Source of the DNA: Rhizobium brockwellii
GTDB taxonomy: Bacteria; Pseudomonadota; Alphaproteobacteria; Rhizobiales; Rhizobiaceae
Direction of reading: 5' to 3'
DNA: 64,000 nucleotides
Assembly (NCBI RefSeq): GCF_000769405.2
Contig: NZ_CP053439.1
Location: forward strand, 1,922,001 to 1,986,000
Each line of letters starts with the position of its first letter. Within the stretch, counting starts at the first letter, position 1. Below the pieces are notes generated by a model. The model saw only the letters and a program-made list of their open reading frames with translations. It made no database searches and was not told the DNA's origin. The position numbers were made by a program, and so were the translations under genes. Shown here piece by piece: positions 1 to 64,000 of the stretch.

Positions 1-2
1 AC

Positions 3-65
3 GACGAATGTTTCATCGCCAATTCGGTGAAGACCGAGGTGCGCTGCGTTCCGGTTCTGGGCTGA
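3..65 (+). CDS. C-terminal end of an unidentified protein (cut by window edge)
   Basis: An open frame enters from the left edge and ends at TGA 63-65, giving the last 20 residues (DECFIANSVKTEVRCVPVLG). It is convergent with the oxidoreductase gene, whose stop is 11 bases away, so the spacing fits a real gene end. The visible part is too short to name a family. Confidence 0.4.
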   Translation, partial: DECFIANSVKTEVRCVPVLG

Positions 66-76
66 AGCCGTCGGCG

Positions 77-748
77 TCAGTTCATGCCTGATCGCGCCTC
101 GGCCTTCGCCTTGGCGATGTCCCGCAGTGCGTTCGCCAGCACGTCGGGCGTCTGTGCGCCGCTGACGGCGTATTGCTGATCGAAGATGAAGAACGGCACG
201 CCGTTGACGCCCATCTCCTGCGCCGCCTTGATCTCGGCGACGATTAGATCGCGATCGGCATCGGAGGCAAGCAGCGAGCCGATGACTGAACGGTCGAGCC
301 CGGCCTTTTCGGCGATATCGAGCAACACCGCATGGTAGCCGACATTGCGGCCTTCCTCGAAATTCGCCTTGAACAGCGCCGCAACGACCTTGTCCTGCTT
401 CTCGCGACCTTCGATCATCGCCCAGTGGACCAGTCGATGCGCATCGAGCGTGTTCGGGCCGATCTTGATCGCCTCGAAATTAAAGGCGATGCCGACCTCG
501 CGGCCGTAATCGCTGAGCATCTTATGCGCCTGCGCCACGCGCTCCTCGCCGCCGAGCTTTTCCGCCAGCGCCTTCTTCTGGTCGACACCTTCCTTGGGAT
601 AGTCGGGATTGAGCTGGTACGGCCGCCAGTTGATATCGACGCCGATTTGGTCCTGCACCTCGGCGATGGCGAGTTCCAGCCGCGCCTTGCCGAGATAGCA
701 CCAGGGGCAGACGACATCTGAGACGACGTCGATGGTGATACGCTCCAT
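77..748 (-). CDS. DsbA-family (FrnE-like) oxidoreductase
   Basis: A 223-residue thioredoxin-fold protein of the DsbA/FrnE family (also annotated 2-hydroxychromene-2-carboxylate isomerase-like). The dithiol motif CPWC lies at residues 14-17, right after the first beta strand, an all-helical insertion follows, and the cis-proline loop is in GVNGVPFFIF near the C-terminus. There is no signal peptide, so it should act in the cytoplasm as a thiol-disulfide oxidoreductase. The open frame extends upstream, but the ATG at 748 has an AGGA ribosome site and begins the conserved fold. The YejA-like gene ends 68 bases upstream on the same strand, so co-transcription is possible. Confidence 0.88.
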   Translation of the reverse strand: MERITIDVVSDVVCPWCYLGKARLELAIAEVQDQIGVDINWRPYQLNPDYPKEGVDQKKALAEKLGGEERVAQAHKMLSDYGREVGIAFNFEAIKIGPNTLDAHRLVHWAMIEGREKQDKVVAALFKANFEEGRNVGYHAVLLDIAEKAGLDRSVIGSLLASDADRDLIVAEIKAAQEMGVNGVPFFIFDQQYAVSGAQTPDVLANALRDIAKAKAEARSGMN

Positions 749-816
749 GATAATCTTCCTTATTCTCATGCGTCTCCGCGGGGCGACATTTCGGCCGGCA
801 GCGGTTCGGTTGCTTC

Positions 817-2634
817 CTATTGCGCGCTCGCGTCCCACCATACCGGCAGCTGGTAGCCGTAGAGCGGCACGGTGTCGGGATGGCCGATGCGCTTGCTGCG
901 CGCCACCCATTGCTGGTCCATATGATAGAGCGGCAGCACGTAATGGCCGGAAAGCAGCAGCCGGTCGTAGGAGCGCACCGCCGCGGTGAAATCCTCGGCC
1001 GAGCGCGCCCGGAGCAGATGATCGATCAAGGCATCGAGATCGGGGTCGGCAGCGCCCGCGAAGCTGTCGCTGCCCTCACGGGTCTTCGCGGCTGAAGACC
1101 AGCGGCCGAGCTGTTCGTTTCCAGGCGATAGCGAGGACGTGTAGGACTTCATGATCATGTCGTAGTCGAAGCTGTTCGTCCGGCTCTGATACTGCGAATC
1201 GTCGACCGTGCGGATCGAAACTGCGATGCCGATCGTCTGCAGCGAACGCTGATAAGCGACGGCAAGCTTCTCCTGGTCGGCATTCTGCGTCATGATCTCA
1301 AAGGCGAGCTGGCGGCCGGAGCCATCGAGCATCTTGCCGCCCTGGATCGTATAGCCGCCCTGTTTCAGTTGCTCGACGGCCTGTTTCAGCACATTGCGGT
1401 CGCGGCCGGAGCCGTCGGTGACCGGCAGCTTGTAGGTGCCGTCGAGAATCTCCGGCGCGATCTTGTCCTTGATCGGCCCGAGCAGGGCAAGCTCGGCCGC
1501 ATTGGCAGGAACCCCGAAACTCGACAGCTCGGAATTCTGCCAGAAGCTCTGCGTGCGTTTGTAGGCGCCGGAATAAAGGTTCTTGTTCGCCCATTCGAAA
1601 TCGAACACCAGCGACAGGCCTTCGCGCACCTTGGGATCGGCAAAGATCGGCCGGCGCGTGTTGAACACGAAGCCGAGCATGCCGCTTGGTAGTTTCGGTG
1701 TGAACACGTCCTTGACCACAGCCCCCGAGGTGACGGCGGGGAAATTATAGGCATTGGCCCAATGACCGGGATTGCCGTCGGGATAGATATCGACATCGCC
1801 CTTCTTGAAGGCCTCAAACAGCGTCGTATCCTGCAGGAAATACTGGACGGTGATCTGGTCGTAATTGTCCGTGCCGACCTTGGCGGGAATGTCCTTGCCC
1901 CAGTAGTTCGGATCGCGCTCATAGGTGATGCTCTCGCCGGGCTTCACCGTCTTCACCTTGTAGGGACCGGAGCCGACCGGCGGCGTCAGCGACGAACGGT
2001 CGAAGGTTGCCGGATCGATCGCATGTTTCGGCAGCACCGGGAACAGACCGAAGATCAGCGGCGTCTCCCGGTCGGCCTTGTCGTTGAAGGTGAAGCGCAC
2101 GCTGTGTTCGCCGACCTTTTCCATCTTGGCGACGACGTTGAGGCGGTTGGCGAAGGGCACGCGGCCCTTGTCGCGCATCAGCTCGAAGGTGAACATCACG
2201 TCTTCGGGCGTCACCGGCTGGCCATCGGCCCATTTCGCCTTCGGATTGAGATTAAACTGGATGAATCTCCGGTCGTCGTCCCATTCGACCGTCTCGGCCA
2301 GAAGGCCGTAGAGTGTGAAGGGCTCGTCCCTGGAACGCTGCATCAGCGATTCGTAGACGAGATTGCCATAATCCGGATCCCACATACCGCGCGCCGTCGT
2401 GCGCATGCTCTTCAGGATGAACGGGTTGAGGTTGTCGAAGGTGCCGACCACGCCATAGGTGATCTTGCCGCCCTTTTTCACGTCGGGATTGACGTAAGGG
2501 AAGTGTTTGTAGTCGGCCGGCAAGGCCGGCTCGCCGTGCATCGCGATGCCGTGCAGCGCGATGCCGTGCAGCGGCTCGGCGGCAACAGTGCCGCACAGCA
2601 GCGAGAGGACGAGGGGGACGACGATCCGGAGCAT
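817..2634 (-). CDS. Family 5 (YejA-like) peptide ABC transporter substrate-binding protein
   Basis: A 605-residue periplasmic solute-binding protein of the peptide/nickel family (SBP_bac_5), the size and N-terminal pattern of YejA-type proteins. A signal peptide (MLRIVVPLVLSLLCGTVAA) is followed by a short repetitive stretch with three HGxA/HGE units, then YVNPDVKKGGKITYG and the family motif TFDNLNPF. Core segments such as ADGQPVTPEDVMFTFELMRD and VGSGPYKV are present. I chose the ATG at 2634 because it starts the signal peptide and has AAGGAT upstream; the frame is open for another 63 codons. No permease or ATPase genes are adjacent in the window, so this may be an orphan binding protein or its partners lie elsewhere. 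Confidence 0.9.
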   Translation of the reverse strand: MLRIVVPLVLSLLCGTVAAEPLHGIALHGIAMHGEPALPADYKHFPYVNPDVKKGGKITYGVVGTFDNLNPFILKSMRTTARGMWDPDYGNLVYESLMQRSRDEPFTLYGLLAETVEWDDDRRFIQFNLNPKAKWADGQPVTPEDVMFTFELMRDKGRVPFANRLNVVAKMEKVGEHSVRFTFNDKADRETPLIFGLFPVLPKHAIDPATFDRSSLTPPVGSGPYKVKTVKPGESITYERDPNYWGKDIPAKVGTDNYDQITVQYFLQDTTLFEAFKKGDVDIYPDGNPGHWANAYNFPAVTSGAVVKDVFTPKLPSGMLGFVFNTRRPIFADPKVREGLSLVFDFEWANKNLYSGAYKRTQSFWQNSELSSFGVPANAAELALLGPIKDKIAPEILDGTYKLPVTDGSGRDRNVLKQAVEQLKQGGYTIQGGKMLDGSGRQLAFEIMTQNADQEKLAVAYQRSLQTIGIAVSIRTVDDSQYQSRTNSFDYDMIMKSYTSSLSPGNEQLGRWSSAAKTREGSDSFAGAADPDLDALIDHLLRARSAEDFTAAVRSYDRLLLSGHYVLPLYHMDQQWVARSKRIGHPDTVPLYGYQLPVWWDASAQ

Positions 2635-2918
2635 TCGGCAATCCTTGATCCGTGAAAACGGGCATGATTCACCGCGGAGATTATCATGGGGTCGACCAAT
2701 TCCAACACGGAGCGGCGATTTCTTTGGCATCGCGACGAAATGCACCTCAAATTGCCAAAGAAATGCTGGATATCTTGAACGCTGCGATGTAACAGGTGAA
2801 CCCGAAGTTTCGGGGTCATGCATTTGCCTTATTTTTTTAAGAGGTGGAGTGCCGAACGACCCGATGGTTGGGGCGGCAAGACGCTGCCCCGAACGGATAT
2901 CAGGAGACGGAATTCGTT

Positions 2919-3581
2919 ATGATGTTCAAGTCTGAAATGAAAATGCGGGCAGCACTGTCCGTTCTGGCGGTGGTGTTCGGCGCTTCGGCTCCGGTCTCCT
3001 CCTTCGCACAGGATGCGGCAGCGCAGGCTCCGGCCGATGCCCCGGCACAGGCCGCAGGAGCGCCGAAGCTCGGCTGGTACAAGACCTGCAGCAAGCAGGA
3101 AGACAACGACATCTGTGTTGTCCAGAACCTGATCCTCGCCAATGGCGGCCAGCTCGTTACGGCGGTCGGCCTGATCTCGGTTTCCGGCAAGATCAACCGC
3201 AAGCTCCTGCAGGTCTCGGTTCCCACGGCACGCCTTGTTCCTCCCGGGGTCATCATGCAGATCGACGGCGGCAAGGGCCAGAAGCTCGATTACGCTGTCT
3301 GCCTGCCGGACAAGTGCACCGCCGAAATTCCGCTGACCGACGCGATGATCGCCAGCCTCAAGAAGGGCAGCGACGTGATCTTCACCTCGATCAACTTCCG
3401 CCGCGCCCCGAACCCGATCAAGATTTCGCTTGAAGGCTTCACCGGTGCTTATGACGGCGAACCGGTTTCCGAATCCAAGCTTGCTGAAAGCCAGCGCAGC
3501 CTGCAGGACAGCATGCAGAAGAAGGCCGAGGAGGCCCGCAAGAAGCTGGAAGACGCCCAGAAGGCAGCCAAGGCGCAGTAA
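2919..3581 (+). CDS. Invasion-associated locus B (IalB) family protein
   Basis: A 220-residue exported protein of the IalB family, first described in Bartonella and widespread in Rhizobiales. A signal peptide ends near SSFAQ, an Ala/Pro-rich linker follows, and the family core starts at GWYKTCSKQEDNDICVVQN and contains the four cysteines (two in CSKQ..DIC, two in VCLPDKC) likely forming disulfides. The C-terminal 35 residues are a charged Lys/Glu/Ala-rich helix (coiled-coil-like). The start has AGGAG about 12 bases upstream; a second ATG follows directly. A strong terminator follows the stop. The role in free-living rhizobia is not established; an envelope role is an inference. Confidence 0.88.
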   Translation: MMFKSEMKMRAALSVLAVVFGASAPVSSFAQDAAAQAPADAPAQAAGAPKLGWYKTCSKQEDNDICVVQNLILANGGQLVTAVGLISVSGKINRKLLQVSVPTARLVPPGVIMQIDGGKGQKLDYAVCLPDKCTAEIPLTDAMIASLKKGSDVIFTSINFRRAPNPIKISLEGFTGAYDGEPVSESKLAESQRSLQDSMQKKAEEARKKLEDAQKAAKAQ

Positions 3582-3603
3582 TCCTGCCATCATTTCTAGA
3601 CAG

Positions 3604-3629
3604 AAACCCGGCCTTGCGCCGGGTTTTTT
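3604..3629 (+). terminator. Rho-independent terminator of the IalB-family gene
   Basis: Perfect 9-bp stem (AAACCCGGC / GCCGGGTTT) with a 5-base loop followed by T6, 22 bases after the stop codon. Confidence 0.9.
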
Positions 3630-3642
3630 GTTGCGCAAAGAA

Positions 3643-3669
3643 AAGGCCTCGCCGGGATTGCGAGGCCTT
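3643..3669 (-). terminator. Rho-independent terminator of hspQ
   Basis: Perfect 10-bp stem AAGGCCTCGC / GCGAGGCCTT with a 7-base loop. Read on the minus strand it is followed by TTCTTT, and it sits just after the hspQ stop, facing the IalB-gene terminator. Confidence 0.85.
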
Positions 3670-3692
3670 GTTGATACGGTCGGGCATTCGGT

Positions 3693-4022
3693 CTAGTGGG
3701 CGAAGCTCATCTTGGGTTTGAACTGCCCTGACGGGGCCTGATCGAAGATCTGGTAGATCTGTGGGTTGCGAAGCGGCGTGCCGCTTTCGTCGTTCATCAG
3801 GTTCTGCTCGGAGACGTAGGCGACATATTCGCTTTCGTCATTTTCAGCGAGCAGGTGATAGAAGGGCTGGTCCCTGCTAGGGCGCACCTCGGCCGGAATG
3901 GAATTCCACCACTCCTCCGTATTCGCGAACTCAGGATCAACGTCGAAGATGACGCCGCGAAACGGAAATACCTTGTGCCGAACCACTTCGCCGATACTGA
4001 ACTTTGCTACTCTTTCTTTCAT
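3693..4022 (-). CDS. hspQ: Heat shock protein HspQ (YccV-like hemimethylated-DNA-binding fold)
   Basis: A 109-residue protein matching HspQ/YccV. The core runs from KFSIGEVVRHKVFPFRGVIFDVDPEF through DQPFYHLLAENDESEYVAYVSEQNL, the usual length for the family. In enterobacteria HspQ is a specificity-enhancing factor for Lon and affects DnaA stability; in Rhizobium this is inferred. I start at 4022 (MKERVAKF) because GGAAG lies 8-12 bases upstream, not at the upstream in-frame ATG. It is a single gene with its own terminator. Confidence 0.9.
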   Translation of the reverse strand: MKERVAKFSIGEVVRHKVFPFRGVIFDVDPEFANTEEWWNSIPAEVRPSRDQPFYHLLAENDESEYVAYVSEQNLMNDESGTPLRNPQIYQIFDQAPSGQFKPKMSFAH

Positions 4023-4142
4023 GGTACGACTTCCTTTCATCACCAAATTTGGTGATTGGTGCCGCGCAAATCAAGATTTTGCACGCCGTTCGTCACATGA
4101 ACGTCATATCCTCGCCATTTGCCGTTCATGACCTGGGAGGCG

Positions 4143-4166
4143 AAAGCCCCGGCGGGCCGGGACTTT
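4143..4166 (-). terminator. Probable terminator after glnA
   Basis: Ten-base stem AAAGTCCCGG / CCGGGGCTTT (one G-U pair) with a CGGG loop lies 18 bases after the glnA stop on the minus strand. The T-run is short, so strength is uncertain. Confidence 0.6.
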
Positions 4167-4183
4167 CTGTGTTCTGAGCCCGA

Positions 4184-5593
4184 TCAGGCCGAATAGTACA
4201 TGTCGTATTCGACCGGATGCGGCGTCATTTCGAAACGCATCACCTCAGCCATCTTCAGCTCGATGAAGGCATCGATCTGGTCGTCGTCGAAGACGCCGCC
4301 GGCCGTCAAGAACTTGCGGTCCTTGTCGAGGCTTTCGAGCGCTTCGCGCAAGCTGCCGCAGACGGTCGGGATCTTTTTCAATTCCTTCGGCGGCAGGTCG
4401 TAGAGATCCTTGTCCATGGCCTTGCCGGGATGGATCTTGTTCTTGATGCCGTCGAGGCCGGCCATCAGCATGGCGGCGAAGGCGAGATAGGGGTTCGCGG
4501 TCGGATCCGGGAAGCGGACTTCGACGCGCTTTGCCTTCGGGTTGGTGCCGAACGGAATGCGGCAGGAAGCCGAGCGGTTACGCGCGGAATAGGCCAGCAG
4601 TACCGGGGCTTCATAACCCGGGACGAGACGCTTGTAGGAGTTCGTCGACGGGTTGGTGAAAGCGTTGATTGCCTTGGCGTGCTTGATGATGCCGCCGATA
4701 TAATAGAGGCAACTTTCCGAAAGACCTGCATATTCGTCACCGGCGAAGGTCGGCTTGCCGCCCTTCCAGATCGACTGGTGCACGTGCATGCCCGAGCCGT
4801 TGTCGCCGAAGATCGGCTTCGGCATGAAGGTCGCCGTTTTGCCATAGGCGTTGGCCACCTGGTGCACGACATACTTGTAGATCTGCATCTTGTCGGCGTT
4901 GCGAACGAGCGTGTCGAACTTGATGCCGAGTTCGTGCTGGGCAGCGGCCACTTCGTGGTGATGCTTTTCGACGACGACGCCCATTTCGGAGAGAACCGTC
5001 AGCATTTCAGAACGCATGTCCTGGGCGCTATCGACGGGGGGAACCGGGAAGTAGCCGCCCTTGACACGCGGACGGTGCCCGAGGTTGCCGGTCTCGTAGT
5101 CGGTGTCGTCGTTCGACGGCAATTCGGTGGAATCGAGCTTGAAGCCGGTGTTATAAGGATCGGCCTTGTACTTGACGTCGTCGAAGACGAAGAATTCGGC
5201 TTCCGGGCCGACGAAGATGGTGTCGCCGATGCCGGAGGCCTTCAGATAGGCTTCGGCCTTCTTGGCGGTGCCGCGCGGATCGCGGTTATAGGCCTCGCCG
5301 GAGACCGGATCGAGGATGTCGCAGACGATGACCATGGTCGACTGGGCGAAGAACGGGTCCATATGCACCGTTTCGGTGTCGGGCATCAGCACCATGTCGG
5401 ACTCGTTGATGGCCTTCCAGCCGCCGATCGAGGAGCCGTCGAACATCACGCCGTCAGCGAACATGTCTTCGTCGACGCAGACAACGTCCATCGTCACATG
5501 CTGCAGCTTGCCCTTCGGGTCGGTGAAACGCAGATCGACGAACTTTACGTCGTTCTCCTTGATCTGCTTCAGAATTTCGCTTGCGGTCGCCAT
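4184..5593 (-). CDS. glnA: Type I glutamine synthetase
   Basis: A 469-residue GlnA that makes glutamine from glutamate, ammonia and ATP in the cytoplasm. Family signatures are present: [10 protein letters not shown], the metal and glutamate site [25 protein letters not shown], and the ATP-loop segment [18 protein letters not shown]. The adenylylation tyrosine is in [10 protein letters not shown] (Tyr398), so the enzyme should be switched by GlnE-dependent AMP addition. The start has GGAGGAAA upstream. It follows glnB by 78 bases on the same strand, the classic rhizobial glnBA unit, and should be driven from the sigma-54 promoter before glnB. Confidence 0.98.
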
Positions 5594-5671
5594 TAATGAG
5601 TTTCCTCCGATTTGCGATGACGGTGTAGGTCGGCGATGACGGTAACGGACTTTGCGCGATTGGCAAAGTGG

Positions 5672-6100
<429 letters not shown>

Positions 6101-6353
6101 TTATCGAAAAAAGACATCGATTCTGTCAAAACCGGCGCGTTTGCGGGGAATTTCACGTGGTTTTGGTAGCGGAACTGGTGGAAAAACATTGTCTCCGATC
6201 AAAATTACATCCGAAGCCGAAAAAGTCATGTATTTTCGCAATCGCGAATGCACATCTCGCGACGATCAAAATATAGGCAAATGCCTAAATTGCGTCCTTG
6301 TCTTTGGTATTTCAGGCGGTTGTTTTTTAGGCGTTTTTTGATTGAATAGGGTG

Positions 6354-7826
6354 ATGATCAAACATTTGTCCGACCTTCTTCTCACGCCTGCCGAAATGGC
6401 TGCCGTCGATGCGGCCGCGGCCGCATCCGGCATCGACTCCTTTGGCCTGATGGAGAGGGCAGGTGCCGCGGTCGCGGCCGCTGCTCTGCGCCTTTATCCC
6501 GGAGCTTTGCGTTTCGTCGCACTCTGCGGACCCGGCAACAATGGCGGCGACGCCTATGTCGCGGCACGTCATCTGCGGCAGAGCGGGGCGGGGGTGGCGC
6601 TATTCCACCTCGGCGATCCCTCCCGGCTGAAGGGCGATGCCGCCCGTGCCCGAGCCGGTTGCGTGGTCCAGGGGCAAAACCTCGACCTCTATCGGCCGGA
6701 AACCGGCGACGTCGTCATCGATGGCCTGTTCGGGGCGGGGCTTGGCCGCGAGGTGCCGGCCAATGCGCGCGCGCTGATCGGCCGCGTCACCGAGGCCGCT
6801 ATTCCGGTGCTCGCCATCGATCTGCCCTCCGGCCTCGATGGCCGCACCGGCAAAGTGCTGGGTGCCGCCTTCCGGGCTCGGAACACCATCACCTTCATGA
6901 CCCGCAAGCCCGGCCATCTGCTGATGCCGGGTAGGGAGCTTTGCGGTGAACTGGAGGTCTTCGACATCGGTATTCCCGCCCGCATCATCCGCGCTGAGGC
7001 AGGCGGTGTCATCGCCGAGAACACGCCGGATGCCTGGAAGCGTGTGCTGCCGGCCGAGCAGCTGGACACCCACAAATACAAGCGCGGTCATCTGGTCGTC
7101 TTCTCAGGTGAAGCCGACAAGACGGGTGCCGCGCGCATGTCGGCGATCTCGGGCCTGAAGGCCGGCGCCGGCCTGGTGACGATCGCCGCCCCGCATGCGG
7201 CGATGGCCGCCAATGCTGCGCATCTCACCGCCGTCATGCTGCATGCCATCGACGACGAGGCCGACCTCGGCGACTGGCTCTCCGACAAGCGGCTGCAGAC
7301 CTTCGTCCTCGGCCCTGGTTTCGGTATCGGCGCCAGGGCGCGCGGCTTCGTCTCGGCCCTTGCCGATCGCCATCTGGTGCTCGATGCCGACGGCATCTCC
7401 TCGTTCAAGGACGATCCGCAACAGCTGTTTGATCTTTTCCAGGGTGAGTCGCGTCTGGTGCTGACGCCGCACGAAGGCGAATTCGGCCGGCTCTTTCCCG
7501 ATATCGCCGGCGACGATGCGCTCGGCAAGGTGGATAAGGCTGTGGCCGCCGCCCGCCGCGCCAATGCCGCGATCATTTACAAAGGCGCCGATACCGTCAT
7601 CGCAGCACCCGACGGCCGTGCGCTCATCAATACCAACGCTCCCGTCTGGCTTGCCACCGCCGGTTCAGGCGACGTGCTGGCCGGCATCATCGGCGGCTTG
7701 CTCGCCCAGGGCCTGCCGGCCTTCGAGACCGCGGCCGCGGGCGTCTGGCTGCACGGCGAGGCCGGCCAACGCGCCGGCAAGGGGCTGACGGCGGAGGAGC
7801 TTGCAGCCGAGGTGTTGCCGCTTTAG
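6354..7826 (+). CDS. nnr: Bifunctional NAD(P)H-hydrate epimerase / ADP-dependent dehydratase
   Basis: A 490-residue repair enzyme fusing two YjeF domains. The N-terminal epimerase domain (about 1-210) carries the NNGGDAYVAARHL loop, and the C-terminal ribokinase-like dehydratase (about 225-490) has KRGHLVVFSGEADKTGAARM and the nucleotide/catalytic motif AGSGDVLAGIIGGLLAQG. Together they return damaged hydrated NAD(P)H to active cofactor. The frame opens at a TTG (6342) with a GTG and ATG just behind; I take ATG 6354 as most likely, with AGGG just upstream. The gene is divergent from glnBA. Confidence 0.92.
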   Translation: MIKHLSDLLLTPAEMAAVDAAAAASGIDSFGLMERAGAAVAAAALRLYPGALRFVALCGPGNNGGDAYVAARHLRQSGAGVALFHLGDPSRLKGDAARARAGCVVQGQNLDLYRPETGDVVIDGLFGAGLGREVPANARALIGRVTEAAIPVLAIDLPSGLDGRTGKVLGAAFRARNTITFMTRKPGHLLMPGRELCGELEVFDIGIPARIIRAEAGGVIAENTPDAWKRVLPAEQLDTHKYKRGHLVVFSGEADKTGAARMSAISGLKAGAGLVTIAAPHAAMAANAAHLTAVMLHAIDDEADLGDWLSDKRLQTFVLGPGFGIGARARGFVSALADRHLVLDADGISSFKDDPQQLFDLFQGESRLVLTPHEGEFGRLFPDIAGDDALGKVDKAVAAARRANAAIIYKGADTVIAAPDGRALINTNAPVWLATAGSGDVLAGIIGGLLAQGLPAFETAAAGVWLHGEAGQRAGKGLTAEELAAEVLPL

Positions 7827-8020
7827 CGCCTCCGCATGGGCCAGCACTACGGCAGGTCCGTCTTTCGCTGGACGAGGGCGGGTTGAGCCCGATGCCGGCT
7901 GAATAACGGCCATTGTCGTCGCGATCCTTGCGTGGCATCTTCCCGGCGGAGGATTCCACCTCTCGTTGACGGGCTTTCCGTTTTTTACTGCGTAAGACTG
8001 TCTTCTCGACGGAGGCTCGA

Positions 8021-9037
8021 ATGAGTATTGGCCTGATCGCCCTTCTTGATGATATCGCGGCATTGGCCAAGGTGGCTGCGGCGTCGCTCGACGATATTGC
8101 CGGCCAGGCTGCCAAGGCAGGCGCGAAAGCGGCTGGCGTCGTCATTGATGATGCGGCCGTCACACCCCGCTACGTCACCGGATTTTCGGCAGCACGCGAA
8201 TTGCCGATCATCGGCAAGATCACGCTCGGCTCGCTGAAGAACAAGCTTCTGATCCTGCTTCCCGCAGCACTGATCCTGAGCCTTGTCGCACCGCAGGCGA
8301 TCACGCCGCTGCTGATGATCGGCGGGCTTTATCTCTGCTACGAGGGTGTGGAAAAAGTCTACGGGCTGGTGCTGCCGCATGCGGCCCACGCCCATGAATC
8401 GGCACTCGAGGCGACGAGCCTCGATGCCAAATCGCTAGAAGACGAGAAGGTTGCCGGCGCAATCAAGACGGATTTCATCCTGTCGGCCGAGATCATGGCG
8501 ATTACCCTCGCCGCGGTGCCGTCAGGCAGCATGTTCACGCAGGCCGTCATCCTTGCCGTCGTTGGGCTGGGCATCACGGTCTTGGTCTATGGCGGTGTGG
8601 CGCTTATCGTGAAGGCCGATGATCTGGGTCTGATGCTGGCGCGTGTGCAGGCGGCATCTCCGATGGGCGCCTTCCTGCGTTCGATCGGAAAGGGGCTTGT
8701 CACGGGCATGCCTTATTTTCTGAAAGTGCTCGGCATTGTCGGAACGGCCGCCATGATCTGGGTCGGCGGCGGCATAATCGTTCATGGCCTCGAAGCCTAC
8801 GGGATCGGCGGCCTTGCGCATCTGATCCATGATGCCGGCGAGGCGACGGCGCATGCCATTCCCGTTCTGGCATCGGTACTGCGCTGGATCGTCGAGGCCA
8901 CAGGAGCGGGCATCGTCGGTATCGTCGCCGGCTTGATCGCAATTCCGGTCGCAGGCTACGCCGTTTCGCCGCTATGGCGGTACCTCAAATCGCTCCTGCC
9001 GCGCCGGAAAGAGGCGCTGGCGAACGAGAAGAAATGA
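8021..9037 (+). CDS. DUF808 (YedI-like) inner membrane protein
   Basis: A 338-residue protein of the DUF808 family. A soluble Ala/Asp-rich N-terminus (MSIGLIALLDDIAALAKVAA) precedes the diagnostic TPRYVTGFSAARELPII, then several hydrophobic helices (about residues 80-110, 160-200, 225-260, 285-315) and a basic tail. The function is unknown. The start has GGAGG 7 bases upstream. It is a single gene; the 195 bases in front of it hold no gene I can see. Confidence 0.88.
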   Translation: MSIGLIALLDDIAALAKVAAASLDDIAGQAAKAGAKAAGVVIDDAAVTPRYVTGFSAARELPIIGKITLGSLKNKLLILLPAALILSLVAPQAITPLLMIGGLYLCYEGVEKVYGLVLPHAAHAHESALEATSLDAKSLEDEKVAGAIKTDFILSAEIMAITLAAVPSGSMFTQAVILAVVGLGITVLVYGGVALIVKADDLGLMLARVQAASPMGAFLRSIGKGLVTGMPYFLKVLGIVGTAAMIWVGGGIIVHGLEAYGIGGLAHLIHDAGEATAHAIPVLASVLRWIVEATGAGIVGIVAGLIAIPVAGYAVSPLWRYLKSLLPRRKEALANEKK

Positions 9038-9067
9038 AGCCTGCCGTTATCGGCGGGCGAGCTTTGC

Positions 9068-9874
9068 CTATTTCGCCAACGTCTGCTGCAGGGCGATTGC
9101 CCCATGCGGCGCATTGACCTTGCCCTCATGGATCATGAAGGCGAAGACGTCGCGCGGCTCGGTCTTCACCTTGCGATCTTCATCGATCAGCGGCAGATCA
9201 TCAGGAACCTTGCCCTCGGCCCAGGTCTCCAGCCGGTCTGCCCAGGCCTTCAGGTCCTTTTCCGAATAGCAGGTCGGGATATCGTCCGAGCCCTTCTGCA
9301 GCCGCGCATAGACGAAATCGGCCGTCACGTCGGCGATCATCGGATATTCGAAATGTTCGGCGCAAACAGGCGCCACGCCATATTTCGCCAGCAGCGCCAC
9401 GAACTCCGGCACCTTGAAGGAATCGTGCCGTACCTCGACCACGTGACGCAGCGTCAGCCCGTCTTGCTTTGCCGGCAGCAGCTTCAGGAAGGCTTCGAAA
9501 TCGTTTGCATCGAACTTCTTCGTCGGCGCGAACTGCCAGAGCAGCGGCCCGAGATGATCGCCGAGTTCGCTGATGCCCGATGACAGGAACCGCTCCATCG
9601 ATTCACCGGCTTCGGCAAGCACCCGCCGATTGGTGACGAAACGCGTCGCCTTCAGCGAAAAGATGAAACCGTCGGGCACGTCGGCCGCCCATTTGGCGAA
9701 GACCGCAGGCTTCTGCGTGCTGTAATAGGTGCCGTTGACCTCGATGACCTTCAACTGGCGGCTGGCGTAATTCAGCTCGTCCTTCTGCTTCAGGCTCTCG
9801 GGAAAGAAATGCCCGCGCCAGGGCTCGAAGGTCCAGCCGCCGATGCCGGTGCGGATAGTGCCGGATTTCGTCAT
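9068..9874 (-). CDS. DUF72 family protein (YecE-like TIM barrel)
   Basis: A 268-residue protein of the DUF72/YecE family. It shows the N-terminal GIGGWTFEPWRGHFFPE, EVNGTYYSTQ, FIFSLKATRFVTH-like and LWQFAPT segments typical of the family. The fold is a TIM barrel; the biochemical function is not known. GGGAGGAC precedes the ATG. The acetyltransferase and uvrA lie upstream on the same strand with a 24-base gap, so the three may form one transcript. Confidence 0.9.
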   Translation of the reverse strand: MTKSGTIRTGIGGWTFEPWRGHFFPESLKQKDELNYASRQLKVIEVNGTYYSTQKPAVFAKWAADVPDGFIFSLKATRFVTNRRVLAEAGESMERFLSSGISELGDHLGPLLWQFAPTKKFDANDFEAFLKLLPAKQDGLTLRHVVEVRHDSFKVPEFVALLAKYGVAPVCAEHFEYPMIADVTADFVYARLQKGSDDIPTCYSEKDLKAWADRLETWAEGKVPDDLPLIDEDRKVKTEPRDVFAFMIHEGKVNAPHGAIALQQTLAK

Positions 9875-9898
9875 GTTGTCCTCCCCATTCGCAGCCGC

Positions 9899-10360
9899 TC
9901 AGGCCGCATCGATCTCTTTCGTCATGTCGACGAGCGTCCATCCTGGCCGATAAGGGTTCGGCCGGCGACCCGTTTCCTGAAACCCGAAGGCGCTGTAGAG
10001 CGCGATGTTCCGCTCCATCCGCGCATTGGTGTAGAGCCGGATCTCCGGCACGGCCCATTCCCGCGCCTTGCCTTCCAGCCAGCTCAGCATCGCCAGTCCA
10101 TGTCCGGCCCCCTGAAAGGCTGGCGAGACCGCGATGCTGAACAGCATGAGGTGATCGGAATGTTGCTCGACGACCACCAGGCCGGCCGTTTGCCCGCCGA
10201 TCTCGCGCAGCCAGACCTCGCCGCGTTCGATCCGCGGCGCGTAATCCTCCGTCACCGGCATCGGCGGAGCGCCGAACAGCTCGCTATAGGGCCGATAGGC
10301 GGCTGCTGTCAGCGTCGCGATCGTTTTCAGATCATCGGGCGACGCCGTCCTCATCGTCAT
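9899..10360 (-). CDS. GNAT family N-acetyltransferase
   Basis: A 153-residue GNAT enzyme using acetyl-CoA. The acetyl-CoA loop region is [19 protein letters not shown] (motif A, with Gln/Gly-x-Gly), followed by [25 protein letters not shown] (motif B, typical of small-molecule acetyltransferases). The substrate cannot be read from sequence. Its ATG overlaps the uvrA stop (ATGA), showing translational coupling to uvrA, a conserved neighbour arrangement in rhizobia as far as I recall. Confidence 0.9.
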
Positions 10361-13278
10361 TCCGCCGCAACCGCCTTCTTCGCTGGCCGCCGCTCCAGCA
10401 ATTCCTTCAGGAAGTGCCCGGTATAGGACCGCTTTTCCTTGACGATCGCTTCCGGCGTGCCGGTCGCGACGATCTCGCCGCCGCCGTCGCCGCCTTCGGG
10501 GCCGAAATCGAGCACCCAGTCGGCCGTCTTGATGACTTCGAGATTGTGCTCGATCACCACCACCGAATTGCCCTGGTTGACCAGTTCGTGCAGCATTTCG
10601 AGCAACTTGGCGACGTCGTGAAAATGCAGGCCGGTCGTCGGTTCATCGAGAATGTAGAGCGTGCGCCCCGTCGAGCGTTTCGACAGTTCCTTGGCAAGCT
10701 TGACGCGCTGCGCCTCGCCACCCGAGAGCGTATTCGCCTGTTGGCCGACCTTGATATAACCGAGACCGACATCCTTCAGCGATTGCAGCTTGTCGCGCAC
10801 CGCAGGCACCGCCGCGAAGAAATCGACGCCTTCCTCCACCGTCATGTCGAGCACCTCGGCGATCGACTTCTGCTTGAAGGTGACATCGAGCGTCTCTCTG
10901 TTATAGCGCTTGCCGTGGCAGACGTCGCAGGTGACGTAGACATCGGGCAGGAAGTGCATCTCGATCTTGATGACGCCGTCGCCCTGGCAGGCCTCGCAGC
11001 GTCCGCCTTTGACGTTGAAGGAGAAGCGGCCCGGCTGGTAGCCGCGTGCCTTCGCCTCCGGCAGGCCGGCGAACCAGTCGCGGATCGGCGTAAAAGCGCC
11101 GGTATAGGTCGCCGGGTTCGAGCGCGGCGTACGGCCAATCGGCGACTGGTCGATGTCGATCACCTTGTCGATATGCTCGAAGCCGTCGATGCGATCGTGA
11201 TCGGCCGGGTTTTCACGCGCGCCCATGACGCGGCGTGCCGCCGATTTATAAAGCGTCTCGATCAGGAAGGTGGATTTGCCGCCGCCGGAAACGCCGGTCA
11301 CGGCGGTGAACACGCCGAGCGGGATCGACGCCGTGACATTCTTCAGATTGTTGCCGCGCGCCCCGACCACCTTGATCTCGCGACCTTTCTTCGGCTTACG
11401 GCGCTCGTCGGGAACGGGAACGCCAAGTTCGCCGGAGAGATATTTGCCGGTCAGCGAGTTCGGACTGTCCATGATGTCCTGCGGCGTACCATGGGCGATG
11501 ACCTGACCGCCGTGAATGCCGGCCGCCGGGCCGATATCGACCACGTCGTCGGCCGTCATGATCGCATCCTCGTCATGTTCGACGACAATGACGGTGTTGC
11601 CTATGTCGCGCAGGTGCTTCAACGTGTCGAGCAGCCGGGCATTGTCACGCTGATGCAGGCCAATCGACGGCTCGTCGAGCACATAGAGCACGCCCGTCAG
11701 CCCGGAGCCGATCTGCGAGGCAAGCCGGATGCGCTGGCTTTCGCCGCCCGACAGCGTGCCGGAATTGCGCGACAGGCTGAGATATTCCAGGCCGACATCA
11801 TTGAGGAAGCGCAGCCGGTCGCGGATTTCCTTGAGGATGCGCACGGCGATCTCGTTCTGCTTGGCATTGAAGCTCGCCGGCAGTGTTTCGAACCAGTCGC
11901 GGGCGACGCGGATCGACATACCAGTCACTTCGCCGATATGCAGCGTGTTGATCTTCACCGCTAAGGCCTCCGGCTTCAGGCGGAAACCGTTGCAGGAAGG
12001 GCAGGGGGCCGCCGACATGAAGCGCTCGATGTCTTCGCGCGCCCAGGCGGAATCAGTCTCTTTCCAGCGCCGCTCGAGATTGGTGATGATGCCCTCGAAA
12101 TTCTTCTGGGTCGTATAGGAGCGGGCGCCGTCGGCGTAGTGGAACTCGATCTTGTCGTTGGTGCCGTTTAGGATGACGTCCTTGGCCTCGTCGGTGAGAT
12201 CGTTCCAGCGGGTGCCGAGCTTGAAGCCGTAATGTTTGCCAAGCGCTTCCAGCGTCTGATTGTAATAGGGCGAGGTCGACTTGGCCCAGGGCGCGATCGC
12301 CCCATCGCGCAGCGTCCGCTCGGGCTCGGGCACGATCAGATCCGGATCGATCTTCTGCTGGGCGCCGAGGCCATCACAGGTCGGGCAGGCGCCGAACGGG
12401 TTGTTGAAGGAAAACAGCCGCGGCTCGATCTCGGGAATGGTAAAGCCGGAAACCGGGCAGGCGAACTTCTCCGAAAACAGCACGCGTTCATGCGTCTCGT
12501 TCAGCGACTTGTTGGCCGAGCCGCCGGCTGACGTCTCTTCCGGCGGCAGCGGCTTGTCGGCGAATTCGGCGACCGCCAGCCCGTCGGCGAGTTTCAGGCA
12601 GGTCTCCAGACTGTCGGCCAGCCGCGCCGAGACATCCGAGCGCACGACGATGCGGTCGACCACCACGTCGATGTCGTGCTTGTATTTCTTGTCGAGCACC
12701 GGTGCCTCGGCGATCTCGTAGAACTGGCCGTCGACCTTGACGCGCTGGAAGCCCTTCTTCATCAGCTCGGCCAGTTCTTTTTTGTATTCGCCTTTGCGCC
12801 CGCGCACGAGCGGCGCAAGAATATAAAGACGGGTGCCCTCGCCGAAATCGAGAATGCGGTCGACCATCTGGCTGACGGTCTGGCTCTCGATCGGTAGGCC
12901 GGTCGCCGGCGAATATGGAACGCCGACGCGGGCAAAGAGCAGGCGCATGTAGTCGTAGATCTCGGTGACGGTGCCGACCGTCGAGCGGGGATTGCGCGAG
13001 GTGGTCTTCTGCTCGATCGAGATCGCCGGCGACAGCCCGTCGATCTGGTCGACGTCGGGCTTCTGCATCATTTCGAGGAACTGCCGGGCATAGGCCGACA
13101 GGCTCTCGACATAACGCCGCTGGCCCTCGGCATAGATCGTGTCGAAGGCGAGCGAGGATTTGCCGGAACCCGAAAGCCCGGTCATGACGATCAGCTTGTT
13201 ACGCGGCAGATCGAGATCGATGCTCTTCAGATTATGCTCGCGCGCGCCGCGGATGGAGATCGTCTTCAGTTCGCTCAT
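10357..13278 (-). CDS. uvrA: UvrABC excision nuclease subunit A
   Basis: A 973-residue UvrA, the damage-recognition ATPase of nucleotide excision repair. It has two ABC modules with Walker A motifs GLSGSGKSS (34-42) and GVSGGGKST, two signature motifs ([12 protein letters not shown] and [11 protein letters not shown]), and zinc-finger cysteine pairs CPTC and CEAC...CDVC. Full length and intact. It is divergent from ssb, and the shared intergenic region carries an SOS box, so DNA damage should induce it through LexA. A long open frame on the opposite strand is a composition shadow. Confidence 0.98.
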
Positions 13279-13401
13279 CGTCTCTGCTTTGGTTTTCTGG
13301 ATGACAGCCCTTATTTAGTGATGCCAACGGGCGAGTCGAGGCTGAATGTCCACTACGGTCAAGGTTTTCGATTCTGTTGACAGGATCATACGGATAAACT
13401 A

Positions 13402-13416
13402 GAACAAAGAAAGAAC
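13402..13416. promoter_or_regulatory. SOS box (alphaproteobacterial LexA site) between uvrA and ssb
   Basis: On the minus strand the sequence reads GTTC-TTTCTTT-GTTC, exactly the alphaproteobacterial LexA consensus GTTC-N7-GTTC. It lies 124 bases upstream of uvrA and 145 bases upstream of ssb, so it could repress either or both. The rest of the 281-base intergenic region is promoter space with no gene seen. Confidence 0.85.
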
Positions 13417-13560
13417 AAAATTCCTGATGGATGCATGCGGCTTTCTGATGGATAAAGATGTGGATTAAATGCCGCCCATGCGCATTGGCGGTCCGTGATG
13501 GTTTAAGGTGCGCCGATCGATTAAACGCCGCCGGGCAGGGCGGCAGGCAGGGTGAGAAGC

Positions 13561-14073
13561 ATGGCTGGTAGTGTGAATAAGGTAATTCTGATTGGAAACG
13601 TCGGTGCAGACCCCGAAATCCGCCGCACTCAGGATGGCCGGCCGATCGCCAATCTTCGTATCGCGACCTCGGAGACGTGGCGCGATCGCAATTCCGGCGA
13701 GCGCCGTGAGAAGACCGAATGGCACACTGTCGTCGTCTTCAACGAGGGCCTCTGCAAGGTCGTCGAGCAATATGTGAAAAAGGGCGCCAAGCTCTATATC
13801 GAAGGCCAGCTGCAGACCCGCAAGTGGCAGGACCAGCAGGGCCAGGATCGCTACAGCACGGAAGTGGTGCTGCAGGGTTTCGGTTCGACGCTGACGATGC
13901 TCGATGGCCGCGGTGAAGGCGGCGGCGCGAGCGGCGGCCGTGGCAGTGGCGCCGGCGGCAACGATTATGGCGACGACTACGGTGCCCCGGCTCCCTCCTC
14001 ATCGCCGAGCCGCGGCGGTGGCGGCGCCGGCGGTAACTTCTCGCGGGATCTCGACGACGATATCCCGTTCTGA
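13561..14073 (+). CDS. ssb: Single-stranded DNA-binding protein
   Basis: A 170-residue SSB: N-terminal OB fold (about 1-110, beginning [21 protein letters not shown]), a Gly/Ser/Ala-rich flexible linker (115-160), and the acidic tip DLDDDIPF that docks partner repair and replication proteins. The start was set at 13561 because it gives the canonical N-terminus and has AGGGTGAG upstream. It is divergent from uvrA across the SOS box and is followed by a terminator. Confidence 0.98.
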
Positions 14074-14108
14074 TCGGTTGCCTTTTCTGGCTTGGTGAAA
14101 GACGTGAG

Positions 14109-14144
14109 AGAGCATGATGCCTTGAATGGCGTCATGCTCTTTTT
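14109..14144 (+). terminator. Rho-independent terminator of ssb
   Basis: Thirteen-bp stem AGAGCATGATGCC / GGCGTCATGCTCT (one G-U pair) with a 6-base loop and a run of T, 35 bases after the ssb stop. Confidence 0.88.
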
Positions 14145-14172
14145 CGTTGATCTCGCGGCAGACGCCGCCATT

Positions 14173-14820
14173 TCAGTGCGGCGTCGCGCTGATGAGGTTG
14201 AACGCCGACTTAGCGCCGTCGACGACGAATTGTGCGGCAAGGGCGGCGAGGATGACGCCGAGGAGCCGTGTCAGGATCGCCCGGCCGGTGACGCCGAGGA
14301 AACGGTCCAGTCTTTCGGCAATGAGCAGCATGACGAAGGTCAGCAGCAGGTTGGCGCCAATGACGCCGATCAGCTGCGCTTTCCCGATCGAGGTGGCCAA
14401 TGTGCCGGCAAGCAGGATCGTCGCCGAGATCGCCCCCGGGCCGGCAATCAGCGGCAAGGCGAGCGGGAAGACGGCGATATTCTCGATATGATCCTTGGTG
14501 ATCGCCGCCTCGGTCGCCTTCTCCTTGCGCTCCTGCCGCCTCTCGAACACCATCTCGAAGGCGATCCAGAACAGCAGCAGCCCGCCGGCGATGCGGAAGG
14601 CGCCGATCGAAATCCCGAGCACCCCGAGCACGCCGGCGCCGAACAGCGCAAAGACGGCGAGGATGATGAAGGCGATGACCGAGCCGCGCAGCGCCACCTG
14701 CTTGCGCTCGGTTCGGCTCATGCCTGTCGTCAGGCCCAGAAAGATCGGCGCAAGCCCCGGTGGATCGATGGTGACGAGCAGCGTCGTGAAGGCGTTGATC
14801 AGTTGGTCGGCGCTTGCCAT
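14173..14820 (-). CDS. MarC family integral membrane protein
   Basis: A 215-residue MarC/UPF0056 protein with about six hydrophobic helices. Family motifs are visible: TLLVTIDPPGLAPIFLGLT near the start and the second-half repeat AVFPLALPLIAGPGAI. MarC proteins were once linked to antibiotic resistance, but that role has been withdrawn and the function remains unknown. It is convergent with ssb. The 236 bases upstream hold its promoter and that of gyrA. Confidence 0.92.
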   Translation of the reverse strand: MASADQLINAFTTLLVTIDPPGLAPIFLGLTTGMSRTERKQVALRGSVIAFIILAVFALFGAGVLGVLGISIGAFRIAGGLLLFWIAFEMVFERRQERKEKATEAAITKDHIENIAVFPLALPLIAGPGAISATILLAGTLATSIGKAQLIGVIGANLLLTFVMLLIAERLDRFLGVTGRAILTRLLGVILAALAAQFVVDGAKSAFNLISATPH

Positions 14821-14964
14821 CGGCTCTCCAGAACCCCATATAAGTGCGTGGTTTTTATGATTGTGAAGCGGGGATTTCGATTTGGCAAATATCCCGCGGC
14901 GGCCCGCGGCGGATTTGTCCGGTCCGGCCGCGCAACTTGCATGTTTTACCCTCTTTAAGCCGCA

Positions 14965-15011
14965 AAAGCCTGTTCAAAACGCGCTGTGAAATTGGCGCGG
15001 CAACAGGCTTT
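14965..15011 (+). promoter_or_regulatory. Inverted repeat in the gyrA upstream/leader region
   Basis: AAAGCCTGTT (14965-14974) is perfectly complementary to AACAGGCTTT (15002-15011), with a second inner GCGC/GCGC pair in the spacer. It ends 45 bases before the gyrA start, so it may form an mRNA leader hairpin or a protein site. Its role is not known. Confidence 0.5.
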
Positions 15012-15056
15012 CCGCTATAAATCTTCAAGTGATTCTAGAAGAGATCGTGATCTGTT

Positions 15057-17894
15057 TTGACTGAGCAAACACCCCCCGGCGGCGGGAAGCTCCCGCCAGG
15101 CATCGAGCCCATCTCCATCATGGAGGAAATGCAGCGGTCGTATCTCGATTACGCCATGAGCGTCATCGTCAGCCGCGCGCTGCCCGACGTGCGCGACGGC
15201 CTTAAGCCCGTGCACCGGCGCATCCTCTACGGCATGTCCGAACTCGGCATCGACTGGAACAAGAAATACGTCAAATGCGCCCGCGTCACCGGTGACGTGA
15301 TGGGTAAATTCCATCCGCACGGCAATTCCGCGATCTATGATGCGCTCGCCCGCATGGCGCAGCCCTGGTCGCTGCGTCTGCCGCTGATCGACGGTCAGGG
15401 CAATTTCGGCTCCGTCGACGGCGATCCGCCGGCGGCCGAACGTTATACCGAATGCCGCCTCGAAAAGGCGGCCCACTCGCTGCTCGACGATCTCGACAAG
15501 GAAACCGTCGATTTCCGCGACAACTACGACGGCACGCTTTCCGAGCCGGTCGTGGTGCCCGCCAAGTTCCCGAACCTGCTCGTCAACGGCGCCGGCGGCA
15601 TCGCTGTCGGCATGGCGACCAACATACCGCCGCACAATCTCTCCGAAGTCATCGACGGCTGCATCGCGCTGATCGACGATCCGGCCATCGAGCTGCCGGA
15701 ACTGATCCAGATCATTCCCGGTCCCGACTTCCCGACGGGCGCGAAGATCCTCGGCCGTGCCGGCATCCGCTCGGCTTATGAGACCGGCCGCGGCTCCGTT
15801 ATCATGCGCGGCGTCGCCGCCATCGAGCCGATGCGCGGTGACCGCGAGCAGATCATCATCACCGAGATTCCCTATCAGGTGAACAAGGCGACGATGATCG
15901 AGAAGATGGCCGAGCTGGTGCGCGACAAGCGCATCGAAGGCATCTCCGATCTGCGCGACGAATCCGACCGCCAGGGTTATCGCGTCGTCGTCGAGCTGAA
16001 GCGCGATGCCAATGCCGAGGTCATCCTCAACCAGCTTTATCGCTATACGCCGTTGCAGACGTCCTTCGGCTGCAACATGGTGGCGCTGAATGGCGGCAAG
16101 CCCGAACAGCTGACCCTGCTCGACATGCTGCGCGCTTTCGTCTCGTTCCGCGAGGAAGTAGTTAGCCGGAGAACGAAATTCCTGTTGCGCAAGGCGCGTG
16201 ACCGCGCCCATGTGTTGGTTGGTCTCGCCATTGCCGTCGCCAATATCGACGAGGTCATCCGCGTCATCCGCCAGGCGCCCGATCCGCAGTCGGCCCGCGA
16301 AGAACTGATGACCCGCCGCTGGCCGGCGGAAGATGTCGAAAGCCTGATCCGTCTGATCGACGATCCGCGCCATCGCATCAACGAGGATCTGACTTACAAC
16401 CTCTCCGAAGAGCAGGCCCGCGCCATCCTCGAATTGCGCCTTGCCCGCCTGACCGCGCTTGGCCGCGACGAAATCGGCGACGAACTCAACAAGATCGGCG
16501 AGGAAATCAAGGATTATCTTGATATTCTCTCCTCGCGCGTCCGCATCCAGACCATCGTCAAGGACGAACTTCTCGCTGTCCGCGACGAGTTCGGCACGCC
16601 ACGCCGCACCGAGATCGTCGATGGCGGCCTCGAAATGGACGACGAGGACCTGATCGCGCGTGAAGACATGGTCGTCACCGTCTCGCATCTCGGTTATATC
16701 AAGCGCGTGCCACTGACCACATACCGCGCCCAGCGCCGCGGCGGCAAGGGCCGCTCCGGCATGACCACCCGCGACGCGGATTTCGTTAGCCGGCTATTCG
16801 TGGTCAACACCCATACGCCGGTTCTGTTCTTCTCCTCGCGCGGCATCGTCTACAAGGAGAAGGTCTGGCGCCTGCCGATCGGTACGCCGACCTCACGCGG
16901 CAAGGCGCTGATCAATATGCTGCCGCTCGCACCCGGCGAGCGCATCACGACGATCCTGCCATTGCCCGAGGACGAGACGAGCTGGGACAATCTCGACGTC
17001 ATGTTCTCGACGACGCGCGGCACGGTTCGCCGCAACAAGCTGTCGGACTTCGTCCAGGTCAACCGCAACGGCAAGATCGCCATGAAGCTCGAGGAGGAGG
17101 GCGACGAAATCCTCTCCGTCGAGACCTGCACCGAAGATGACGACGTGCTTTTGACGACCGCGCTCGGTCAGTGCATCCGCTTCTCCGTCGACGATGTCCG
17201 GGTCTTTGCCGGCCGCAACTCGATCGGCGTGCGCGGCATCACCCTTGCCGGCGGCGACCGCATCATCTCGATGACCATCGTGCGCCATGTCAACGCCGAA
17301 CCTTGGGAGCGTGCTGCTTATCTGAAGCGCGCCGCCAACGATCGGCGCCTGACGACGGGCGAAGCCGAGGAGATCGCGCTGGTCGGCGAGGAAGTCACCG
17401 AAGAGGGACAGCTGAGCGACGAGCGTTACGAAGAGCTGAAGCAACTGGAGCAGTTCGTGCTGACCGTCTCCGAAAAGGGCTTCGGCAAACGTTCGTCCTC
17501 CTACGACTTCCGCATCTCCGGCCGCGGCGGCAAGGGTATCCGCGCCACCGACACGTCGAAAACAGGCGAGATCGGCGAACTGGTTGCGGCTTTCCCTGTC
17601 GATGATGGCGACCAGATCATGCTGGTCTCCGATGGCGGCCAGCTGATCCGTGTGCCGGTTGGCGGCATCCGCATCGCCAGCCGCGCCACCAAGGGCGTCA
17701 CCATCTTCTCGACGGCCAAGGATGAGAAGGTCGTCTCGGTCGAGCGCATCAGCGAGCCGGAGGAGGATGAGACGGAGGAGGCTGTCGAGGTCGCCGAAGG
17801 CTCTCCTGCGACCGACGAAGGTGCTGCCGACGAAGGTGGCGGTGACGAGGCGCCGATTGCCGATGGCGATCCGGCCGGACCTGCCGAGGAATGA
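15057..17894 (+). CDS. gyrA: DNA gyrase subunit A
   Basis: A 945-residue GyrA. The catalytic tyrosine is in AERYTECRL (Tyr130), and the quinolone-resistance region [15 protein letters not shown] keeps Ser91 and Asp95 (Ser83/Asp87 in E. coli), so target-site resistance is not predicted. The GyrA box QRRGGKG and the six-bladed C-terminal domain follow, ending in a long Glu/Asp/Ala-rich acidic tail. The start must be TTG 15057: an in-frame TGA lies three codons upstream and the next ATG is 21 codons inside the conserved region. Insertions around residues 755-810 are typical of alphaproteobacterial GyrA. Confidence 0.98.
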
Positions 17895-17905
17895 TCAAAT
17901 GAACG

Positions 17906-17932
17906 GGGCGGCTTCGAGCCGCCCTTTTCTTT
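17906..17932 (+). terminator. Rho-independent terminator of gyrA
   Basis: Stem GGGCGGCT / AGCCGCCC with a TCG loop followed by TTTTCTTTT, 12 bases after the gyrA stop. Confidence 0.9.
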
Positions 17933-17960
17933 TCAAATCGGAGATGGTTCGGGACACGCC

Positions 17961-17997
17961 CAAAGAAAAAGCCGGACGCTGGGTGGCATCCGGCTTT
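17961..17997 (-). terminator. Rho-independent terminator for the small gene at 18060-18200
   Basis: Stem AAAGCCGGA / TCCGGCTTT with a 12-base loop. Read on the minus strand it ends in a TTTTTCTTTG tract, 63 bases beyond the stop of the 46-residue gene. Its presence supports transcription of that small gene. Confidence 0.75.
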
Positions 17998-18059
17998 GAA
18001 TGGCCCTGGCGACGGAAGGGTGCCGCTCAAGGGTGGGAGAGGGTAGTAAGAGAGGAATG

Positions 18060-18200
18060 TCAGAATGCTCTATGTTTTTCGTTCAGAGCCTTCACCTCTT
18101 CGCCTTCGCGCCGGAGCGCTGAAATCGTCGAGGCCACAGACACGATGAACATGACGCTGATAAGGGCGGTGAGCATTGTCAAGATCGTGAACATAGGCAT
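18060..18200 (-). CDS. Small single-span membrane protein (46 aa)
   Basis: A 46-residue open frame: one hydrophobic helix (residues 3-28, MFTILTMLTALISVMFIVSV) followed by a charged tail (SALRREGEEVKALNEKHRAF). Two starts are possible: ATG 18200 with AGGA 5 bases upstream, or ATG 18194 with AAAGGA 6 bases upstream. A clean terminator lies downstream on the same strand, and another small membrane-protein gene lies 31 bases upstream. I do not recognise the family. The length is below usual gene-calling cutoffs, but the ribosome site, helix and terminator together make it likely real. Confidence 0.65.
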   Translation of the reverse strand: MPMFTILTMLTALISVMFIVSVASTISALRREGEEVKALNEKHRAF

Positions 18201-18230
18201 TCCTTTCCTGGGGAGTTGCGTTCTCGCCTC

Positions 18231-18386
18231 TCAGTACTGGCCCAGCACGGCCGTCCGGGCCGAAGCATAGGGGCCATAAACCTTGGACGTATCAACCTTC
18301 TGATCATAGAGAGCGACAGTTGCGGTCAGCATGCCCGTGACCATTACCATCCAGAGCACGTTAATCATCGTAATCTTACCGGGCAT
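18231..18386 (-). CDS. Small membrane protein (51 aa)
   Basis: A 51-residue open frame starting MPGKITMINVLWMVMVTGML, with one transmembrane helix (residues 6-25) and a polar C-terminus (YDQKVDTSKVYGPYASARTAV). The ATG at 18386 has AAGGAT 6 bases upstream. It is followed after 31 bases by the 46-residue gene on the same strand, suggesting a two-gene operon ending at the terminator near 17970. The function is unknown. An accessory subunit of a membrane complex is only a guess. Confidence 0.62.
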   Translation of the reverse strand: MPGKITMINVLWMVMVTGMLTATVALYDQKVDTSKVYGPYASARTAVLGQY

Positions 18387-18508
18387 TTTTAATCCTTCCG
18401 CGCCGCTCTATGTATCGGTTAAATGAACGCATCCGTCTGTAAATGGTTCCGCCGGATGTTGATCGGGTGTTTACCAATGCCGATCTGAAGCGACCTTGAA
18501 TGTCTCGT

Positions 18509-18691
18509 TCATCTGGCATTCAGATTCGAAGCTCGTTTTTCGCGCAGCCGGCCCTGGGCGCGCACGATCGCCGCATGCTCGGCAAGCTCCGACCGCACCC
18601 AGCTCATCTCGTATCGATCGGCGAAATAGCCATAGGCCATCTCGGCCGCGAGGGAGGAAGCGACGGCAAGTGCAACGAGCACGATCAGCAT
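18509..18691 (-). CDS. Small membrane-anchored protein (60 aa), hypothetical
   Basis: A 60-residue frame starting MLIVLVALAVASSLAAEMAY: one N-terminal hydrophobic segment, then an amphipathic charged tail ending REKRASNLNAR. AGG lies 5-8 bases before the ATG at 18691. A longer version starting at 18874 adds 61 residues with a second hydrophobic stretch. It is on the same strand as the two other small genes. Real coding is plausible, not certain. Confidence 0.45.
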   Translation of the reverse strand: MLIVLVALAVASSLAAEMAYGYFADRYEMSWVRSELAEHAAIVRAQGRLREKRASNLNAR

Positions 18692-18932
18692 GGACCTGGT
18701 CTTTCGGAAAGCGCCTGTTGCCGGAATGGCATCGGCTGCGTGAATGACAAGAATTAAGCAGATCGCATCTGAAACGGCCTTGAACGGGCCATTCATCCGC
18801 CGTTTAACCGCCCGCCGCATAACGTCCTTTACGTGTCTGAAAAGACGCGCGGCGCTCTGGCCGGAGCTGGGCAAATCACTTGCGAGAAGGCGTCATCCGT
18901 GACAAAAGGCGTCAAACCAACGGCCGGACCAC

Positions 18933-19427
18933 ATGACGACAGCTTTCTATCCGGGGTCCTTCGACCCGATCACCAATGGGCATGTGGATGTTCTGGTCCA
19001 GGCGCTGAACGTCGCCGAAAAGGTGATCGTCGCGATCGGCATCCATCCCGGCAAGGCGCCGCTCTTCTCCTTTGAAGAGAGAGCCGAGCTGATCCGCCGT
19101 TCTCTGGCGCAAGCGCTGCCGGGCAAGGCCGGCGATATCACGGTCGTCGCCTTCGACAATCTGGTCGTCGATGCCGCGCGCACGCATGGCGCCACGCTGT
19201 TGATCCGCGGTCTTCGCGACGGCACCGACCTTGATTATGAAATGCAGATGGCCGGCATGAACCGGACGATGGCGCCCGATCTCCAGACGATCTTTTTGCC
19301 GGCGGGTACGGCCTCGCGGCCCATTACCGCCACATTGGTCCGCCAGATCGCCGCCATGGGCGGCGACGTCAGCGCTTTCGTGCCGGCCGCCGTCCTGCAA
19401 GCCCTCACATCCAAGCGCAAAGACTAA
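18933..19427 (+). CDS. coaD: Phosphopantetheine adenylyltransferase
   Basis: A 164-residue CoaD, which joins 4'-phosphopantetheine and ATP to dephospho-CoA, the penultimate step of CoA synthesis. The nucleotidyltransferase motif is in [12 protein letters not shown] (residues 6-17), and the second ATP motif is in [14 protein letters not shown] near the C-terminus. Length is standard. It begins a five-gene same-strand block with two cyclophilins, queA and tgt. Confidence 0.97.
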
Positions 19428-19469
19428 CCAGCGCAAAGACCAGGCGGAACCCGCCGCAATGGAGCTCAT

Positions 19470-20042
19470 ATGAAACTCTTTTATCTCGCATTTGCCGGCG
19501 TGTTGTATCTCGCCTCCTTCGCCGGGGATGCCTTCGCCCAGTCGGCCGATCACTATCTCACCATCCAGCTGAAGAATGGCCCTGTTGTCATCCAGCTGAT
19601 GCCTGATGTGGCGCCGAAGCATGTCGCCCAGATCGAGGCGCTGGCCAAGAAGGGCGAATACGATAACGTCGCCTTCCATCGCGTCATCGATGGCTTCATG
19701 GCTCAGACCGGCGACGTCAAATACGGCAACATGGAAAAGGGCTTCGATGCGAGCCTCGCCGGCACCGGCTCCTCGGATATGCCCGACATCCCGGCAGAAT
19801 TCTCCAAGACCCCGTTCGTACGCGGCACGGTCGGCATGGCCCGCTCGCAGGATCCGAATTCCGCCAATTCGCAGTTCTTCATCATGTTCGCCGACGGTTC
19901 CTTCCTGAATGGTCAGTACACCGTCGTCGGCAAGGTCGTTTCCGGCATGGAGAACGTCGACAAGATCAAGAAGGGTGAAGGCCAGAACGGCGAAGTCAAA
20001 AGTCCCGACCGGATGATTAAGGTCACCCTGGGCAAGAAGTAA
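19470..20042 (+). CDS. Exported cyclophilin-type peptidyl-prolyl isomerase
   Basis: A 190-residue cyclophilin with an N-terminal signal peptide (MKLFYLAFAGVLYLASFAGDAFA), so probably periplasmic. The core includes VAFHRVIDGFMAQTGD, where the catalytic Arg and the Phe-x-x-x-Gln residues fall, and NSANSQFFIMF. It catalyses cis-trans isomerisation of X-Pro bonds to help folding of exported proteins. It lies between coaD (43 bases) and a second, cytoplasmic cyclophilin (28 bases), an apparent paralogue pair. Confidence 0.95.
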   Translation: MKLFYLAFAGVLYLASFAGDAFAQSADHYLTIQLKNGPVVIQLMPDVAPKHVAQIEALAKKGEYDNVAFHRVIDGFMAQTGDVKYGNMEKGFDASLAGTGSSDMPDIPAEFSKTPFVRGTVGMARSQDPNSANSQFFIMFADGSFLNGQYTVVGKVVSGMENVDKIKKGEGQNGEVKSPDRMIKVTLGKK

Positions 20043-20070
20043 GTTACGAGACAAACAAGAGGAGAAGACA

Positions 20071-20580
20071 ATGGCCGAGATCAAGGATCCCGAAAACACC
20101 GTCATTCTGGAAACCACCAAGGGCAAGGTTGTCATTCAGCTTTTGCCGCAGGTCGCCCCGGAGCATGTCGCCCGCATCAAGGAACTCGCGCGCGAGAAGG
20201 CCTATGACGGCGTCGTTTTCCACCGCGTCATCCAGGATTTCATGGCCCAGACGGGCGATGTCGAATTCGGCAAGAAGGGCTCGGAAACCTTCAATCCCGG
20301 CCGCGCCGGCATGGGCGGCTCCTCGAAGCCGGATCTGAAGGCAGAATTCTCCGCGACCACGCATACGCGCGGCACCTGCTCGATGGCCCGTTCGCAGAAC
20401 CCGAACTCGGCCAATTCTCAGTTCTTCATCTGCTTCACCGACGCGCCTTGGCTGAATAAGCAGTATTCGGTCTGGGGGCAGGTCATCGAAGGCATGGACA
20501 ATGTCGACAAGATCAAGCGCGGCGAGCCGGTTTCCGATCCGGACTCGATCGTCTCCATGCGGGTTGCCGCCGACGTCTGA
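20071..20580 (+). CDS. Cytoplasmic cyclophilin-type peptidyl-prolyl isomerase
   Basis: A 169-residue cyclophilin without a signal peptide. Motifs VVFHRVIQDFMAQTGD and NSANSQFFICF match the catalytic core of bacterial PpiB. It has an AGAGGAG ribosome site. With the exported paralogue just upstream it gives one isomerase for each side of the membrane from one transcript. Confidence 0.96.
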   Translation: MAEIKDPENTVILETTKGKVVIQLLPQVAPEHVARIKELAREKAYDGVVFHRVIQDFMAQTGDVEFGKKGSETFNPGRAGMGGSSKPDLKAEFSATTHTRGTCSMARSQNPNSANSQFFICFTDAPWLNKQYSVWGQVIEGMDNVDKIKRGEPVSDPDSIVSMRVAADV

Positions 20581-20594
20581 TTGTGATTTCTGCT

Positions 20595-20633
20595 GAAACC
20601 CGCCTTTGCGCATAGCTGCGCGGGGCGGGTTTC
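20595..20633 (+). terminator. Stem-loop after the second cyclophilin gene
   Basis: GAAACCCGCC (20595-20604) pairs with GGCGGGTTTC (20624-20633), 15 bases after the stop. There is no long T-run, so it may be a partial terminator or an mRNA-stabilising hairpin ahead of queA. Confidence 0.6.
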
Positions 20634-20654
20634 GCTTTGCCTGAAAGTGCTTCG

Positions 20655-21740
20655 ATGCGCGTAGACCTTTTCGATTTCGATCTGCCGGATGAACGCATCG
20701 CGTTGAGGCCTGCCGAACCGCGCGACAGCGCGCGCCTGCTCGTCGTCGATCCGAATGCGGAAGGCCATCTGTCGGATCATCGCGTCGGCGATCTCACCTC
20801 CTTCCTGCGGGCCGGCGACGCGCTGGTCTTCAACGACACCAAGGTCATTCCCGCCCAGCTCGAGGGCATCCGCCATCGCGACGGCGCCGGTGGCCAGCAG
20901 GTGTCGGCCACACTGCACATGCGCATCGGTCCCAACCGCTGGAAGGCCTTCGCCAAGCCGGGCAAGCGCATCAAGGAGGGCGACCGCATCGCCTTCGGCC
21001 ATTCCGGCGAAAGCTGCTTCCTCGGCTCGCTCGATGCCACCGTCGAGGACAAGGGCGAGGCCGGCGAGGTGACGCTGCTGTTTGATCTCTCAGGCCCGGC
21101 GCTTGACGAGGCGATCGCCGCCGTCGGCCATATCCCACTGCCACCCTATATCGCCGCCAAGCGCCCCGAGGACGAGCGCGACCGCGCCGATTACCAGACG
21201 ATCTATGCCCGCGAGGAGGGCGCCGTTGCCGCGCCGACAGCCGGCCTGCACTTCACGCCTGCGCTGTTCGAAGCGCTCGACAAGGCCGGCATCGAACGCC
21301 ATTTCGTCACGCTGCATGTCGGAGCTGGCACCTTCCTGCCCGTCAAGGCCGACGATACCGCCGATCACAAGATGCATCTCGAAAGCGGCTATGTCAGCGC
21401 CGAGATCGCCGCCCGGCTGAATGCCGTTCGGGAAAGAGGCGGGCGCGTCGTCTGTGTCGGCACGACCTCGTTGCGGCTTATCGAGAGTGCCGCCGCGGAA
21501 AGCGGAGAGATCATGCCCTGGGCCGGCGCTACCGGCATCTTCATCACGCCCGGTTATCGCTTCAAGGCGGTCGACATGCTGATGACCAATTTCCACCTGC
21601 CGCGCTCGACGCTGTTCATGCTGGTCTCGGCCTTTGCCGGCTTCGAGACCATGCACGCGGCTTATAAACACGCCATTTCGACGGGCTACCGCTTCTACTC
21701 TTACGGCGACGCGAGCCTTCTTTTCCGGAAAGACAAATGA
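20655..21740 (+). CDS. queA: S-adenosylmethionine:tRNA ribosyltransferase-isomerase
   Basis: A 361-residue QueA, which transfers the ribose of SAM to 7-aminomethyl-7-deazaguanine in tRNA to form epoxyqueuosine. Characteristic segments: [31 protein letters not shown] at the start, [14 protein letters not shown], and [12 protein letters not shown]...[13 protein letters not shown] start at 20655 because it gives the canonical N-terminus; a frame opens six codons earlier. Its stop overlaps the tgt start by 4 bases, so two queuosine-pathway enzymes are translationally coupled. Confidence 0.97.
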
Positions 21741-22867
21741 CAGACAACTTCCAATTCACCCTTGACAAAACCGATGCCGGCGCCCGCCTCGGCCAGATTT
21801 CCATGCCGCGCGGCGAGATCCGCACGCCGGCCTTCATGCCTGTTGGTACCGTCGGCACGGTCAAGGCCATGTATCTCGACCAGGTGCACGAGACCGGCGC
21901 CGATATCATCCTCGGCAATACCTATCACCTGATGCTGCGCCCGACGGCCGAGCGCGTCGCCCGGCTCGGCGGCCTGCACAAGCTCATTCGCTGGGAGCAC
22001 CCGATCCTAACCGATTCCGGCGGCTTCCAGGTGATGTCGCTGTCCGGCCTGCGCAAGCTCGACGAGCAGGGCGTCACCTTCAAGTCGCATGTCGACGGCA
22101 GCCTGCACCATATGTCGCCGGAACGCTCTATTGAAATCCAGGGGCTGCTCGGCTCCGACATCCAGATGCAGCTCGACGAATGCGTGGCGCTGCCGGCCGA
22201 GCCAAAGGAGATCGAGCGCGCCATGGAAATGTCGCTGCGCTGGGCCGAACGCTGCAGGGTGGCCTTCGGCGAGCAGCCCGGCAAAGCGATGTTCGGCATC
22301 GTCCAGGGCGGCGATATCCCGGCGCTGCGCATCCGCTCGGCCGAGGCGCTGAGCCAGCTCGACCTCAAGGGTTACGCAATAGGCGGCCTTGCCGTCGGTG
22401 AGCCGCAGGACGTCATGCTGCAGATGCTGGAAACGACGCTGCCGGTACTGCCGACAGAAAAGCCGCGTTACCTCATGGGCGTCGGCACGCCTGACGATAT
22501 CTTGAAATCGGTTGCGCGCGGCATCGACATGTTCGACTGCGTCATGCCGACCCGTTCCGGCCGCCATGGCTTGGCGTTTACCCGCCGCGGCAAGGTCAAT
22601 ATCCGCAATGCCCGCCATGCCGAGGATATGCGCCCGCTCGACGATCAGTCGAACTGCCCGGCCTCGCGCGACTATTCGCGCGCCTACCTGCACCATCTCG
22701 TCCGCGCCAACGAAGCGCTTGGCGGCATGCTCCTCTCCTGGAACAACCTCGCCTACTACCAGGAACTGATGCAGGGCATCCGCAAAGCGATCGCCGAAAG
22801 CCGCTTCGCCGATTTCATGGCGGAAACGCAGGAGGAATGGGCGAGGGGCGATCTCGAACCAGTGTAA
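21737..22867 (+). CDS. tgt: tRNA-guanine transglycosylase (zinc site mostly lost)
   Basis: A 376-residue Tgt that swaps guanine-34 for preQ1 in GUN-anticodon tRNAs. The catalytic aspartates are in [11 protein letters not shown] (Asp93) and [17 protein letters not shown] (Asp267, nucleophile). The usual zinc site is C-x-C-x2-C plus a distant His; here the aligned residues in [19 protein letters not shown] are Ser305, Cys307 and Ser310, and the His position is Asn336 in SWNNLAYYQ. Three of four ligands are therefore missing although the rest is well conserved, so the protein probably folds without zinc. The start overlaps queA by 4 bases. Confidence 0.95.
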
Positions 22868-22869
22868 GT

Positions 22870-23955
22870 CTATTCCGGCCCCGCGTTGCTTACCGCAGGA
22901 ACTGCGGACGCCGGGTTTGGCGCAACCATCATTTTAAGTTTTTTGCGCACTGGCTCGTCGAAGTGAATAGCGGCGATGCCAGCCACAATGAAAATTCCGA
23001 CTACGACGACCATACCGGCTGCCGGCGAGGCAGGAAGGTCAAAGCCCTTTTGCCGCAGTGACTGCAGCAGACTGAAGATGGGGCCATGCAGGATATAAAT
23101 CGGATAGGAAAGCCTCCCCAGCCAACGGAATACCAGCTCAACCAGGCCGGTCTGTCTCGTGCGCATCGCAAGCCAGACAATGGCCGGGAAGACCACAAGG
23201 CATATTAAAAAATCAAAATACGGGAAACCGAAGAATATGCGGGCTGGTATGTTGGTGATGAAGATCAGACAAGCACAGAGAAAAAAGCCGATAACGTTGC
23301 CGTTATTGGCTGTATTCGGTTTCTGGACCTCATATAACCTGTAAAGGCAGATTCCGAGCGAGAACGAGAACAGCACTCTTGAAAAGCCAAATCTGAAATC
23401 GCCCGCCTCGGGACCAATATCGAAATTACCTCCTACCAATGCCCCATAGATGGTGATGCCGGCCGCCGCCAGGGCGATGGCGAGCAAGCTTCTGAATGAC
23501 AGTCGTATCAGAAGCACGGAGAACAGCACTCCGGCCCAGAGCTCGAAGAAGAGCGACCAGCTAGGCCCGTTGAAGGGAAAGATACCTTCCTGGCTTGTGC
23601 TTGGAATGAACAGGATTGCCCTCAGCAGAAGGTCCGCCAGGGTGGAGTAGTCCAACCCGTTTTTAAGTGAATAGCTGAAAAGGCCAATCGGAAGCGAAAG
23701 AAGATAAAGAGGATAAAGCCGAATGATACGCTGTAGGAGAAGCCCGGTGGGCGAAATCTGCCCCGCTATCAGTCGCTTCTCATATGAATTTGTAAGAACG
23801 ACGCCGCTCAACAGAAAGAAGAGGTCAACGGCTAGATAACTGATATTCGCCGGGATCGGACCCAGCGTACCACCTGTGTGGAGGAACATGACCATGATAG
23901 CCGCAATTCCTCGCAACGCCTCAAGAGCTGTAAAAAATTGTTTGCCGGCGTCCAA
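22870..23955 (-). CDS. Acyltransferase 3 family membrane protein (OafA/YrhL type)
   Basis: A 361-residue polytopic protein of acyltransferase family 3. The N-terminus has the family signature ALEALRGIAAIMVMFLHTGG with the catalytic histidine, followed by LAVDLFFLLSGVVLTNSY and about nine further helices. Such proteins move acyl groups onto surface sugars (lipopolysaccharide, exopolysaccharide or Nod-type oligosaccharides); the acceptor is unknown. The start is TTG 23955 with GGAGGG 8 bases upstream. Its stop is only 2 bases from the tgt stop, and the gene is richer in A/T than its neighbours, which hints at acquisition. Confidence 0.88.
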   Translation of the reverse strand: MDAGKQFFTALEALRGIAAIMVMFLHTGGTLGPIPANISYLAVDLFFLLSGVVLTNSYEKRLIAGQISPTGLLLQRIIRLYPLYLLSLPIGLFSYSLKNGLDYSTLADLLLRAILFIPSTSQEGIFPFNGPSWSLFFELWAGVLFSVLLIRLSFRSLLAIALAAAGITIYGALVGGNFDIGPEAGDFRFGFSRVLFSFSLGICLYRLYEVQKPNTANNGNVIGFFLCACLIFITNIPARIFFGFPYFDFLICLVVFPAIVWLAMRTRQTGLVELVFRWLGRLSYPIYILHGPIFSLLQSLRQKGFDLPASPAAGMVVVVGIFIVAGIAAIHFDEPVRKKLKMMVAPNPASAVPAVSNAGPE

Positions 23956-24064
23956 CGCAACAACCCTCCGTTGGCACTTTGTTACTCCAGGAGGATTTCG
24001 AAATCGTTAGTGCAACTAGACCATGTAATCGGCCGAGTTTCCACCGAAGAGAAGAAACAGCGCG

Positions 24065-24493
24065 TCAGATGCCCTTGCTGTCCGCATCGGGCACGATCTG
24101 CACCCCATTTATCCTGTAGCTGCCGTCCGGCTGGCGCATGATCTGGTAGATCGCCGTCCAGTCCTTGCCATCGCGGCCTGAGATCAGCACCTCGTGATAG
24201 ATCAGCGCGCCGTCGTCGATCGAGCGGCTGCGTCCGAAGGCGTAATTGCCGGGGTGATAGACCGGCTCGTAGCTCTTTTTCACCATGGCGAAGAACAGGT
24301 TCTTGTCGGGGTACAGTGCCCGGATGCCGGGGGCGGCGAAGGAATAGGCGGTCTCGGCATCGTCCTTGAGGAAGGCGTTGATCTGTGCCTCAATCATCGT
24401 CCGCGTCGTGTCGATCGGATCTTCGGCGCGGGCCGCTACAGGGGAGAGGGCGGACGCGGCACACAGAATGAGAACTGCGAAGAAGGCGCGCAT
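24065..24493 (-). CDS. DUF4864 domain exported protein
   Basis: A 142-residue protein with a signal peptide (MRAFFAVLILCAASALSPVAARA) and a DUF4864 domain (TRTMIEAQINAFLKDDAETAYSFAAPGIRALYP). This domain resembles the NTF2/SnoaL-like fold. The function is unknown. It stands alone between two longer same-strand genes. Confidence 0.82.
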   Translation of the reverse strand: MRAFFAVLILCAASALSPVAARAEDPIDTTRTMIEAQINAFLKDDAETAYSFAAPGIRALYPDKNLFFAMVKKSYEPVYHPGNYAFGRSRSIDDGALIYHEVLISGRDGKDWTAIYQIMRQPDGSYRINGVQIVPDADSKGI

Positions 24494-24574
24494 GGTGAAT
24501 CTCCGGCTCTATCGAGGGAATGATCCCTGATAGAGCAGAAGTGTAGGCGATTTTCAGCACAAGGAAAGTGGACT

Positions 24575-25840
24575 TTACGACCAGCGGCGGAAGAGGGCAC
24601 TGGCATTTACCCCGCCGAAGCCGAAACCGTTGGTAATCGCATAGTCCATCACCAGCGGCCGCGCCGTCTTGCCGACGATATCGATGCCGTCGGCATCAGG
24701 ATCCGCCTCATCGAGGTTGCGGGTTGGCGGCGCGATCTGGTCGCGCAGCGCAAGGATGGTGAAGATTGCTTCCAGCCCGCCGGCCGCGCCAAGCAGGTGG
24801 CCGGTCGCCGATTTCGTCGCGCTGACGGCAATGCCGCCGTCGCGGCCGAAGACCGTGCCGATCGCCGCGATCTCGCCCCTGTCACCGACCGGTGTCGAGG
24901 TCGCATGCGCGTTCAGATGCCGGACCTCCGAAGCCGGGATCGTCGCCTGCCTGAGTGCTGCCTCCATCGCCCGGCGGGCGCCGTCGCCGTCTTCGGGGCC
25001 TGAGGTCATATGGTAGGCGTCCGCCGCCGTGCCGTAGCCGACGAGTTCGGCGAGCGGTGTGGCGCCGCGGGCAAGCGCATGCTCCAGCATTTCGATGACC
25101 AGGATGCCGGCGCCTTCACCCATGACGAAGCCGTCGCGGGTCGTGTCGAAGGGCCGCGACGCCAACTCCGGCGTGTCGTTGAAGCCGGTGGAAAGCGCAC
25201 GCGCAGCGGCAAAGCCGCCGAGGCTCACCTTGTCGATGCAGGCCTCGGCACCGCCGCAGATCGCCACATCCGCTTCACCGGAGCGGATCAGCCGCGCCGC
25301 ATCGCCGATTGCCTGGACGCTGGCCGCGCAGGCCGTCACCGGCGCGCCGAGCGGCCCCTTGAAGCCATAACGGATGCTGACCTGGCCGGCGGCAAGGTTG
25401 ACGAGGAAGGAGGGCACGGTGAAAGGCGACAGTCGCCGCACGCCACGCGTTTCGCCGATCCGCACCGCTTCGGCGATCGCCGGAAAGCCACCAACCCCCG
25501 ACGCGATGATCGTTGCCGTGCGCTGGCGCTCGCCTTCGTCGGTCGGCATCCAGCCTGCCTGTTTTACTGCTTCCTCCGTCGCCGCCATGGCGAAGTGGAT
25601 GAAGCGGTCCATCTTCTTCTGGTCCTTGGGCGTGATGTAACGGTCGGGATCAAAACCGGCCTCAGCATCTTCCGCGATACCGGGAACGATGCCGCCAACC
25701 TTGGCCGAGAGCTCGCCGACGATATCCTCCGCCAGCACCCTCAACCCGGAACCGCCGTCGAGAAGACGCTTCCAGGCAGGTTCGACGCCGGTGCCGAGTG
25801 GCGAGACAAGTCCCATGCCGGTGACAACGATGCGATCCAT
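24575..25840 (-). CDS. Beta-ketoacyl-ACP synthase (FabF-like)
   Basis: A 421-residue thiolase-fold condensing enzyme. The Cys-His-His triad is complete: Cys171 (VTACAASVQAIGD), His312 (HLNAHATSTPVGD) and His348 (SATKSATGHLLGAAGG). The closest family type is KAS II/FabF. Its place next to an HxlR regulator, not in a fab cluster, suggests a second, regulated copy for a specialised or modified fatty acid. The start at 25840 (MDRIVVTGMGLVSPLG) is canonical. It follows the HxlR gene by 13 bases. Confidence 0.93.
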   Translation of the reverse strand: MDRIVVTGMGLVSPLGTGVEPAWKRLLDGGSGLRVLAEDIVGELSAKVGGIVPGIAEDAEAGFDPDRYITPKDQKKMDRFIHFAMAATEEAVKQAGWMPTDEGERQRTATIIASGVGGFPAIAEAVRIGETRGVRRLSPFTVPSFLVNLAAGQVSIRYGFKGPLGAPVTACAASVQAIGDAARLIRSGEADVAICGGAEACIDKVSLGGFAAARALSTGFNDTPELASRPFDTTRDGFVMGEGAGILVIEMLEHALARGATPLAELVGYGTAADAYHMTSGPEDGDGARRAMEAALRQATIPASEVRHLNAHATSTPVGDRGEIAAIGTVFGRDGGIAVSATKSATGHLLGAAGGLEAIFTILALRDQIAPPTRNLDEADPDADGIDIVGKTARPLVMDYAITNGFGFGGVNASALFRRWS

Positions 25841-25853
25841 TTCCTTTTCCTTT

Positions 25854-26360
25854 CTATGCGTCGATGCCGAGATACCAGGCGCGCATGCGGGCGATCCGCT
25901 CGTGCACCTCGTCGTCGGCGGCGGGGCCTGCAAGCAGGCTGGTGTTTTCGGGGGTCACTTGTTCGCCGGTGCGCGCATCGACCAGCATCGTCTCGCGCAC
26001 TCTGCCGGAAGCGGCATCGCCCAAGAGAAAGGAGAGGTCCTCTTCGGGGATGTGCCGGTTTCCCCAGGAAAACAGCGTCATCAGAACAGGAAAGAAATCA
26101 CGGCCCTTTTCCGTCAGCAGATATTCGTAGCGGGCAGGGCGATGATGATAGAGCCGCCGTTCGAACAGCCCCTTTTCCGTCAGATGTTTGAGCCGCCGCG
26201 TCAGGATGTTCGGCGCCACGCCGAGGCTTTTCTGGAATTCGTCGAAGCGCGAAAGCCCCTGGAAGGCGTCGCGCAGGATCAGCATGCTCCACCAGTCGCC
26301 GACGCTGTCGAGCGCGCGCGCCGCCGGGCATTTGAAATCGCTGAAGCTTGTTCGCTGCAT
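25854..26360 (-). CDS. HxlR family transcriptional regulator
   Basis: A 168-residue HxlR winged-helix regulator. The N-terminal FKCPAARALDSVGDWWSMLILRDAF carries the conserved CP motif and the start of the helix-turn-helix; FQKSLGVAPNILTRRLKHLTEKGLFER is the recognition part. The C-terminal 50 residues extend past the usual domain. I prefer ATG 26360; the frame opens at 26393, but that would place a perfect inverted repeat inside the coding region. It sits between a small membrane protein and the KAS gene, most likely as the operon's autoregulator. Confidence 0.88.
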   Translation of the reverse strand: MQRTSFSDFKCPAARALDSVGDWWSMLILRDAFQGLSRFDEFQKSLGVAPNILTRRLKHLTEKGLFERRLYHHRPARYEYLLTEKGRDFFPVLMTLFSWGNRHIPEEDLSFLLGDAASGRVRETMLVDARTGEQVTPENTSLLAGPAADDEVHERIARMRAWYLGIDA

Positions 26361-26367
26361 GGCCGAT

Positions 26368-26384
26368 GTCACTATATCAGTGAC
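26368..26384. promoter_or_regulatory. Inverted repeat upstream of the HxlR gene (probable operator)
   Basis: GTCACT-ATATC-AGTGAC is a perfect inverted repeat with a 5-base spacer, 8 bases before the preferred HxlR start. This is the position expected for an autoregulatory site, although the preceding membrane-protein gene is only 15 bases further on, so it would act inside the operon or on an internal promoter. Confidence 0.5.
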
Positions 26385-26398
26385 TATCATCATGCAAG

Positions 26399-26704
26399 TT
26401 ACTTTCTGGCATCGCCCTCGAAAATGCGGGCGAGCAGAATACCGGTGACGAGCATGCCGACTGCCACGAAGATCGTGTCACCCGGCGTGCCGATATAGAG
26501 CGGCCCAACATTGGCAAACAGCAGGAAAGCGATGAGGAAATTCGCCCAGCCCCAGACGACATTGGCTGTCGGCGAGCCGAGCTTTGCGCCTTGCGCGAAG
26601 GGAATGCGGAACGGCCTGCCGCTGACGCCGTTGACGAAATGTGGGACGCCGTTGGTCAAAAATGCCGCGGCGATGAAATGGGCGATATAGGCGATCCAGG
26701 GCAA
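26399..26704 (-). CDS. Small three-helix membrane protein, hypothetical
   Basis: A 101-residue hydrophobic protein with about three membrane helices (IAYIAHFIAAAFLTNG, NVVWGWANFLIAFLLFA, DTIFVAVGMLVTGILLA). The start is TTG 26704 with GGAGA 6 bases upstream; no ATG fits. It is the first gene of a tight same-strand trio with HxlR and the KAS enzyme. HxlR regulators commonly sit beside membrane or redox genes, but the function here is unknown. Confidence 0.7.
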   Translation of the reverse strand: MPWIAYIAHFIAAAFLTNGVPHFVNGVSGRPFRIPFAQGAKLGSPTANVVWGWANFLIAFLLFANVGPLYIGTPGDTIFVAVGMLVTGILLARIFEGDARK

Positions 26705-26801
26705 AGGCTTCTCCGTTGCGGCACGAGTAGTGTCAACGGAGAATGTGGCCGGGATTTAGGCTCCGGCAAGAGGGAGAGATGCGACCGCCCGTGACGCTGT
26801 C

Positions 26802-26828
26802 GGCCCGCCGCCTGAAAGGCGACGGGCC
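26802..26828 (-). terminator. Possible terminator of the RTX glycoside hydrolase gene
   Basis: Eleven-base stem (one mismatch) GGCCCGTCGCC / GGCGGCGGGCC with a 5-base loop, 8 bases beyond the stop on the minus strand. It lacks a T-run, so termination is not certain. Confidence 0.45.
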
Positions 26829-26835
26829 AACCGGG

Positions 26836-28698
26836 TCAGACAAGCAGGAAGTCTTTGAAGTTAAGTGCTGCGGAATTATCGAGATCCGCGACATGGATGG
26901 CCGCGCCCGCCGCACTTCCATCCGCGTCATAGGATAGAATGCCGCTCGCCTTATCGTAGATCAGCTTATCATCAGCCTCGAGCGCTTTCGTTCCGAGAAC
27001 GAAATTCTCATCCGAAAATCCGGATAGGCTGAGCTCGGCGAAAATTGAATGATCGAGCATCAGCTTGTCGCCCGCCGTGGAGGAAAAATCCCGAATCTTG
27101 TCGACGCTGGTATTGTCGGGCTTCACGTCGAAGACGAAGGAATCGCCGCCGCCGCCGCCGGTGAGAACGTCAGCACCGGCCTTGCCGATCAGCTTGTCGT
27201 TTCCGAGCCCGCCGATCAATCGGTCGTTCCCTTTCCCGCCGTTGAGGGAATTGTTTCCGTCGTTGCCGGTGAGAATGTTGGCCGTATTGTTGCCGGTCGC
27301 GCTGATATTGGCCGTCCCGGTCAAGGTGAGGTTTTCGACCGTTCCGACCGTATGCTTCTGATCAGCCAAGCTGAAGGAGATCGAAGCCTTGACGGTATCC
27401 GTTCCGCCACCCCGGCTTTCGTCGACGATTTGATTCGCATTGGTTACGATGAAGGTGTCGTTGCCGGTGCCGCCATAGAGATGGTTGGTGGCCGGCGGCG
27501 TGCTGGCGCCGCTGCCTGCTACCTCGATGATAACGGGATGGTCGACGACATCGAGCGTCAGCGACGAGACGTTGCTGAGGCTTTTGATCGCCGTCGTTCC
27601 GGAGACCGGGTCGAAGACCTTAACGGAGCCGAACGAGGCGCCGAGATTGACTTTGACGGCTGTGGTTGCGGCCTGAATGGCCGTGTCGGAGGACTGGTTC
27701 CAGATATCGGGCTCGTTCCAGATGGTGATCTGGTAGCTTCCGTCCGATTTTTCCGTCAGCAGGCTCCGGGCCGAGGACGGCAGGCCGTCGATCGAATAAT
27801 TGAGGGTCCCCGTGCTGAAGTTCGCCTTCTGAGCGCCGTCATCCGCAAGGATTTCGGTCAGATTGTGGATCGCTGTCGCAGCCGGTTTGGCGGAATAGTC
27901 GAGATGAAAAAGGCCGAAATGCTTTTCCTGATTGGTGCCCTGCGGATCGGAATAGGCGTCTAGCAGCTCGTAGATGAACGTCTGTTTCGATCCAAGTGCG
28001 GCGCCGTCCATCAGCGTATTGAGCAGGAGTTTTGCCTGCGTCGCTTCGCTGACGCCTTCCCAGCCGCCATTGGTGTCGGCGGTGAGCGAGGTGTGGTAAC
28101 CGGTTTCGGTGATCGCCAGCGGCTTGCCCGGATCGGCAGCGCGCTGAACGCCGGATTCTCGGGAAAGCCATGAGAATGGCTGGTCGCCATCCTTCGCATA
28201 GGTGTGGATCGTCGTGTAGTCGGAGGCGGAAGCGACGGTATATCCGGTAAAGCCGAGGACCGGGATGTTCTTCAGCAAAGGATCGGTATTGACGGCGGCA
28301 GACAGGTCCTTCTGATAGGCGACCGCTGCGGCCTGGCCGCTCAGGCCATGGTAGCTGACCGGCCAGTTGTTGACCTCGTTCGGACCTTCGATGCCGACGA
28401 CCGACCCGGGATGGGCCTGCACGAAGGCATGCAATCGCTGGGCCACGGCGGCGGGGTCGACTTCCCGCTGGGCGCTGAAGACGAATTGCACGCCGGCTTC
28501 GGCCGCATCGCCGAGATGCGTTTGGCCGTTGGGATCGGAAGCGGAGTTGGGGGCGTGATCGCGGACTGTATCAAGACCAAGATAGTCGAGAGCCTTAACA
28601 ACTTCTCCGACACTGGAATATTTCCCGTCGGTGTAGTCGATATGCGTGTCAATTCCAAAGGAACGAATAATATCGTTTATTCTAACGGCTTGAGCCAT
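26836..28698 (-). CDS. Secreted glycoside-hydrolase-like protein with RTX calcium-binding repeats
   Basis: A 620-residue protein with two parts. Residues 1-290 look like a clan GH-A TIM barrel: GIEGPNEVNNW supplies a putative acid/base Glu108 and LAITETGYHT a putative nucleophile Glu198. After a beta-rich middle region, residues 409-520 hold RTX nonapeptide repeats (GGTGNDTF, GGKGNDRLIGGLGNDKLIG, GGGGGDSFVF), and the C-terminus (about 525-620) resembles a type I secretion signal region. There is no Sec signal peptide, consistent with type I export, but no T1SS genes are nearby. The substrate is unknown; plant or self-made polysaccharide is an inference. It is divergent from a GH13 enzyme. Confidence 0.82.
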   Translation of the reverse strand: MAQAVRINDIIRSFGIDTHIDYTDGKYSSVGEVVKALDYLGLDTVRDHAPNSASDPNGQTHLGDAAEAGVQFVFSAQREVDPAAVAQRLHAFVQAHPGSVVGIEGPNEVNNWPVSYHGLSGQAAAVAYQKDLSAAVNTDPLLKNIPVLGFTGYTVASASDYTTIHTYAKDGDQPFSWLSRESGVQRAADPGKPLAITETGYHTSLTADTNGGWEGVSEATQAKLLLNTLMDGAALGSKQTFIYELLDAYSDPQGTNQEKHFGLFHLDYSAKPAATAIHNLTEILADDGAQKANFSTGTLNYSIDGLPSSARSLLTEKSDGSYQITIWNEPDIWNQSSDTAIQAATTAVKVNLGASFGSVKVFDPVSGTTAIKSLSNVSSLTLDVVDHPVIIEVAGSGASTPPATNHLYGGTGNDTFIVTNANQIVDESRGGGTDTVKASISFSLADQKHTVGTVENLTLTGTANISATGNNTANILTGNDGNNSLNGGKGNDRLIGGLGNDKLIGKAGADVLTGGGGGDSFVFDVKPDNTSVDKIRDFSSTAGDKLMLDHSIFAELSLSGFSDENFVLGTKALEADDKLIYDKASGILSYDADGSAAGAAIHVADLDNSAALNFKDFLLV

Positions 28699-28959
28699 AA
28701 GTTCTTCTCCCAGTTTACGAGGGAATTGGCGATGGGAATGAATCCCTATTTGTTGATGCCAATTCGATTTAATACACGAGGAGGGTCGTGCGGCGCGGTC
28801 TCGTTAACCATGATATGTTGTTGCGAATGTGGCCCGTTTCGGATTGTATTTATTATAAAATCTGCGCTTGCATTTTTTCGTCCGGCCGGCTGATCATGCC
28901 CGAGTGGGACGGCCCATAGGCAGAGTCTGGCGAAATCCGACATGGTTTTGGAGGATCCG
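28699..28959. other. AT-rich divergent promoter region
   Basis: A 261-base gap between two divergent carbohydrate-active enzyme genes. It is noticeably richer in A/T than its surroundings, especially 28840-28880, and contains no open frame I trust. It must hold the promoters of both genes; I recognised no operator. Confidence 0.5.
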
Positions 28960-31332
28960 ATGACCGTCAATGTTCAATTCCGGTTTCGCTGCGGCTTGCC
29001 CTCGATGGCGTTCGACAATGTCCGTCTCCGCGGCAGTTGGGACGAACAAGGCCGCCCCTCGAACGAGTGGACATCTGTTCCAATGCAACGCTCTCGTGAC
29101 GAGGATGGCTATGATGTCTTTGTCATCAGGGTTCCCTTTCCCGATGACGAGATCGGCACGCATTTTCGCTGGGGGATCGAACTCGATCGACCCGGCGCTT
29201 CAAGCCTGTGGGCGATCGCCGCCGAATTGGACGACGAGGCCTCGACGCGTCGCGAACGCTCCTTTGATCTCCAGCAGGGGATAGCGCCGCAGACCTATTA
29301 TCTGACATGGATCGGCCGTCTGGGGGCAAACCGGGTTGAAAGGCGCGACGGTGTTGACGGCATCCGCATTTCGGTCTGGGCGCCGAACGCCAGGGACGTC
29401 TTGCTCGTGCTCGCCGATCCGGCCGTCGGCTATATCGCCGATGACGGCACCGGAGCGCTCGCAACCATCGGGATGCGCAGGACCGTTGATGAATTCTGGA
29501 GCGTCGAAACCGGCGACGACGACAGCCTCTCCGATTTCGACAGCATGGTCGGCACGGCCTATATGTACCGCATCACCAAGGATGATGGATCGCTCGCCTA
29601 CCGCACCGATATCTGGTCCCTCATGCAGATCGGCGCCGGAGACTTCGATCCCGACGGAGCCGCCTATCACGGATCGCCGGCGGCATTGGACGGACCGCAA
29701 AGCTGTTCGGTCGTCTGCGACCTGAAGCGGGTGGTGCTACCGTCGGGGCAAGAGCTTGCCGCCGAGGCGTTCTGGGCCGACGAATTCGTCGGCGGCCGAA
29801 AGCTTCCCGATCGGCTCGAGGATCTGGTGATCTACGAATTGCACGTCGGCGCACTCGGTTTCGGCAAGGCCGCGCCGGGGACGCTTGATGATGCCATCGC
29901 CTTCGTCGAGCATCTCTCGGCGCTCGGCGTCAACGCCGTGGAGCTGCTGCCGATTGCGGAATTCGAGACCCGAGCCAACTGGGGTTACGGCACGTCGCAT
30001 TTCTTTGCCGCCGATCAAGGGGCCGGCGGCACCGACCGGCTGAAGATTTTCGTCAAGGCCTGCCACCAGCGCGGCATCGCCGTCATCCTCGATGTCTGTT
30101 ACAATCACTTCGATCCGGATGGCGAGCGGGCGCAATGGGCCTATGATTCCAACGATCACACCCGCAATATCTATTATTGGTACGCGGGACGTCCCGGCGA
30201 TTACGCCGATCCGACAGGCGGCTACATCGACAACATCTCCACGGGATGGGCGCCCCGCTTCCATGAGGAAGCGGTGCGACAGCTTTTCATCTCGAGTGCG
30301 GCCTTTCTCGTCTCGGTCTGCCATATCGATGGTTTCCGGCTCGATCAGACAAGTTCGATCCATCAATATCCGGTCCTGCATGCCGATGGACGGCGCGCCG
30401 ATCGGGCCGCAGCCTTCGGCGCCAAATTCCTGAAGCAGTGGACCCGGACGATGCGGCTGATCAAGCCGCAGCTTTTCCTGACGGCCGAGGACTATTCCGA
30501 CTGGTCGGCGATGACGGAGCCAAGCCTGACTGGTGACGGGCTCGGCTTCGATGCGACCTGGTACGGCGATTTTCATCACAATCTGGTCGAATATCACGGC
30601 GGCGCGCAGGCGCAGCTTCTGAAGAATGCCGGTTTCGGGGACAAGCGGGCGCTGACCATGTCGTCTCTTGCCAGTGCATTGCAGACGAGCGCGCACTCCA
30701 AGGTGGTCTACAACCAATCGCATGACGATTGCGGCAATCGCGAGGGGTCGGCGCGCACTGCTGTGATCGCGGTCAATTTCGCGCCTGTTGTCGGTGAGAC
30801 CAAGGCGTGGGCGGAGGCGAGATCCCGGTTCGCGGCGGCGATGACGCTGCTATCACCGGGTACGCCAATGTTTTTCATGGGCGAGGAAATCGGCGCCCGG
30901 AAGCCCTATCGCTACAATGATTTCCTCGAGAACCGGGAGAATATTCTCGGCGAAGCGGAAGGCCGCGGCGCAGGGATGCTCAGCTGTTATCGCGATCTGA
31001 TCGCGCTCAGCATCCGTCAGGACGCCATTCGCTCCCGTAACATCGCCACACCCCTGGTTCACGACGAAAATCGAGTGATCGCGTTTCATCGATGGAATGA
31101 CGGCGAGGATTTCCTCGTTGTGGGGTCGCTGAACGACGCTCCCTTCGAACACGGCTATCGGCTGTACAGCGAACGTCTGGGCGATGGCCTCTGGGAGGAG
31201 ATCTTCAATACCGATGCTGACAAATATGGCGGCTGGAATGTCGGCAATGGCGGCGGAAAAATCAGAGCCACGGCGGGAGTGCTGAATGCCGTGCTGCCGG
31301 CATCAGGCGTTCTGGTCTTTCGCAGGCTGTGA
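28960..31332 (+). CDS. GH13 alpha-amylase family enzyme (branching-enzyme/TreZ-like)
   Basis: A 790-residue glucan-active enzyme. Two N-terminal carbohydrate-binding-like beta domains (about 1-110 and 130-215) precede a GH13 barrel from about 285. The four conserved regions are visible: DVCYNHF (about 378-384), GFRLDQ (nucleophile Asp near 462), TAEDYSDW (acid/base Glu near 510) and NQSHDDCGN. The segment AVELLPIAEFETRANWGYG resembles branching enzymes and maltooligosyltrehalose trehalohydrolase. Exact reaction is open: 1,4-alpha-glucan branching or maltooligosaccharide hydrolysis. The start at 28960 has GGAGG 5 bases upstream. It is not beside glgC/glgA or treY, so it is a stand-alone copy. 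Confidence 0.85.
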   Translation: MTVNVQFRFRCGLPSMAFDNVRLRGSWDEQGRPSNEWTSVPMQRSRDEDGYDVFVIRVPFPDDEIGTHFRWGIELDRPGASSLWAIAAELDDEASTRRERSFDLQQGIAPQTYYLTWIGRLGANRVERRDGVDGIRISVWAPNARDVLLVLADPAVGYIADDGTGALATIGMRRTVDEFWSVETGDDDSLSDFDSMVGTAYMYRITKDDGSLAYRTDIWSLMQIGAGDFDPDGAAYHGSPAALDGPQSCSVVCDLKRVVLPSGQELAAEAFWADEFVGGRKLPDRLEDLVIYELHVGALGFGKAAPGTLDDAIAFVEHLSALGVNAVELLPIAEFETRANWGYGTSHFFAADQGAGGTDRLKIFVKACHQRGIAVILDVCYNHFDPDGERAQWAYDSNDHTRNIYYWYAGRPGDYADPTGGYIDNISTGWAPRFHEEAVRQLFISSAAFLVSVCHIDGFRLDQTSSIHQYPVLHADGRRADRAAAFGAKFLKQWTRTMRLIKPQLFLTAEDYSDWSAMTEPSLTGDGLGFDATWYGDFHHNLVEYHGGAQAQLLKNAGFGDKRALTMSSLASALQTSAHSKVVYNQSHDDCGNREGSARTAVIAVNFAPVVGETKAWAEARSRFAAAMTLLSPGTPMFFMGEEIGARKPYRYNDFLENRENILGEAEGRGAGMLSCYRDLIALSIRQDAIRSRNIATPLVHDENRVIAFHRWNDGEDFLVVGSLNDAPFEHGYRLYSERLGDGLWEEIFNTDADKYGGWNVGNGGGKIRATAGVLNAVLPASGVLVFRRL

Positions 31333-31351
31333 CGCGCCACGCCCGGAACGC

Positions 31352-31540
31352 TCAGGCAAAGCCGAGCGGTAGATTTTCGACTTTCCTGTCATTGCCGTAG
31401 TCGCGCTCATGCGGCGAGCGACGGCGCCCGTCGCTGCGAGCGGAAAGGTCGATGCGGTTTTCAGCGAAGATCCCATCAGGCCAGGTGCCGGTGTCATTGC
31501 AATCGGCATCGATCTTGGGGGCAAGAATTTTAAGGATCAT
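31352..31540 (-). CDS. Small hypothetical protein (62 aa)
   Basis: A 62-residue polar frame starting MILKILAPKIDADCNDTGTW, with a good GGAGGAA ribosome site 7 bases before the ATG at 31540. It is convergent with the GH13 gene, whose stop is 19 bases away. No domain recognised. The clear ribosome site is the main reason to keep it. Confidence 0.45.
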   Translation of the reverse strand: MILKILAPKIDADCNDTGTWPDGIFAENRIDLSARSDGRRRSPHERDYGNDRKVENLPLGFA

Positions 31541-31684
31541 CGGGGTTCCTCCACGGCGCACCATCAACACTCGAAAAGGCCGTCTGGTTCCGCTTATAAA
31601 CCCCGAATTATTAATAAATTAACCATAAAGCTTGAGGGCAAGAGCATTGCTGCATCGATCCCGTCATTCTCGCAAGGGGTGACA

Positions 31685-31987
31685 TTAGTGGACGACTGAT
31701 GACGAGGACATTGACGCCAGCATCCCCTCGGTCGCCCGGATCAGCCGCGCTGCGCGCGCCATCACCTCGGCTCCGGCCTCCGTCTCGGCAATCGCGGTTG
31801 CCATACTGTCCAGTCCGTCCGCCACCTGGATCAGCCTCGGCAGCATATCTGCGCGTCCGACCGCCTCGGTCGATCTGGCGAGCTTACGCAGCGTCTCCGA
31901 ATAGCTCGATATCAAAGCGAGTTTCTGGTCGGCGGGAATAGTGGAGAACGAGCGTTTCCCGGAAGGCGACAGCGGCAATTTCGGCAT
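31685..31987 (-). CDS. Hypothetical helical protein (100 aa)
   Basis: A 100-residue protein, start MPKLPLSPSGKRSFSTIPAD, almost entirely predicted helix (SSYSETLRKLARSTEAVGRADMLPRLIQVADGLDSMATAIAETEAG), ending SMSSSSVVH. AGG lies upstream of the ATG at 31987; the frame is open further upstream. No family recognised. It is divergent from the next gene, separated by 146 bases. Confidence 0.6.
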   Translation of the reverse strand: MPKLPLSPSGKRSFSTIPADQKLALISSYSETLRKLARSTEAVGRADMLPRLIQVADGLDSMATAIAETEAGAEVMARAARLIRATEGMLASMSSSSVVH

Positions 31988-32118
31988 GGATGGCAACCTG
32001 TTGAACTGCGTGTGAACTCGCATCGCCGCTTTTTGTTCCGAGCGGCCCCATGGTCCCGAGGGCCGATCGCTTGCTTTGAAATGGAACTCCGGAGCTTGCT
32101 TGCCGTTGAGATGCATGA

Positions 32119-32529
<411 letters not shown>

Positions 32530-32560
32530 TTTCAACGCAATCTCAAATCCAAATGCAGGC

Positions 32561-32592
32561 GAAGGCTGCCTCGGTTCCCGTCGGCAGCCTTC
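32561..32592 (+). terminator. Terminator of the 131-residue hypothetical gene
   Basis: Ten-bp stem GAAGGCTGCC / GGCAGCCTTC with a 12-base loop, followed by TTGTT, 32 bases after the stop. Confidence 0.7.
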
Positions 32593-32626
32593 TTGTTGGA
32601 TGACAGATTGATGTCAAAACTGAGAA

Positions 32627-32647
32627 ACAGCTGAAAACTTCAGCTGT
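32627..32647. promoter_or_regulatory. Perfect inverted repeat before the phosphoesterase-ABC operon (probable LacI operator)
   Basis: Half-sites ACAGCTGAA and TTCAGCTGT are separated by AAC, a perfect 9-base inverted repeat 82 bases before the first gene. Length and symmetry fit a LacI/GalR-type site, and a LacI-family gene lies at the far end of this locus. As RNA it could also fold, but there is no T-run behind it. Confidence 0.6.
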
Positions 32648-32728
32648 GTGATTGACATGGGAGCCTTCTAGAGAGGGCACGAGAAGGGCGCGCTCGTGAG
32701 GCGCTGCCGACCTCTCGGAGACGCACCC

Positions 32729-33559
32729 ATGAAAATCATTCAGATCACCGACACCCATTTCAGCCCCGACAAGCCGCATTTCAATGGCAACTGGGCGCCG
32801 CTTCTGACCTGGATCGAAGAGACTGGCGCAGACCTGATCGTCCATACCGGCGACCTCACCGTCGACGGCGCCGACAAGGACGCAGACATCACCTTTTCGA
32901 TGGATCTGATGCGCCAGGTGTCTATCCCGATGCTGATGGTCCCCGGCAATCACGATGTCGGGCACCTCAAGGGATCGAACCAGCCCGTCAATGCCGAGCG
33001 GCTGTCCCGCTGGCGCAGCCTTGCCGGCGACGACCGCTGGCTGGAGGATGCGGCCCGCTGGCGCTTCATCGGATTGAACTCGCTGCTTCTTGGTCACGAG
33101 GACGAGGAGGAGGAAGCCCAGTTCGAATGGCTAGCTCAGGCGCTTTCCGACAGGGCAGGGCGACGCGTTGCGCTCTTTGCGCACAAGCCGCTATTCGTCG
33201 ACGCGCCAGATGAAGGTGATACCGGATATTGGAGTGTTCGCCCGTCTCAACGCCGGCGGCTCTATGATCTGATCGCGGCTCATGACGTGGCGCTGTTTGC
33301 GAGCGGCCATCTCCACTGGGCCTGGCAGGGTCGCTTCGACAATACCCAACTGACATGGGGTCCGTCGGCCGCCTTCATCATTGACAAGATGGAGCGCGAG
33401 ATGCCGGGCGAACGCCTGATCGGTGCGGTCGTCCATGAATTCGATACTGGTGTCGAAAGCACGATCGTTGCCGTTCCCGGCATGACCGCACATGTGCTCG
33501 ACGATGTCGTGCACGAAGTCTATCCCCAGGCGGTGAAGCAGCGGGAACCGGTCGAATGA
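32729..33559 (+). CDS. CpdA-like metallophosphoesterase (cyclic nucleotide/phosphodiester type)
   Basis: A 276-residue calcineurin-like phosphoesterase. The di-metal motifs are in order: ITDTHFS (DxH), HTGDLTVDGAD (GDxxx), PGNHDVGH (GNHD), LFAHKPLF and SGHLHWAW (GHxH). This layout matches the CpdA/GpdQ class acting on cyclic nucleotides or glycerophosphodiesters. It has no signal peptide. Start 32729 has CGGAG upstream. Its stop overlaps the ABC ATPase start (ATGA), so it is a true member of the transporter operon and probably cleaves a phosphodiester that the transporter brings in, as UgpQ does for Ugp. Confidence 0.87.
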   Translation: MKIIQITDTHFSPDKPHFNGNWAPLLTWIEETGADLIVHTGDLTVDGADKDADITFSMDLMRQVSIPMLMVPGNHDVGHLKGSNQPVNAERLSRWRSLAGDDRWLEDAARWRFIGLNSLLLGHEDEEEEAQFEWLAQALSDRAGRRVALFAHKPLFVDAPDEGDTGYWSVRPSQRRRLYDLIAAHDVALFASGHLHWAWQGRFDNTQLTWGPSAAFIIDKMEREMPGERLIGAVVHEFDTGVESTIVAVPGMTAHVLDDVVHEVYPQAVKQREPVE

Positions 33560-34782
33560 GCGCGCTCTCGCTTCGCGGCATTACCAAGGCTTTCGGTGGC
33601 AACCAGATCCTCGATGGCGTCAGCCTGGATGTCGCCGCCGACGAATTCATCGCGCTGGTCGGCCCTTCCGGCTGCGGCAAGAGCACGCTGTTGCGCGTCC
33701 TTGCCGGCCTCGACCACGCCGACCAAGGCGAGATCCTGATCGGCGGGCAGGACATGTCCGGCGTTGCGGCAGCCGACCGCAACATCGCCATGGTCTTTCA
33801 GTCCTACGCGCTCTATCCGCATCTGACGGCCTCTGAGAATATCGCCGTGCCCTTGGCGATGCGCCGGCTGTCTAGGATGCAGCGGCTGCCCTTCATCGGG
33901 TCGTTGATGCCGGGCCAGCGCGCCACCCGCAGGGCGATCGCCCGCGACGTCAGGGATATGGCGACGTCGCTGAAGATCGATCACCTGCTCGACCGCAAGC
34001 CCGGCCAGATGTCGGGCGGCCAGCGTCAGCGCGTGGCGCTGGCCCGCGCCATGGTGCGCCAGCCGAGCATCTTCCTGATGGATGAACCGCTCTCCAATCT
34101 CGACGCCAATCTGCGCGTTCACGCCCGCGGCGAGATCGTCGACCTGCATCGCCGCGCCGGCGTGCCGACGCTCTATGTCACCCACGACCAGGCGGAAGCG
34201 CTTTCCATGGCCGACCGTGTCGCCGTGATGATGGGCGGAAAGCTGTTGCAGATCGCCAGCCCTGAGGTCATCTACGACGATCCCGCCCATATCGAGGTCG
34301 CCCGCTTCATCGGCCAGCCGCGCATCAACCTGCTGCCGGCCTTTGCCGAAGGCGGCGTCGTTCTCTGCGGCGGCCTGCGCCTGACGCTTGAAAATTTGCC
34401 CGACAGAAAGATGCCGGTCACGATCGCCATTCGCCCCGAATTCGTCTTTCTTTCCAAAAGCCGACATGACGGCCTTGCCGCCCGGATCGAGCGCGTCGAA
34501 TTCCTGGGCTCCGAAGTCATCCTCCATTGCCGGCTCGAGGCGATCGGCGAGACTATCGTTGTCAAGGTTCAACCGGCCGAAGCCTCCGGCCTTGTGGCCG
34601 GCGATCCGGTCGGGCTGCGGCTTTCGCCCGGCCGCACGCTGATCTTTGCCGAGGACGGCAGCCGGCTGCCCGGCGGCGTTGCAACGGGTGATGCCGGGCT
34701 CGGCGCTGCCGATGCCGGGCTCGCTTCAAGCGATGCCGGGCTCGCCAATAGCGATGCCCAGCGGGAGAGGGCGCATGGCTAG
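33556..34782 (+). CDS. CUT1-type ABC transporter ATP-binding protein (UgpC/MalK-like)
   Basis: A 408-residue ATPase. Walker A GPSGCGKST (residues 36-44), Q-loop MVFQSYALYPHLT, signature MSGGQRQRVALARAMV, Walker B IFLMDEPLSNLD and the H-loop VTHDQ are intact, and a C-terminal TOBE-type regulatory domain follows to about residue 370. An insertion after the Q-loop (about residues 100-128) is longer than in MalK. The last 30 residues are a repetitive tail (three DAGLxxx units) from a 21-bp DNA repeat. It overlaps the upstream gene by 4 bases and the next permease by 8. Confidence 0.94.
   Translation: MSALSLRGITKAFGGNQILDGVSLDVAADEFIALVGPSGCGKSTLLRVLAGLDHADQGEILIGGQDMSGVAAADRNIAMVFQSYALYPHLTASENIAVPLAMRRLSRMQRLPFIGSLMPGQRATRRAIARDVRDMATSLKIDHLLDRKPGQMSGGQRQRVALARAMVRQPSIFLMDEPLSNLDANLRVHARGEIVDLHRRAGVPTLYVTHDQAEALSMADRVAVMMGGKLLQIASPEVIYDDPAHIEVARFIGQPRINLLPAFAEGGVVLCGGLRLTLENLPDRKMPVTIAIRPEFVFLSKSRHDGLAARIERVEFLGSEVILHCRLEAIGETIVVKVQPAEASGLVAGDPVGLRLSPGRTLIFAEDGSRLPGGVATGDAGLGAADAGLASSDAGLANSDAQRERAHG
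34690..34758 (+). repeat. 21-bp tandem repeat at the 3' end of the ABC ATPase gene
   Basis: The segment GATGCCGGGCTCG recurs at 34690, 34711 and 34732, with a partial fourth at 34753, an exact 21-base period. It encodes DAGLxxx heptads in frame, so copy-number change would lengthen or shorten the tail without a frameshift. Confidence 0.9.
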
Positions 34783-35698
34783 CATCGTCTCCATGGCCGT
34801 GCCGCACGATGCCGCCGTTGCGCATCGGCGCAGCGAGGCCCGCATCGCCTGGATGCTGGTGATGCCGGCGATGGTCCTGATGTTGCTCTTCGTGCTTCTG
34901 CCGGTCGCAGCTGTCATCGTGCTCGGCTTCACCGATTTCGAACTCGGCTACGGCAAGTTCCGTTTCGTCGGCTTCGAGAATTACGCGCACCTGATCACCG
35001 ACCGGACGTTTCGCAAGTCGCTCTGGAATACGACAATCTATACCACGATCGTCGCACCGGTCTCGATCCTTCTCGGCCTTGGCATCGCCATGCTCATCGA
35101 GAGCGAGACCAAGGCGCGCAGCTTCTTCCGCACCGCCTATTTCTTGCCGGTCGCCTCCTTGATCGTCGCCATGGCGACCGTCTGGCAATATATGTTCCAC
35201 CCCACAATCGGGCCGGTCAATGCATTGCTCGCCCTCGTCGGACTTCCCGGCCCGAACTGGCTGGGCAGCTCCGGCACGGTGCTTTACAGCCTCTCGATCA
35301 TCGGCGTCTGGCAATCGGCCGGATTCAACATGGTGCTGTTCCTGGCCGGACTGACGGCGATCCCGCGCGAGCTTTACGCGGCCGCCGAGGTGGATGGGGC
35401 CAGATCCTCCCTCGACCGCTTCTTGCTGGTGACCTGGCCGATGCTCGGGCCGACGACGCTCTTCGTCATCACCATCAGCATCACCAATTCAGTCAAGGTC
35501 TTCGAAACGGTGAAGACGCTGACTGACGGCGGCCCGAACAAGGCGTCGGAAGTGCTGCTCTTCACGATCTACCAGGAAGGCTTCGTCTATCTGCGCGTCG
35601 GTTATGCCTCGGCGATGACGGTGGTCTTTCTGCTGATCCTGGTGGTGCTGATGTTCCTGCAGTACCGCGTTCTCGATCGCCGGGTGCATTACACATGA
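34775..35698 (+). CDS. CUT1 ABC transporter permease (UgpA/MalF-like)
   Basis: A 307-residue inner-membrane permease with six helices. The EAA loop is EVDGARSSLDRFLLVTWPMLGPTT, where the ATPase docks. Start 34775 (MASIVSM) has GGGAGAGG upstream and overlaps the ATPase gene. It partners the next permease. Confidence 0.94.
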   Translation: MASIVSMAVPHDAAVAHRRSEARIAWMLVMPAMVLMLLFVLLPVAAVIVLGFTDFELGYGKFRFVGFENYAHLITDRTFRKSLWNTTIYTTIVAPVSILLGLGIAMLIESETKARSFFRTAYFLPVASLIVAMATVWQYMFHPTIGPVNALLALVGLPGPNWLGSSGTVLYSLSIIGVWQSAGFNMVLFLAGLTAIPRELYAAAEVDGARSSLDRFLLVTWPMLGPTTLFVITISITNSVKVFETVKTLTDGGPNKASEVLLFTIYQEGFVYLRVGYASAMTVVFLLILVVLMFLQYRVLDRRVHYT

Positions 35699-36531
35699 TG
35701 ACGAGCGCTTTTTCCCTCGGCAGGATCATCCGCCTGACCCTTCTTTCCTTAGGCGCGATGATCTTCCTGTCGCCCTACGTCTTCATGATATCCACGGCCG
35801 GCAAGGCCCAAAGCGACATCTTCACCTCGTCGCTGTCGCTGATCCCGGCACACCTGACCTATGTCGAGAATTTCACCAAGGCCTTGAGCCGGGTGCCGAT
35901 GGCGCAGCTGTTGTGGAACGGCGTCGTCGTGTGCGGGCTGATCTTCTTCTTCCAGGTGCTGGTGGCGATCCCTTGCGCCTACGCCATGGCGAAGCTGCGC
36001 TTCGGTGCTGCCCGCGCCATGATGGTGCTTGTCATGCTCGGCTTGCTGGTGCCGATCCATGCGACCGCGCTGCCGCTCTATGTCGCCTTCGACCGCGCCG
36101 CGCTGCTCAACAGCTATGCCGCCCTTGTCGCGCCCTTCACCATTTCGGTCTTCGCGATCTTCATGTTCCTGCAGTTCTTCCGCGCCATGCCTGACGATCT
36201 GATCCATGCCGCGCGTCTCGATGGCATGTCGGAACTCGGCATCGTCGCCCGCGTCATCGTGCCGAATGCCTGGCCTGGTGTCACCGCCTTTGCCATCTTT
36301 TCGGTCGTCGCCCATTGGAACGATCTCTATTGGCCGCTGATCGTCATCAGCAAACAGGACTACGCCACGCCGCCGCTCGGCCTGATGTATTTCCGTGCCG
36401 CCGAGGCCGGCGACGACTACGGCGCTCTGATGGCGGCGACCCTCATCATTACCCTTCCCCTCGTCATCGCCTTCCTGCTTGCGCAGAAGCGCTTCGTCGA
36501 GGGCATCACCATGACCGGTCTCAAAGGCTGA
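35695..36531 (+). CDS. CUT1 ABC transporter permease (UgpE/MalG-like)
   Basis: A 278-residue second permease with six helices; the EAA loop reads ARLDGMSELGIVARVIVPNAWPG. Its ATG overlaps the previous stop by 4 bases. The C-terminus (QKRFVEGITMTGLKG) is the usual one for MalG/UgpE proteins. Confidence 0.95.
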   Translation: MMTSAFSLGRIIRLTLLSLGAMIFLSPYVFMISTAGKAQSDIFTSSLSLIPAHLTYVENFTKALSRVPMAQLLWNGVVVCGLIFFFQVLVAIPCAYAMAKLRFGAARAMMVLVMLGLLVPIHATALPLYVAFDRAALLNSYAALVAPFTISVFAIFMFLQFFRAMPDDLIHAARLDGMSELGIVARVIVPNAWPGVTAFAIFSVVAHWNDLYWPLIVISKQDYATPPLGLMYFRAAEAGDDYGALMAATLIITLPLVIAFLLAQKRFVEGITMTGLKG

Positions 36532-36557
36532 CCGGTTTCAACCCAGGAGAACGAGCG

Positions 36558-37823
36558 ATGAAACATATCACCCAGCTTCTCGCCGCAGCGGCCGTCTCGA
36601 TGGCAATCGCGCTTCCCGCGCATGCCGAGACGACGCTAACGGTTCATTACCCGATGCCGGGCTTCTTCAAGGACGTGATGGACACGATCTCGAAGAAGTT
36701 CATGGAAGAAAATCCCGATATCAAGATCCAGTTCGCCAGCCCGTCGGCCACCTATGAAGAAGGCATCCAGACGATCCTTCGCCAGGTCGGCACCAGCGAG
36801 ATGCCCGATATCACCTTCATCGGCCTCAACCGCCTGCGCATGCTCGACGAACGCGACGTCGCCGTCGACCTCGGTCCGCTCGTCCAGAAGGACGGCAACA
36901 TGGCCGAGCAAGGGTTCTCCGACACGATCCTCAAGCTCGCCCAGGTCAAGGGCAAGCAGGTTGGTCTGGCCTTCGCGACCTCCAACCCGATCATGTATTA
37001 CAACGCCGATCTCGTGAAGGCGGCCGGTGGCGATCCTGAAAACCCGCCGAAAACCTGGGATGAGGTCATCGCGCTCGGCGGCAAGATCAAGGCGCTCGGC
37101 AATGGCGTCGACGGCATTGATTACCGCTGGCAGGGCGACGACTGGATGTTTTCGGCACTGCTCTTCGGCGCCGGCGGCAAGATGCTGAGCGACGACGAAA
37201 GCAAGGTTGCCTTCAACGGCCTGGAAGGTCAGAAGGCCGTCGAGGTCCTGCATCGCCTGGTCACCGAAGGCGGCATGCCTGTGTTCACCAAGGCCGCCGG
37301 CGAACAGGCTTTCGCAGCCGGCAAGGTCGGTTTCGAGTTCCAGACAACGGGCGCGCTGCGCAACACGATCAAGAATGTCGGCAACAAGTTCGATCTGCGC
37401 ACCGCCAAGATTCCGTTGATCGATCCGGTGAACGGCCGCCTGCCGACCGGCGGCAACGCCGTCGTCATCCTGACACATGACGCCGCCAAGCAGGATGCTG
37501 CCTGGAAGTTCGCCAAATTCGCCGCCGGCCCTTACGGCGCCTCGGTCGTCGTGCCCGGTACCGGCTATGTCCCGAACAACGAGCTCGCCGCGAAATCGGC
37601 CGATTATCTCGGCGACTTCTACAAGCAGAACCCGCTGTTCCAGGCAGGCCTCAGCCAGATGCCGGTGATGATCCCGTGGTATGCCTTCCCCGGCTCGAAC
37701 GGCGTCAAGGTCACGCAGACGATCGTCGACAACCTCTCGCGCATCGTCGACCAGTCGGCCGAACCGAAGGAAGCGCTCGACGACGCAGCCGCCGATGTCG
37801 AGGACATGCTGCCGCGCAGTTGA
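36558..37823 (+). CDS. CUT1 ABC transporter substrate-binding protein
   Basis: A 421-residue periplasmic binding protein. The signal peptide (MKHITQLLAAAAVSMAIALPAHA) is followed by TTLTVHYPMPGFFKDVMDTISKKFMEENPDIKIQF, the usual SBP_bac_1 opening. The layout and length resemble UgpB (glycerol-3-phosphate binding). The ribosome site AGGAGA precedes the ATG. As the last operon gene, ahead of a terminator, it completes the system. The ligand is not readable; the phosphoesterase in the operon makes a phosphorylated or phosphodiester compound a reasonable hypothesis. Confidence 0.93.
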   Translation: MKHITQLLAAAAVSMAIALPAHAETTLTVHYPMPGFFKDVMDTISKKFMEENPDIKIQFASPSATYEEGIQTILRQVGTSEMPDITFIGLNRLRMLDERDVAVDLGPLVQKDGNMAEQGFSDTILKLAQVKGKQVGLAFATSNPIMYYNADLVKAAGGDPENPPKTWDEVIALGGKIKALGNGVDGIDYRWQGDDWMFSALLFGAGGKMLSDDESKVAFNGLEGQKAVEVLHRLVTEGGMPVFTKAAGEQAFAAGKVGFEFQTTGALRNTIKNVGNKFDLRTAKIPLIDPVNGRLPTGGNAVVILTHDAAKQDAAWKFAKFAAGPYGASVVVPGTGYVPNNELAAKSADYLGDFYKQNPLFQAGLSQMPVMIPWYAFPGSNGVKVTQTIVDNLSRIVDQSAEPKEALDDAAADVEDMLPRS

Positions 37824-37850
37824 TCGGCTTCCCGATCGGGAACAGGGCAG

Positions 37851-37877
37851 GGCCGCCACGCCGGGCGCGTGGCGGCC
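37851..37877 (+). terminator. Terminator of the CUT1 operon
   Basis: Eleven-bp perfect stem GGCCGCCACGC / GCGTGGCGGCC with a 5-base loop followed by TTGTTGTTT, between the convergent binding-protein and LacI genes. Confidence 0.85.
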
Positions 37878-37894
37878 TTGTTGTTTCGCAAGCG

Positions 37895-38875
37895 TCAGAT
37901 GGCGCGGACGGTGCCGCCGCGGCGAAGCGTATAGGCGACATCGAGATGGCGGGCAGGGGCGGCATTCTCCGCCATATCGAGAAGCAGCGAGGCGGCCGTT
38001 GCCCCCATGCTGGCATCCGGCATTTCGATGGTCGTCAGCGGCGGATCGATCAGCCGGCCGATGGCGATGCCGTCGAAGCCGGCGACTGAAACATCCCCAG
38101 GCACCGACAGCCCCTCGCGCTTCAGCGCGCCGAGGACGCCGAGCGCCAGGAGATCGTTGGAGGCGATGATCGCCGTTGGCGCAAGCGAAGTCATCGTGAC
38201 GCCAAGATCGAGCTGATCATAGCCGCTGACGAACGGGATCTGCACGGCATCGAGGGGTGTCAGCCCGTTCTCCGCCATGGCGTCGAGATAACCGCGGTAG
38301 CGAAGATGAGCACGGTCGGAGGCGGCGAAGTTGCCGGAGAGAAACAGAATGCGGCGATGGCCCATGCTGATCAGGAATGTCGCGATCTCGCGGCCCGCGC
38401 CGCGATTGTCGGCGGTGACGGCCGCCGGAAACTGCGCCGTCGGCAGGTTGTTGAGCAGCACGGTCGGCGGGAGCTTCGCAAGCAGCGCCTTGCTGGTCGA
38501 GGGGTCACAGACAGTGAGGATCAGCCCGGTCGGCCGGTCGTTCAAAAGTGCGGCGACGGCATCGGCCTCGCGCGCCGGATCGTAATTCGACTGGGCGATC
38601 AAGACGCCATGCCCGGCCACCAGCATGCGGTTCTGAATGCTCGACAGCGACGAGGCAAAGACCGGATTGGTGATGCTCGGGATCAGCACGCCGACCACGG
38701 GCCTGCGCCCGAGCCGGCCGGCAGACAGGCCGCCCGGGCGATAGCCGAGTTCTGCGGCCGCACGGCGCACCTTGCGCACCATCAGATCGCTGGCCGGTCC
38801 GTTGCGGTTGAGAACGCGGCTTGCGGTCGCCAGCGAGCATCCTGCCCTGAACGCGACCTGCTCCAATGTCGCCAT
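37895..38875 (-). CDS. LacI family transcriptional regulator
   Basis: A 326-residue LacI/GalR repressor. The helix-turn-helix is MATLEQVAFRAGCSLATASRVLNRNG, followed by the hinge helix and a periplasmic-binding-protein-like effector domain with VVGVLIPSITNPVFASSLSSIQ and FDGIAIGRLIDPPLTTI. It is convergent with the CUT1 operon and is the likely controller, acting through the inverted repeat at 32627-32647. The effector is probably the transported compound or its product. Confidence 0.93.
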   Translation of the reverse strand: MATLEQVAFRAGCSLATASRVLNRNGPASDLMVRKVRRAAAELGYRPGGLSAGRLGRRPVVGVLIPSITNPVFASSLSSIQNRMLVAGHGVLIAQSNYDPAREADAVAALLNDRPTGLILTVCDPSTSKALLAKLPPTVLLNNLPTAQFPAAVTADNRGAGREIATFLISMGHRRILFLSGNFAASDRAHLRYRGYLDAMAENGLTPLDAVQIPFVSGYDQLDLGVTMTSLAPTAIIASNDLLALGVLGALKREGLSVPGDVSVAGFDGIAIGRLIDPPLTTIEMPDASMGATAASLLLDMAENAAPARHLDVAYTLRRGGTVRAI

Positions 38876-38952
38876 CGAAAACGCCTCCTGGTGACAGCAT
38901 CGAGGCGCAATCCCTTAGGCGGGTTCGATGACATTGGTCTGACACCCAGACT

Positions 38953-39063
38953 ATGATGCCGAAAAGTGTGAGCGGTTTTCGGACGACATCAGGCTCTAAC
39001 TCTTTAATTGAGAACAGGATTCAGATTTTAGGTCGACCGGGCCTGAAATCATCCTGTTCTAGG
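38953..39063. repeat. RIME-like rhizobial intergenic repeat with two palindromes
   Basis: About 110 bases with two stem-loops: CCGAAAA...TTTTCGG (38959-38982, within a longer ATGATG/CATCA arm) and AGAACAGGAT...ATCCTGTTCT (39011-39060) whose inner arms GATTTTAGG and CCTGAAATC also pair. Size and two-palindrome layout match, from memory, the Rhizobium-specific intergenic mosaic element. It fills most of the 300-base gap between the LacI gene and the peptidase gene. Confidence 0.65.
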
Positions 39064-39175
39064 CAGAGTCATCTACTTCTTATTCATTACAAACATGGAA
39101 GTTGATGGGAAATGCAACCTGTGGAATAGTCGGATTGAAGCCATCTGCCCCTTCATTCTCATCACCTGGACAAGA

Positions 39176-42022
39176 ATGTCTCACAAGAAAATGGAATGCT
39201 CCACGGCGTGGCGGTTTCTTGCAGCGGTCTCGCTTGTCGCAAACTTCACGTCGCCAGCTTATGCGGACAGCCCGTCCGTGTCTTGGCCACAAACGCAAAG
39301 CGACATCCAAGCCGAGTCCGATGTACATTTTGGCACGCTCGCCAACGGTATGCGGTTTGCGATCATGCGCAATGTCACGCCGCCCGGACAGGCAGCTATC
39401 CGCTTTCGCATTGGCTCCGGTTCGCTCGACGAAAACGACGACCAGCAGGGCTTGGCGCATGTCCTGGAGCACATGGCCTTCAAGGGTTCGACACATGTCG
39501 GCGAAGGGGAGATGGTCCGTATCTTGCAGCGCAAGGGCTTGGCCTTTGGGCCGGACACCAACGCCAATACCTCATATGAGGAGACTGTCTATGCACTCGA
39601 CCTCCCTGAGGTCGATGCAGACACTGTTTCGACGGGCTTGATGCTCATGCGAGAGACGGCGAGCGAGCTGAGCCTTGATGCCAGCGCCTTCGATCGCGAA
39701 CGCGGCGTCATCCTGTCGGAAGAGCGGTTGCGTGATACGCCGCAGTACCGCGCGGCGCTCGGCATCATGAATTCGCTGCTGGCCGGTCGGCGCGCGACCA
39801 TGCGCGTGCCGATTGGTAAAGTTGACATCATCAGCAACGCGCCCGTCGACCTGGTTCGTGATTATTACCGGGCCAATTACCGACCCGATAGGGCAACGCT
39901 GATAGTGGTGGGCGATATCGACCCCGCCGCTATGGAAACGGAAATCCGGCAGCGCTTCGGTGACTGGAAGGCCGTGGGTCCGACGCCGACAAAACCGGAT
40001 CTTGGCACCCTGGAGACGAAAGGCGAAAGCGCCGACCTCATCGTTGTTCCCGGCGGCATGACGAGCGTACAGATCGCCTGGACGCGTCCCTATGACGCCG
40101 CGCCTGACACCTTCGCCAAACGCCGCACTCAGCTCATTGAAGATCTCGGTCTCATGGTGCTCAATCGCCGGGTGAGCGCCATCGCCAGCAAGGCGAATGC
40201 CCCTTTCATCAGTGCGGGCGTCGGCTCCCAGGATATTCTCAATTCCGCGCATGTGGTCCTGATCGCGGCGAACTCCCAGCCGGACAAATGGCAGGCGGCG
40301 CTCGCAGCCATCGACCAGGAACAGCGTCGTATCCAGGAGTTCGGCGCTACACAGGCGGAGATCGATCGCGAAATCCTCGACTATCGCTCGGCCCTGCAGG
40401 CGGCGGCTGCCGGAGCCGCGACGCGCATGACCACCGACATTGCTTCGGTGCTGGCGAGCAGCGTCGATGACGATCAGGTCTTCACCTCGCCCGCCGAAGA
40501 CCTCTCGCTGTTCGAGACGATGACGAGCGGCGTTACGGCCGCCGAGATCAATCGGGCTTTGCAGCATGCGTTCTCCGGCAACGGTCCGCAGGTCGTGCTC
40601 CAGACGGCCCAATCACCTGAGGGCGGAGCCGACACGGTTCGCCAAGTCTATGACGCCTCAAATGCCGTTGCCGTCTCGGCACCATCCGGTGCAGCTGACG
40701 TCGCTTGGCTCTACACCCATTTCGGCGCGCCGGGCGCTGTGATCGAACGCCGCGCCGTCGTCGATCTCGGCTTGACCATGGTGCGCTTTTCCAACGGTGT
40801 GCGGCTGACCGTCAAACCAACCAAGCTGCGCGCCAACGAAGTGCTGGTGCGCGAAGATATTGGCCGCGGTCGGCTAGGCCTGCCTAACGACCCTTCCGCC
40901 CCGATCTGGGCATCTCCGGCCGTCGTGCTGTCCGGCGTTAAGGCCATGGATTACCAGGATATCCAGAAAGCACTGACAGCCAACATCGTCAGCATCGACT
41001 TCTCGGTCGGCGACAGCTCCTTCAGGTTCGACGGTCATACAAGGACGGAAGATCTTGTGACCCAACTGCAGCTCATGACCGCATACACCTCGGATCCCGC
41101 CTACCGTCCCGAGGCGTTCAAGCGCGTGCAGCAAGCCTATTTGAGCGGCCTCGATCAGTACGAGGCGACGCCTGGCGGCGTTGTCAGCCGCGATTTCCCA
41201 AGTCTCGTGCATTCCGGCGACCCGCGCTGGACCTTCCCCGACCGCGCGCAGTTGTCCGCCGCCAAGCCAGACGTTTTCGAGGCGCTGTTCCGGCCTATGG
41301 TCTCCAACGGCCCGATCGACATCACCATCGTCGGCGACGTGACGGTGGACGACGCAATCCGGCTGACAGCTGAGACTTTTGGTGCCTTGCCGCCACGCCC
41401 GGAGACGGCGTCGAGCAACGATCGGGACGACGTGCGTTTTCCGGCGACGACCGAGAAACCCGTTGTGAAGACCCATAGCGGCAGGGCAGATAACGCCGCC
41501 GCCGCGGTAGGGGCTCCGATTGGCGATTTGCTTTCCAATCTGCCACGCTCCTTCACCGCCAACATTGCCGCCCAGATTTTTCAGAACAGGTTGATCGACC
41601 AGTTTCGCATTGTCGAAGGAGCAAGCTATGTCCTGGAGGGCGACGTTGACCTGTCACGGGAAGTCCCCGGCTACGGCTACGCATATTTCTACGTCGAGAC
41701 AGACCCGGCAAAGATCGCGCGCTTCTACGCACTTGTCGAGGAGATCGCCAAGGACCTGCGGTCACGTGATGTTTCCCCGGATGAGCTCGCCCGCGCCAGG
41801 GAACCCATCATCGAGACACTGAAGCATCAGCAGCAGGGTAACGAATATTGGATCGAATATCTGCACGACGCTCAGACGGATTCGCGTGGCTTAGACCGGA
41901 TACGCGACAATCTCAGCGGCTACGACAAGGTGGCCGCCGCAGATATCCGCGCGTTTGCCACGGCCTATTTCAGCCCGGAAAAATTCTGGAAATTCGAAGT
42001 GCTGCCGCCGGCAGTGCGATAG
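39176..42022 (+). CDS. M16 family zinc peptidase (two-unit, exported)
   Basis: A 948-residue insulinase/pitrilysin-type peptidase. The inverted zinc motif HVLEH is at 95-99 (GLAHVLEHMAFKGS), with the distal Glu ligand in FDRERGVILSEE near 175. Residues 1-30 form a signal peptide ending TSPAYA, so it acts in the periplasm or outside. The C-terminal half repeats the M16 fold without the zinc motif, as usual. No strong ribosome site was seen; ATG 39191 is an alternative start. It stands alone; the substrate is unknown. Confidence 0.92.
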   Translation: MSHKKMECSTAWRFLAAVSLVANFTSPAYADSPSVSWPQTQSDIQAESDVHFGTLANGMRFAIMRNVTPPGQAAIRFRIGSGSLDENDDQQGLAHVLEHMAFKGSTHVGEGEMVRILQRKGLAFGPDTNANTSYEETVYALDLPEVDADTVSTGLMLMRETASELSLDASAFDRERGVILSEERLRDTPQYRAALGIMNSLLAGRRATMRVPIGKVDIISNAPVDLVRDYYRANYRPDRATLIVVGDIDPAAMETEIRQRFGDWKAVGPTPTKPDLGTLETKGESADLIVVPGGMTSVQIAWTRPYDAAPDTFAKRRTQLIEDLGLMVLNRRVSAIASKANAPFISAGVGSQDILNSAHVVLIAANSQPDKWQAALAAIDQEQRRIQEFGATQAEIDREILDYRSALQAAAAGAATRMTTDIASVLASSVDDDQVFTSPAEDLSLFETMTSGVTAAEINRALQHAFSGNGPQVVLQTAQSPEGGADTVRQVYDASNAVAVSAPSGAADVAWLYTHFGAPGAVIERRAVVDLGLTMVRFSNGVRLTVKPTKLRANEVLVREDIGRGRLGLPNDPSAPIWASPAVVLSGVKAMDYQDIQKALTANIVSIDFSVGDSSFRFDGHTRTEDLVTQLQLMTAYTSDPAYRPEAFKRVQQAYLSGLDQYEATPGGVVSRDFPSLVHSGDPRWTFPDRAQLSAAKPDVFEALFRPMVSNGPIDITIVGDVTVDDAIRLTAETFGALPPRPETASSNDRDDVRFPATTEKPVVKTHSGRADNAAAAVGAPIGDLLSNLPRSFTANIAAQIFQNRLIDQFRIVEGASYVLEGDVDLSREVPGYGYAYFYVETDPAKIARFYALVEEIAKDLRSRDVSPDELARAREPIIETLKHQQQGNEYWIEYLHDAQTDSRGLDRIRDNLSGYDKVAAADIRAFATAYFSPEKFWKFEVLPPAVR

Positions 42023-42036
42023 GTCGCGAGCACTGT

Positions 42037-42717
42037 TCAGGAACGGCGTTTGACCACGCGCATGTTCATTTCCGAGCGAAGAGCGAAGCCCTGCGTTTCG
42101 TAAAGAGAAATGGCCGAGGTATTCGCCGCATAGGCATGCAGATAGGCCGTGTCGCCGCTGGATGCGATTTCGCCGGCGACGAAACGGAAGAGCAGGGTGC
42201 CGAGGCCGCGCCCCTGAAAATCGGGATGGGTACAAAGCCCGCTAAGCTCGGTAAAGCCGGTCTGCCGCATCCGCTGCCCGGCCATCGCCACCAGGCGGCC
42301 CTCGCTTCTGATCCCCCAGAAGCTGCCGAGGCTCTGGGCTCGCAGGGTGAACGGCCCGGGTTTGGTCAGTGTCGCCAGCGCCAGCATGTCGGCGGCATCG
42401 GTCTCCGTCAGCGGCTCGATGCGGGAATCCGAAATCCGCCCATGGGGCCGCTCGGCCACCATCTGGACCACCGACGCCTCCGTCATAACGGCAAGACCCG
42501 GTGGAATGGCAATCGGCCCGGATTCGACGAGAATCATGCTCTCCTCCCGCGAAGGCAGGTTCTCCAGGGCGTCGAGGCTCTCCGGCGTGTCGTCGGCGGA
42601 CGCCGCGAAAGGCACGATGGAGGGTGGGTATCGCCGCGCGGACTTGCCGCCTTCGGCAAGATCGGCATGGTCCGTCTCCAGCGCGCTCCAGATGGGTCGG
42701 TCGAGGATATGGGGCAT
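42037..42717 (-). CDS. GNAT family N-acetyltransferase (FR47-like)
   Basis: A 226-residue acetyltransferase whose catalytic domain is the second half: MAGQRMRQTGFTELSGLCTHPDFQGRGLGTLLFRFVAGEI is the acetyl-CoA motif, and LHAYAANTSAISLYETQGFALRSEM closes the fold. Its start codon overlaps the MarR stop by one base (TAATG), so the two are co-translated. The substrate could be a xenobiotic controlled by that MarR. Confidence 0.88.
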   Translation of the reverse strand: MPHILDRPIWSALETDHADLAEGGKSARRYPPSIVPFAASADDTPESLDALENLPSREESMILVESGPIAIPPGLAVMTEASVVQMVAERPHGRISDSRIEPLTETDAADMLALATLTKPGPFTLRAQSLGSFWGIRSEGRLVAMAGQRMRQTGFTELSGLCTHPDFQGRGLGTLLFRFVAGEIASSGDTAYLHAYAANTSAISLYETQGFALRSEMNMRVVKRRS

Positions 42718-43217
42718 TATCGTTCCTCCTTGGCGGCGTTGCGGCGCGCAAGCGGAACCGCCGCAAGCCCGTCCTCGATGGCCGCGAGCTGTTCGAGGAT
42801 AGGCCCGTTGAGATCGCCGCAGAGATCCGCAACGGCGGCGGCGATGCGCGGCCAGATCACCTTTTTCGAATGATCGACGAGGTCCTGTCCCTTGTCGGTC
42901 AGCGAGACCAGTCTGCGGCGCTGATCATCCGGCGCCGGCTGCATGTCGACGTAACCGAGTTCGAGAAGCTGGCCGGTGGTCCGCGTTGCGCCGGGCTGGG
43001 TGATGCCTACCGCCTGCGCCAGCTCGCCGACCGTCAACGGTCCGGCCCGGTCGATCGCTGCAAGGAATGGATATTGGCCCGCCTGGATGCCGAGACCGGC
43101 CTCGTCTATGACCTGCTGCGTATCGGCCTGCAGCCTCTCTGCGATGCGCCGCAGCCGGCTGCCCATGCACAGAAACCCCAGCGTCCGGACCACATCCTCG
43201 ACCATGCCGATCTCCAT
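42717..43217 (-). CDS. MarR family transcriptional regulator
   Basis: A 166-residue winged-helix regulator: dimerisation helix at the N-terminus, then GPLTVGELAQAVGITQPGATRTTGQLLELGYVDMQPAPDDQRRRLVSLTDKG (recognition helix and wing with the DxRRR pattern). It is followed directly by a GNAT gene and preceded by a perfect palindrome, a standard autoregulated arrangement. Confidence 0.93.
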   Translation of the reverse strand: MEIGMVEDVVRTLGFLCMGSRLRRIAERLQADTQQVIDEAGLGIQAGQYPFLAAIDRAGPLTVGELAQAVGITQPGATRTTGQLLELGYVDMQPAPDDQRRRLVSLTDKGQDLVDHSKKVIWPRIAAAVADLCGDLNGPILEQLAAIEDGLAAVPLARRNAAKEER

Positions 43218-43232
43218 TTGTTTGGCAAGTTA

Positions 43233-43246
43233 TATAACATGTTATA
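43233..43246. promoter_or_regulatory. Palindrome upstream of marR-type gene (probable operator)
   Basis: TATAACATGTTATA is a perfect 14-base palindrome in an AT-rich pocket, 16 bases before the MarR start. Size, symmetry and position fit a MarR dimer site that overlaps the promoter. Confidence 0.65.
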
Positions 43247-43319
43247 CAATAAATGGCAATTCTTCTCCGCAAAGGGCCGGCAGGTTAAGCCGGGGCAGGG
43301 CGGCACGAGCGTGCCTCGA

Positions 43320-44486
43320 TCAGTCCCGCCATCTCCTGGCCATCAGAAACACCGCCAGCACACAGCTGAGCAGGCCTAGGGACAATGGCAGACCCTGATG
43401 TCCGATGAGTTGCATGGCCAGTCCTGTTGCCGGCGAGCCGACGATGCCGCCGATGCCCCATACCAAGGCGAAGGCGGCGTTACCGGCGATCAGGGCCTGG
43501 CCGGTGAAACGCTCGCCGAGTTGGATCAGCGACAGGGTGTAGATCCCGAACGAGACCCCGCCCCAGACGAAAAGCAGCGGCCAGATAAGCCACGAATTGA
43601 AGGCCGACGGCAGCAGTAGGCAGCTGGCGAGGCAAGCCAGGACGCAGAAGAGCATCATCCGTGTCGAGCCGAACCGTTCAGCCACGCGCCCGAGCAAAAT
43701 CTGCAGCACGGCATTGCCGGCGATGAAACAGGTGATGAGCGATGCGATGCGCTCCTCGGCGCTGCCGAGTGCTGCGCCATAGACCGCGAAGAGGGAAAGC
43801 AGAATCTGCTCGAAGGCGGCAGCCGTTAAAACCGCAAACAAAAGCAGCGGCGCCATGGCGAAGAAACCGCCGACCGACGTTGCCTCGCCTTCACCAGGCT
43901 TCTCAGGCAGGCGAGGGGCGACGGCAAGCACGATCAAGCCGCAGAGAAGAAAGGCCGCAATGCCGATCACGAAGGGCGGCCAACCCTCAGAGCCGGTGAG
44001 CCAGAGCGAGAGCGGGCCGATGGCGAAGCCGCCCGAAACGATCGACGAATAGAGCCCCATGATCCGGCCCCGGCGCGACGTCGGCGTGATCGAAATCAGC
44101 CAGGTCTCGCTGATCACATAAAGCGGATTGGCGAAGACGCCGAGCAGGAAGCGCAGCGGCATCCAGGCCCAGACGCCCTCGGTCCAGGCAATCGTCATCA
44201 GGGTGACGGCGGCCAGGATCGAACAGAGGATCGCTAGCCGCGCCTCACTCACACGCCGCGAAAGCGCCGGAATGAAGGGCGCCGATACGATGAAACCCAG
44301 CGGCGTCATCGCCGCCGACAGGCCGATCAGGCCTGATGTCGTGCCCTGCCGCTCCAGGATGAAGCTGAGCAGCGGATAGGTCAGCCCCTGCGCCACGGCA
44401 AACACCGTGACGGTCGCGATGATGCCCGCCATCGCGGCCCAGGGGATCCGATCCGCGCGCGCTGATGTGATGCTTTCGGCAGTCAT
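43320..44486 (-). CDS. MFS transporter
   Basis: A 388-residue major facilitator with about twelve helices; the loop 2-3 signature region reads FIPALSRRVSEARLAI and the second half begins near residue 205. The type resembles YcaD/drug-exporter members. ATG 44486 with AGGA upstream was chosen over an in-frame ATG 49 codons earlier. It lies upstream of the MarR-GNAT pair on the same strand (103-base gap with the MarR palindrome) and may share its control. Confidence 0.88.
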   Translation of the reverse strand: MTAESITSARADRIPWAAMAGIIATVTVFAVAQGLTYPLLSFILERQGTTSGLIGLSAAMTPLGFIVSAPFIPALSRRVSEARLAILCSILAAVTLMTIAWTEGVWAWMPLRFLLGVFANPLYVISETWLISITPTSRRGRIMGLYSSIVSGGFAIGPLSLWLTGSEGWPPFVIGIAAFLLCGLIVLAVAPRLPEKPGEGEATSVGGFFAMAPLLLFAVLTAAAFEQILLSLFAVYGAALGSAEERIASLITCFIAGNAVLQILLGRVAERFGSTRMMLFCVLACLASCLLLPSAFNSWLIWPLLFVWGGVSFGIYTLSLIQLGERFTGQALIAGNAAFALVWGIGGIVGSPATGLAMQLIGHQGLPLSLGLLSCVLAVFLMARRWRD

Positions 44487-44701
44487 GCAGATGTCCTGGT
44501 CAGACCGTATGGTTTGAGGGCCGGGGAGCCTCAACGTCAAAGAGGATGAATTCTGCAGGAGGCAGGGAGCGTCGTACTTAAGTTTTTCCAAAAAGTTCTC
44601 AAAAACGTCCAAAGGGACTAAACAGGTCAGCATCGCATTTTGCCCCGACCCAAAGTCGTCACAACCGAAATTTTAGCCAGACATCATCAGGACGATCCGG
44701 A

Positions 44702-45613
44702 ATGACCACCTCACCTTCCTTTCTCGGCCTTCCCGATCACCTTGCCGATGGGTGTTTGCCCCGTGCGGTGATCTACGCAGCCGCTCATGGCAGCACCTAT
44801 CCCGGCAAAGACAGCAGCGGCTACGCCCTGGCCGCCGGCGCCATCCGCGCTGCGAGTGAGGAGGATGCCGGCCTCATCGAGCATTGGGATTTCGATCTCG
44901 GCGGGCCGCTGTTCGACGGCAGGCCGGTCTCATGCATCGACGCTGGAGACATTCCAACCGCCCTGCACGACAATGCCGGCAACCGAGCCCGGATCGAGGC
45001 AAAGACGCGCGAGGTCCTGGAATTGCCGGCCATACCGATCCTGCTCGGCGGCGATTGTTCCGTGACCATTCCCTTCCTCGCCGCCTTTGCGGATCACGGA
45101 CCGGTCTGGATCCTGCAGATCGACGCCCATATCGACTGGCGCGACGAGGTGCATGGCGAGCGCCACGGCTATTCGAGCCCGATGCGTCGGGCGAGCGAGA
45201 TGCCGCATGTCGCCGGCATGGTCCAAGTGGGCCTCCGCAGCGTCGGCAGCGCCCGCCTCGCCGACATCGAAGCGGCGCGGGCCTACGGCAGTTGCTTCGT
45301 GACCGCCCGCGAGATTCATGCCGAGGGGGCCGAAGCCGCTCTCAGACACATTCCGGAAGGAGCGCGGGTCGTCGTCACCCTCGACTGCGACAGCCTCGAT
45401 CCCAGCATCATGCCGGGCGTGGCGGCGCGTACGCCCGGCGGCCTTACCTACACCGAGGTGATCGACCTGATCGCGGGCCTCGGCAGGCGGGCGAGGATCG
45501 CAGGATTCGACCTTGTCGAGCTCTATCCTCCTGCCGACATTGACGGCCTGTCGGCCCTGACCGCCGCGCGCCTTCTGGTCAATGCGGTCGGCGCCATCGT
45601 CCGGCAAGACTGA
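44702..45613 (+). CDS. Arginase/agmatinase-family ureohydrolase with altered metal ligand
   Basis: A 303-residue ureohydrolase-fold protein. Metal motifs: DAHIDWRDE (Asp141, His143, Asp145) and LDCDSLDPS (Asp228, Asp230). In the first motif, usually GGDHS, it has GGDCS, so a cysteine (Cys119) replaces the histidine metal ligand. The nearest named group is agmatinase-like. Substrate and activity are uncertain because of this change. AGGA precedes the ATG. It is divergent from the MFS gene across 215 bases. Confidence 0.85.
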   Translation: MTTSPSFLGLPDHLADGCLPRAVIYAAAHGSTYPGKDSSGYALAAGAIRAASEEDAGLIEHWDFDLGGPLFDGRPVSCIDAGDIPTALHDNAGNRARIEAKTREVLELPAIPILLGGDCSVTIPFLAAFADHGPVWILQIDAHIDWRDEVHGERHGYSSPMRRASEMPHVAGMVQVGLRSVGSARLADIEAARAYGSCFVTAREIHAEGAEAALRHIPEGARVVVTLDCDSLDPSIMPGVAARTPGGLTYTEVIDLIAGLGRRARIAGFDLVELYPPADIDGLSALTAARLLVNAVGAIVRQD

Positions 45614-45665
45614 AATCCTGCGTCCTCTGGCAACAAGCAGTGCATGGTGCGGTGCGTTTTCGCTT

Positions 45666-46325
45666 CTAGGCGACCTTGCCCAGACGAGGCTCCGTCCCGG
45701 CCAGTAGCCGCCGAATGTTGGTGCGATGGCGTGCAATCACGTAAATGCCGCCTGCGATCACCAGCAGCCGATGGGGCAGCGGTTGTTCCAAGCCGCAGAC
45801 GAGAGCGATGGCCGTCAACGCCGCCAGCATCGAACTCAGCGAAACAATCCGGAAGGCAGCCAGTGCAACGCCAAAAACCACCACAGCGCCCAAACCTACG
45901 GGCCATGACATCGCCAGCAACACGCCGAGTCCCGTGGCAAACGACTTGCCTCCCGTAAAGTTGAGCCAGACCGAACGGCCATGCCCCAACAACACGGCAA
46001 GTCCCGCCAGGCAAACAGCCCAAGGCGCCGAGCTTTGCAGATCAAAGGCTGCCGGTGGCGTGCCCGATGAGACTGTCGCGAACCAAGGGTAAAACCAGCG
46101 GGCAAAGATGACTGCTCCCACACCTTTTAAGACGTCGACCAGAAGCACCACCAATGCAGGCCATTTGCCGAGCGTTCGCAATACATTCGTTGCTCCGGTG
46201 GATTTAGAGCCATGCTCCCGGATATCGATGCCCTTGAGCAGTTTGCCCGCCAGATAGCCCGTGGGTGTGGAGCCGAGGAAATAAGCGATCGCCAATCCAA
46301 CCGCAACCGCTATCCAGAAAACCAT
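45666..46325 (-). CDS. Glycerol-3-phosphate acyltransferase PlsY-like membrane protein
   Basis: A 219-residue PlsY-family enzyme that would acylate glycerol-3-phosphate from acyl-phosphate in phospholipid synthesis. Motifs: GSTPTGYLAGKLLKGIDIREHGSKSTGATNVLRTLGK, GHGRSVWLNFTGGKSFATGLG, and ARHRTNIRRLLAGTEPRLG. I start at ATG 46325, which has GAGG 8 bases upstream, not at GTG 46334. Several positions look less like the usual proteobacterial PlsY and more like cyanobacterial ones, so this may be a second, acquired copy. Confidence 0.88.
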   Translation of the reverse strand: MVFWIAVAVGLAIAYFLGSTPTGYLAGKLLKGIDIREHGSKSTGATNVLRTLGKWPALVVLLVDVLKGVGAVIFARWFYPWFATVSSGTPPAAFDLQSSAPWAVCLAGLAVLLGHGRSVWLNFTGGKSFATGLGVLLAMSWPVGLGAVVVFGVALAAFRIVSLSSMLAALTAIALVCGLEQPLPHRLLVIAGGIYVIARHRTNIRRLLAGTEPRLGKVA

Positions 46326-46481
46326 GGGTGTCACCTCGATGCTCTATTTCAGGCGGTCATTATTCGGTCGCTACCGCCATCAGCCACAGAAACCGATTTA
46401 CACTGCTCGCGTCTTCGATGCCACGCGGCCTAAGCGGACGAACAGTTCCATCCAAGCTTTAAAGACTCTAGGATGCGCCTC

Positions 46482-47990
46482 ATGCAAGGATCGCGTTTTG
46501 CCTTTGGTCCGTTCGTGCTTGATCCGGCTGCGGGAACGCTCCTTCGGAACGACGATCCCGTTGCCGTTGGCCATCGCGGGGTAAAGCTGCTTGTCGCACT
46601 CGTCGGACGACCCGGCGAAATCTTGGGGAAGGCCGAGTTGATGGACGCGGCGTGGCCGGGCAGGGCAGTCGAGGAAGGCAACCTCACCGTCCAGATCGCG
46701 CAGCTGCGCAAGCTGCTCGGTCCGGCCGCCGACGGTGGTGAATGGATTTCCACGGTGCCGCGCGTCGGCTACCGCTTCACAGGCGCCATCAATCAGCTCG
46801 GCAGCGTCAGACGAAAACCTTTGCCGCTGCCTGATAAACCATCGATAGCAGTGCTGCCCTTCGTCAATATCAGCAACGATCCCGAACAGGAATCCTTCGC
46901 GGATGGGCTGACCGAAGACCTGATCACCGACCTGTCCAGGATGCCCGGCCTCTTCGTCATCGCCCGCAACTCGGCCTTCGCCTACAAGGGAAAGGCGAGG
47001 GATGTGCGCGAGATCGCCGAGGAGCTCGGCGTGCGCTACCTGCTGCAGGGAAGCGCAAGACGCGCGGCGGGACAGGTGCGCATCAACGCCCAACTGGTCG
47101 ATGCTGCAAGCGGCGATCATCTATGGGCGGAACGCTTCGATCGCAGCCTAGACGATATCTTTGCCGTTCAGGACGAGGTCACCGGCAAGATCGTCGAAGC
47201 GCTGTTCGGGCGGTTGCGCGCACCGCCATCGCGCAATCGGCCCAAAAATCTCGAGGCTTACGATCTCTGTGTGCGGGCGCGCAGGCTGATGGATGATACG
47301 CCGCAGGCGGCGCGGGAAGCGCATCTGATGCTGACGCGCGCGATTTCCCTCGATCCCGACTATGCCGAGGCCTATCGCTGGCTTGCCATGAACCACTGGA
47401 TGGGAGAGGTGCATTCCGGCGGACCAACGCAACCCGCCCGCAGCCTTGCTTTGGAGCTGGCGCGCAAGGCGGTGGCGATCGATCCCAACGACGCCGGCTG
47501 CCGTTGGATCCTGGCTTACCTGCTTGCCTATGAGCGCAGCTTTGCCGAGGCTGATGCGGAATTCGCCAAGGCGATCGAACTCGACCCGAACGAGGCCGAC
47601 ACCTTCGCGGCACTATCCGACATTGCGGTCCTGGCCGGGCGGGTCGGGGAGGGTCTTGAGCATATCGCCAAGGCCTTCCGACTGAACCCGTTTCCGGCGA
47701 GCTGGTACTATCTGACGCTCGGCCAGGCGCAATATGCTGCTGGCCAATACGAAGCCGCCGTCGAGACGCTGCGCAGGGACGAGACCTATCGGACAAGCTC
47801 ACGCCGTTTCCTGGCAGCAAGTCTTGCACAACTCGGCCGGCTCGACGAGGCACGCGCCGAGGCCGAACTGTTCCTGGTCGCCAACCCGCATTTTTCAACC
47901 CGCCACTGGGCGGCGACGGAACCCTTCCGCGACGCTCGGACGCTTGAGCATTTCGTTGGCGGCTATCGCAAGGCGGGACTTCCGGAGTGA
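46482..47990 (+). CDS. Winged-helix / TolB-like / TPR regulator
   Basis: A 502-residue protein. Residues 1-100 are an OmpR/CadC-type winged helix (FAFGPFVLDPAAGTLLRNDD... GNLTVQIAQLRKLLGPAADGGEWISTVPRVGYRF). Residues about 115-255 match the segment found in many cyclase-like TPR proteins (SIAVLPFVNISNDPEQESFADGLTEDLITDLSRMPG...YLLQGSARRAAGQVRINAQLVDA). TPR repeats fill the rest. No transmembrane helix is evident, unlike CadC. ATG 46482 has AGGA 8 bases upstream; ATG 46473 is also possible. The last 162 bases are duplicated at 49481-49629. Confidence 0.88.
   Translation: MQGSRFAFGPFVLDPAAGTLLRNDDPVAVGHRGVKLLVALVGRPGEILGKAELMDAAWPGRAVEEGNLTVQIAQLRKLLGPAADGGEWISTVPRVGYRFTGAINQLGSVRRKPLPLPDKPSIAVLPFVNISNDPEQESFADGLTEDLITDLSRMPGLFVIARNSAFAYKGKARDVREIAEELGVRYLLQGSARRAAGQVRINAQLVDAASGDHLWAERFDRSLDDIFAVQDEVTGKIVEALFGRLRAPPSRNRPKNLEAYDLCVRARRLMDDTPQAAREAHLMLTRAISLDPDYAEAYRWLAMNHWMGEVHSGGPTQPARSLALELARKAVAIDPNDAGCRWILAYLLAYERSFAEADAEFAKAIELDPNEADTFAALSDIAVLAGRVGEGLEHIAKAFRLNPFPASWYYLTLGQAQYAAGQYEAAVETLRRDETYRTSSRRFLAASLAQLGRLDEARAEAELFLVANPHFSTRHWAATEPFRDARTLEHFVGGYRKAGLPE
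47829..47990 (+). repeat. Parent copy of a 150-base direct repeat (end of the TPR gene)
   Basis: This 162-base segment, the 3' end of the TPR gene, recurs at 49481-49629 in the same orientation with about 12 mismatches over 149 aligned bases, one 12-base deletion and one 1-base deletion. The two copies flank the serine protease gene. Confidence 0.9.
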
Positions 47991-48235
47991 TGCGCCCCCA
48001 AAACCATCGTCATCCGGCCATCGATCACCTTTGACTAGCATCTAAAAGGGGACTGCCACCGTCATTACGGATGGGTGTCGGCGAGCCAACCAAGATCAAA
48101 ATGCTCATCGACCTGGTAGGCGAAAGGTTCAAAGGGCAGTGGTCGGGCGCGACCCAAAATTAAGCTTGAGAACAAGACCCAGTTGCAAAAGATTGAGCTG
48201 AAGTTCTAGTCTGCTGACGCCTGGGGAAATTTCAA

Positions 48236-49444
48236 ATGTCAGCTTTGTCTCGCGTATTTATAGCCGGTGCTCTGTCTGTGGCACTTGCTTCCAGTTGCTT
48301 TGCCGAGAGCCCGACTTCTTCGGGCACTGGCTTCGCTGTGACCGGTGACGGGTGGCTCATGACAAACGCCCACGTCGTCCAAGGCTGTGAGCGGATCGAA
48401 GTGAAGGGGAAAGGCGATGCGTCCGATCCTCGCATCGACGCGACGAATGACCTTGCCCTAATAAAGGTTCAATCGCCCTCCCCCCTCAAACCGGTAGTCT
48501 TCCGTCAAGCTCCGACTCGTCTCGGAGAAGATATCGTCGCTGTCGGTTATCCGTTGGCGAGCTTGCTCGCGGATTCCGTCAAGGTCACGACCGGGAACGT
48601 CAATGCGCTCGCCGGGCTTCGAAACGATACACGTTACATACAGATTTCGACGCCGATACAGCCGGGTAATTCGGGTGGCCCGGTTGTCGACCGCGACGGA
48701 TTCTTGCTCGGGATCACAAGCGCGACATTCTCGAAGCAGGCTGCTGACGAAATTGGAATCACGGCGCAAAACATCAACTTTGCCATCCGCGCATCGGTTG
48801 CCGAGCTATTCATGCAGTCGCAGAGCATAGTCGGTCAGTCCGGTGATCGCGCTGCCGATCAGCAACCAATATCTACGGCCGACCTTTCGGACAAAGTGAC
48901 GCCTTCTGTATTTCAGATCCTTTGCTACGGGAAGCCCGAGGAGCAGGCGTCGATCACGCCTTCGGGCGCGGCGACAAGCCTACCCACGCCGTCGGTCAGA
49001 TCCGCTCTCATAGACGCCCGCGGTTACGACGCAATCGGGTTTGACTATCGGACCATCAAGGACGTTACTTTCGCCGGCTGCCATGAAATCTGCGAGGGCG
49101 ACAGCCAATGCAAAGCGATCACATACAACACGAAATACCGCGCCTGCTTCCTTAAGGACAATGTCATGGCGCTGATCCGAAACGGCGACGCGGTGGCAGC
49201 GTATTCGTCGGCCAAGGCAGCCGACGTTATTATGTCTGATTTCACGAGCTACAGCGGCATGGATCTGCCGGGTGGCGACTACAAGCGGCTCCGCGAAAGC
49301 AGCTATATCCAATGCTTTACGGCCTGCATTGGTGACAATTCATGCAAAGCCTTCTCGTACGTGCCGAAGAAGTCCGAGTGCTGGCTCAAGGATGCTTTGG
49401 GGCGCCCAAAAACAACCAAGGGTGTCGAGCTTGGTGTGAAGTGA
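48236..49444 (+). CDS. Exported trypsin-like serine protease with two PAN/apple-like modules
   Basis: A 402-residue protein. A signal peptide (MSALSRVFIAGALSVALASSCFA) precedes a trypsin/HtrA-like domain whose triad is readable: His46 (MTNAHVV), Asp72 (ATNDLALIKV) and Ser146 (QPGNSGGPVV). No PDZ follows; instead there are two cysteine-rich PAN-like modules, about 265-310 (YRTIKDVTFAGCHEICEGD.. CKAITYN) and 340-390 (YKRLRESSYIQCFTACIGD.. CKAFSYV). PAN modules bind proteins or sugars. The gene has a clean GGGGA ribosome site. It is bracketed by the two copies of the TPR-gene repeat, which suggests insertion or a duplication event. Confidence 0.87.
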   Translation: MSALSRVFIAGALSVALASSCFAESPTSSGTGFAVTGDGWLMTNAHVVQGCERIEVKGKGDASDPRIDATNDLALIKVQSPSPLKPVVFRQAPTRLGEDIVAVGYPLASLLADSVKVTTGNVNALAGLRNDTRYIQISTPIQPGNSGGPVVDRDGFLLGITSATFSKQAADEIGITAQNINFAIRASVAELFMQSQSIVGQSGDRAADQQPISTADLSDKVTPSVFQILCYGKPEEQASITPSGAATSLPTPSVRSALIDARGYDAIGFDYRTIKDVTFAGCHEICEGDSQCKAITYNTKYRACFLKDNVMALIRNGDAVAAYSSAKAADVIMSDFTSYSGMDLPGGDYKRLRESSYIQCFTACIGDNSCKAFSYVPKKSECWLKDALGRPKTTKGVELGVK

Positions 49445-49480
49445 CACAGACTCAACTTCTTAGCTGACCGCATGACTGTT

Positions 49481-49629
49481 CAACTCGGCCGGCTCGCCGA
49501 GGCCGAGCTATTCCTCGTCGCCAACCCGCATTTTTCAACCCGCCACTGGGCGGAGACCGAGCCATTCGGCGACGCTCGGACGCTGAACATTTCGTTGACG
49601 GCTATCGCAAGGCCGGACTTCCGGAATGA
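49481..49629 (+). pseudogene. Decayed duplicate of the 3' end of the TPR regulator gene
   Basis: Matches 47829-47990 with about 92% identity, a 12-base in-frame deletion and a 1-base deletion (CGCTTGAGC to CGCTGAAC) that shifts the reading frame before the last 18 codons. It keeps ELFLVANPHFSTRHWAETEP and even the corresponding stop. It has no start of its own family type and is taken as a non-functional fragment. Confidence 0.85.
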
Positions 49630-49654
49630 CTCCGGCCTCAAAGACGGCCCGAGA

Positions 49655-50188
49655 TTAGATGGTGCCGGGCCGCGCGGAGGTCGTAAATTGGCTCGCGGAA
49701 GACAGAAAATCCTCTTCGGCGGTAGGGAGTTTTCCGTTTGGCGTCAGGTCGTCGACCGCTTTGGGAAGATCGCGCTTCAGTCGCCCCAGAATCTCTTGAT
49801 GCGAAAGGCCGGTATTGGCAGCGATCTCGTTCAGAACATCCGGGCCCAGTGCTTCCGCGAGCTGGCCGTCATCGATGTCCGCATTCGGACCGGGCTTTAC
49901 CCAAGACTCCGCCGTATCACCGTGACCATTCTGCTGGAACGTCTTCAGCAGATCGCCGAGACCACCGCTGACGATACTGCCGGATGTGAGCCCGCCCAGA
50001 AGGCCGCCGAGACCACCCGAACCGGCCAGCCCGCCAAGAAGGCCACCAAGCCCGCCGGGCTGCGGGTTTCCCGCGCCATCCGGCTGAGGGTTCTGGATGC
50101 CCCGCAGAAGCTCTCCGATCTTGTCTCTGTTTTGGTAGCCGGCAACGGCAAGGACGGCGAGAAGCGCCTTCAATTGACCGCTCATCAT
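49655..50188 (-). CDS. YidB-like / DUF937 family protein
   Basis: A 177-residue protein. The middle is glycine-rich (GGLGGLLGGLAGSGGLGGLLGGL), and the second half matches the YidB/DUF937 core: KTFQQNGHGDTAESWVKPGPNADIDDGQLAEALGPDVLNEIAANTGLSHQEILGRLKRDLPKAVDDLTPNG. Function unknown. GGAGG lies 7 bases before the first of two adjacent ATGs (50188 and 50185). It is convergent with the pseudogene. Confidence 0.85.
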   Translation of the reverse strand: MMSGQLKALLAVLAVAGYQNRDKIGELLRGIQNPQPDGAGNPQPGGLGGLLGGLAGSGGLGGLLGGLTSGSIVSGGLGDLLKTFQQNGHGDTAESWVKPGPNADIDDGQLAEALGPDVLNEIAANTGLSHQEILGRLKRDLPKAVDDLTPNGKLPTAEEDFLSSASQFTTSARPGTI

Positions 50189-50360
50189 GATGAATCCTCC
50201 TATGGTGCTCCAAGATGCACGCGACCCAAAACAGAGCGCTGCAAGGGCAGCAATGTCCAGAGGGGCCAAAGGTTCCGCCGCTTTGAAAACAAGGCCGAAG
50301 GCTGCAATCCTTCGATGATCTCGAAGGCTCGGCCGTCCACCTCATTTGCTCACGCCGAGG

Positions 50361-50693
50361 TCAGATTTCCGGGCAGCCTCGCCGGTTTGCAAAGGTCATT
50401 CGTTCCGGTCCACGGCGCGTCATCCCCTGCACAACGATACTGCGGGGAGACATGCGTACGATCTGCGCTCTGCGAAGTCCTTCGCTACGTGCGATGTCGA
50501 GAGCATCATTCGGGTCGCATCCGCGCGGTCCGCGCCGATCATACCCGTCACGATCGCGATTGCGATCGTAAACGCCGACGCCACCAGGGCCAACCCGCAA
50601 CTCCAAGTCTTGCGCTGCCGCGATCGTCGGCGAGATCGTCAAGCCGCTTATCGCAGCCAAGCCAACCAGTACGAATTGAAGAGATTTCCGCAT
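50361..50693 (-). CDS. Small exported protein, hypothetical
   Basis: A 110-residue protein with a signal peptide (MRKSLQFVLVGLAAISGLTISPTIAAAQ), then an Arg/Asp/Gly-rich stretch (YDRNRDRDGYDRRG) and a compact C-terminal domain (CDPNDALDIARSEGLRRAQIVRMSPRSIVVQG). It resembles short periplasmic proteins common in rhizobia. GGAGGAAC precedes ATG 50693. Function unknown. The 170 bases on its downstream side hold nothing recognisable. Confidence 0.75.
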   Translation of the reverse strand: MRKSLQFVLVGLAAISGLTISPTIAAAQDLELRVGPGGVGVYDRNRDRDGYDRRGPRGCDPNDALDIARSEGLRRAQIVRMSPRSIVVQGMTRRGPERMTFANRRGCPEI

Positions 50694-50809
50694 GAGTTCC
50701 TCCCATGGTTCTATGTTTATCGTAGTGACAACATCGCCATGCGAGATTTGTTCCTTTAGGTAAGAGTACTCGGTGCGGACGCCGAACGTGTTGTTCGTCT
50801 CATCGAAGG

Positions 50810-50841
50810 CGCGTCGCATGAATCCGATTCGATGCGACGCG
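50810..50841 (-). terminator. Inverted repeat after the thioredoxin-fold gene, possible terminator
   Basis: CGCGTCGCAT and ATGCGACGCG form a perfect 10-bp stem with a 12-base loop, 19 bases after the stop at 50860. There is no T-run; it may stabilise the message end. Confidence 0.5.
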
Positions 50842-50859
50842 CTTTAAAGATCATTCGTT

Positions 50860-51540
50860 TCAAACAGCCATGTTCGACGCTGCCGACATCACTTCCCGAG
50901 GGGCGGGACCGCCGAACATATGGCGGCCATCCTCCTCGACTTCCGTGAAACACCAGCGCACGACGCCATCCCGATCGAGCAGGAATTCGCCAACGAGCTG
51001 GCCGCGGCCGGTGGCGATCATCTGCTCGTCATCCTCGGTGATTTCATAGCCGTCCGCCTTGTCGAGGAATTCCGACGCCGCCATCGGGTCCATAGGCACT
51101 GGAAGCTCGCCCGGCATGTCCATGCGCATCGACATCACCGTGCTCATGCTGACTTTGCGCGGCCACTCATTCTCATCTTCGGTGAATTGAAGATTCGGCA
51201 GGCCGAAGGCCCTGTGCGATACCCGTTCCGGGTCGGAGGCGGCCAGCAGATTGGGAAGCGGATGGTAGCGGAAATAGAGGCGGGCGCGGTCGATCGGCGT
51301 GTTGACGACGGTCAGGCTGTCGATGCCTTTCTCCTGCAATGCGCCGGTGAGTTCGGCCATGGCGGCGATCTGCCGGCGACAGAAGGGGCAATGCAATCCG
51401 CGGAATAACCCGACGAGCACCGGCTTCTGGCCGCGAAAATCGTCGATGGCGACCTTGCCCTGGCGGGTGATCGCATCCAGCACCACGTTCGGCGCCCGAT
51501 CTCCCGGCTGCAATGGTCTTGCGGCGTGGTTCTCCTGCAT
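50860..51540 (-). CDS. AhpC/TSA-like peroxiredoxin-family protein
   Basis: A 226-residue protein with an AhpC/TSA thioredoxin fold at residues 10-115. The active site reads GLHCPFCRRQIAAM, a CxxC where typical peroxiredoxins have TxxC, so it is nearer the thiol-disulfide or PRX-like2 type. A distinct C-terminal extension (DMPGELPVPMDPMAASEFLDKADGYEITEDDEQM) follows. GGGAGGAAC precedes the ATG. A role in peroxide or disulfide chemistry is likely but not proven. Confidence 0.83.
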   Translation of the reverse strand: MQENHAARPLQPGDRAPNVVLDAITRQGKVAIDDFRGQKPVLVGLFRGLHCPFCRRQIAAMAELTGALQEKGIDSLTVVNTPIDRARLYFRYHPLPNLLAASDPERVSHRAFGLPNLQFTEDENEWPRKVSMSTVMSMRMDMPGELPVPMDPMAASEFLDKADGYEITEDDEQMIATGRGQLVGEFLLDRDGVVRWCFTEVEEDGRHMFGGPAPREVMSAASNMAV

Positions 51541-51614
51541 GTTTCGTTCCTCCCTTTATGTTTTTGAATCGATTTGCCAAATCGATCTCCGGCGATCACT
51601 GCAACGAGGACAAG

Positions 51615-54600
51615 TCAGTCGAGAAACGGCAAGACGATGAGCGTGCCTGGATCGAGGTTGTGGCGGATGCACACATCCTGTGCCAGCGTAAAATACCGTT
51701 CCGCCTCGTCCATGTCGTCATGCTCGAGGCTCAGTGTCGCCAAGCCATCATAGCACGGAAAGAGCAGTTGCGGTTCATCAATTTCCTTCGCAACCTCAAG
51801 GGCTTCTTCGTAATACTTACGAGCTAGCTTCGGCTGCCCGTGGCATTGATGAATCTGGCCCAGCACGATCAGCGGCACGGAGAGATGGTCTCGCTGATCG
51901 AGCGCCCGGTCGATTTCGACGGCCTTCTCCGCCGCCGGTACACCCTCGGCGGCGCAGCGATCGGTGAAGGTACAGCAGGCAACGGCGAGGTTGGCGAGAA
52001 GGCGCGCCTGGAAGCCGAGATCGCCGATACGGGTCGCGAGCTCCAGTCCGCGCCGGCAGATTCTGATGGCGTTGGCCGGGTCGACGATCGTGTAGAGAAC
52101 GCCGAGATTGGAATAGGCGCGACAGGCGGCACTTTGCAGATCGGCCTTTTCGGCAACCGAGAGGCTGCGCTCCACTTCCTGTACGGCCTCGCGGCGACGC
52201 CCGAGCCGCGCAAAGGCCGCACCCTTGGTATTCAGCGCCTCCGCCATCGCTCGCGCCGTCTCCCGTCCGGCCTCGGTCGTCCCGTCGATCGGCAGTGTTT
52301 GCAGGCACTGCAGCGCCTGCGTCGCCCACTCTGCGGCAGCGGCCTGATCCCCCATGCGGAAGGCCAGATGGCCGCGCTCCTGCAGGACATGTGCACGTTC
52401 GACTGGCGCATCGATCGTTGCGATCATCGCTTCGGCCTCGGCCAAATGTGTCTCCGCTTGATCGCGGCGTCCTGCATCGAGATGCAAACGGCCGATCTTG
52501 CGTAATATCCGCGCCGCGGCGATAGGATCGTCTTTGGTGCGGTGGATCGCCAGCGCTCGCTGATAATGGTTCAAGGCGGCGTCGCGCAGGCCCGCTGGGC
52601 CGCAGAGATCGGCAAGACGCTCCAGGAGCGCCTGTTGCTCCGGTGTCACCTCCGCCTCGTTTGCGAGGGCCGCAAGGGCCTGACGGTAGAGGCGCATTGC
52701 ATCGTCATTGGCGTAGGCCTTGCGCGCCAGATCGCCCGCCGCCATCAGATAGGTTGCGCCCTTGGCCTTTTCTGCGGTCAGGCTGAAGTGATGGCCGAGC
52801 TGCGCCAGATGTTCCGGCCGGTCGGGCGCTGCACCATATTGACGTTCCAGAGCCTGACCGATCCGTCGATGAAGCTCTATACGCCGTTGTAGCAGGAGAT
52901 TGTTGTAGATGACGTCGTGCATCAGCGTCTGGCTGAAGCGATAGCCCGGCGACCCGCCGGCATCGGGCCCGCGCAATTCCTCGATGATATTGGCATCGCA
53001 GAGATGATCCAATGCGGCATCGATGGCGGCCGGGTCCGTGGCGATGGTGCGGAGCAGGGCGGTATCGAACTTCGGGCCGACCACCGCCGCCTCTTGCGCC
53101 AGCCGTCTGATGTCCTGCGGCAGACGATCGACGCGGGCAAGCAACAGGGCTTGCAGGTTCACCGGGATATCGACGTCCGTGTCTTCCGCTGCGACATGCC
53201 AGCGCTGGCCGTCATTGTGCAACGTGCCCATGTCGATCAGCGCCCGAAGGATTTCTTCGATGAAAAGCGGATTGCCGCCGGCTCGGTCGAGGATGCGCTT
53301 GCGCATCGTGACCGGCAACTTGCCATGATCCTCGCCGAAAAACGCAGCAAGCAGCTTCTGCCCGTCGGCCGCAAACAGTGGTGCAAGACGCTGCACGGTG
53401 ACGCTGACACGATTGGAGTCCAGTGGGTCAGTCTGTGATGTCGGTCGGTAGACCGCCAGCAGCATCAACCGGCTGCGCTCCAGCCGGTCCATCATGAAGC
53501 GAAGCACTTCCAGCGAGGCGGCATCCGCCCAGTGCAGATCCTCGATGACGAGCAGCAGGGGACCTTGCGCCAGCCGCCGCTCGAAGACGGTGCGGACGCC
53601 ATAGAAGATCTGCCGCCGCAGCTGCTCCGGCTCGATGTACCGCAAAGCGCCATCGGGATCGCCGAGACCGAGGACATGCAGAAAGAGCGGCAAAAGTCCC
53701 TCGACCTCCTCCTGCGTCAGATCGAGCGCGCGGAACCCCGTTGCCAGCAATTGGCGCGCCCTGTCGAGATCGTCCCGCTCGCCAATGCCGTAGGCGCTGC
53801 GCACGACCGCGCCGAGCGTGCCATAGGATTGTTCGCCGAGGGGAGAGCAGGTGGCTTTGCGGATGGCGAGGCCCTGAAATTGGGCGGCATTGCTGGCTAT
53901 CGCGACGAATTCATTGACCAGCCGCGACTTGCCGATGCCCGCTTCGCCGATCAGACGGACAAGCTGCGCAGCACCGCCGCAGGCAAGATCGAGGCATGTC
54001 AGCAACCGCGACAGCTCCGTATCCCGTCCGATCATCGGCGCCTGAAGGCCGAAACTTTCGAGTCCGCGCGCCGTATGCGGCGCTTCCGACAGCCCTGTCA
54101 GCCGGTGGACAAGGACGTTGCCGCTTTTGCCACGCAACGCCTGCGCGCCGAGACTCTCGAAGGCAAAGGCATGGCGGGTGAGGCGATAGGTCAGCGGCCC
54201 GACAAGAATATCGTTTTCACCGGCCATGGATTGCAGGCGTTGGGCGGTGTTTACCGTGTCGCCGGTCACCGAATAGGATTTTGTACTGACCGCGCCGAAG
54301 CCGCCGGTGACGACAGGGCCGCTATTGATGCCGATATGCAGACGCAGCGGCACGCCGGCGCGGGCGCGCCAGCGCTCGCCGACCTGCGTCGCCCGACCGA
54401 TCATATCGAGTGCGGCACCAAGTGCCCGGACGGGATCGTCCTCATGAGCGACCGGCGCGCCGAACAGCGCCAGCAGCGCATCGCCGACGAACTTGTCGAC
54501 GAAGCCGCCATAGGCTTCGACTGCCTGGGTCATCTCTTCGAACAATTCGTTCTGCAGCACCCGCATGACTTCAGGGTCGATCTGCTCGCTCAACGTCGTG

Positions 54601-54869
54601 AAGCCGCAGAGATCGGCAAAGAGCACGGTCACCGGCCGCCGGTCGGCATCGTTGTCTGATTTATAGGATACCGCCTCGATCTTCGGCTTCGATGAGGATT
54701 GGATTTTGCCTGATATCGACGCGCCACATCCGGGGCAGAAGGCAAAATCGGGCTGACATGCATAGCCGCAGGCGGCGCAGGTGACAGGCTGCCTTGCGCC
54801 GCATCGCGGACAGAAAGCAAAACCACTCTGAATATCGAACCCGCAGCCGCTGCACTCCATCGGACGCAT
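51615..54869 (-). CDS. Zinc-ribbon / class III adenylate cyclase / ATPase / TPR protein
   Basis: A 1084-residue multidomain protein. Two zinc ribbons (CSGCGF..FCPRCG and CAACGY..FCPGCG, residues 6-50) lead to a class III cyclase (about 77-250) with metal Asp86 (LFADLCGFT) and Asp130 (KFVGDALLALFG) and the catalytic Asn/Arg helix GDTVNTAQRL, so it should make cAMP. An AAA/NB-ARC-like ATPase follows with Walker A GEAGIGKS, then IEDLHWADAASLE, and about 450 residues of TPR-like repeats. The layout resembles mammalian soluble adenylyl cyclase and bacterial relatives. The input signal is unknown. ATG 54860 is an alternative start. Confidence 0.92.
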   Translation of the reverse strand: MRPMECSGCGFDIQSGFAFCPRCGARQPVTCAACGYACQPDFAFCPGCGASISGKIQSSSKPKIEAVSYKSDNDADRRPVTVLFADLCGFTTLSEQIDPEVMRVLQNELFEEMTQAVEAYGGFVDKFVGDALLALFGAPVAHEDDPVRALGAALDMIGRATQVGERWRARAGVPLRLHIGINSGPVVTGGFGAVSTKSYSVTGDTVNTAQRLQSMAGENDILVGPLTYRLTRHAFAFESLGAQALRGKSGNVLVHRLTGLSEAPHTARGLESFGLQAPMIGRDTELSRLLTCLDLACGGAAQLVRLIGEAGIGKSRLVNEFVAIASNAAQFQGLAIRKATCSPLGEQSYGTLGAVVRSAYGIGERDDLDRARQLLATGFRALDLTQEEVEGLLPLFLHVLGLGDPDGALRYIEPEQLRRQIFYGVRTVFERRLAQGPLLLVIEDLHWADAASLEVLRFMMDRLERSRLMLLAVYRPTSQTDPLDSNRVSVTVQRLAPLFAADGQKLLAAFFGEDHGKLPVTMRKRILDRAGGNPLFIEEILRALIDMGTLHNDGQRWHVAAEDTDVDIPVNLQALLLARVDRLPQDIRRLAQEAAVVGPKFDTALLRTIATDPAAIDAALDHLCDANIIEELRGPDAGGSPGYRFSQTLMHDVIYNNLLLQRRIELHRRIGQALERQYGAAPDRPEHLAQLGHHFSLTAEKAKGATYLMAAGDLARKAYANDDAMRLYRQALAALANEAEVTPEQQALLERLADLCGPAGLRDAALNHYQRALAIHRTKDDPIAAARILRKIGRLHLDAGRRDQAETHLAEAEAMIATIDAPVERAHVLQERGHLAFRMGDQAAAAEWATQALQCLQTLPIDGTTEAGRETARAMAEALNTKGAAFARLGRRREAVQEVERSLSVAEKADLQSAACRAYSNLGVLYTIVDPANAIRICRRGLELATRIGDLGFQARLLANLAVACCTFTDRCAAEGVPAAEKAVEIDRALDQRDHLSVPLIVLGQIHQCHGQPKLARKYYEEALEVAKEIDEPQLLFPCYDGLATLSLEHDDMDEAERYFTLAQDVCIRHNLDPGTLIVLPFLD

Positions 54870-55066
54870 CTCACGAAACCCCGATGTACGGCTATTTCAG
54901 CCGCAACCAGCAGGCCTCAGACAGGGGACAAGCATGAACCTGCTGCCCCAGGCCCGCAAGCACTAAGCAAGCGGCGGATCTGGCGACAGCTTTGGCAGCT
55001 TGAGAACGGTGATCTGCGGGCTGCAGGATCGCACGGTTTGCTTTTGGGGTGTTCGATCACCGGCCG

Positions 55067-56773
55067 TTACTGCCGAAGGGCGTCGGCGAACCTTGCAACC
55101 CGGCAGTCAAAGAGCACCGGCCGGTCCACATTGATCATCTCCTCGATCCTGGCATCGAGTTCGCTCGGGCTCTCGCAGCGAAGGCCGACGGCGCCATAGG
55201 CTTCCGCGAGCTTGGTGAAATCGGGCAGCGAGGCCGAATAAGCGCGCGATCGACCATTGCCATCCGGTACCTGACGCCATTCTCGCGCCATGCCCGGATG
55301 CTCATCGCTCAAAATGAAGATCTTGATCGGCGCTTGATGTTGTATCGCCGTCGACAGCTCCTTCATCGTCGTTTGCACCGACGCGTCGCCGGCAATATCG
55401 ATGACAAGGCGGCCGGGATTTGCGATCTGCGCCCCCAGCGCGGCAGGAAGACCGAAACCCATAGTCCCCAGTCCCCCGGAGGTAATCCAGCGATTGGGTT
55501 CGTCGAAACCGAAGAACTGCGCCACCCACATCTGCTGACCGATCTCCGTGGCGATGATGGGGTCGTACGGCTTTGTCAGCGCATGCAGACGCTCCAGGGC
55601 ATGTTGCGGCATGATTGCATGGTCCAGCCGCTCGTAGGAAAACGAATGACGGGCTCGCCAATGATCGATCTGCGTCCACCACGCCCGCAATCGCTTCTGG
55701 TCGGGGACAGTGGAAAGCGACTGCCAGGCACGGATCATGTCCGCCAGCACATGCGCGGCGTCGCCTTGAATGCCGATATCGACGGGAACGCGTTTGTTGA
55801 TCGACGAGGCATCGATATCGATCTGGATCTTCTTCGAGCGCGGTGAAAACTCATGGACGCGCGAGATCGCAAGGTCGTCAAACCGCGCACCGATGGCGAC
55901 CATCAGATCGCACTCGCCAACTGCCATATTGGCTTCATGTGAGCCGTCCTGTCCGGCGACTCGCAGCCAGTTCGGCCCGGTGGCGGGATAGGCTCCAAGC
56001 CCCATGATGGTGGACGTTACGGGAAAGCCCGTGAGGTCGACGAACTCGCGCAACAATCTCGACGCCTCAGGTCCCGAATTGATGATGCCGCCGCCGATAT
56101 AGATGATGGGGCGCCGGGCTTCGGCCATCAATGCGACCGCCGACCGGATCGCGTTCTGATCGCCTTGCATTGCCGGCTGGTAGCGCGGCAGCGGAGCTAC
56201 GTTGTCAGGTGAGACGTAGATCCCGCTGGCAAACAGCACGTCCTTCGGCATGTCGACCAAAACAGGACCGGGTCGACCGGCCGCCGCGATCTGGAAAGCC
56301 AGATGGATCGTCTTGGCCAGATCGTCGACGTGTTTGACGAGGAAATTGTGCTTCGTGCAGGGACGGGTAATGCCGACCGTATCGCATTCCTGAAAAGCGT
56401 CCGTGCCGATCAGACTTGTCGGCACCTGGCCGGCGAGGCAGACGAGCGGAACGGAGTCCATAAGCGCATCCTGCAGCGCCGTAACCGCATTTGTAACGCC
56501 TGGTCCCGATGTCACCAGCATGACGCCAACTCGTCCCGTCGAGCGGGCATAGCCTTCGGCGGCGTGTCCGGCGCCTTGCTCATGGCGCACCAGGAAATGT
56601 TTGATGTCCTCCTGTTGGAAGATTTCGTCATAGATCGGCAGCACCGCTGCGCCGGGGTAACCGAAAATGTGTTCGACACCGTTGTCGCGCAGCGCTTGCA
56701 GAACGATCTCGCCGCCGTTCATGAGACGATCAGAGGGCTTGTTGAGGAAAGAGTTGGCTGTCTCGCCGGTCAT
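55067..56773 (-). CDS. Acetolactate-synthase-like thiamine-diphosphate enzyme
   Basis: A 568-residue enzyme of the AHAS large-subunit family. TPP glutamate Glu65 is in VRHEQGAGHAAEGYAR, and TSGPGVTNAVTALQDALMDSVPLVCLAGQVP is typical AHAS. The TPP-metal motif GDAS (462-465) is followed 23 residues later by SD (489-490) in ILSDEHPGM, where AHAS has NN, so the metal site is altered. No regulatory small subunit gene is adjacent. ATG 56773 starts the conserved part. A peptide attenuator with Val/Leu/Ile codons precedes it, which supports a branched-chain amino acid role. It is most likely a second AHAS. Confidence 0.88.
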   Translation of the reverse strand: MTGETANSFLNKPSDRLMNGGEIVLQALRDNGVEHIFGYPGAAVLPIYDEIFQQEDIKHFLVRHEQGAGHAAEGYARSTGRVGVMLVTSGPGVTNAVTALQDALMDSVPLVCLAGQVPTSLIGTDAFQECDTVGITRPCTKHNFLVKHVDDLAKTIHLAFQIAAAGRPGPVLVDMPKDVLFASGIYVSPDNVAPLPRYQPAMQGDQNAIRSAVALMAEARRPIIYIGGGIINSGPEASRLLREFVDLTGFPVTSTIMGLGAYPATGPNWLRVAGQDGSHEANMAVGECDLMVAIGARFDDLAISRVHEFSPRSKKIQIDIDASSINKRVPVDIGIQGDAAHVLADMIRAWQSLSTVPDQKRLRAWWTQIDHWRARHSFSYERLDHAIMPQHALERLHALTKPYDPIIATEIGQQMWVAQFFGFDEPNRWITSGGLGTMGFGLPAALGAQIANPGRLVIDIAGDASVQTTMKELSTAIQHQAPIKIFILSDEHPGMAREWRQVPDGNGRSRAYSASLPDFTKLAEAYGAVGLRCESPSELDARIEEMINVDRPVLFDCRVARFADALRQ

Positions 56774-56817
56774 ATCTGGGTTCCGTCGTGAGTGAGGTGA
56801 TAGTTGCGACGGGGCAT

Positions 56818-56840
56818 AAAAAAAGGCCCCGTCAGGGACC
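56818..56840 (-). terminator. Attenuator terminator between the leader peptide and the AHAS-like gene
   Basis: On the minus strand GGTCCC-TGAC-GGGGCC (one G-U pair) is followed directly by T7. It lies 34 bases after the leader-peptide stop and 45 bases before the AHAS-like start, the correct place for a transcription attenuator. Confidence 0.85.
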
Positions 56841-56874
56841 TGTTTTCGGCGCATGGGTGGCTATTGCCGGACGA

Positions 56875-56931
56875 TCAGACCGTCCTGCCCATGCGCGATA
56901 TCACGACTACGAGAACCATTGCGATTTTCAT
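56875..56931 (-). CDS. Leader peptide with branched-chain amino acid codons (ilv-type attenuator)
   Basis: An 18-residue frame MKIAMVLVVVISRMGRTV with GGAGG upstream of its ATG at 56931. The run IAMVLVVVI places Ile, Val, Leu, Val, Val, Val and Ile codons within nine positions, with another Val as the last codon. A ribosome stalled there for lack of Val/Leu/Ile-tRNA would free the downstream RNA from the terminator at 56818-56840. It sits between the LacI gene end (57093) and the AHAS-like gene. Confidence 0.85.
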   Translation of the reverse strand: MKIAMVLVVVISRMGRTV

Positions 56932-57092
56932 GGGCGATAGAGCTACCTCCGAATCTACACGTCGTCAACGACGTCTCTGCGTAGATTGTATCTGCGGTTG
57001 AGAATATTTGAGATCGGTAGGGTAGCCAGTGACGAGGCAAGGGCAGGGGCGATCCGTTCGCCAGCCTATCTGGCCCGGCGCGAACCCAGGTT

Positions 57093-58187
57093 CTATGACG
57101 AGGTATGGGCGCCATCGAGGATCTGCCGCGCCTCGGCCCGCGGCGCGGCGACGGAATGACGCTTAACGAGCGAGCATTCGAGCTTCGCGATTGGATAGCG
57201 CTTGCCCGGTGTACTTTCCGGGTTGAGATGTTCGATCGCCCATTGCCCCATGGCAAGATGTGGAAGGACCGAAGTCGTCAGCGGCGGTACGAGATGTCGT
57301 GAAATTTCTTCGTCGTCATAACCCACCACCGACATGTCCTGGGGAATGCGAAGCCCTGCATCCTTGAGCGCTTCGTAGCACCCGATGGCAGTGCGGTCGT
57401 TCTGGCAGAAGATCGCGGTGGGCGGCTCTTTCAGAGCAAGCAGTTTCATCGTGGAGGCATAGCCGGCACTGGCCGACCAGTCGCCTTCAATGACCAATTC
57501 AGGATCGAAGGGTATATCGGCGGTCGCTAGGGCGCGGCGATATCCCGTCAGCCGGTCCTGCGCAGCCTGCATCCAGATTTCGCCGGTGATCGTCGCGATG
57601 CGGTGGTGTCCGTGCGTGATCAGGTGCCGGGTGGAGCTCTGCCCTCCCGCGATCTCGCTCGGCACCACGGCGGGAAAGGCATGGTCGGCCGTATAACAGT
57701 TCAGCAGGACCGTCGGGATGTTGAGCTCGCAGACATAGGAGGGAAGCTCTACCTGGCGGGTATAGATCGTCATATAAATGAGCGCCGATATGCCTCCGCA
57801 CGTCAACGCCTCGATTGCCTTCGGCTCCATGACGGGATCACTGAGCGTCTGGGTTACCAAAAGGACATTGCCGGCGTTCCAGGAGGCTTGCCGCGCGCCT
57901 TCGATCGCAACGATCGCTTCCGGGCTGGTGGCGAGCTGATCGACGGCGAAGCCGATGACGTTGTCCAGTCCCGAATAAGAGGCCTTCGTTGCATAGGTCT
58001 TCTCCATGTAGCCGAGCTCGCGCGCCGCCTCCCATACGCGATCGCGCGTCTGCTGGGAGATACGGGTGCCGGGCGTGTCGTTGAGGACGAAGGAGACGGC
58101 CGCCTGCGAGCAGCCAGCTGCGGCGGCGATATCCATCATCGTCACACGCACAGGCTTATTCCTCTTTTGGGTCTTGGGTTTTCGCAT
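57093..58187 (-). CDS. LacI family transcriptional regulator
   Basis: A 364-residue LacI/GalR repressor with a basic N-terminal extension, then VTMMDIAAAAGCSQAAVSFVLNDTPG (helix-turn-helix) and a sugar-binding-type effector domain (IGFAVDQLATSPEAIVAIEGARQ ... VVGYDDEEISRHLVPPLTTS). It is divergent from the CUT2 transporter operon and very likely controls it, with the 17-bp palindrome at 58244 as site. The gene ends 162 bases before the ilv-type leader, which appears to be a separate transcription unit. Confidence 0.93.
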   Translation of the reverse strand: MRKPKTQKRNKPVRVTMMDIAAAAGCSQAAVSFVLNDTPGTRISQQTRDRVWEAARELGYMEKTYATKASYSGLDNVIGFAVDQLATSPEAIVAIEGARQASWNAGNVLLVTQTLSDPVMEPKAIEALTCGGISALIYMTIYTRQVELPSYVCELNIPTVLLNCYTADHAFPAVVPSEIAGGQSSTRHLITHGHHRIATITGEIWMQAAQDRLTGYRRALATADIPFDPELVIEGDWSASAGYASTMKLLALKEPPTAIFCQNDRTAIGCYEALKDAGLRIPQDMSVVGYDDEEISRHLVPPLTTSVLPHLAMGQWAIEHLNPESTPGKRYPIAKLECSLVKRHSVAAPRAEARQILDGAHTSS

Positions 58188-58243
58188 TCGTGGAAACTGT
58201 CTCTGCTTCAGATAATGGGGCAGGGTGATTGATTGTCGTTTTC

Positions 58244-58260
58244 TGCTAATAATATTAGCA
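58244..58260. promoter_or_regulatory. 17-bp perfect palindrome between LacI gene and CUT2 operon (probable operator)
   Basis: TGCTAATAATATTAGCA is a perfect palindrome around a single central base, 57 bases before the LacI start and 275 bases before the binding-protein gene. The 347-base divergent gap is A/T-rich around 58370-58410 and otherwise shows no gene. Confidence 0.7.
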
Positions 58261-58534
58261 TCTATCTGAAAGCGTTGGCAATTGCATGAATTGCTTCAAC
58301 ACCAGCGGTTATTGGCAACTTCCAGTACGAAATTGCAGCCCTGACCACTGGGCGATGAAATGTTTCGATCTGCATTGATAATACTATTTACTAATTAAAA
58401 TTCTTGTATACCGTCAGGGAGCGATCGGAACCTATGCCACTCGTCGCTTTGCGACGGCCCTGGGAGGGGGCGCATCCGGCCGGCCGTAAATCGGAAACGG
58501 GCCCGTGCAACTGCGGCCCCTCGGGAGGTGTATT

Positions 58535-59497
58535 ATGAAACAGCTGAAACGCAATGCAGCCTTGTTTTTCGCCGGGTTGATGCTGAGCGCGGCGCCGATT
58601 GCCGTATCGCATGCTGCCGACAAGCCGACACTTGCATTTGTCGTCAATGGCGCATCCGACTTCTGGAAAGCCGCAGAGGCGGGCGTGAAGAAGGCGCAGG
58701 GCGAGATGCCAGACTACCAGATGGAGCTGAAGTATCCTGAGCAGGCATCGGTCGCCGTTCAGCAACGGCTTATGGAAGACTTGGTCAGTGCCGGCGTCAA
58801 GGGGGTGATGGTCTCCGCGGTCGATCCCAAGACCCAGACGGACGGCTTGAACAAGATCGGCTCGCAGACTGCTCTCTTCACGACCGATAGTGACGCGCCG
58901 CAGACCAACCGCGTCGCCTATATCGGCTCGTCTAATATCGATGCCGGCATGCAGGCCGCCGAGATCGCCAAAAAGGCGATGCCTGACGGCGGCAAATGCA
59001 TCGGCTTCGTCGGCCTGCTCGGCGCCGACAATGCCAAGGAACGCATCCAGGGCATGAAGGACGGCCTGAAGGGCACGAAGATCGAGCTGACGGATGTCCG
59101 CGGTGACGATATCGACCAGACGCGCGCAAAGAAGAACGTCGAAGACGCGCTGGTGGCCAGCCCCGACGTCACCTGCATGGTCGGCTTCTACTCCTACAAT
59201 ACGCCGCGCATCTATGAGGCGCTGCGCGACGCCGGCAAACTCGGCCAGATCACCGTCGTCGGCTTTGATGACGATCCGATCACGCTCGGCGGCGTCAAGG
59301 AGGGCACGATCGCAGCGACCGTCGTGCAGCAGCCGTTCGAGTGGGCCTATCAGGGCATGAAGCTGATGGCGGCCTATCTCAAGGGCGACAAATCAGGCGT
59401 TCCCAGCAACGGCTTGATCATCATCCCGACGGTGATCATCGGCAAGGATGACGTTGACAAGTATGCCGCCAGCCTGAAGGCTATGTCTGGAAAATAA
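58535..59497 (+). CDS. CUT2 ABC transporter sugar-binding protein (RbsB-like)
   Basis: A 320-residue periplasmic binding protein of the ribose/galactose class (Peripla_BP_4). The signal peptide (MKQLKRNAALFFAGLMLSAAPIAVSHA) is followed by ADKPTLAFVVNGASDFWKAAEAGVKKAQ. The second lobe has CIGFVGLLGADNAKERIQGMKDGL and VVGFDDDPITLGGV. The start has GGGAGG 6 bases upstream. The sugar is not known. Confidence 0.94.
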   Translation: MKQLKRNAALFFAGLMLSAAPIAVSHAADKPTLAFVVNGASDFWKAAEAGVKKAQGEMPDYQMELKYPEQASVAVQQRLMEDLVSAGVKGVMVSAVDPKTQTDGLNKIGSQTALFTTDSDAPQTNRVAYIGSSNIDAGMQAAEIAKKAMPDGGKCIGFVGLLGADNAKERIQGMKDGLKGTKIELTDVRGDDIDQTRAKKNVEDALVASPDVTCMVGFYSYNTPRIYEALRDAGKLGQITVVGFDDDPITLGGVKEGTIAATVVQQPFEWAYQGMKLMAAYLKGDKSGVPSNGLIIIPTVIIGKDDVDKYAASLKAMSGK

Positions 59498-59506
59498 CCC
59501 TCCTTC

Positions 59507-59532
59507 GCGGCGGCGGCACTTGCCGCTGCCGC
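59507..59532 (+). promoter_or_regulatory. Intergenic stem-loop after the binding-protein gene
   Basis: GCGGCGGCGGCA and TGCCGCTGCCGC (one G-U pair) fold into a tight hairpin 10 bases after the stop. Such hairpins commonly protect the binding-protein message, giving more binding protein than transporter core. Confidence 0.65.
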
Positions 59533-59578
59533 GACTGACGTGTCGTGCCGACACAGCATTAGTTGCCATGGACAGGCG

Positions 59579-61120
59579 ATGAACCACAGCTCTGACATCC
59601 CGTCACCGGACCCGCTTGCAACCCCGTTCCTTTCGCTTTCCGGCGTTGGCAAGACCTATCCGGGCGTCGTTGCGCTTGAGGGCCTGTCGATCGACATCAT
59701 GCCGGGCGAGGTCATTGGCCTCGTCGGCGAGAACGGGGCTGGAAAATCGACCCTGATGAAGATTCTTGGCGGCGTGATCGCACCCGACCGAGGCACGATC
59801 CTGCTCGACGGCACAGAGCTTCGCTTCCTCACTGTGGAATCGAGTATCGCATCCGGCATCGCCTTCGTGCACCAAGAACTCAATCTCTTTGAAAATCTCG
59901 ACGTTGCCGCCAATATCTTCCTGGGCCGCGAACCGCTGAAGGCGGGACCTTTCAAGCTCGTCGATCGTGATCGACTGCGAGACATGGTGAAGCCGCTTTT
60001 GAAGCGGGTGGGGGCTCATTTTTCCGCCGACACACCCGTGGCATCGCTTTCCCTTGCCGAGCAGCAGATGGTGGAAATCGCCAAGGCGCTGTCCATCAAC
60101 GCCAGGCTCGTCATCTTCGACGAACCCACGTCCAGCCTGCCGCTGGCCGAAACCGAGCGGCTCCTGAGCATTATCAAATCGCTGAAAGCGGATGGCATCA
60201 GTGTCATTTTCATCTCGCATCGCCTTCACGAGGTCGAGCGCGTCGCGGACCGGGTCGTAGTCCTGCGCGACGGCACGCTTGTGGGCACGCTCACCAGGAA
60301 AGACATCGGCCACGACCAGATGGTCAAGCTGATGATCGGCCGGGTGCTTGCGGCCCGGACCGCAAAACCGCAGCGCTCGCCCGGCTCGGTTGCGCTGAAG
60401 GCAAGCGGCGTGCGCACCGAGGCCTATCCCGGCCGTCCCGTTGATCTGGAAATCCGATATGGAGAAATCATGGGGCTTGCAGGGCTCGTTGGGTCGGGGC
60501 GCACCGAGCTTGCAAAAGTACTCTTCGGCATCGACCGGAGCTACGGCGGAGCCATCCTGCAGGACGGGCGGCAAATTGCGGTCAGTTCTGCCCGGGACGC
60601 CGTCGCTCGTGGCATTTTCCTGGTACCGGAGGATCGCAAGCGCAACGGCATTCTTCTTGATTTCCCGATCGCCCAGAACATAACCCTTGCCGATCTCCCC
60701 AAGCTCTCCAGCCGCTTCATGCTTTCTGCTGAGCGGGAGAGGGCGGCGGCCGAAAAGCAGCGCGTTCGCCTCGGTATCAAGGCGCCCTCCGTTTCGACGC
60801 GAACCGGCACTCTGTCCGGCGGCAACCAACAGAAGGTGGTGCTTGCCAAATGGTTGTCGATGAGCCCGAAGGTGATGATCTTCGACGAGCCGACACGCGG
60901 CATCGATATCGGCGCGAAGAACGAGATCTACGGCCTGATGCGAGCGCTTGCCGATGCCGGAGTCGCCATCCTGATGATCTCCAGCGACATGGAAGAGGTG
61001 ATCGGCGTTTCCGACCGCATCGCCGTCATGCACGAGGGCCAGATCGCCGGCATATTGGAAGAGGACGAAATCAGCCAGGAAAGTGTCCTTTTGCTTGCTG
61101 TCGGCAAAAGGGTAAAATAG
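59579..61120 (+). CDS. CUT2 ABC transporter ATP-binding protein (RbsA-like, two domains)
   Basis: A 513-residue double ATPase. The first domain has Walker A GENGAGKST and signature LSLAEQQMVEIAKAL (degenerate form typical of RbsA), then VIFDEPTSSLP. The second has a weak Walker A position (GLVGSGRTEL) and signature LSGGNQQKVVLAKWL, VMIFDEPTRGIDIG. This asymmetry is normal in the family. ATG 59579 begins MNHSSDIPSPDP; the frame is open 13 codons further upstream. Confidence 0.95.
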   Translation: MNHSSDIPSPDPLATPFLSLSGVGKTYPGVVALEGLSIDIMPGEVIGLVGENGAGKSTLMKILGGVIAPDRGTILLDGTELRFLTVESSIASGIAFVHQELNLFENLDVAANIFLGREPLKAGPFKLVDRDRLRDMVKPLLKRVGAHFSADTPVASLSLAEQQMVEIAKALSINARLVIFDEPTSSLPLAETERLLSIIKSLKADGISVIFISHRLHEVERVADRVVVLRDGTLVGTLTRKDIGHDQMVKLMIGRVLAARTAKPQRSPGSVALKASGVRTEAYPGRPVDLEIRYGEIMGLAGLVGSGRTELAKVLFGIDRSYGGAILQDGRQIAVSSARDAVARGIFLVPEDRKRNGILLDFPIAQNITLADLPKLSSRFMLSAERERAAAEKQRVRLGIKAPSVSTRTGTLSGGNQQKVVLAKWLSMSPKVMIFDEPTRGIDIGAKNEIYGLMRALADAGVAILMISSDMEEVIGVSDRIAVMHEGQIAGILEEDEISQESVLLLAVGKRVK

Positions 61121-61161
61121 CGGCTGCGGCCCATAAATAAGTATCGGGGGATGGATCTCGA

Positions 61162-62187
61162 ATGATCAAAAAAGATCTCGGACTGCTGCTTTTGATCGTC
61201 GTCGTCGGCATCGTCGTCGCCATCATCAACCCGCGCTTCCTCCTACCGATCAACCTGGCCAACACCGCCAACTTGATCGGCCTGTTCGGCATCCTGTCGA
61301 TCGGCCAGGCCTTTGTCATCATTACAGGCGGTATCGAGCTTTCCGTGGGCTCGCTCGTTGCGCTTCTCGGTGTGCTGTTCGTCGATTTCATCGCGGTCCA
61401 GGATATGTCATGGATGCTGGCGCTGCCGTTCATTCTCGCACTCGGCGCGGTCATAGGCGCCGTCCACGGCTGGCTGATCACCCGGCTCAACCTGCAGCCC
61501 TTCGTCGTCACCCTCTGCGGCCTCCTGATTTATCGTGGGGCAGCGCGCTTCTATACGGCCGACGGAACGGCGGGCTTTGCTTTCGGCCAAAATTTCCCAG
61601 ACCTCGAATTCCTGACCGCCGGACGGTTTTACGGCGTTCCCAACACCTTCATCGCACTCGTCATCATTGCCGTGGTCATGTGGATCATGCTGCATCGCTC
61701 TGTCTTCGGGCGTTATCTTTACGCGATCGGGAAGAACGAGGAGGCGGCCCGCTATTCCGGTATCCGTACCGGCCGCATGATCATGTCGGCCTATGTCATC
61801 TGCGGGCTGCTGACGGCGCTTTCGGCGATTTATTTCGCCATGTACACGCGCTCGATCTCGCCGGCGAGCCATGGCCAGTTCTACGAACTCTACGCGATTG
61901 CCGCTGCCGTACTCGGCGGCTTTTCGCTCCGCGGCGGCGAGGGGTCGATCGTCGGCGTCGTGCTGGGGACGGTCCTGCTCCAGGAGTTGCAGAATCTCGT
62001 CAACCTACTTGGTATTCCCTCGTCGTTGAATTTCGCTGTCATGGGTGGCGTGATCCTCATCGGCGTCCTGATCGACCAACAATGGCACGCGATCCGCGCA
62101 AAGCGCCGCCTCGTCTTTGCCGCCCGGCAGACCGAAACCCGTCTTTCGAACGAAGGCAGTTTGCCGGTGGTTGCCAATCAGGACTAA
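61162..62187 (+). CDS. CUT2 ABC transporter permease (RbsC-like)
   Basis: A 341-residue permease with about eight to ten helices. Family signature segments: GGIELSVGSLVALLGVL and YAIGKNEEAARYSGIRTGRMIMSAYVICGLL. It follows the ATPase by 41 bases and ends the operon. Only one permease is present, as usual for CUT2 systems. A transposase remnant begins about 20 bases after its stop. Confidence 0.94.
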   Translation: MIKKDLGLLLLIVVVGIVVAIINPRFLLPINLANTANLIGLFGILSIGQAFVIITGGIELSVGSLVALLGVLFVDFIAVQDMSWMLALPFILALGAVIGAVHGWLITRLNLQPFVVTLCGLLIYRGAARFYTADGTAGFAFGQNFPDLEFLTAGRFYGVPNTFIALVIIAVVMWIMLHRSVFGRYLYAIGKNEEAARYSGIRTGRMIMSAYVICGLLTALSAIYFAMYTRSISPASHGQFYELYAIAAAVLGGFSLRGGEGSIVGVVLGTVLLQELQNLVNLLGIPSSLNFAVMGGVILIGVLIDQQWHAIRAKRRLVFAARQTETRLSNEGSLPVVANQD

Positions 62188-62204
62188 GTCGGTGGATGGG
62201 CCAT

Positions 62205-62511
62205 CGCGCTCGGCAAGCTTCTCGGCCGCCAAGGTTGGTCCGAAGTCTGCATAGCGTTAGCGAACCAGCGTCACCGCGTAATCCCGAACACCATCGCTGA
62301 TCCGGTTGTTCGACGGCCGACCGATCGCCTTGTGCCGGATCGACGCCGCACCACCAATTCGGATCCGCTCCAGCAGCCGACGCACCTGGCGCGTACTCAG
62401 ATCAAGCATATGCGCCGCCGACACCAACGTCATCCGGCCGGCGATGACTTTCGACAAAATCTCGATCCGCTGCAGATCGCGCTCGCTCATCGCAATCAGT
62501 CCCATCCGCAA
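62205..62511 (-). pseudogene. Broken ISNCY-type transposase, N-terminal part
   Basis: The frame from 62511 reads MRMGLIAMSERDLQRIEILSKVIAGRMTLVSAAHMLDLSTRQVRRLLERIRIGGAASIRHKAIGRPSNNRI, the helix-turn-helix start of ISNCY-family transposases. At 62257-62259 a TAA stop interrupts it, yet the same frame continues beyond it with RYADFGPTLAAEKLAERDG, the normal next part, so a single codon was changed to stop. Homology ends near 62205, where the permease gene's flank begins. About three quarters of the transposase is missing. Confidence 0.8.
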
Positions 62512-62590
62512 TCTCCCAGGTCATCAAACCCGGGGAGTGTGACATTCCAACTTTGCAGAAACAGGACACTTCAACTTTGCGGCTACATAC
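62205..62590 (-). mobile_element. Truncated insertion sequence remnant
   Basis: Contains the broken transposase and, upstream of it, a terminal-type region in which CAACTTTGC occurs twice (62548-62556 and 62572-62580) beside GTGACATTCCAACTTTG, a pattern I associate with this IS group's ends. The opposite end is missing. It marks the join between the sugar-transport operon and the defence-type gene. Confidence 0.65.
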
Positions 62591-62624
62591 ATGTATCGCA
62601 TAAGATAGATTATGGAACATATAG

Positions 62625-62822
62625 CCTAATGAAATAGCCTCTCAGACCGCTGAAGATGCGGCTATCGCCGATTGGCGTTACGATTTAGATATCAATGTGT
62701 TCGATGGCGAAGTTACGACTTCGGTAGAGTATGAATTCGAGATTTCCCGATGTACAATTGTCGAGATGTCTTGCCTGAGGCTGCGCGTCCAATTCGGCAT
62801 TACACACATCAGGTTTGATTGA
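62625..62822 (+). other. AT-rich open frame, possible gene remnant
   Basis: About 65 codons without a stop and without a convincing start, from after TAG near 62624 to TGA 62820-62822. The translation includes DAAIADWRYDLDINVFDG and EVTTSVEYEFEISR, which looks protein-like and is lower in GC than the rest. It overlaps the end of the convergent helicase-nuclease gene by 14 bases. No family recognised; it could be a truncated gene left by the IS event. Confidence 0.3.
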
Positions 62823-64000
62823 GAAAAGTCAGCATGCCTCCGAAATCGATCAAGGAACCCTTCTCTTGCAAGAGCACAATCCGGGACTCCACCAGTTCCT
62901 TTAACTGACTACTCGTTGACTTGAACCCAAGCCCGCGCGCGACCGCATTCACCGCCTGATCTACGGTGGCCCCGAGGCTCGTTCTGATGACTGTGATAAG
63001 CCCTTCGTCAATTTCCATCGGCGGCAGCATTTCGATCCGACGCAGGCTGAGAGACGTGACGCCGCTACGATCTCTGAGCGTGATTTCCTTGTCCGGCCAA
63101 AGCAGAAACTCTCCGTCGCGCACGATCTCCTGAGAATTCTGGGCGATCGTGATCGCCGCGCCGACATGGGCATCGATCCGGTTTCCCGCCCGCTGAAGAC
63201 CCCAGGCCGACCTGATGCGGGTGACGACCTCGTCCTGATGCACTGGTCCTTCTGCTCCGACCGTTTGCTTTACCAGCGCGATCACCACGCCGATCGGCGC
63301 TTCGTGAAGTTCGCCTACGATATTCGGTCGCAGCACGGCCTCCTGATACAAGGTTGCGCTCGAAATTTCGTCGACGATAACCGGCTGCAGACCAATCTCT
63401 GTAACGTCCGCACGTTCGATAGTGACGACCTCGACCGGTACCGCTCGCCTCGACAGGTGTTCCTCTGTTCCCGACCTGACGTCGGCCTTGGCCCGCTCGA
63501 TGGCGGCAACGAGGCGTTCAAGTTCCGCTTTGGGCCTTTGGAACCAGTCTGCACTCCAGATGCGATAGATATTCCAGCCATGATCCTCGAGGACCGCCTG
63601 TCGAAGCCGGTCTCGGTCACGAGCCGAACGCGAGTCATGGTATGCGGCGCCGTCGCATTCGATCCCCAGAATATATCTGCCCGGTATCTGCTCGTCGGCC
63701 ACCGCCAGATCTATGAAGAACCCGGCGATTCCAACCTGCGGATGAACCTGATAGCCCCTCTCCTTAAGCGCAGCCATGACCTGTTCTTCAAAGACGCTGT
63801 CCATGCCACGGTCGGTGCGCTGGGTCATCGAAAGCCTGCCCGTCCGAGCGTAATGGAGAAACAGTTTGAATGCGAAGACGCCTTTGCCTTTTCCACGTTC
63901 GAGATCGATGTCCTCGTCGGTGATCGAAGCGTATACCTCGCAGCGCCGCTTCGCGCGGCTGATAAGAACATTGAGACGACGTTCGCCTCCCTCGGCTCCC
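62809..64000 (-). CDS. C-terminal part of a helicase / Vsr-like nuclease / DUF3320 protein (cut by window edge)
   Basis: The frame is open to the right edge, so the Met at 63828 is internal. At the edge it reads GGERRLNVLISRAKRRCEVYAS, the end of a superfamily 1 helicase (motif VI). A Vsr/MTES_1575-type endonuclease domain follows (VFEEQVMAALKERGYQVHPQVG, FFIDLAVAD, GIECDGAAYHDSRSARDRDRLR, GWNIYRIWSADWF), then DUF3320 (SSATLYQEAVLRPNIVGELHEAPIGVVIALVKQTVG) and a C-terminal domain. This order is that of large DUF4011-helicase-Vsr proteins reported as anti-phage systems. At least 396 residues are visible; the full protein is usually well over 1,000. It lies next to an IS remnant. Confidence 0.85.
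   Translation of the reverse strand, partial: GAEGGERRLNVLISRAKRRCEVYASITDEDIDLERGKGKGVFAFKLFLHYARTGRLSMTQRTDRGMDSVFEEQVMAALKERGYQVHPQVGIAGFFIDLAVADEQIPGRYILGIECDGAAYHDSRSARDRDRLRQAVLEDHGWNIYRIWSADWFQRPKAELERLVAAIERAKADVRSGTEEHLSRRAVPVEVVTIERADVTEIGLQPVIVDEISSATLYQEAVLRPNIVGELHEAPIGVVIALVKQTVGAEGPVHQDEVVTRIRSAWGLQRAGNRIDAHVGAAITIAQNSQEIVRDGEFLLWPDKEITLRDRSGVTSLSLRRIEMLPPMEIDEGLITVIRTSLGATVDQAVNAVARGLGFKSTSSQLKELVESRIVLLQEKGSLIDFGGMLTFLNQT

Follow-up and report, generated by a model that had tools for sequence, protein, structure and literature searches.

A duplicated Atu_C8 leader, probably a branched-chain attenuator, before a lone acetolactate synthase paralogue in Rhizobium

Described attenuators and the leader element in the window

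In the trpL leader of Escherichia coli, a leader peptide with a Shine-Dalgarno start is followed by a terminator with a U run, and a stable 2:3 antiterminator is formed. The ilvIH attenuators of proteobacteria reportedly (Vitreschak 2004) consist of a leader peptide with branched-chain codons and a terminator, placed before ilvI. RNA sequencing of Agrobacterium reportedly revealed Atu_C8 (Wilms 2012). The rnTrpL leader of S. meliloti belongs to the trp operon and carries Trp codons. An excerpt of PMC2573895 tabulates, with reference to Vitreschak 2004, an 'ilvIH cis regulatory' element ahead of ilvIH in S. meliloti, and the Rfam family of Atu_C8, RF02502, appears in a benchmark list in an excerpt of PMC5913331. 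Excerpts of PMC10117765 and PMC7143759 present S. meliloti rnTrpL/peTrpL as an attenuator with a leaderless frame starting at the RNA 5' end and with a short terminated RNA. Among the papers listed, no title, abstract opening or excerpt identifies Atu_C8 as an ilvIH attenuator or reports a link to exporters; Wilms 2012 or Vitreschak 2004 may state it.

The window analysed here is a stretch of 64,000 nucleotides from Rhizobium brockwellii. Its minus strand carries the arrangement noticed in a sequence-only reading, i.e. an 18-codon leader frame and a hairpin with T7 before the start of an acetolactate synthase (AHAS)-like gene. The features are listed below.

56963..56968, minus strand: putative leader promoter -35 box TTGACG (from the TTGAC spacing across copies)
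56940..56945, minus strand: putative leader promoter -10 box TAGCTC, 17 nt past the -35 box and 8 nt ahead of the ATG (sequence and class consensus)
56875..56931, minus strand: leader reading frame MKIAMVLVVVISRMGRTV, probably leaderless; 18 codons at 56931-56878, stop TGA at 56877-56875
56808..56929, minus strand: full match to Rfam RF02502 Atu_C8, 110.2 bits
56888..56896, minus strand: hairpin P1 5' strand GCGCATGGG, within the leader frame (folding and leader alignment)
56849..56857, minus strand: hairpin P1 3' strand CCCATGCGC (folding and leader alignment)
56818..56841, minus strand: intrinsic terminator, hairpin AGGTCCC-TGAC-GGGGCCT (56841-56824) and T7 (56824-56818) (sequence, folds, present in the Rfam model)
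56807..56815, minus strand: post-terminator segment GCCCCGTCG, complement of the terminator loop and 3' arm TGACGGGGC (56834-56826) (duplex energy, covariation)
55067..56773, minus strand: lone AHAS large-subunit paralogue of 568 aa (TIGR00118)

The terminator sits between the leader frame and the AHAS start codon at 56773. The window stretch matched model positions 1-122 of 122 of RF02502 (E = 3.2e-25, gathering score 50 bits) with the same hairpins and terminator, and this was the sole Rfam match in the window above a gathering score. The 216-nt leader folds better than 200/200 dinucleotide shuffles (z -3.2), and both P1 and the terminator were recovered in an alignment of 104 distinct leaders. 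The C-terminal RMGRxV of the leader peptide coincides with the P1 5' strand. Rfam files Atu_C8 as type 'sRNA', whereas the window copy reads as a Leu/Ile/Val leader. Branched-chain leader peptide, terminator and position before ilvI are common to the family and the proteobacterial ilvIH attenuators; unlike the latter, the window copy precedes a lone paralogue, other copies precede an exporter, the leader is probably leaderless and an antiterminator is not evident. Leader peptide and U-run terminator are likewise shared with E. coli trpL, whose stable antiterminator and Shine-Dalgarno start are not evident in the window leader.

In the window frame 8/18 codons encode Ile, Val or Leu, and this codon run, which the sequence-only reading had expected in relatives of an attenuator leader, was indeed found to be kept in them. 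Codons 7-10 all encode Leu, Ile or Val in 44/44 distinct 18-codon ilvIH-type leaders, the only leaders covered by this count; codons 9 and 10 are always GTG, and changes in codons 7-10 are synonymous or between Leu and Ile only. In frame, single-base differences in these four codons leave the amino acid unchanged in 0.45-0.68 of pairwise cells, vs 0-0.18 in the other two frames. Among 19 'lone' leaders codons 6, 7, 9, 10 and 11 are branched-chain in 84-100% and codon 8 in 42%, and among 28 exporter leaders codons 6-10 in 82-100%, with classes set by a peptide rule that let the ilvIH-type L068 slip into the 'lone' set and with copies missed by the leader pattern excluded.

A TTGAC element is present 35-38 nt ahead of the leader ATG in 158/162 copies. 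With classes assigned by the downstream gene, this spacing occurs in 76/78 extra copies (classes A, B and C and MFS, see below; the remaining two at 31 nt) and in 82/84 ilvIH-type leaders (the remaining two at 34 and 14 nt), the latter being loci with an AHAS gene outside the extra copies and including repeats of one place (65 distinct in the compared stretch). Many ilvIH-type loci end inside the AHAS gene, hence ilvH is visible only in the longer ones (L210, L213-L216). From the TTGAC-to-ATG spacing the transcription start would be placed at the AUG, as published for S. meliloti rnTrpL (excerpt of PMC10117765), and the Rfam model starts at the G of the leader AUG. The leader is probably leaderless, with its AUG at or beside the RNA 5' end. 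The GGAGG at 56950-56946, which the sequence-only reading had listed with the leader frame, lies 14 nt from the ATG in the spacer between the -35 and -10 boxes, and GGAGG within 25 nt upstream of the ATG was found in 3/10 class-A leaders and 0/153 other leaders; on this position and its non-conservation it was rejected and is probably no ribosome site.

Spread of Atu_C8 and genes behind the extra copies

RF02502 was matched in 100/100 genus genomes, comprising 23 with one match, 75 with two and 2 with three, and in 193/199 family genomes. Outside the genus, the family is represented by 195 genomes, of which 185 have a single match, four have two and six have none; the six are 1.2-2.0 Mb in size, and some other small genomes do match. 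G277 and G280, two members of the family from outside the genus, carry a second match each. Matches were found in 77/150 genomes drawn from the order, with 23 over the cut-off. In the genome of the window a second match (121.8 bits, above the window copy) precedes ilvI-ilvH. The single TIGR00119 match of this genome, at G000:C1:2784726, is the one copy of ilvH and adjoins the housekeeping ilvI, confirming that the window AHAS gene stands without a small subunit. Atu_C8 is likely the ilvIH attenuator of rhizobia. An amino-acid attenuator tying the window gene to branched-chain supply had been proposed; a Leu/Ile/Val attenuator is the best reading in view of the conserved codon run, but its occurrence across the family goes against anything special to this gene, and the attenuator itself is an ordinary member of a known family.

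A total of 79 extra copies, the window's own included, were found in 77/100 genus genomes. Identification of the gene behind each copy by tblastn or reading frames revealed a lone acetolactate synthase paralogue for 28 copies, a Bcr/CflA-like exporter for 50 and another exporter for one. Class A (10 extra copies, window type) encodes proteins 86-93% identical to the window protein; class B (6 copies) and class C (12 copies) encode AHAS large subunits about 73% and about 68-70% identical to it, respectively. No ilvH was found after class A, B or C AHAS genes in the available flanks (~5.8 kb for class-C L217 and L218). The exporter L131, the sole representative scanned, has Bcr/CflA TIGR00710 as best NCBIfam match (178.6 bits, below the cut-off of 200.9). 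The rest of the 50 exporters were placed with L131 on the strength of similarities that range from 94% to 48%. The extra copy L189 precedes another MFS-like protein, as read from its sequence.

On plasmid pRetIE4803c of R. etli IE4803 a window-like leader is followed by a gene annotated Bcr/CflA; its product and the exporter L131 are 51% identical, across 75% of L131. In leader L219 of R. etli IE4803 (CP007644.1 155751-155965) the frame METMTIVVVVISRMGRG... seems by eye to be shifted after RMGR, which would bring its stop further downstream, close to the terminator. Leader L209 (G161:C22), from another genus of the family, is followed by a 427-aa AHAS frame lacking its middle, which matches query residues 1-193 and 371-559 only; ilvI-ilvH lies elsewhere in that genome (L210). 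As far as seen, the attenuator's spread within Rhizobium, before exporters and before an altered AHAS paralogue, is new.

Folding at the terminator and the post-terminator complement

With a probability of about 0.75 we read the element as a duplicated rhizobial ilvIH attenuator (Rfam Atu_C8), leaderless, in which opening of P1 at a halted ribosome would lower termination. RNA polymerase would start at the leader AUG, and a ribosome would load on the leaderless leader and read Val-Leu-Val-Val-Val-Ile. With charged Leu/Ile/Val tRNAs plentiful, the leader would be read through, P1 would re-form behind the ribosome and the terminator would free an RNA of ~114 nt. With charged tRNAs scarce, a ribosome halted near codons 9-11 would keep the P1 5' strand open, termination would be reduced and the AHAS paralogue transcribed. 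In read-through transcripts the loop and 3' arm of the terminator could pair with the segment just past the U run, a step special to duplicated copies. A ribosome halt at Val9-Ile11 with opening of P1 is compatible with the folding geometry; from there we infer the step to read-through.

Folding of the window RNA from any codon on gave the terminator, and P1 too while its 5' strand is free. To represent the moment of decision, the RNA was truncated ahead of the terminator 3' arm and masked codon by codon, with E. coli trpL as control. In the control, pairing of the 5' arm upstream went from 0.71 to 0.01-0.07. In the five rhizobial classes (class A comprising four distinct sequences) the terminator 5' arm was held upstream at 0.04-0.32 with the A site at codon 8 and at 0.34-0.61 at codons 10-12, without a clean fall (0.30-0.63 from codon 14, and also 0.31-0.72 at codons 2-4). 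Shuffled vs real linkers between P1 and terminator gave 0.29 vs 0.45 for the ilvIH type (48 rows, remaining ilvIH-type rows skipped at random), 0.26 vs 0.33 for lone (29 rows) and 0.16 vs 0.25 for exporter leaders (33 rows), and 0.34 vs 0.12 for the class-A leader L122. Masked-5'-end folds, alignment folding and codon-by-codon masking found no stable antiterminator, and the pairing seen is weak and little above linker shuffles. The check for a competing antiterminator fold was thus answered in part, by a weak rise in 5'-arm pairing but not by a stable structure, while the trp control worked. Long-range pairing between the Leu/Ile/Val codons and the region of the AHAS start, tested because one fold of the 216-nt leader had suggested it, was rejected since it did not stand out clearly from shuffles (mean z -1.6 in classes A/B with 3/16 below -2; -0.5 to 0.5 in class C, exporters and the ilvIH type).

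These folds bear on whether an antiterminator is needed. Leaderless translation and the position of the ribosome might instead act on RNA polymerase pausing or on Rho access, which would account for a stable 2:3 pairing being found in the trp control but not here, and for P1 and the terminator being able to form together in folds of the window RNA. However, kinetic, weak or pseudoknotted pairings can escape thermodynamic folding of short fragments, and masking of P1 does raise the 5'-arm probability; we regard a mechanism of this kind as possible, though on the unlikely side.

Compared with the Rfam model, most duplicated copies add a post-terminator complement. Such a complement to the loop and 3' arm of the terminator occurs in 78/79 extra copies vs 4/84 ilvIH-type leaders. 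A duplex energy of -15 kcal/mol or lower was found in 78/78 class A, B, C and exporter copies and in 4/84 ilvIH-type leaders, and was absent in L189; the duplex is more than 2 sd below shuffles in 75/78 of the former and below -2 sd in 2/84 of the latter (an earlier count with looser classes gave 29/30, 30/36 and 0/72 below -2 sd). The segment lies 2-3 nt past the U run in classes A and B and exporter L208, and 17-22 nt past it in class C and the other exporters. Among 61 distinct class-C and exporter sequences, aligned by sequence alone and with L208 left out, 97.4% of cells pair, and seven cells, at two of ten pairs, have changes on both sides. None of 500 re-dealings of partners reached 97.4% or seven both-side changes; their mean was still 96.5% paired because the columns vary little, so the covariation support rests on few changes. 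Sliding the complement by 1-3 columns left 34-55% paired. In the class-A copy L203 one base is lost on both strands of the pairing. As far as seen, this covarying complement is new.

The post-terminator pairing and the terminator hairpin are mutually exclusive, and since the segment lies past the U run, pairing would be expected to form too late to keep the same polymerase from terminating. The pairing may re-fold the read-through mRNA or be a target of the terminated RNA. The latter would suit Atu_C8 as mainly a trans-acting sRNA, whose leader frame and position before ilvI-type genes would mark its origin and whose terminated RNA would pair with mRNAs, its own read-through mRNA via the post-terminator segment among them. 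The Rfam type, the complement with its covariation in all A, B, C and MFS copies, and the precedent of rnTrpL, for which action of the attenuator RNA in trans on trpDC is published (excerpt of PMC7143759) while a trans role of the window copy is only conceivable, point that way. A pure sRNA would have no need of a codon run conserved at the protein level, however, and the ilvIH type, the widest-spread form, is mostly without the complement, and we judge a mainly trans-acting role unlikely.

The lone AHAS paralogue and its neighbours

The window protein passed TIGR00118 (666 bits, cut-off 538), and its best match was NF006581 (PRK09107; 917.5 bits, under the cut-off of 974). It is 68% identical to the housekeeping IlvI of the same genome. 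In the tree, ilvI forms one side of a 100/100 branch, and classes A and B together and class C alone each form one group (100/100 each). The lone types and L211, a lone copy from another genus, stand apart from ilvI; class C is joined with A and B weakly (88/32), and the root is a midpoint. A single duplication followed by divergence is the simplest reading of the lone AHAS types. Judged by the tree, the window enzyme is an ilvI paralogue and not a sugar enzyme.

A LacI-type regulator (57093-58187, minus strand) lies immediately upstream of the leader and is co-directional with it. It is found there in 6/9 class-A relatives, and within the available flanks no LacI gene was found upstream in class-B loci or in the four class-C places searched; the leader stays with the gene. 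A sugar-catabolic role tied to the LacI/CUT2 neighbours was rejected, as LacI is inconstant upstream and the leader constant. The leader had been taken to argue against a sugar-catabolic TPP enzyme; the outcome stood, on the tree, but the inference from the leader is weaker than it looks because the same leader precedes exporters in 51/79 extra copies and active-site residues are lost. A 1084-aa protein (51615-54869, minus strand), by eye a zinc-ribbon, nucleotide-cyclase, AAA/TPR regulator, adjoins the AHAS gene in 6/9 class-A relatives, as far as flanks reach. The frame at 62809-63828 (minus strand) encodes a 339-aa protein that combines a REase_MTES_1575 endonuclease domain with a DUF3320 stretch.

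Analysis of active-site residues revealed that the window AHAS keeps the catalytic Glu and the PKDV Lys. FDDL replaces the FDDR of ilvI and SDE its NNQ, with ILSDEHPGMAREW at ilvI NNQYMGMVRQW, whereas ilvI is canonical in 12/12 shown; alignment to yeast AHAS chains found the same positions replaced. We take the FDDR Arg to be the acceptor Arg and Asn-Asn of NNQ to be TPP/Mg motif residues; the window enzyme has neither. Among full-length class-A proteins FDDL occurs in 9/9 and SD in 8/9 (R. pisi, L040, has RN). Class-C proteins have lost FDDR and the Trp loop in 12/12 cases, and class B is canonical in 9/9, a set that includes additional loci beyond the extra-copy count. Median omega was 0.19 in class A (36 pairs, 0.13-0.27), 0.14 in class B (34 pairs) and 0.25 in class C (66 pairs). 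The corresponding medians were 0.04 (20 pairs) among seven near ilvI of similar dS and 0.12 in a wide set of ilvI (dS 0.7). By these ratios the window enzyme is under purifying selection.

Loss of the acceptor Arg and the Mg-motif Asn-Asn in class A, loss of the active-site loop and Trp in class C, a class-A frame ending at 344 aa (L186), the missing middle in L209 and an omega above that of near ilvI would all be expected if the window copy were a decaying duplicate, its leader kept by descent and its enzyme heading for loss. The class-A median omega is nevertheless far below 1, and promoter, leader and complement are present in 10/10 class-A copies; we consider decay rather improbable.

The evidence for duplication, complement and altered enzyme may be joined, tentatively and as an unlikely extension of the attenuator reading, into a portable two-stage RNA switch in Rhizobium. 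Stage one would sense Leu/Ile/Val tRNA charging. Stage two, gained on duplication, would be the covarying terminator/post-terminator pairing, which would re-fold the read-through mRNA or let the terminated leader RNA silence it in trans; the module would then have been placed before a catalytically re-shaped AHAS paralogue and exporters. If this is true, efflux would be opened when branched-chain tRNA charging fails, e.g. in the presence of a toxic analogue or of an inhibitor of an aminoacyl-tRNA synthetase. For the family as a whole, an Rfam 'sRNA' gains a likely job as ilvIH attenuator, and an amino-acid attenuator has moved to new genes, exporters included, inside one bacterial genus. The covarying complement overlapping the terminator in duplicated copies offers a testable second control layer, and the lone AHAS paralogues, which are under selection although key residues are lost, are candidate enzymes for a changed reaction.
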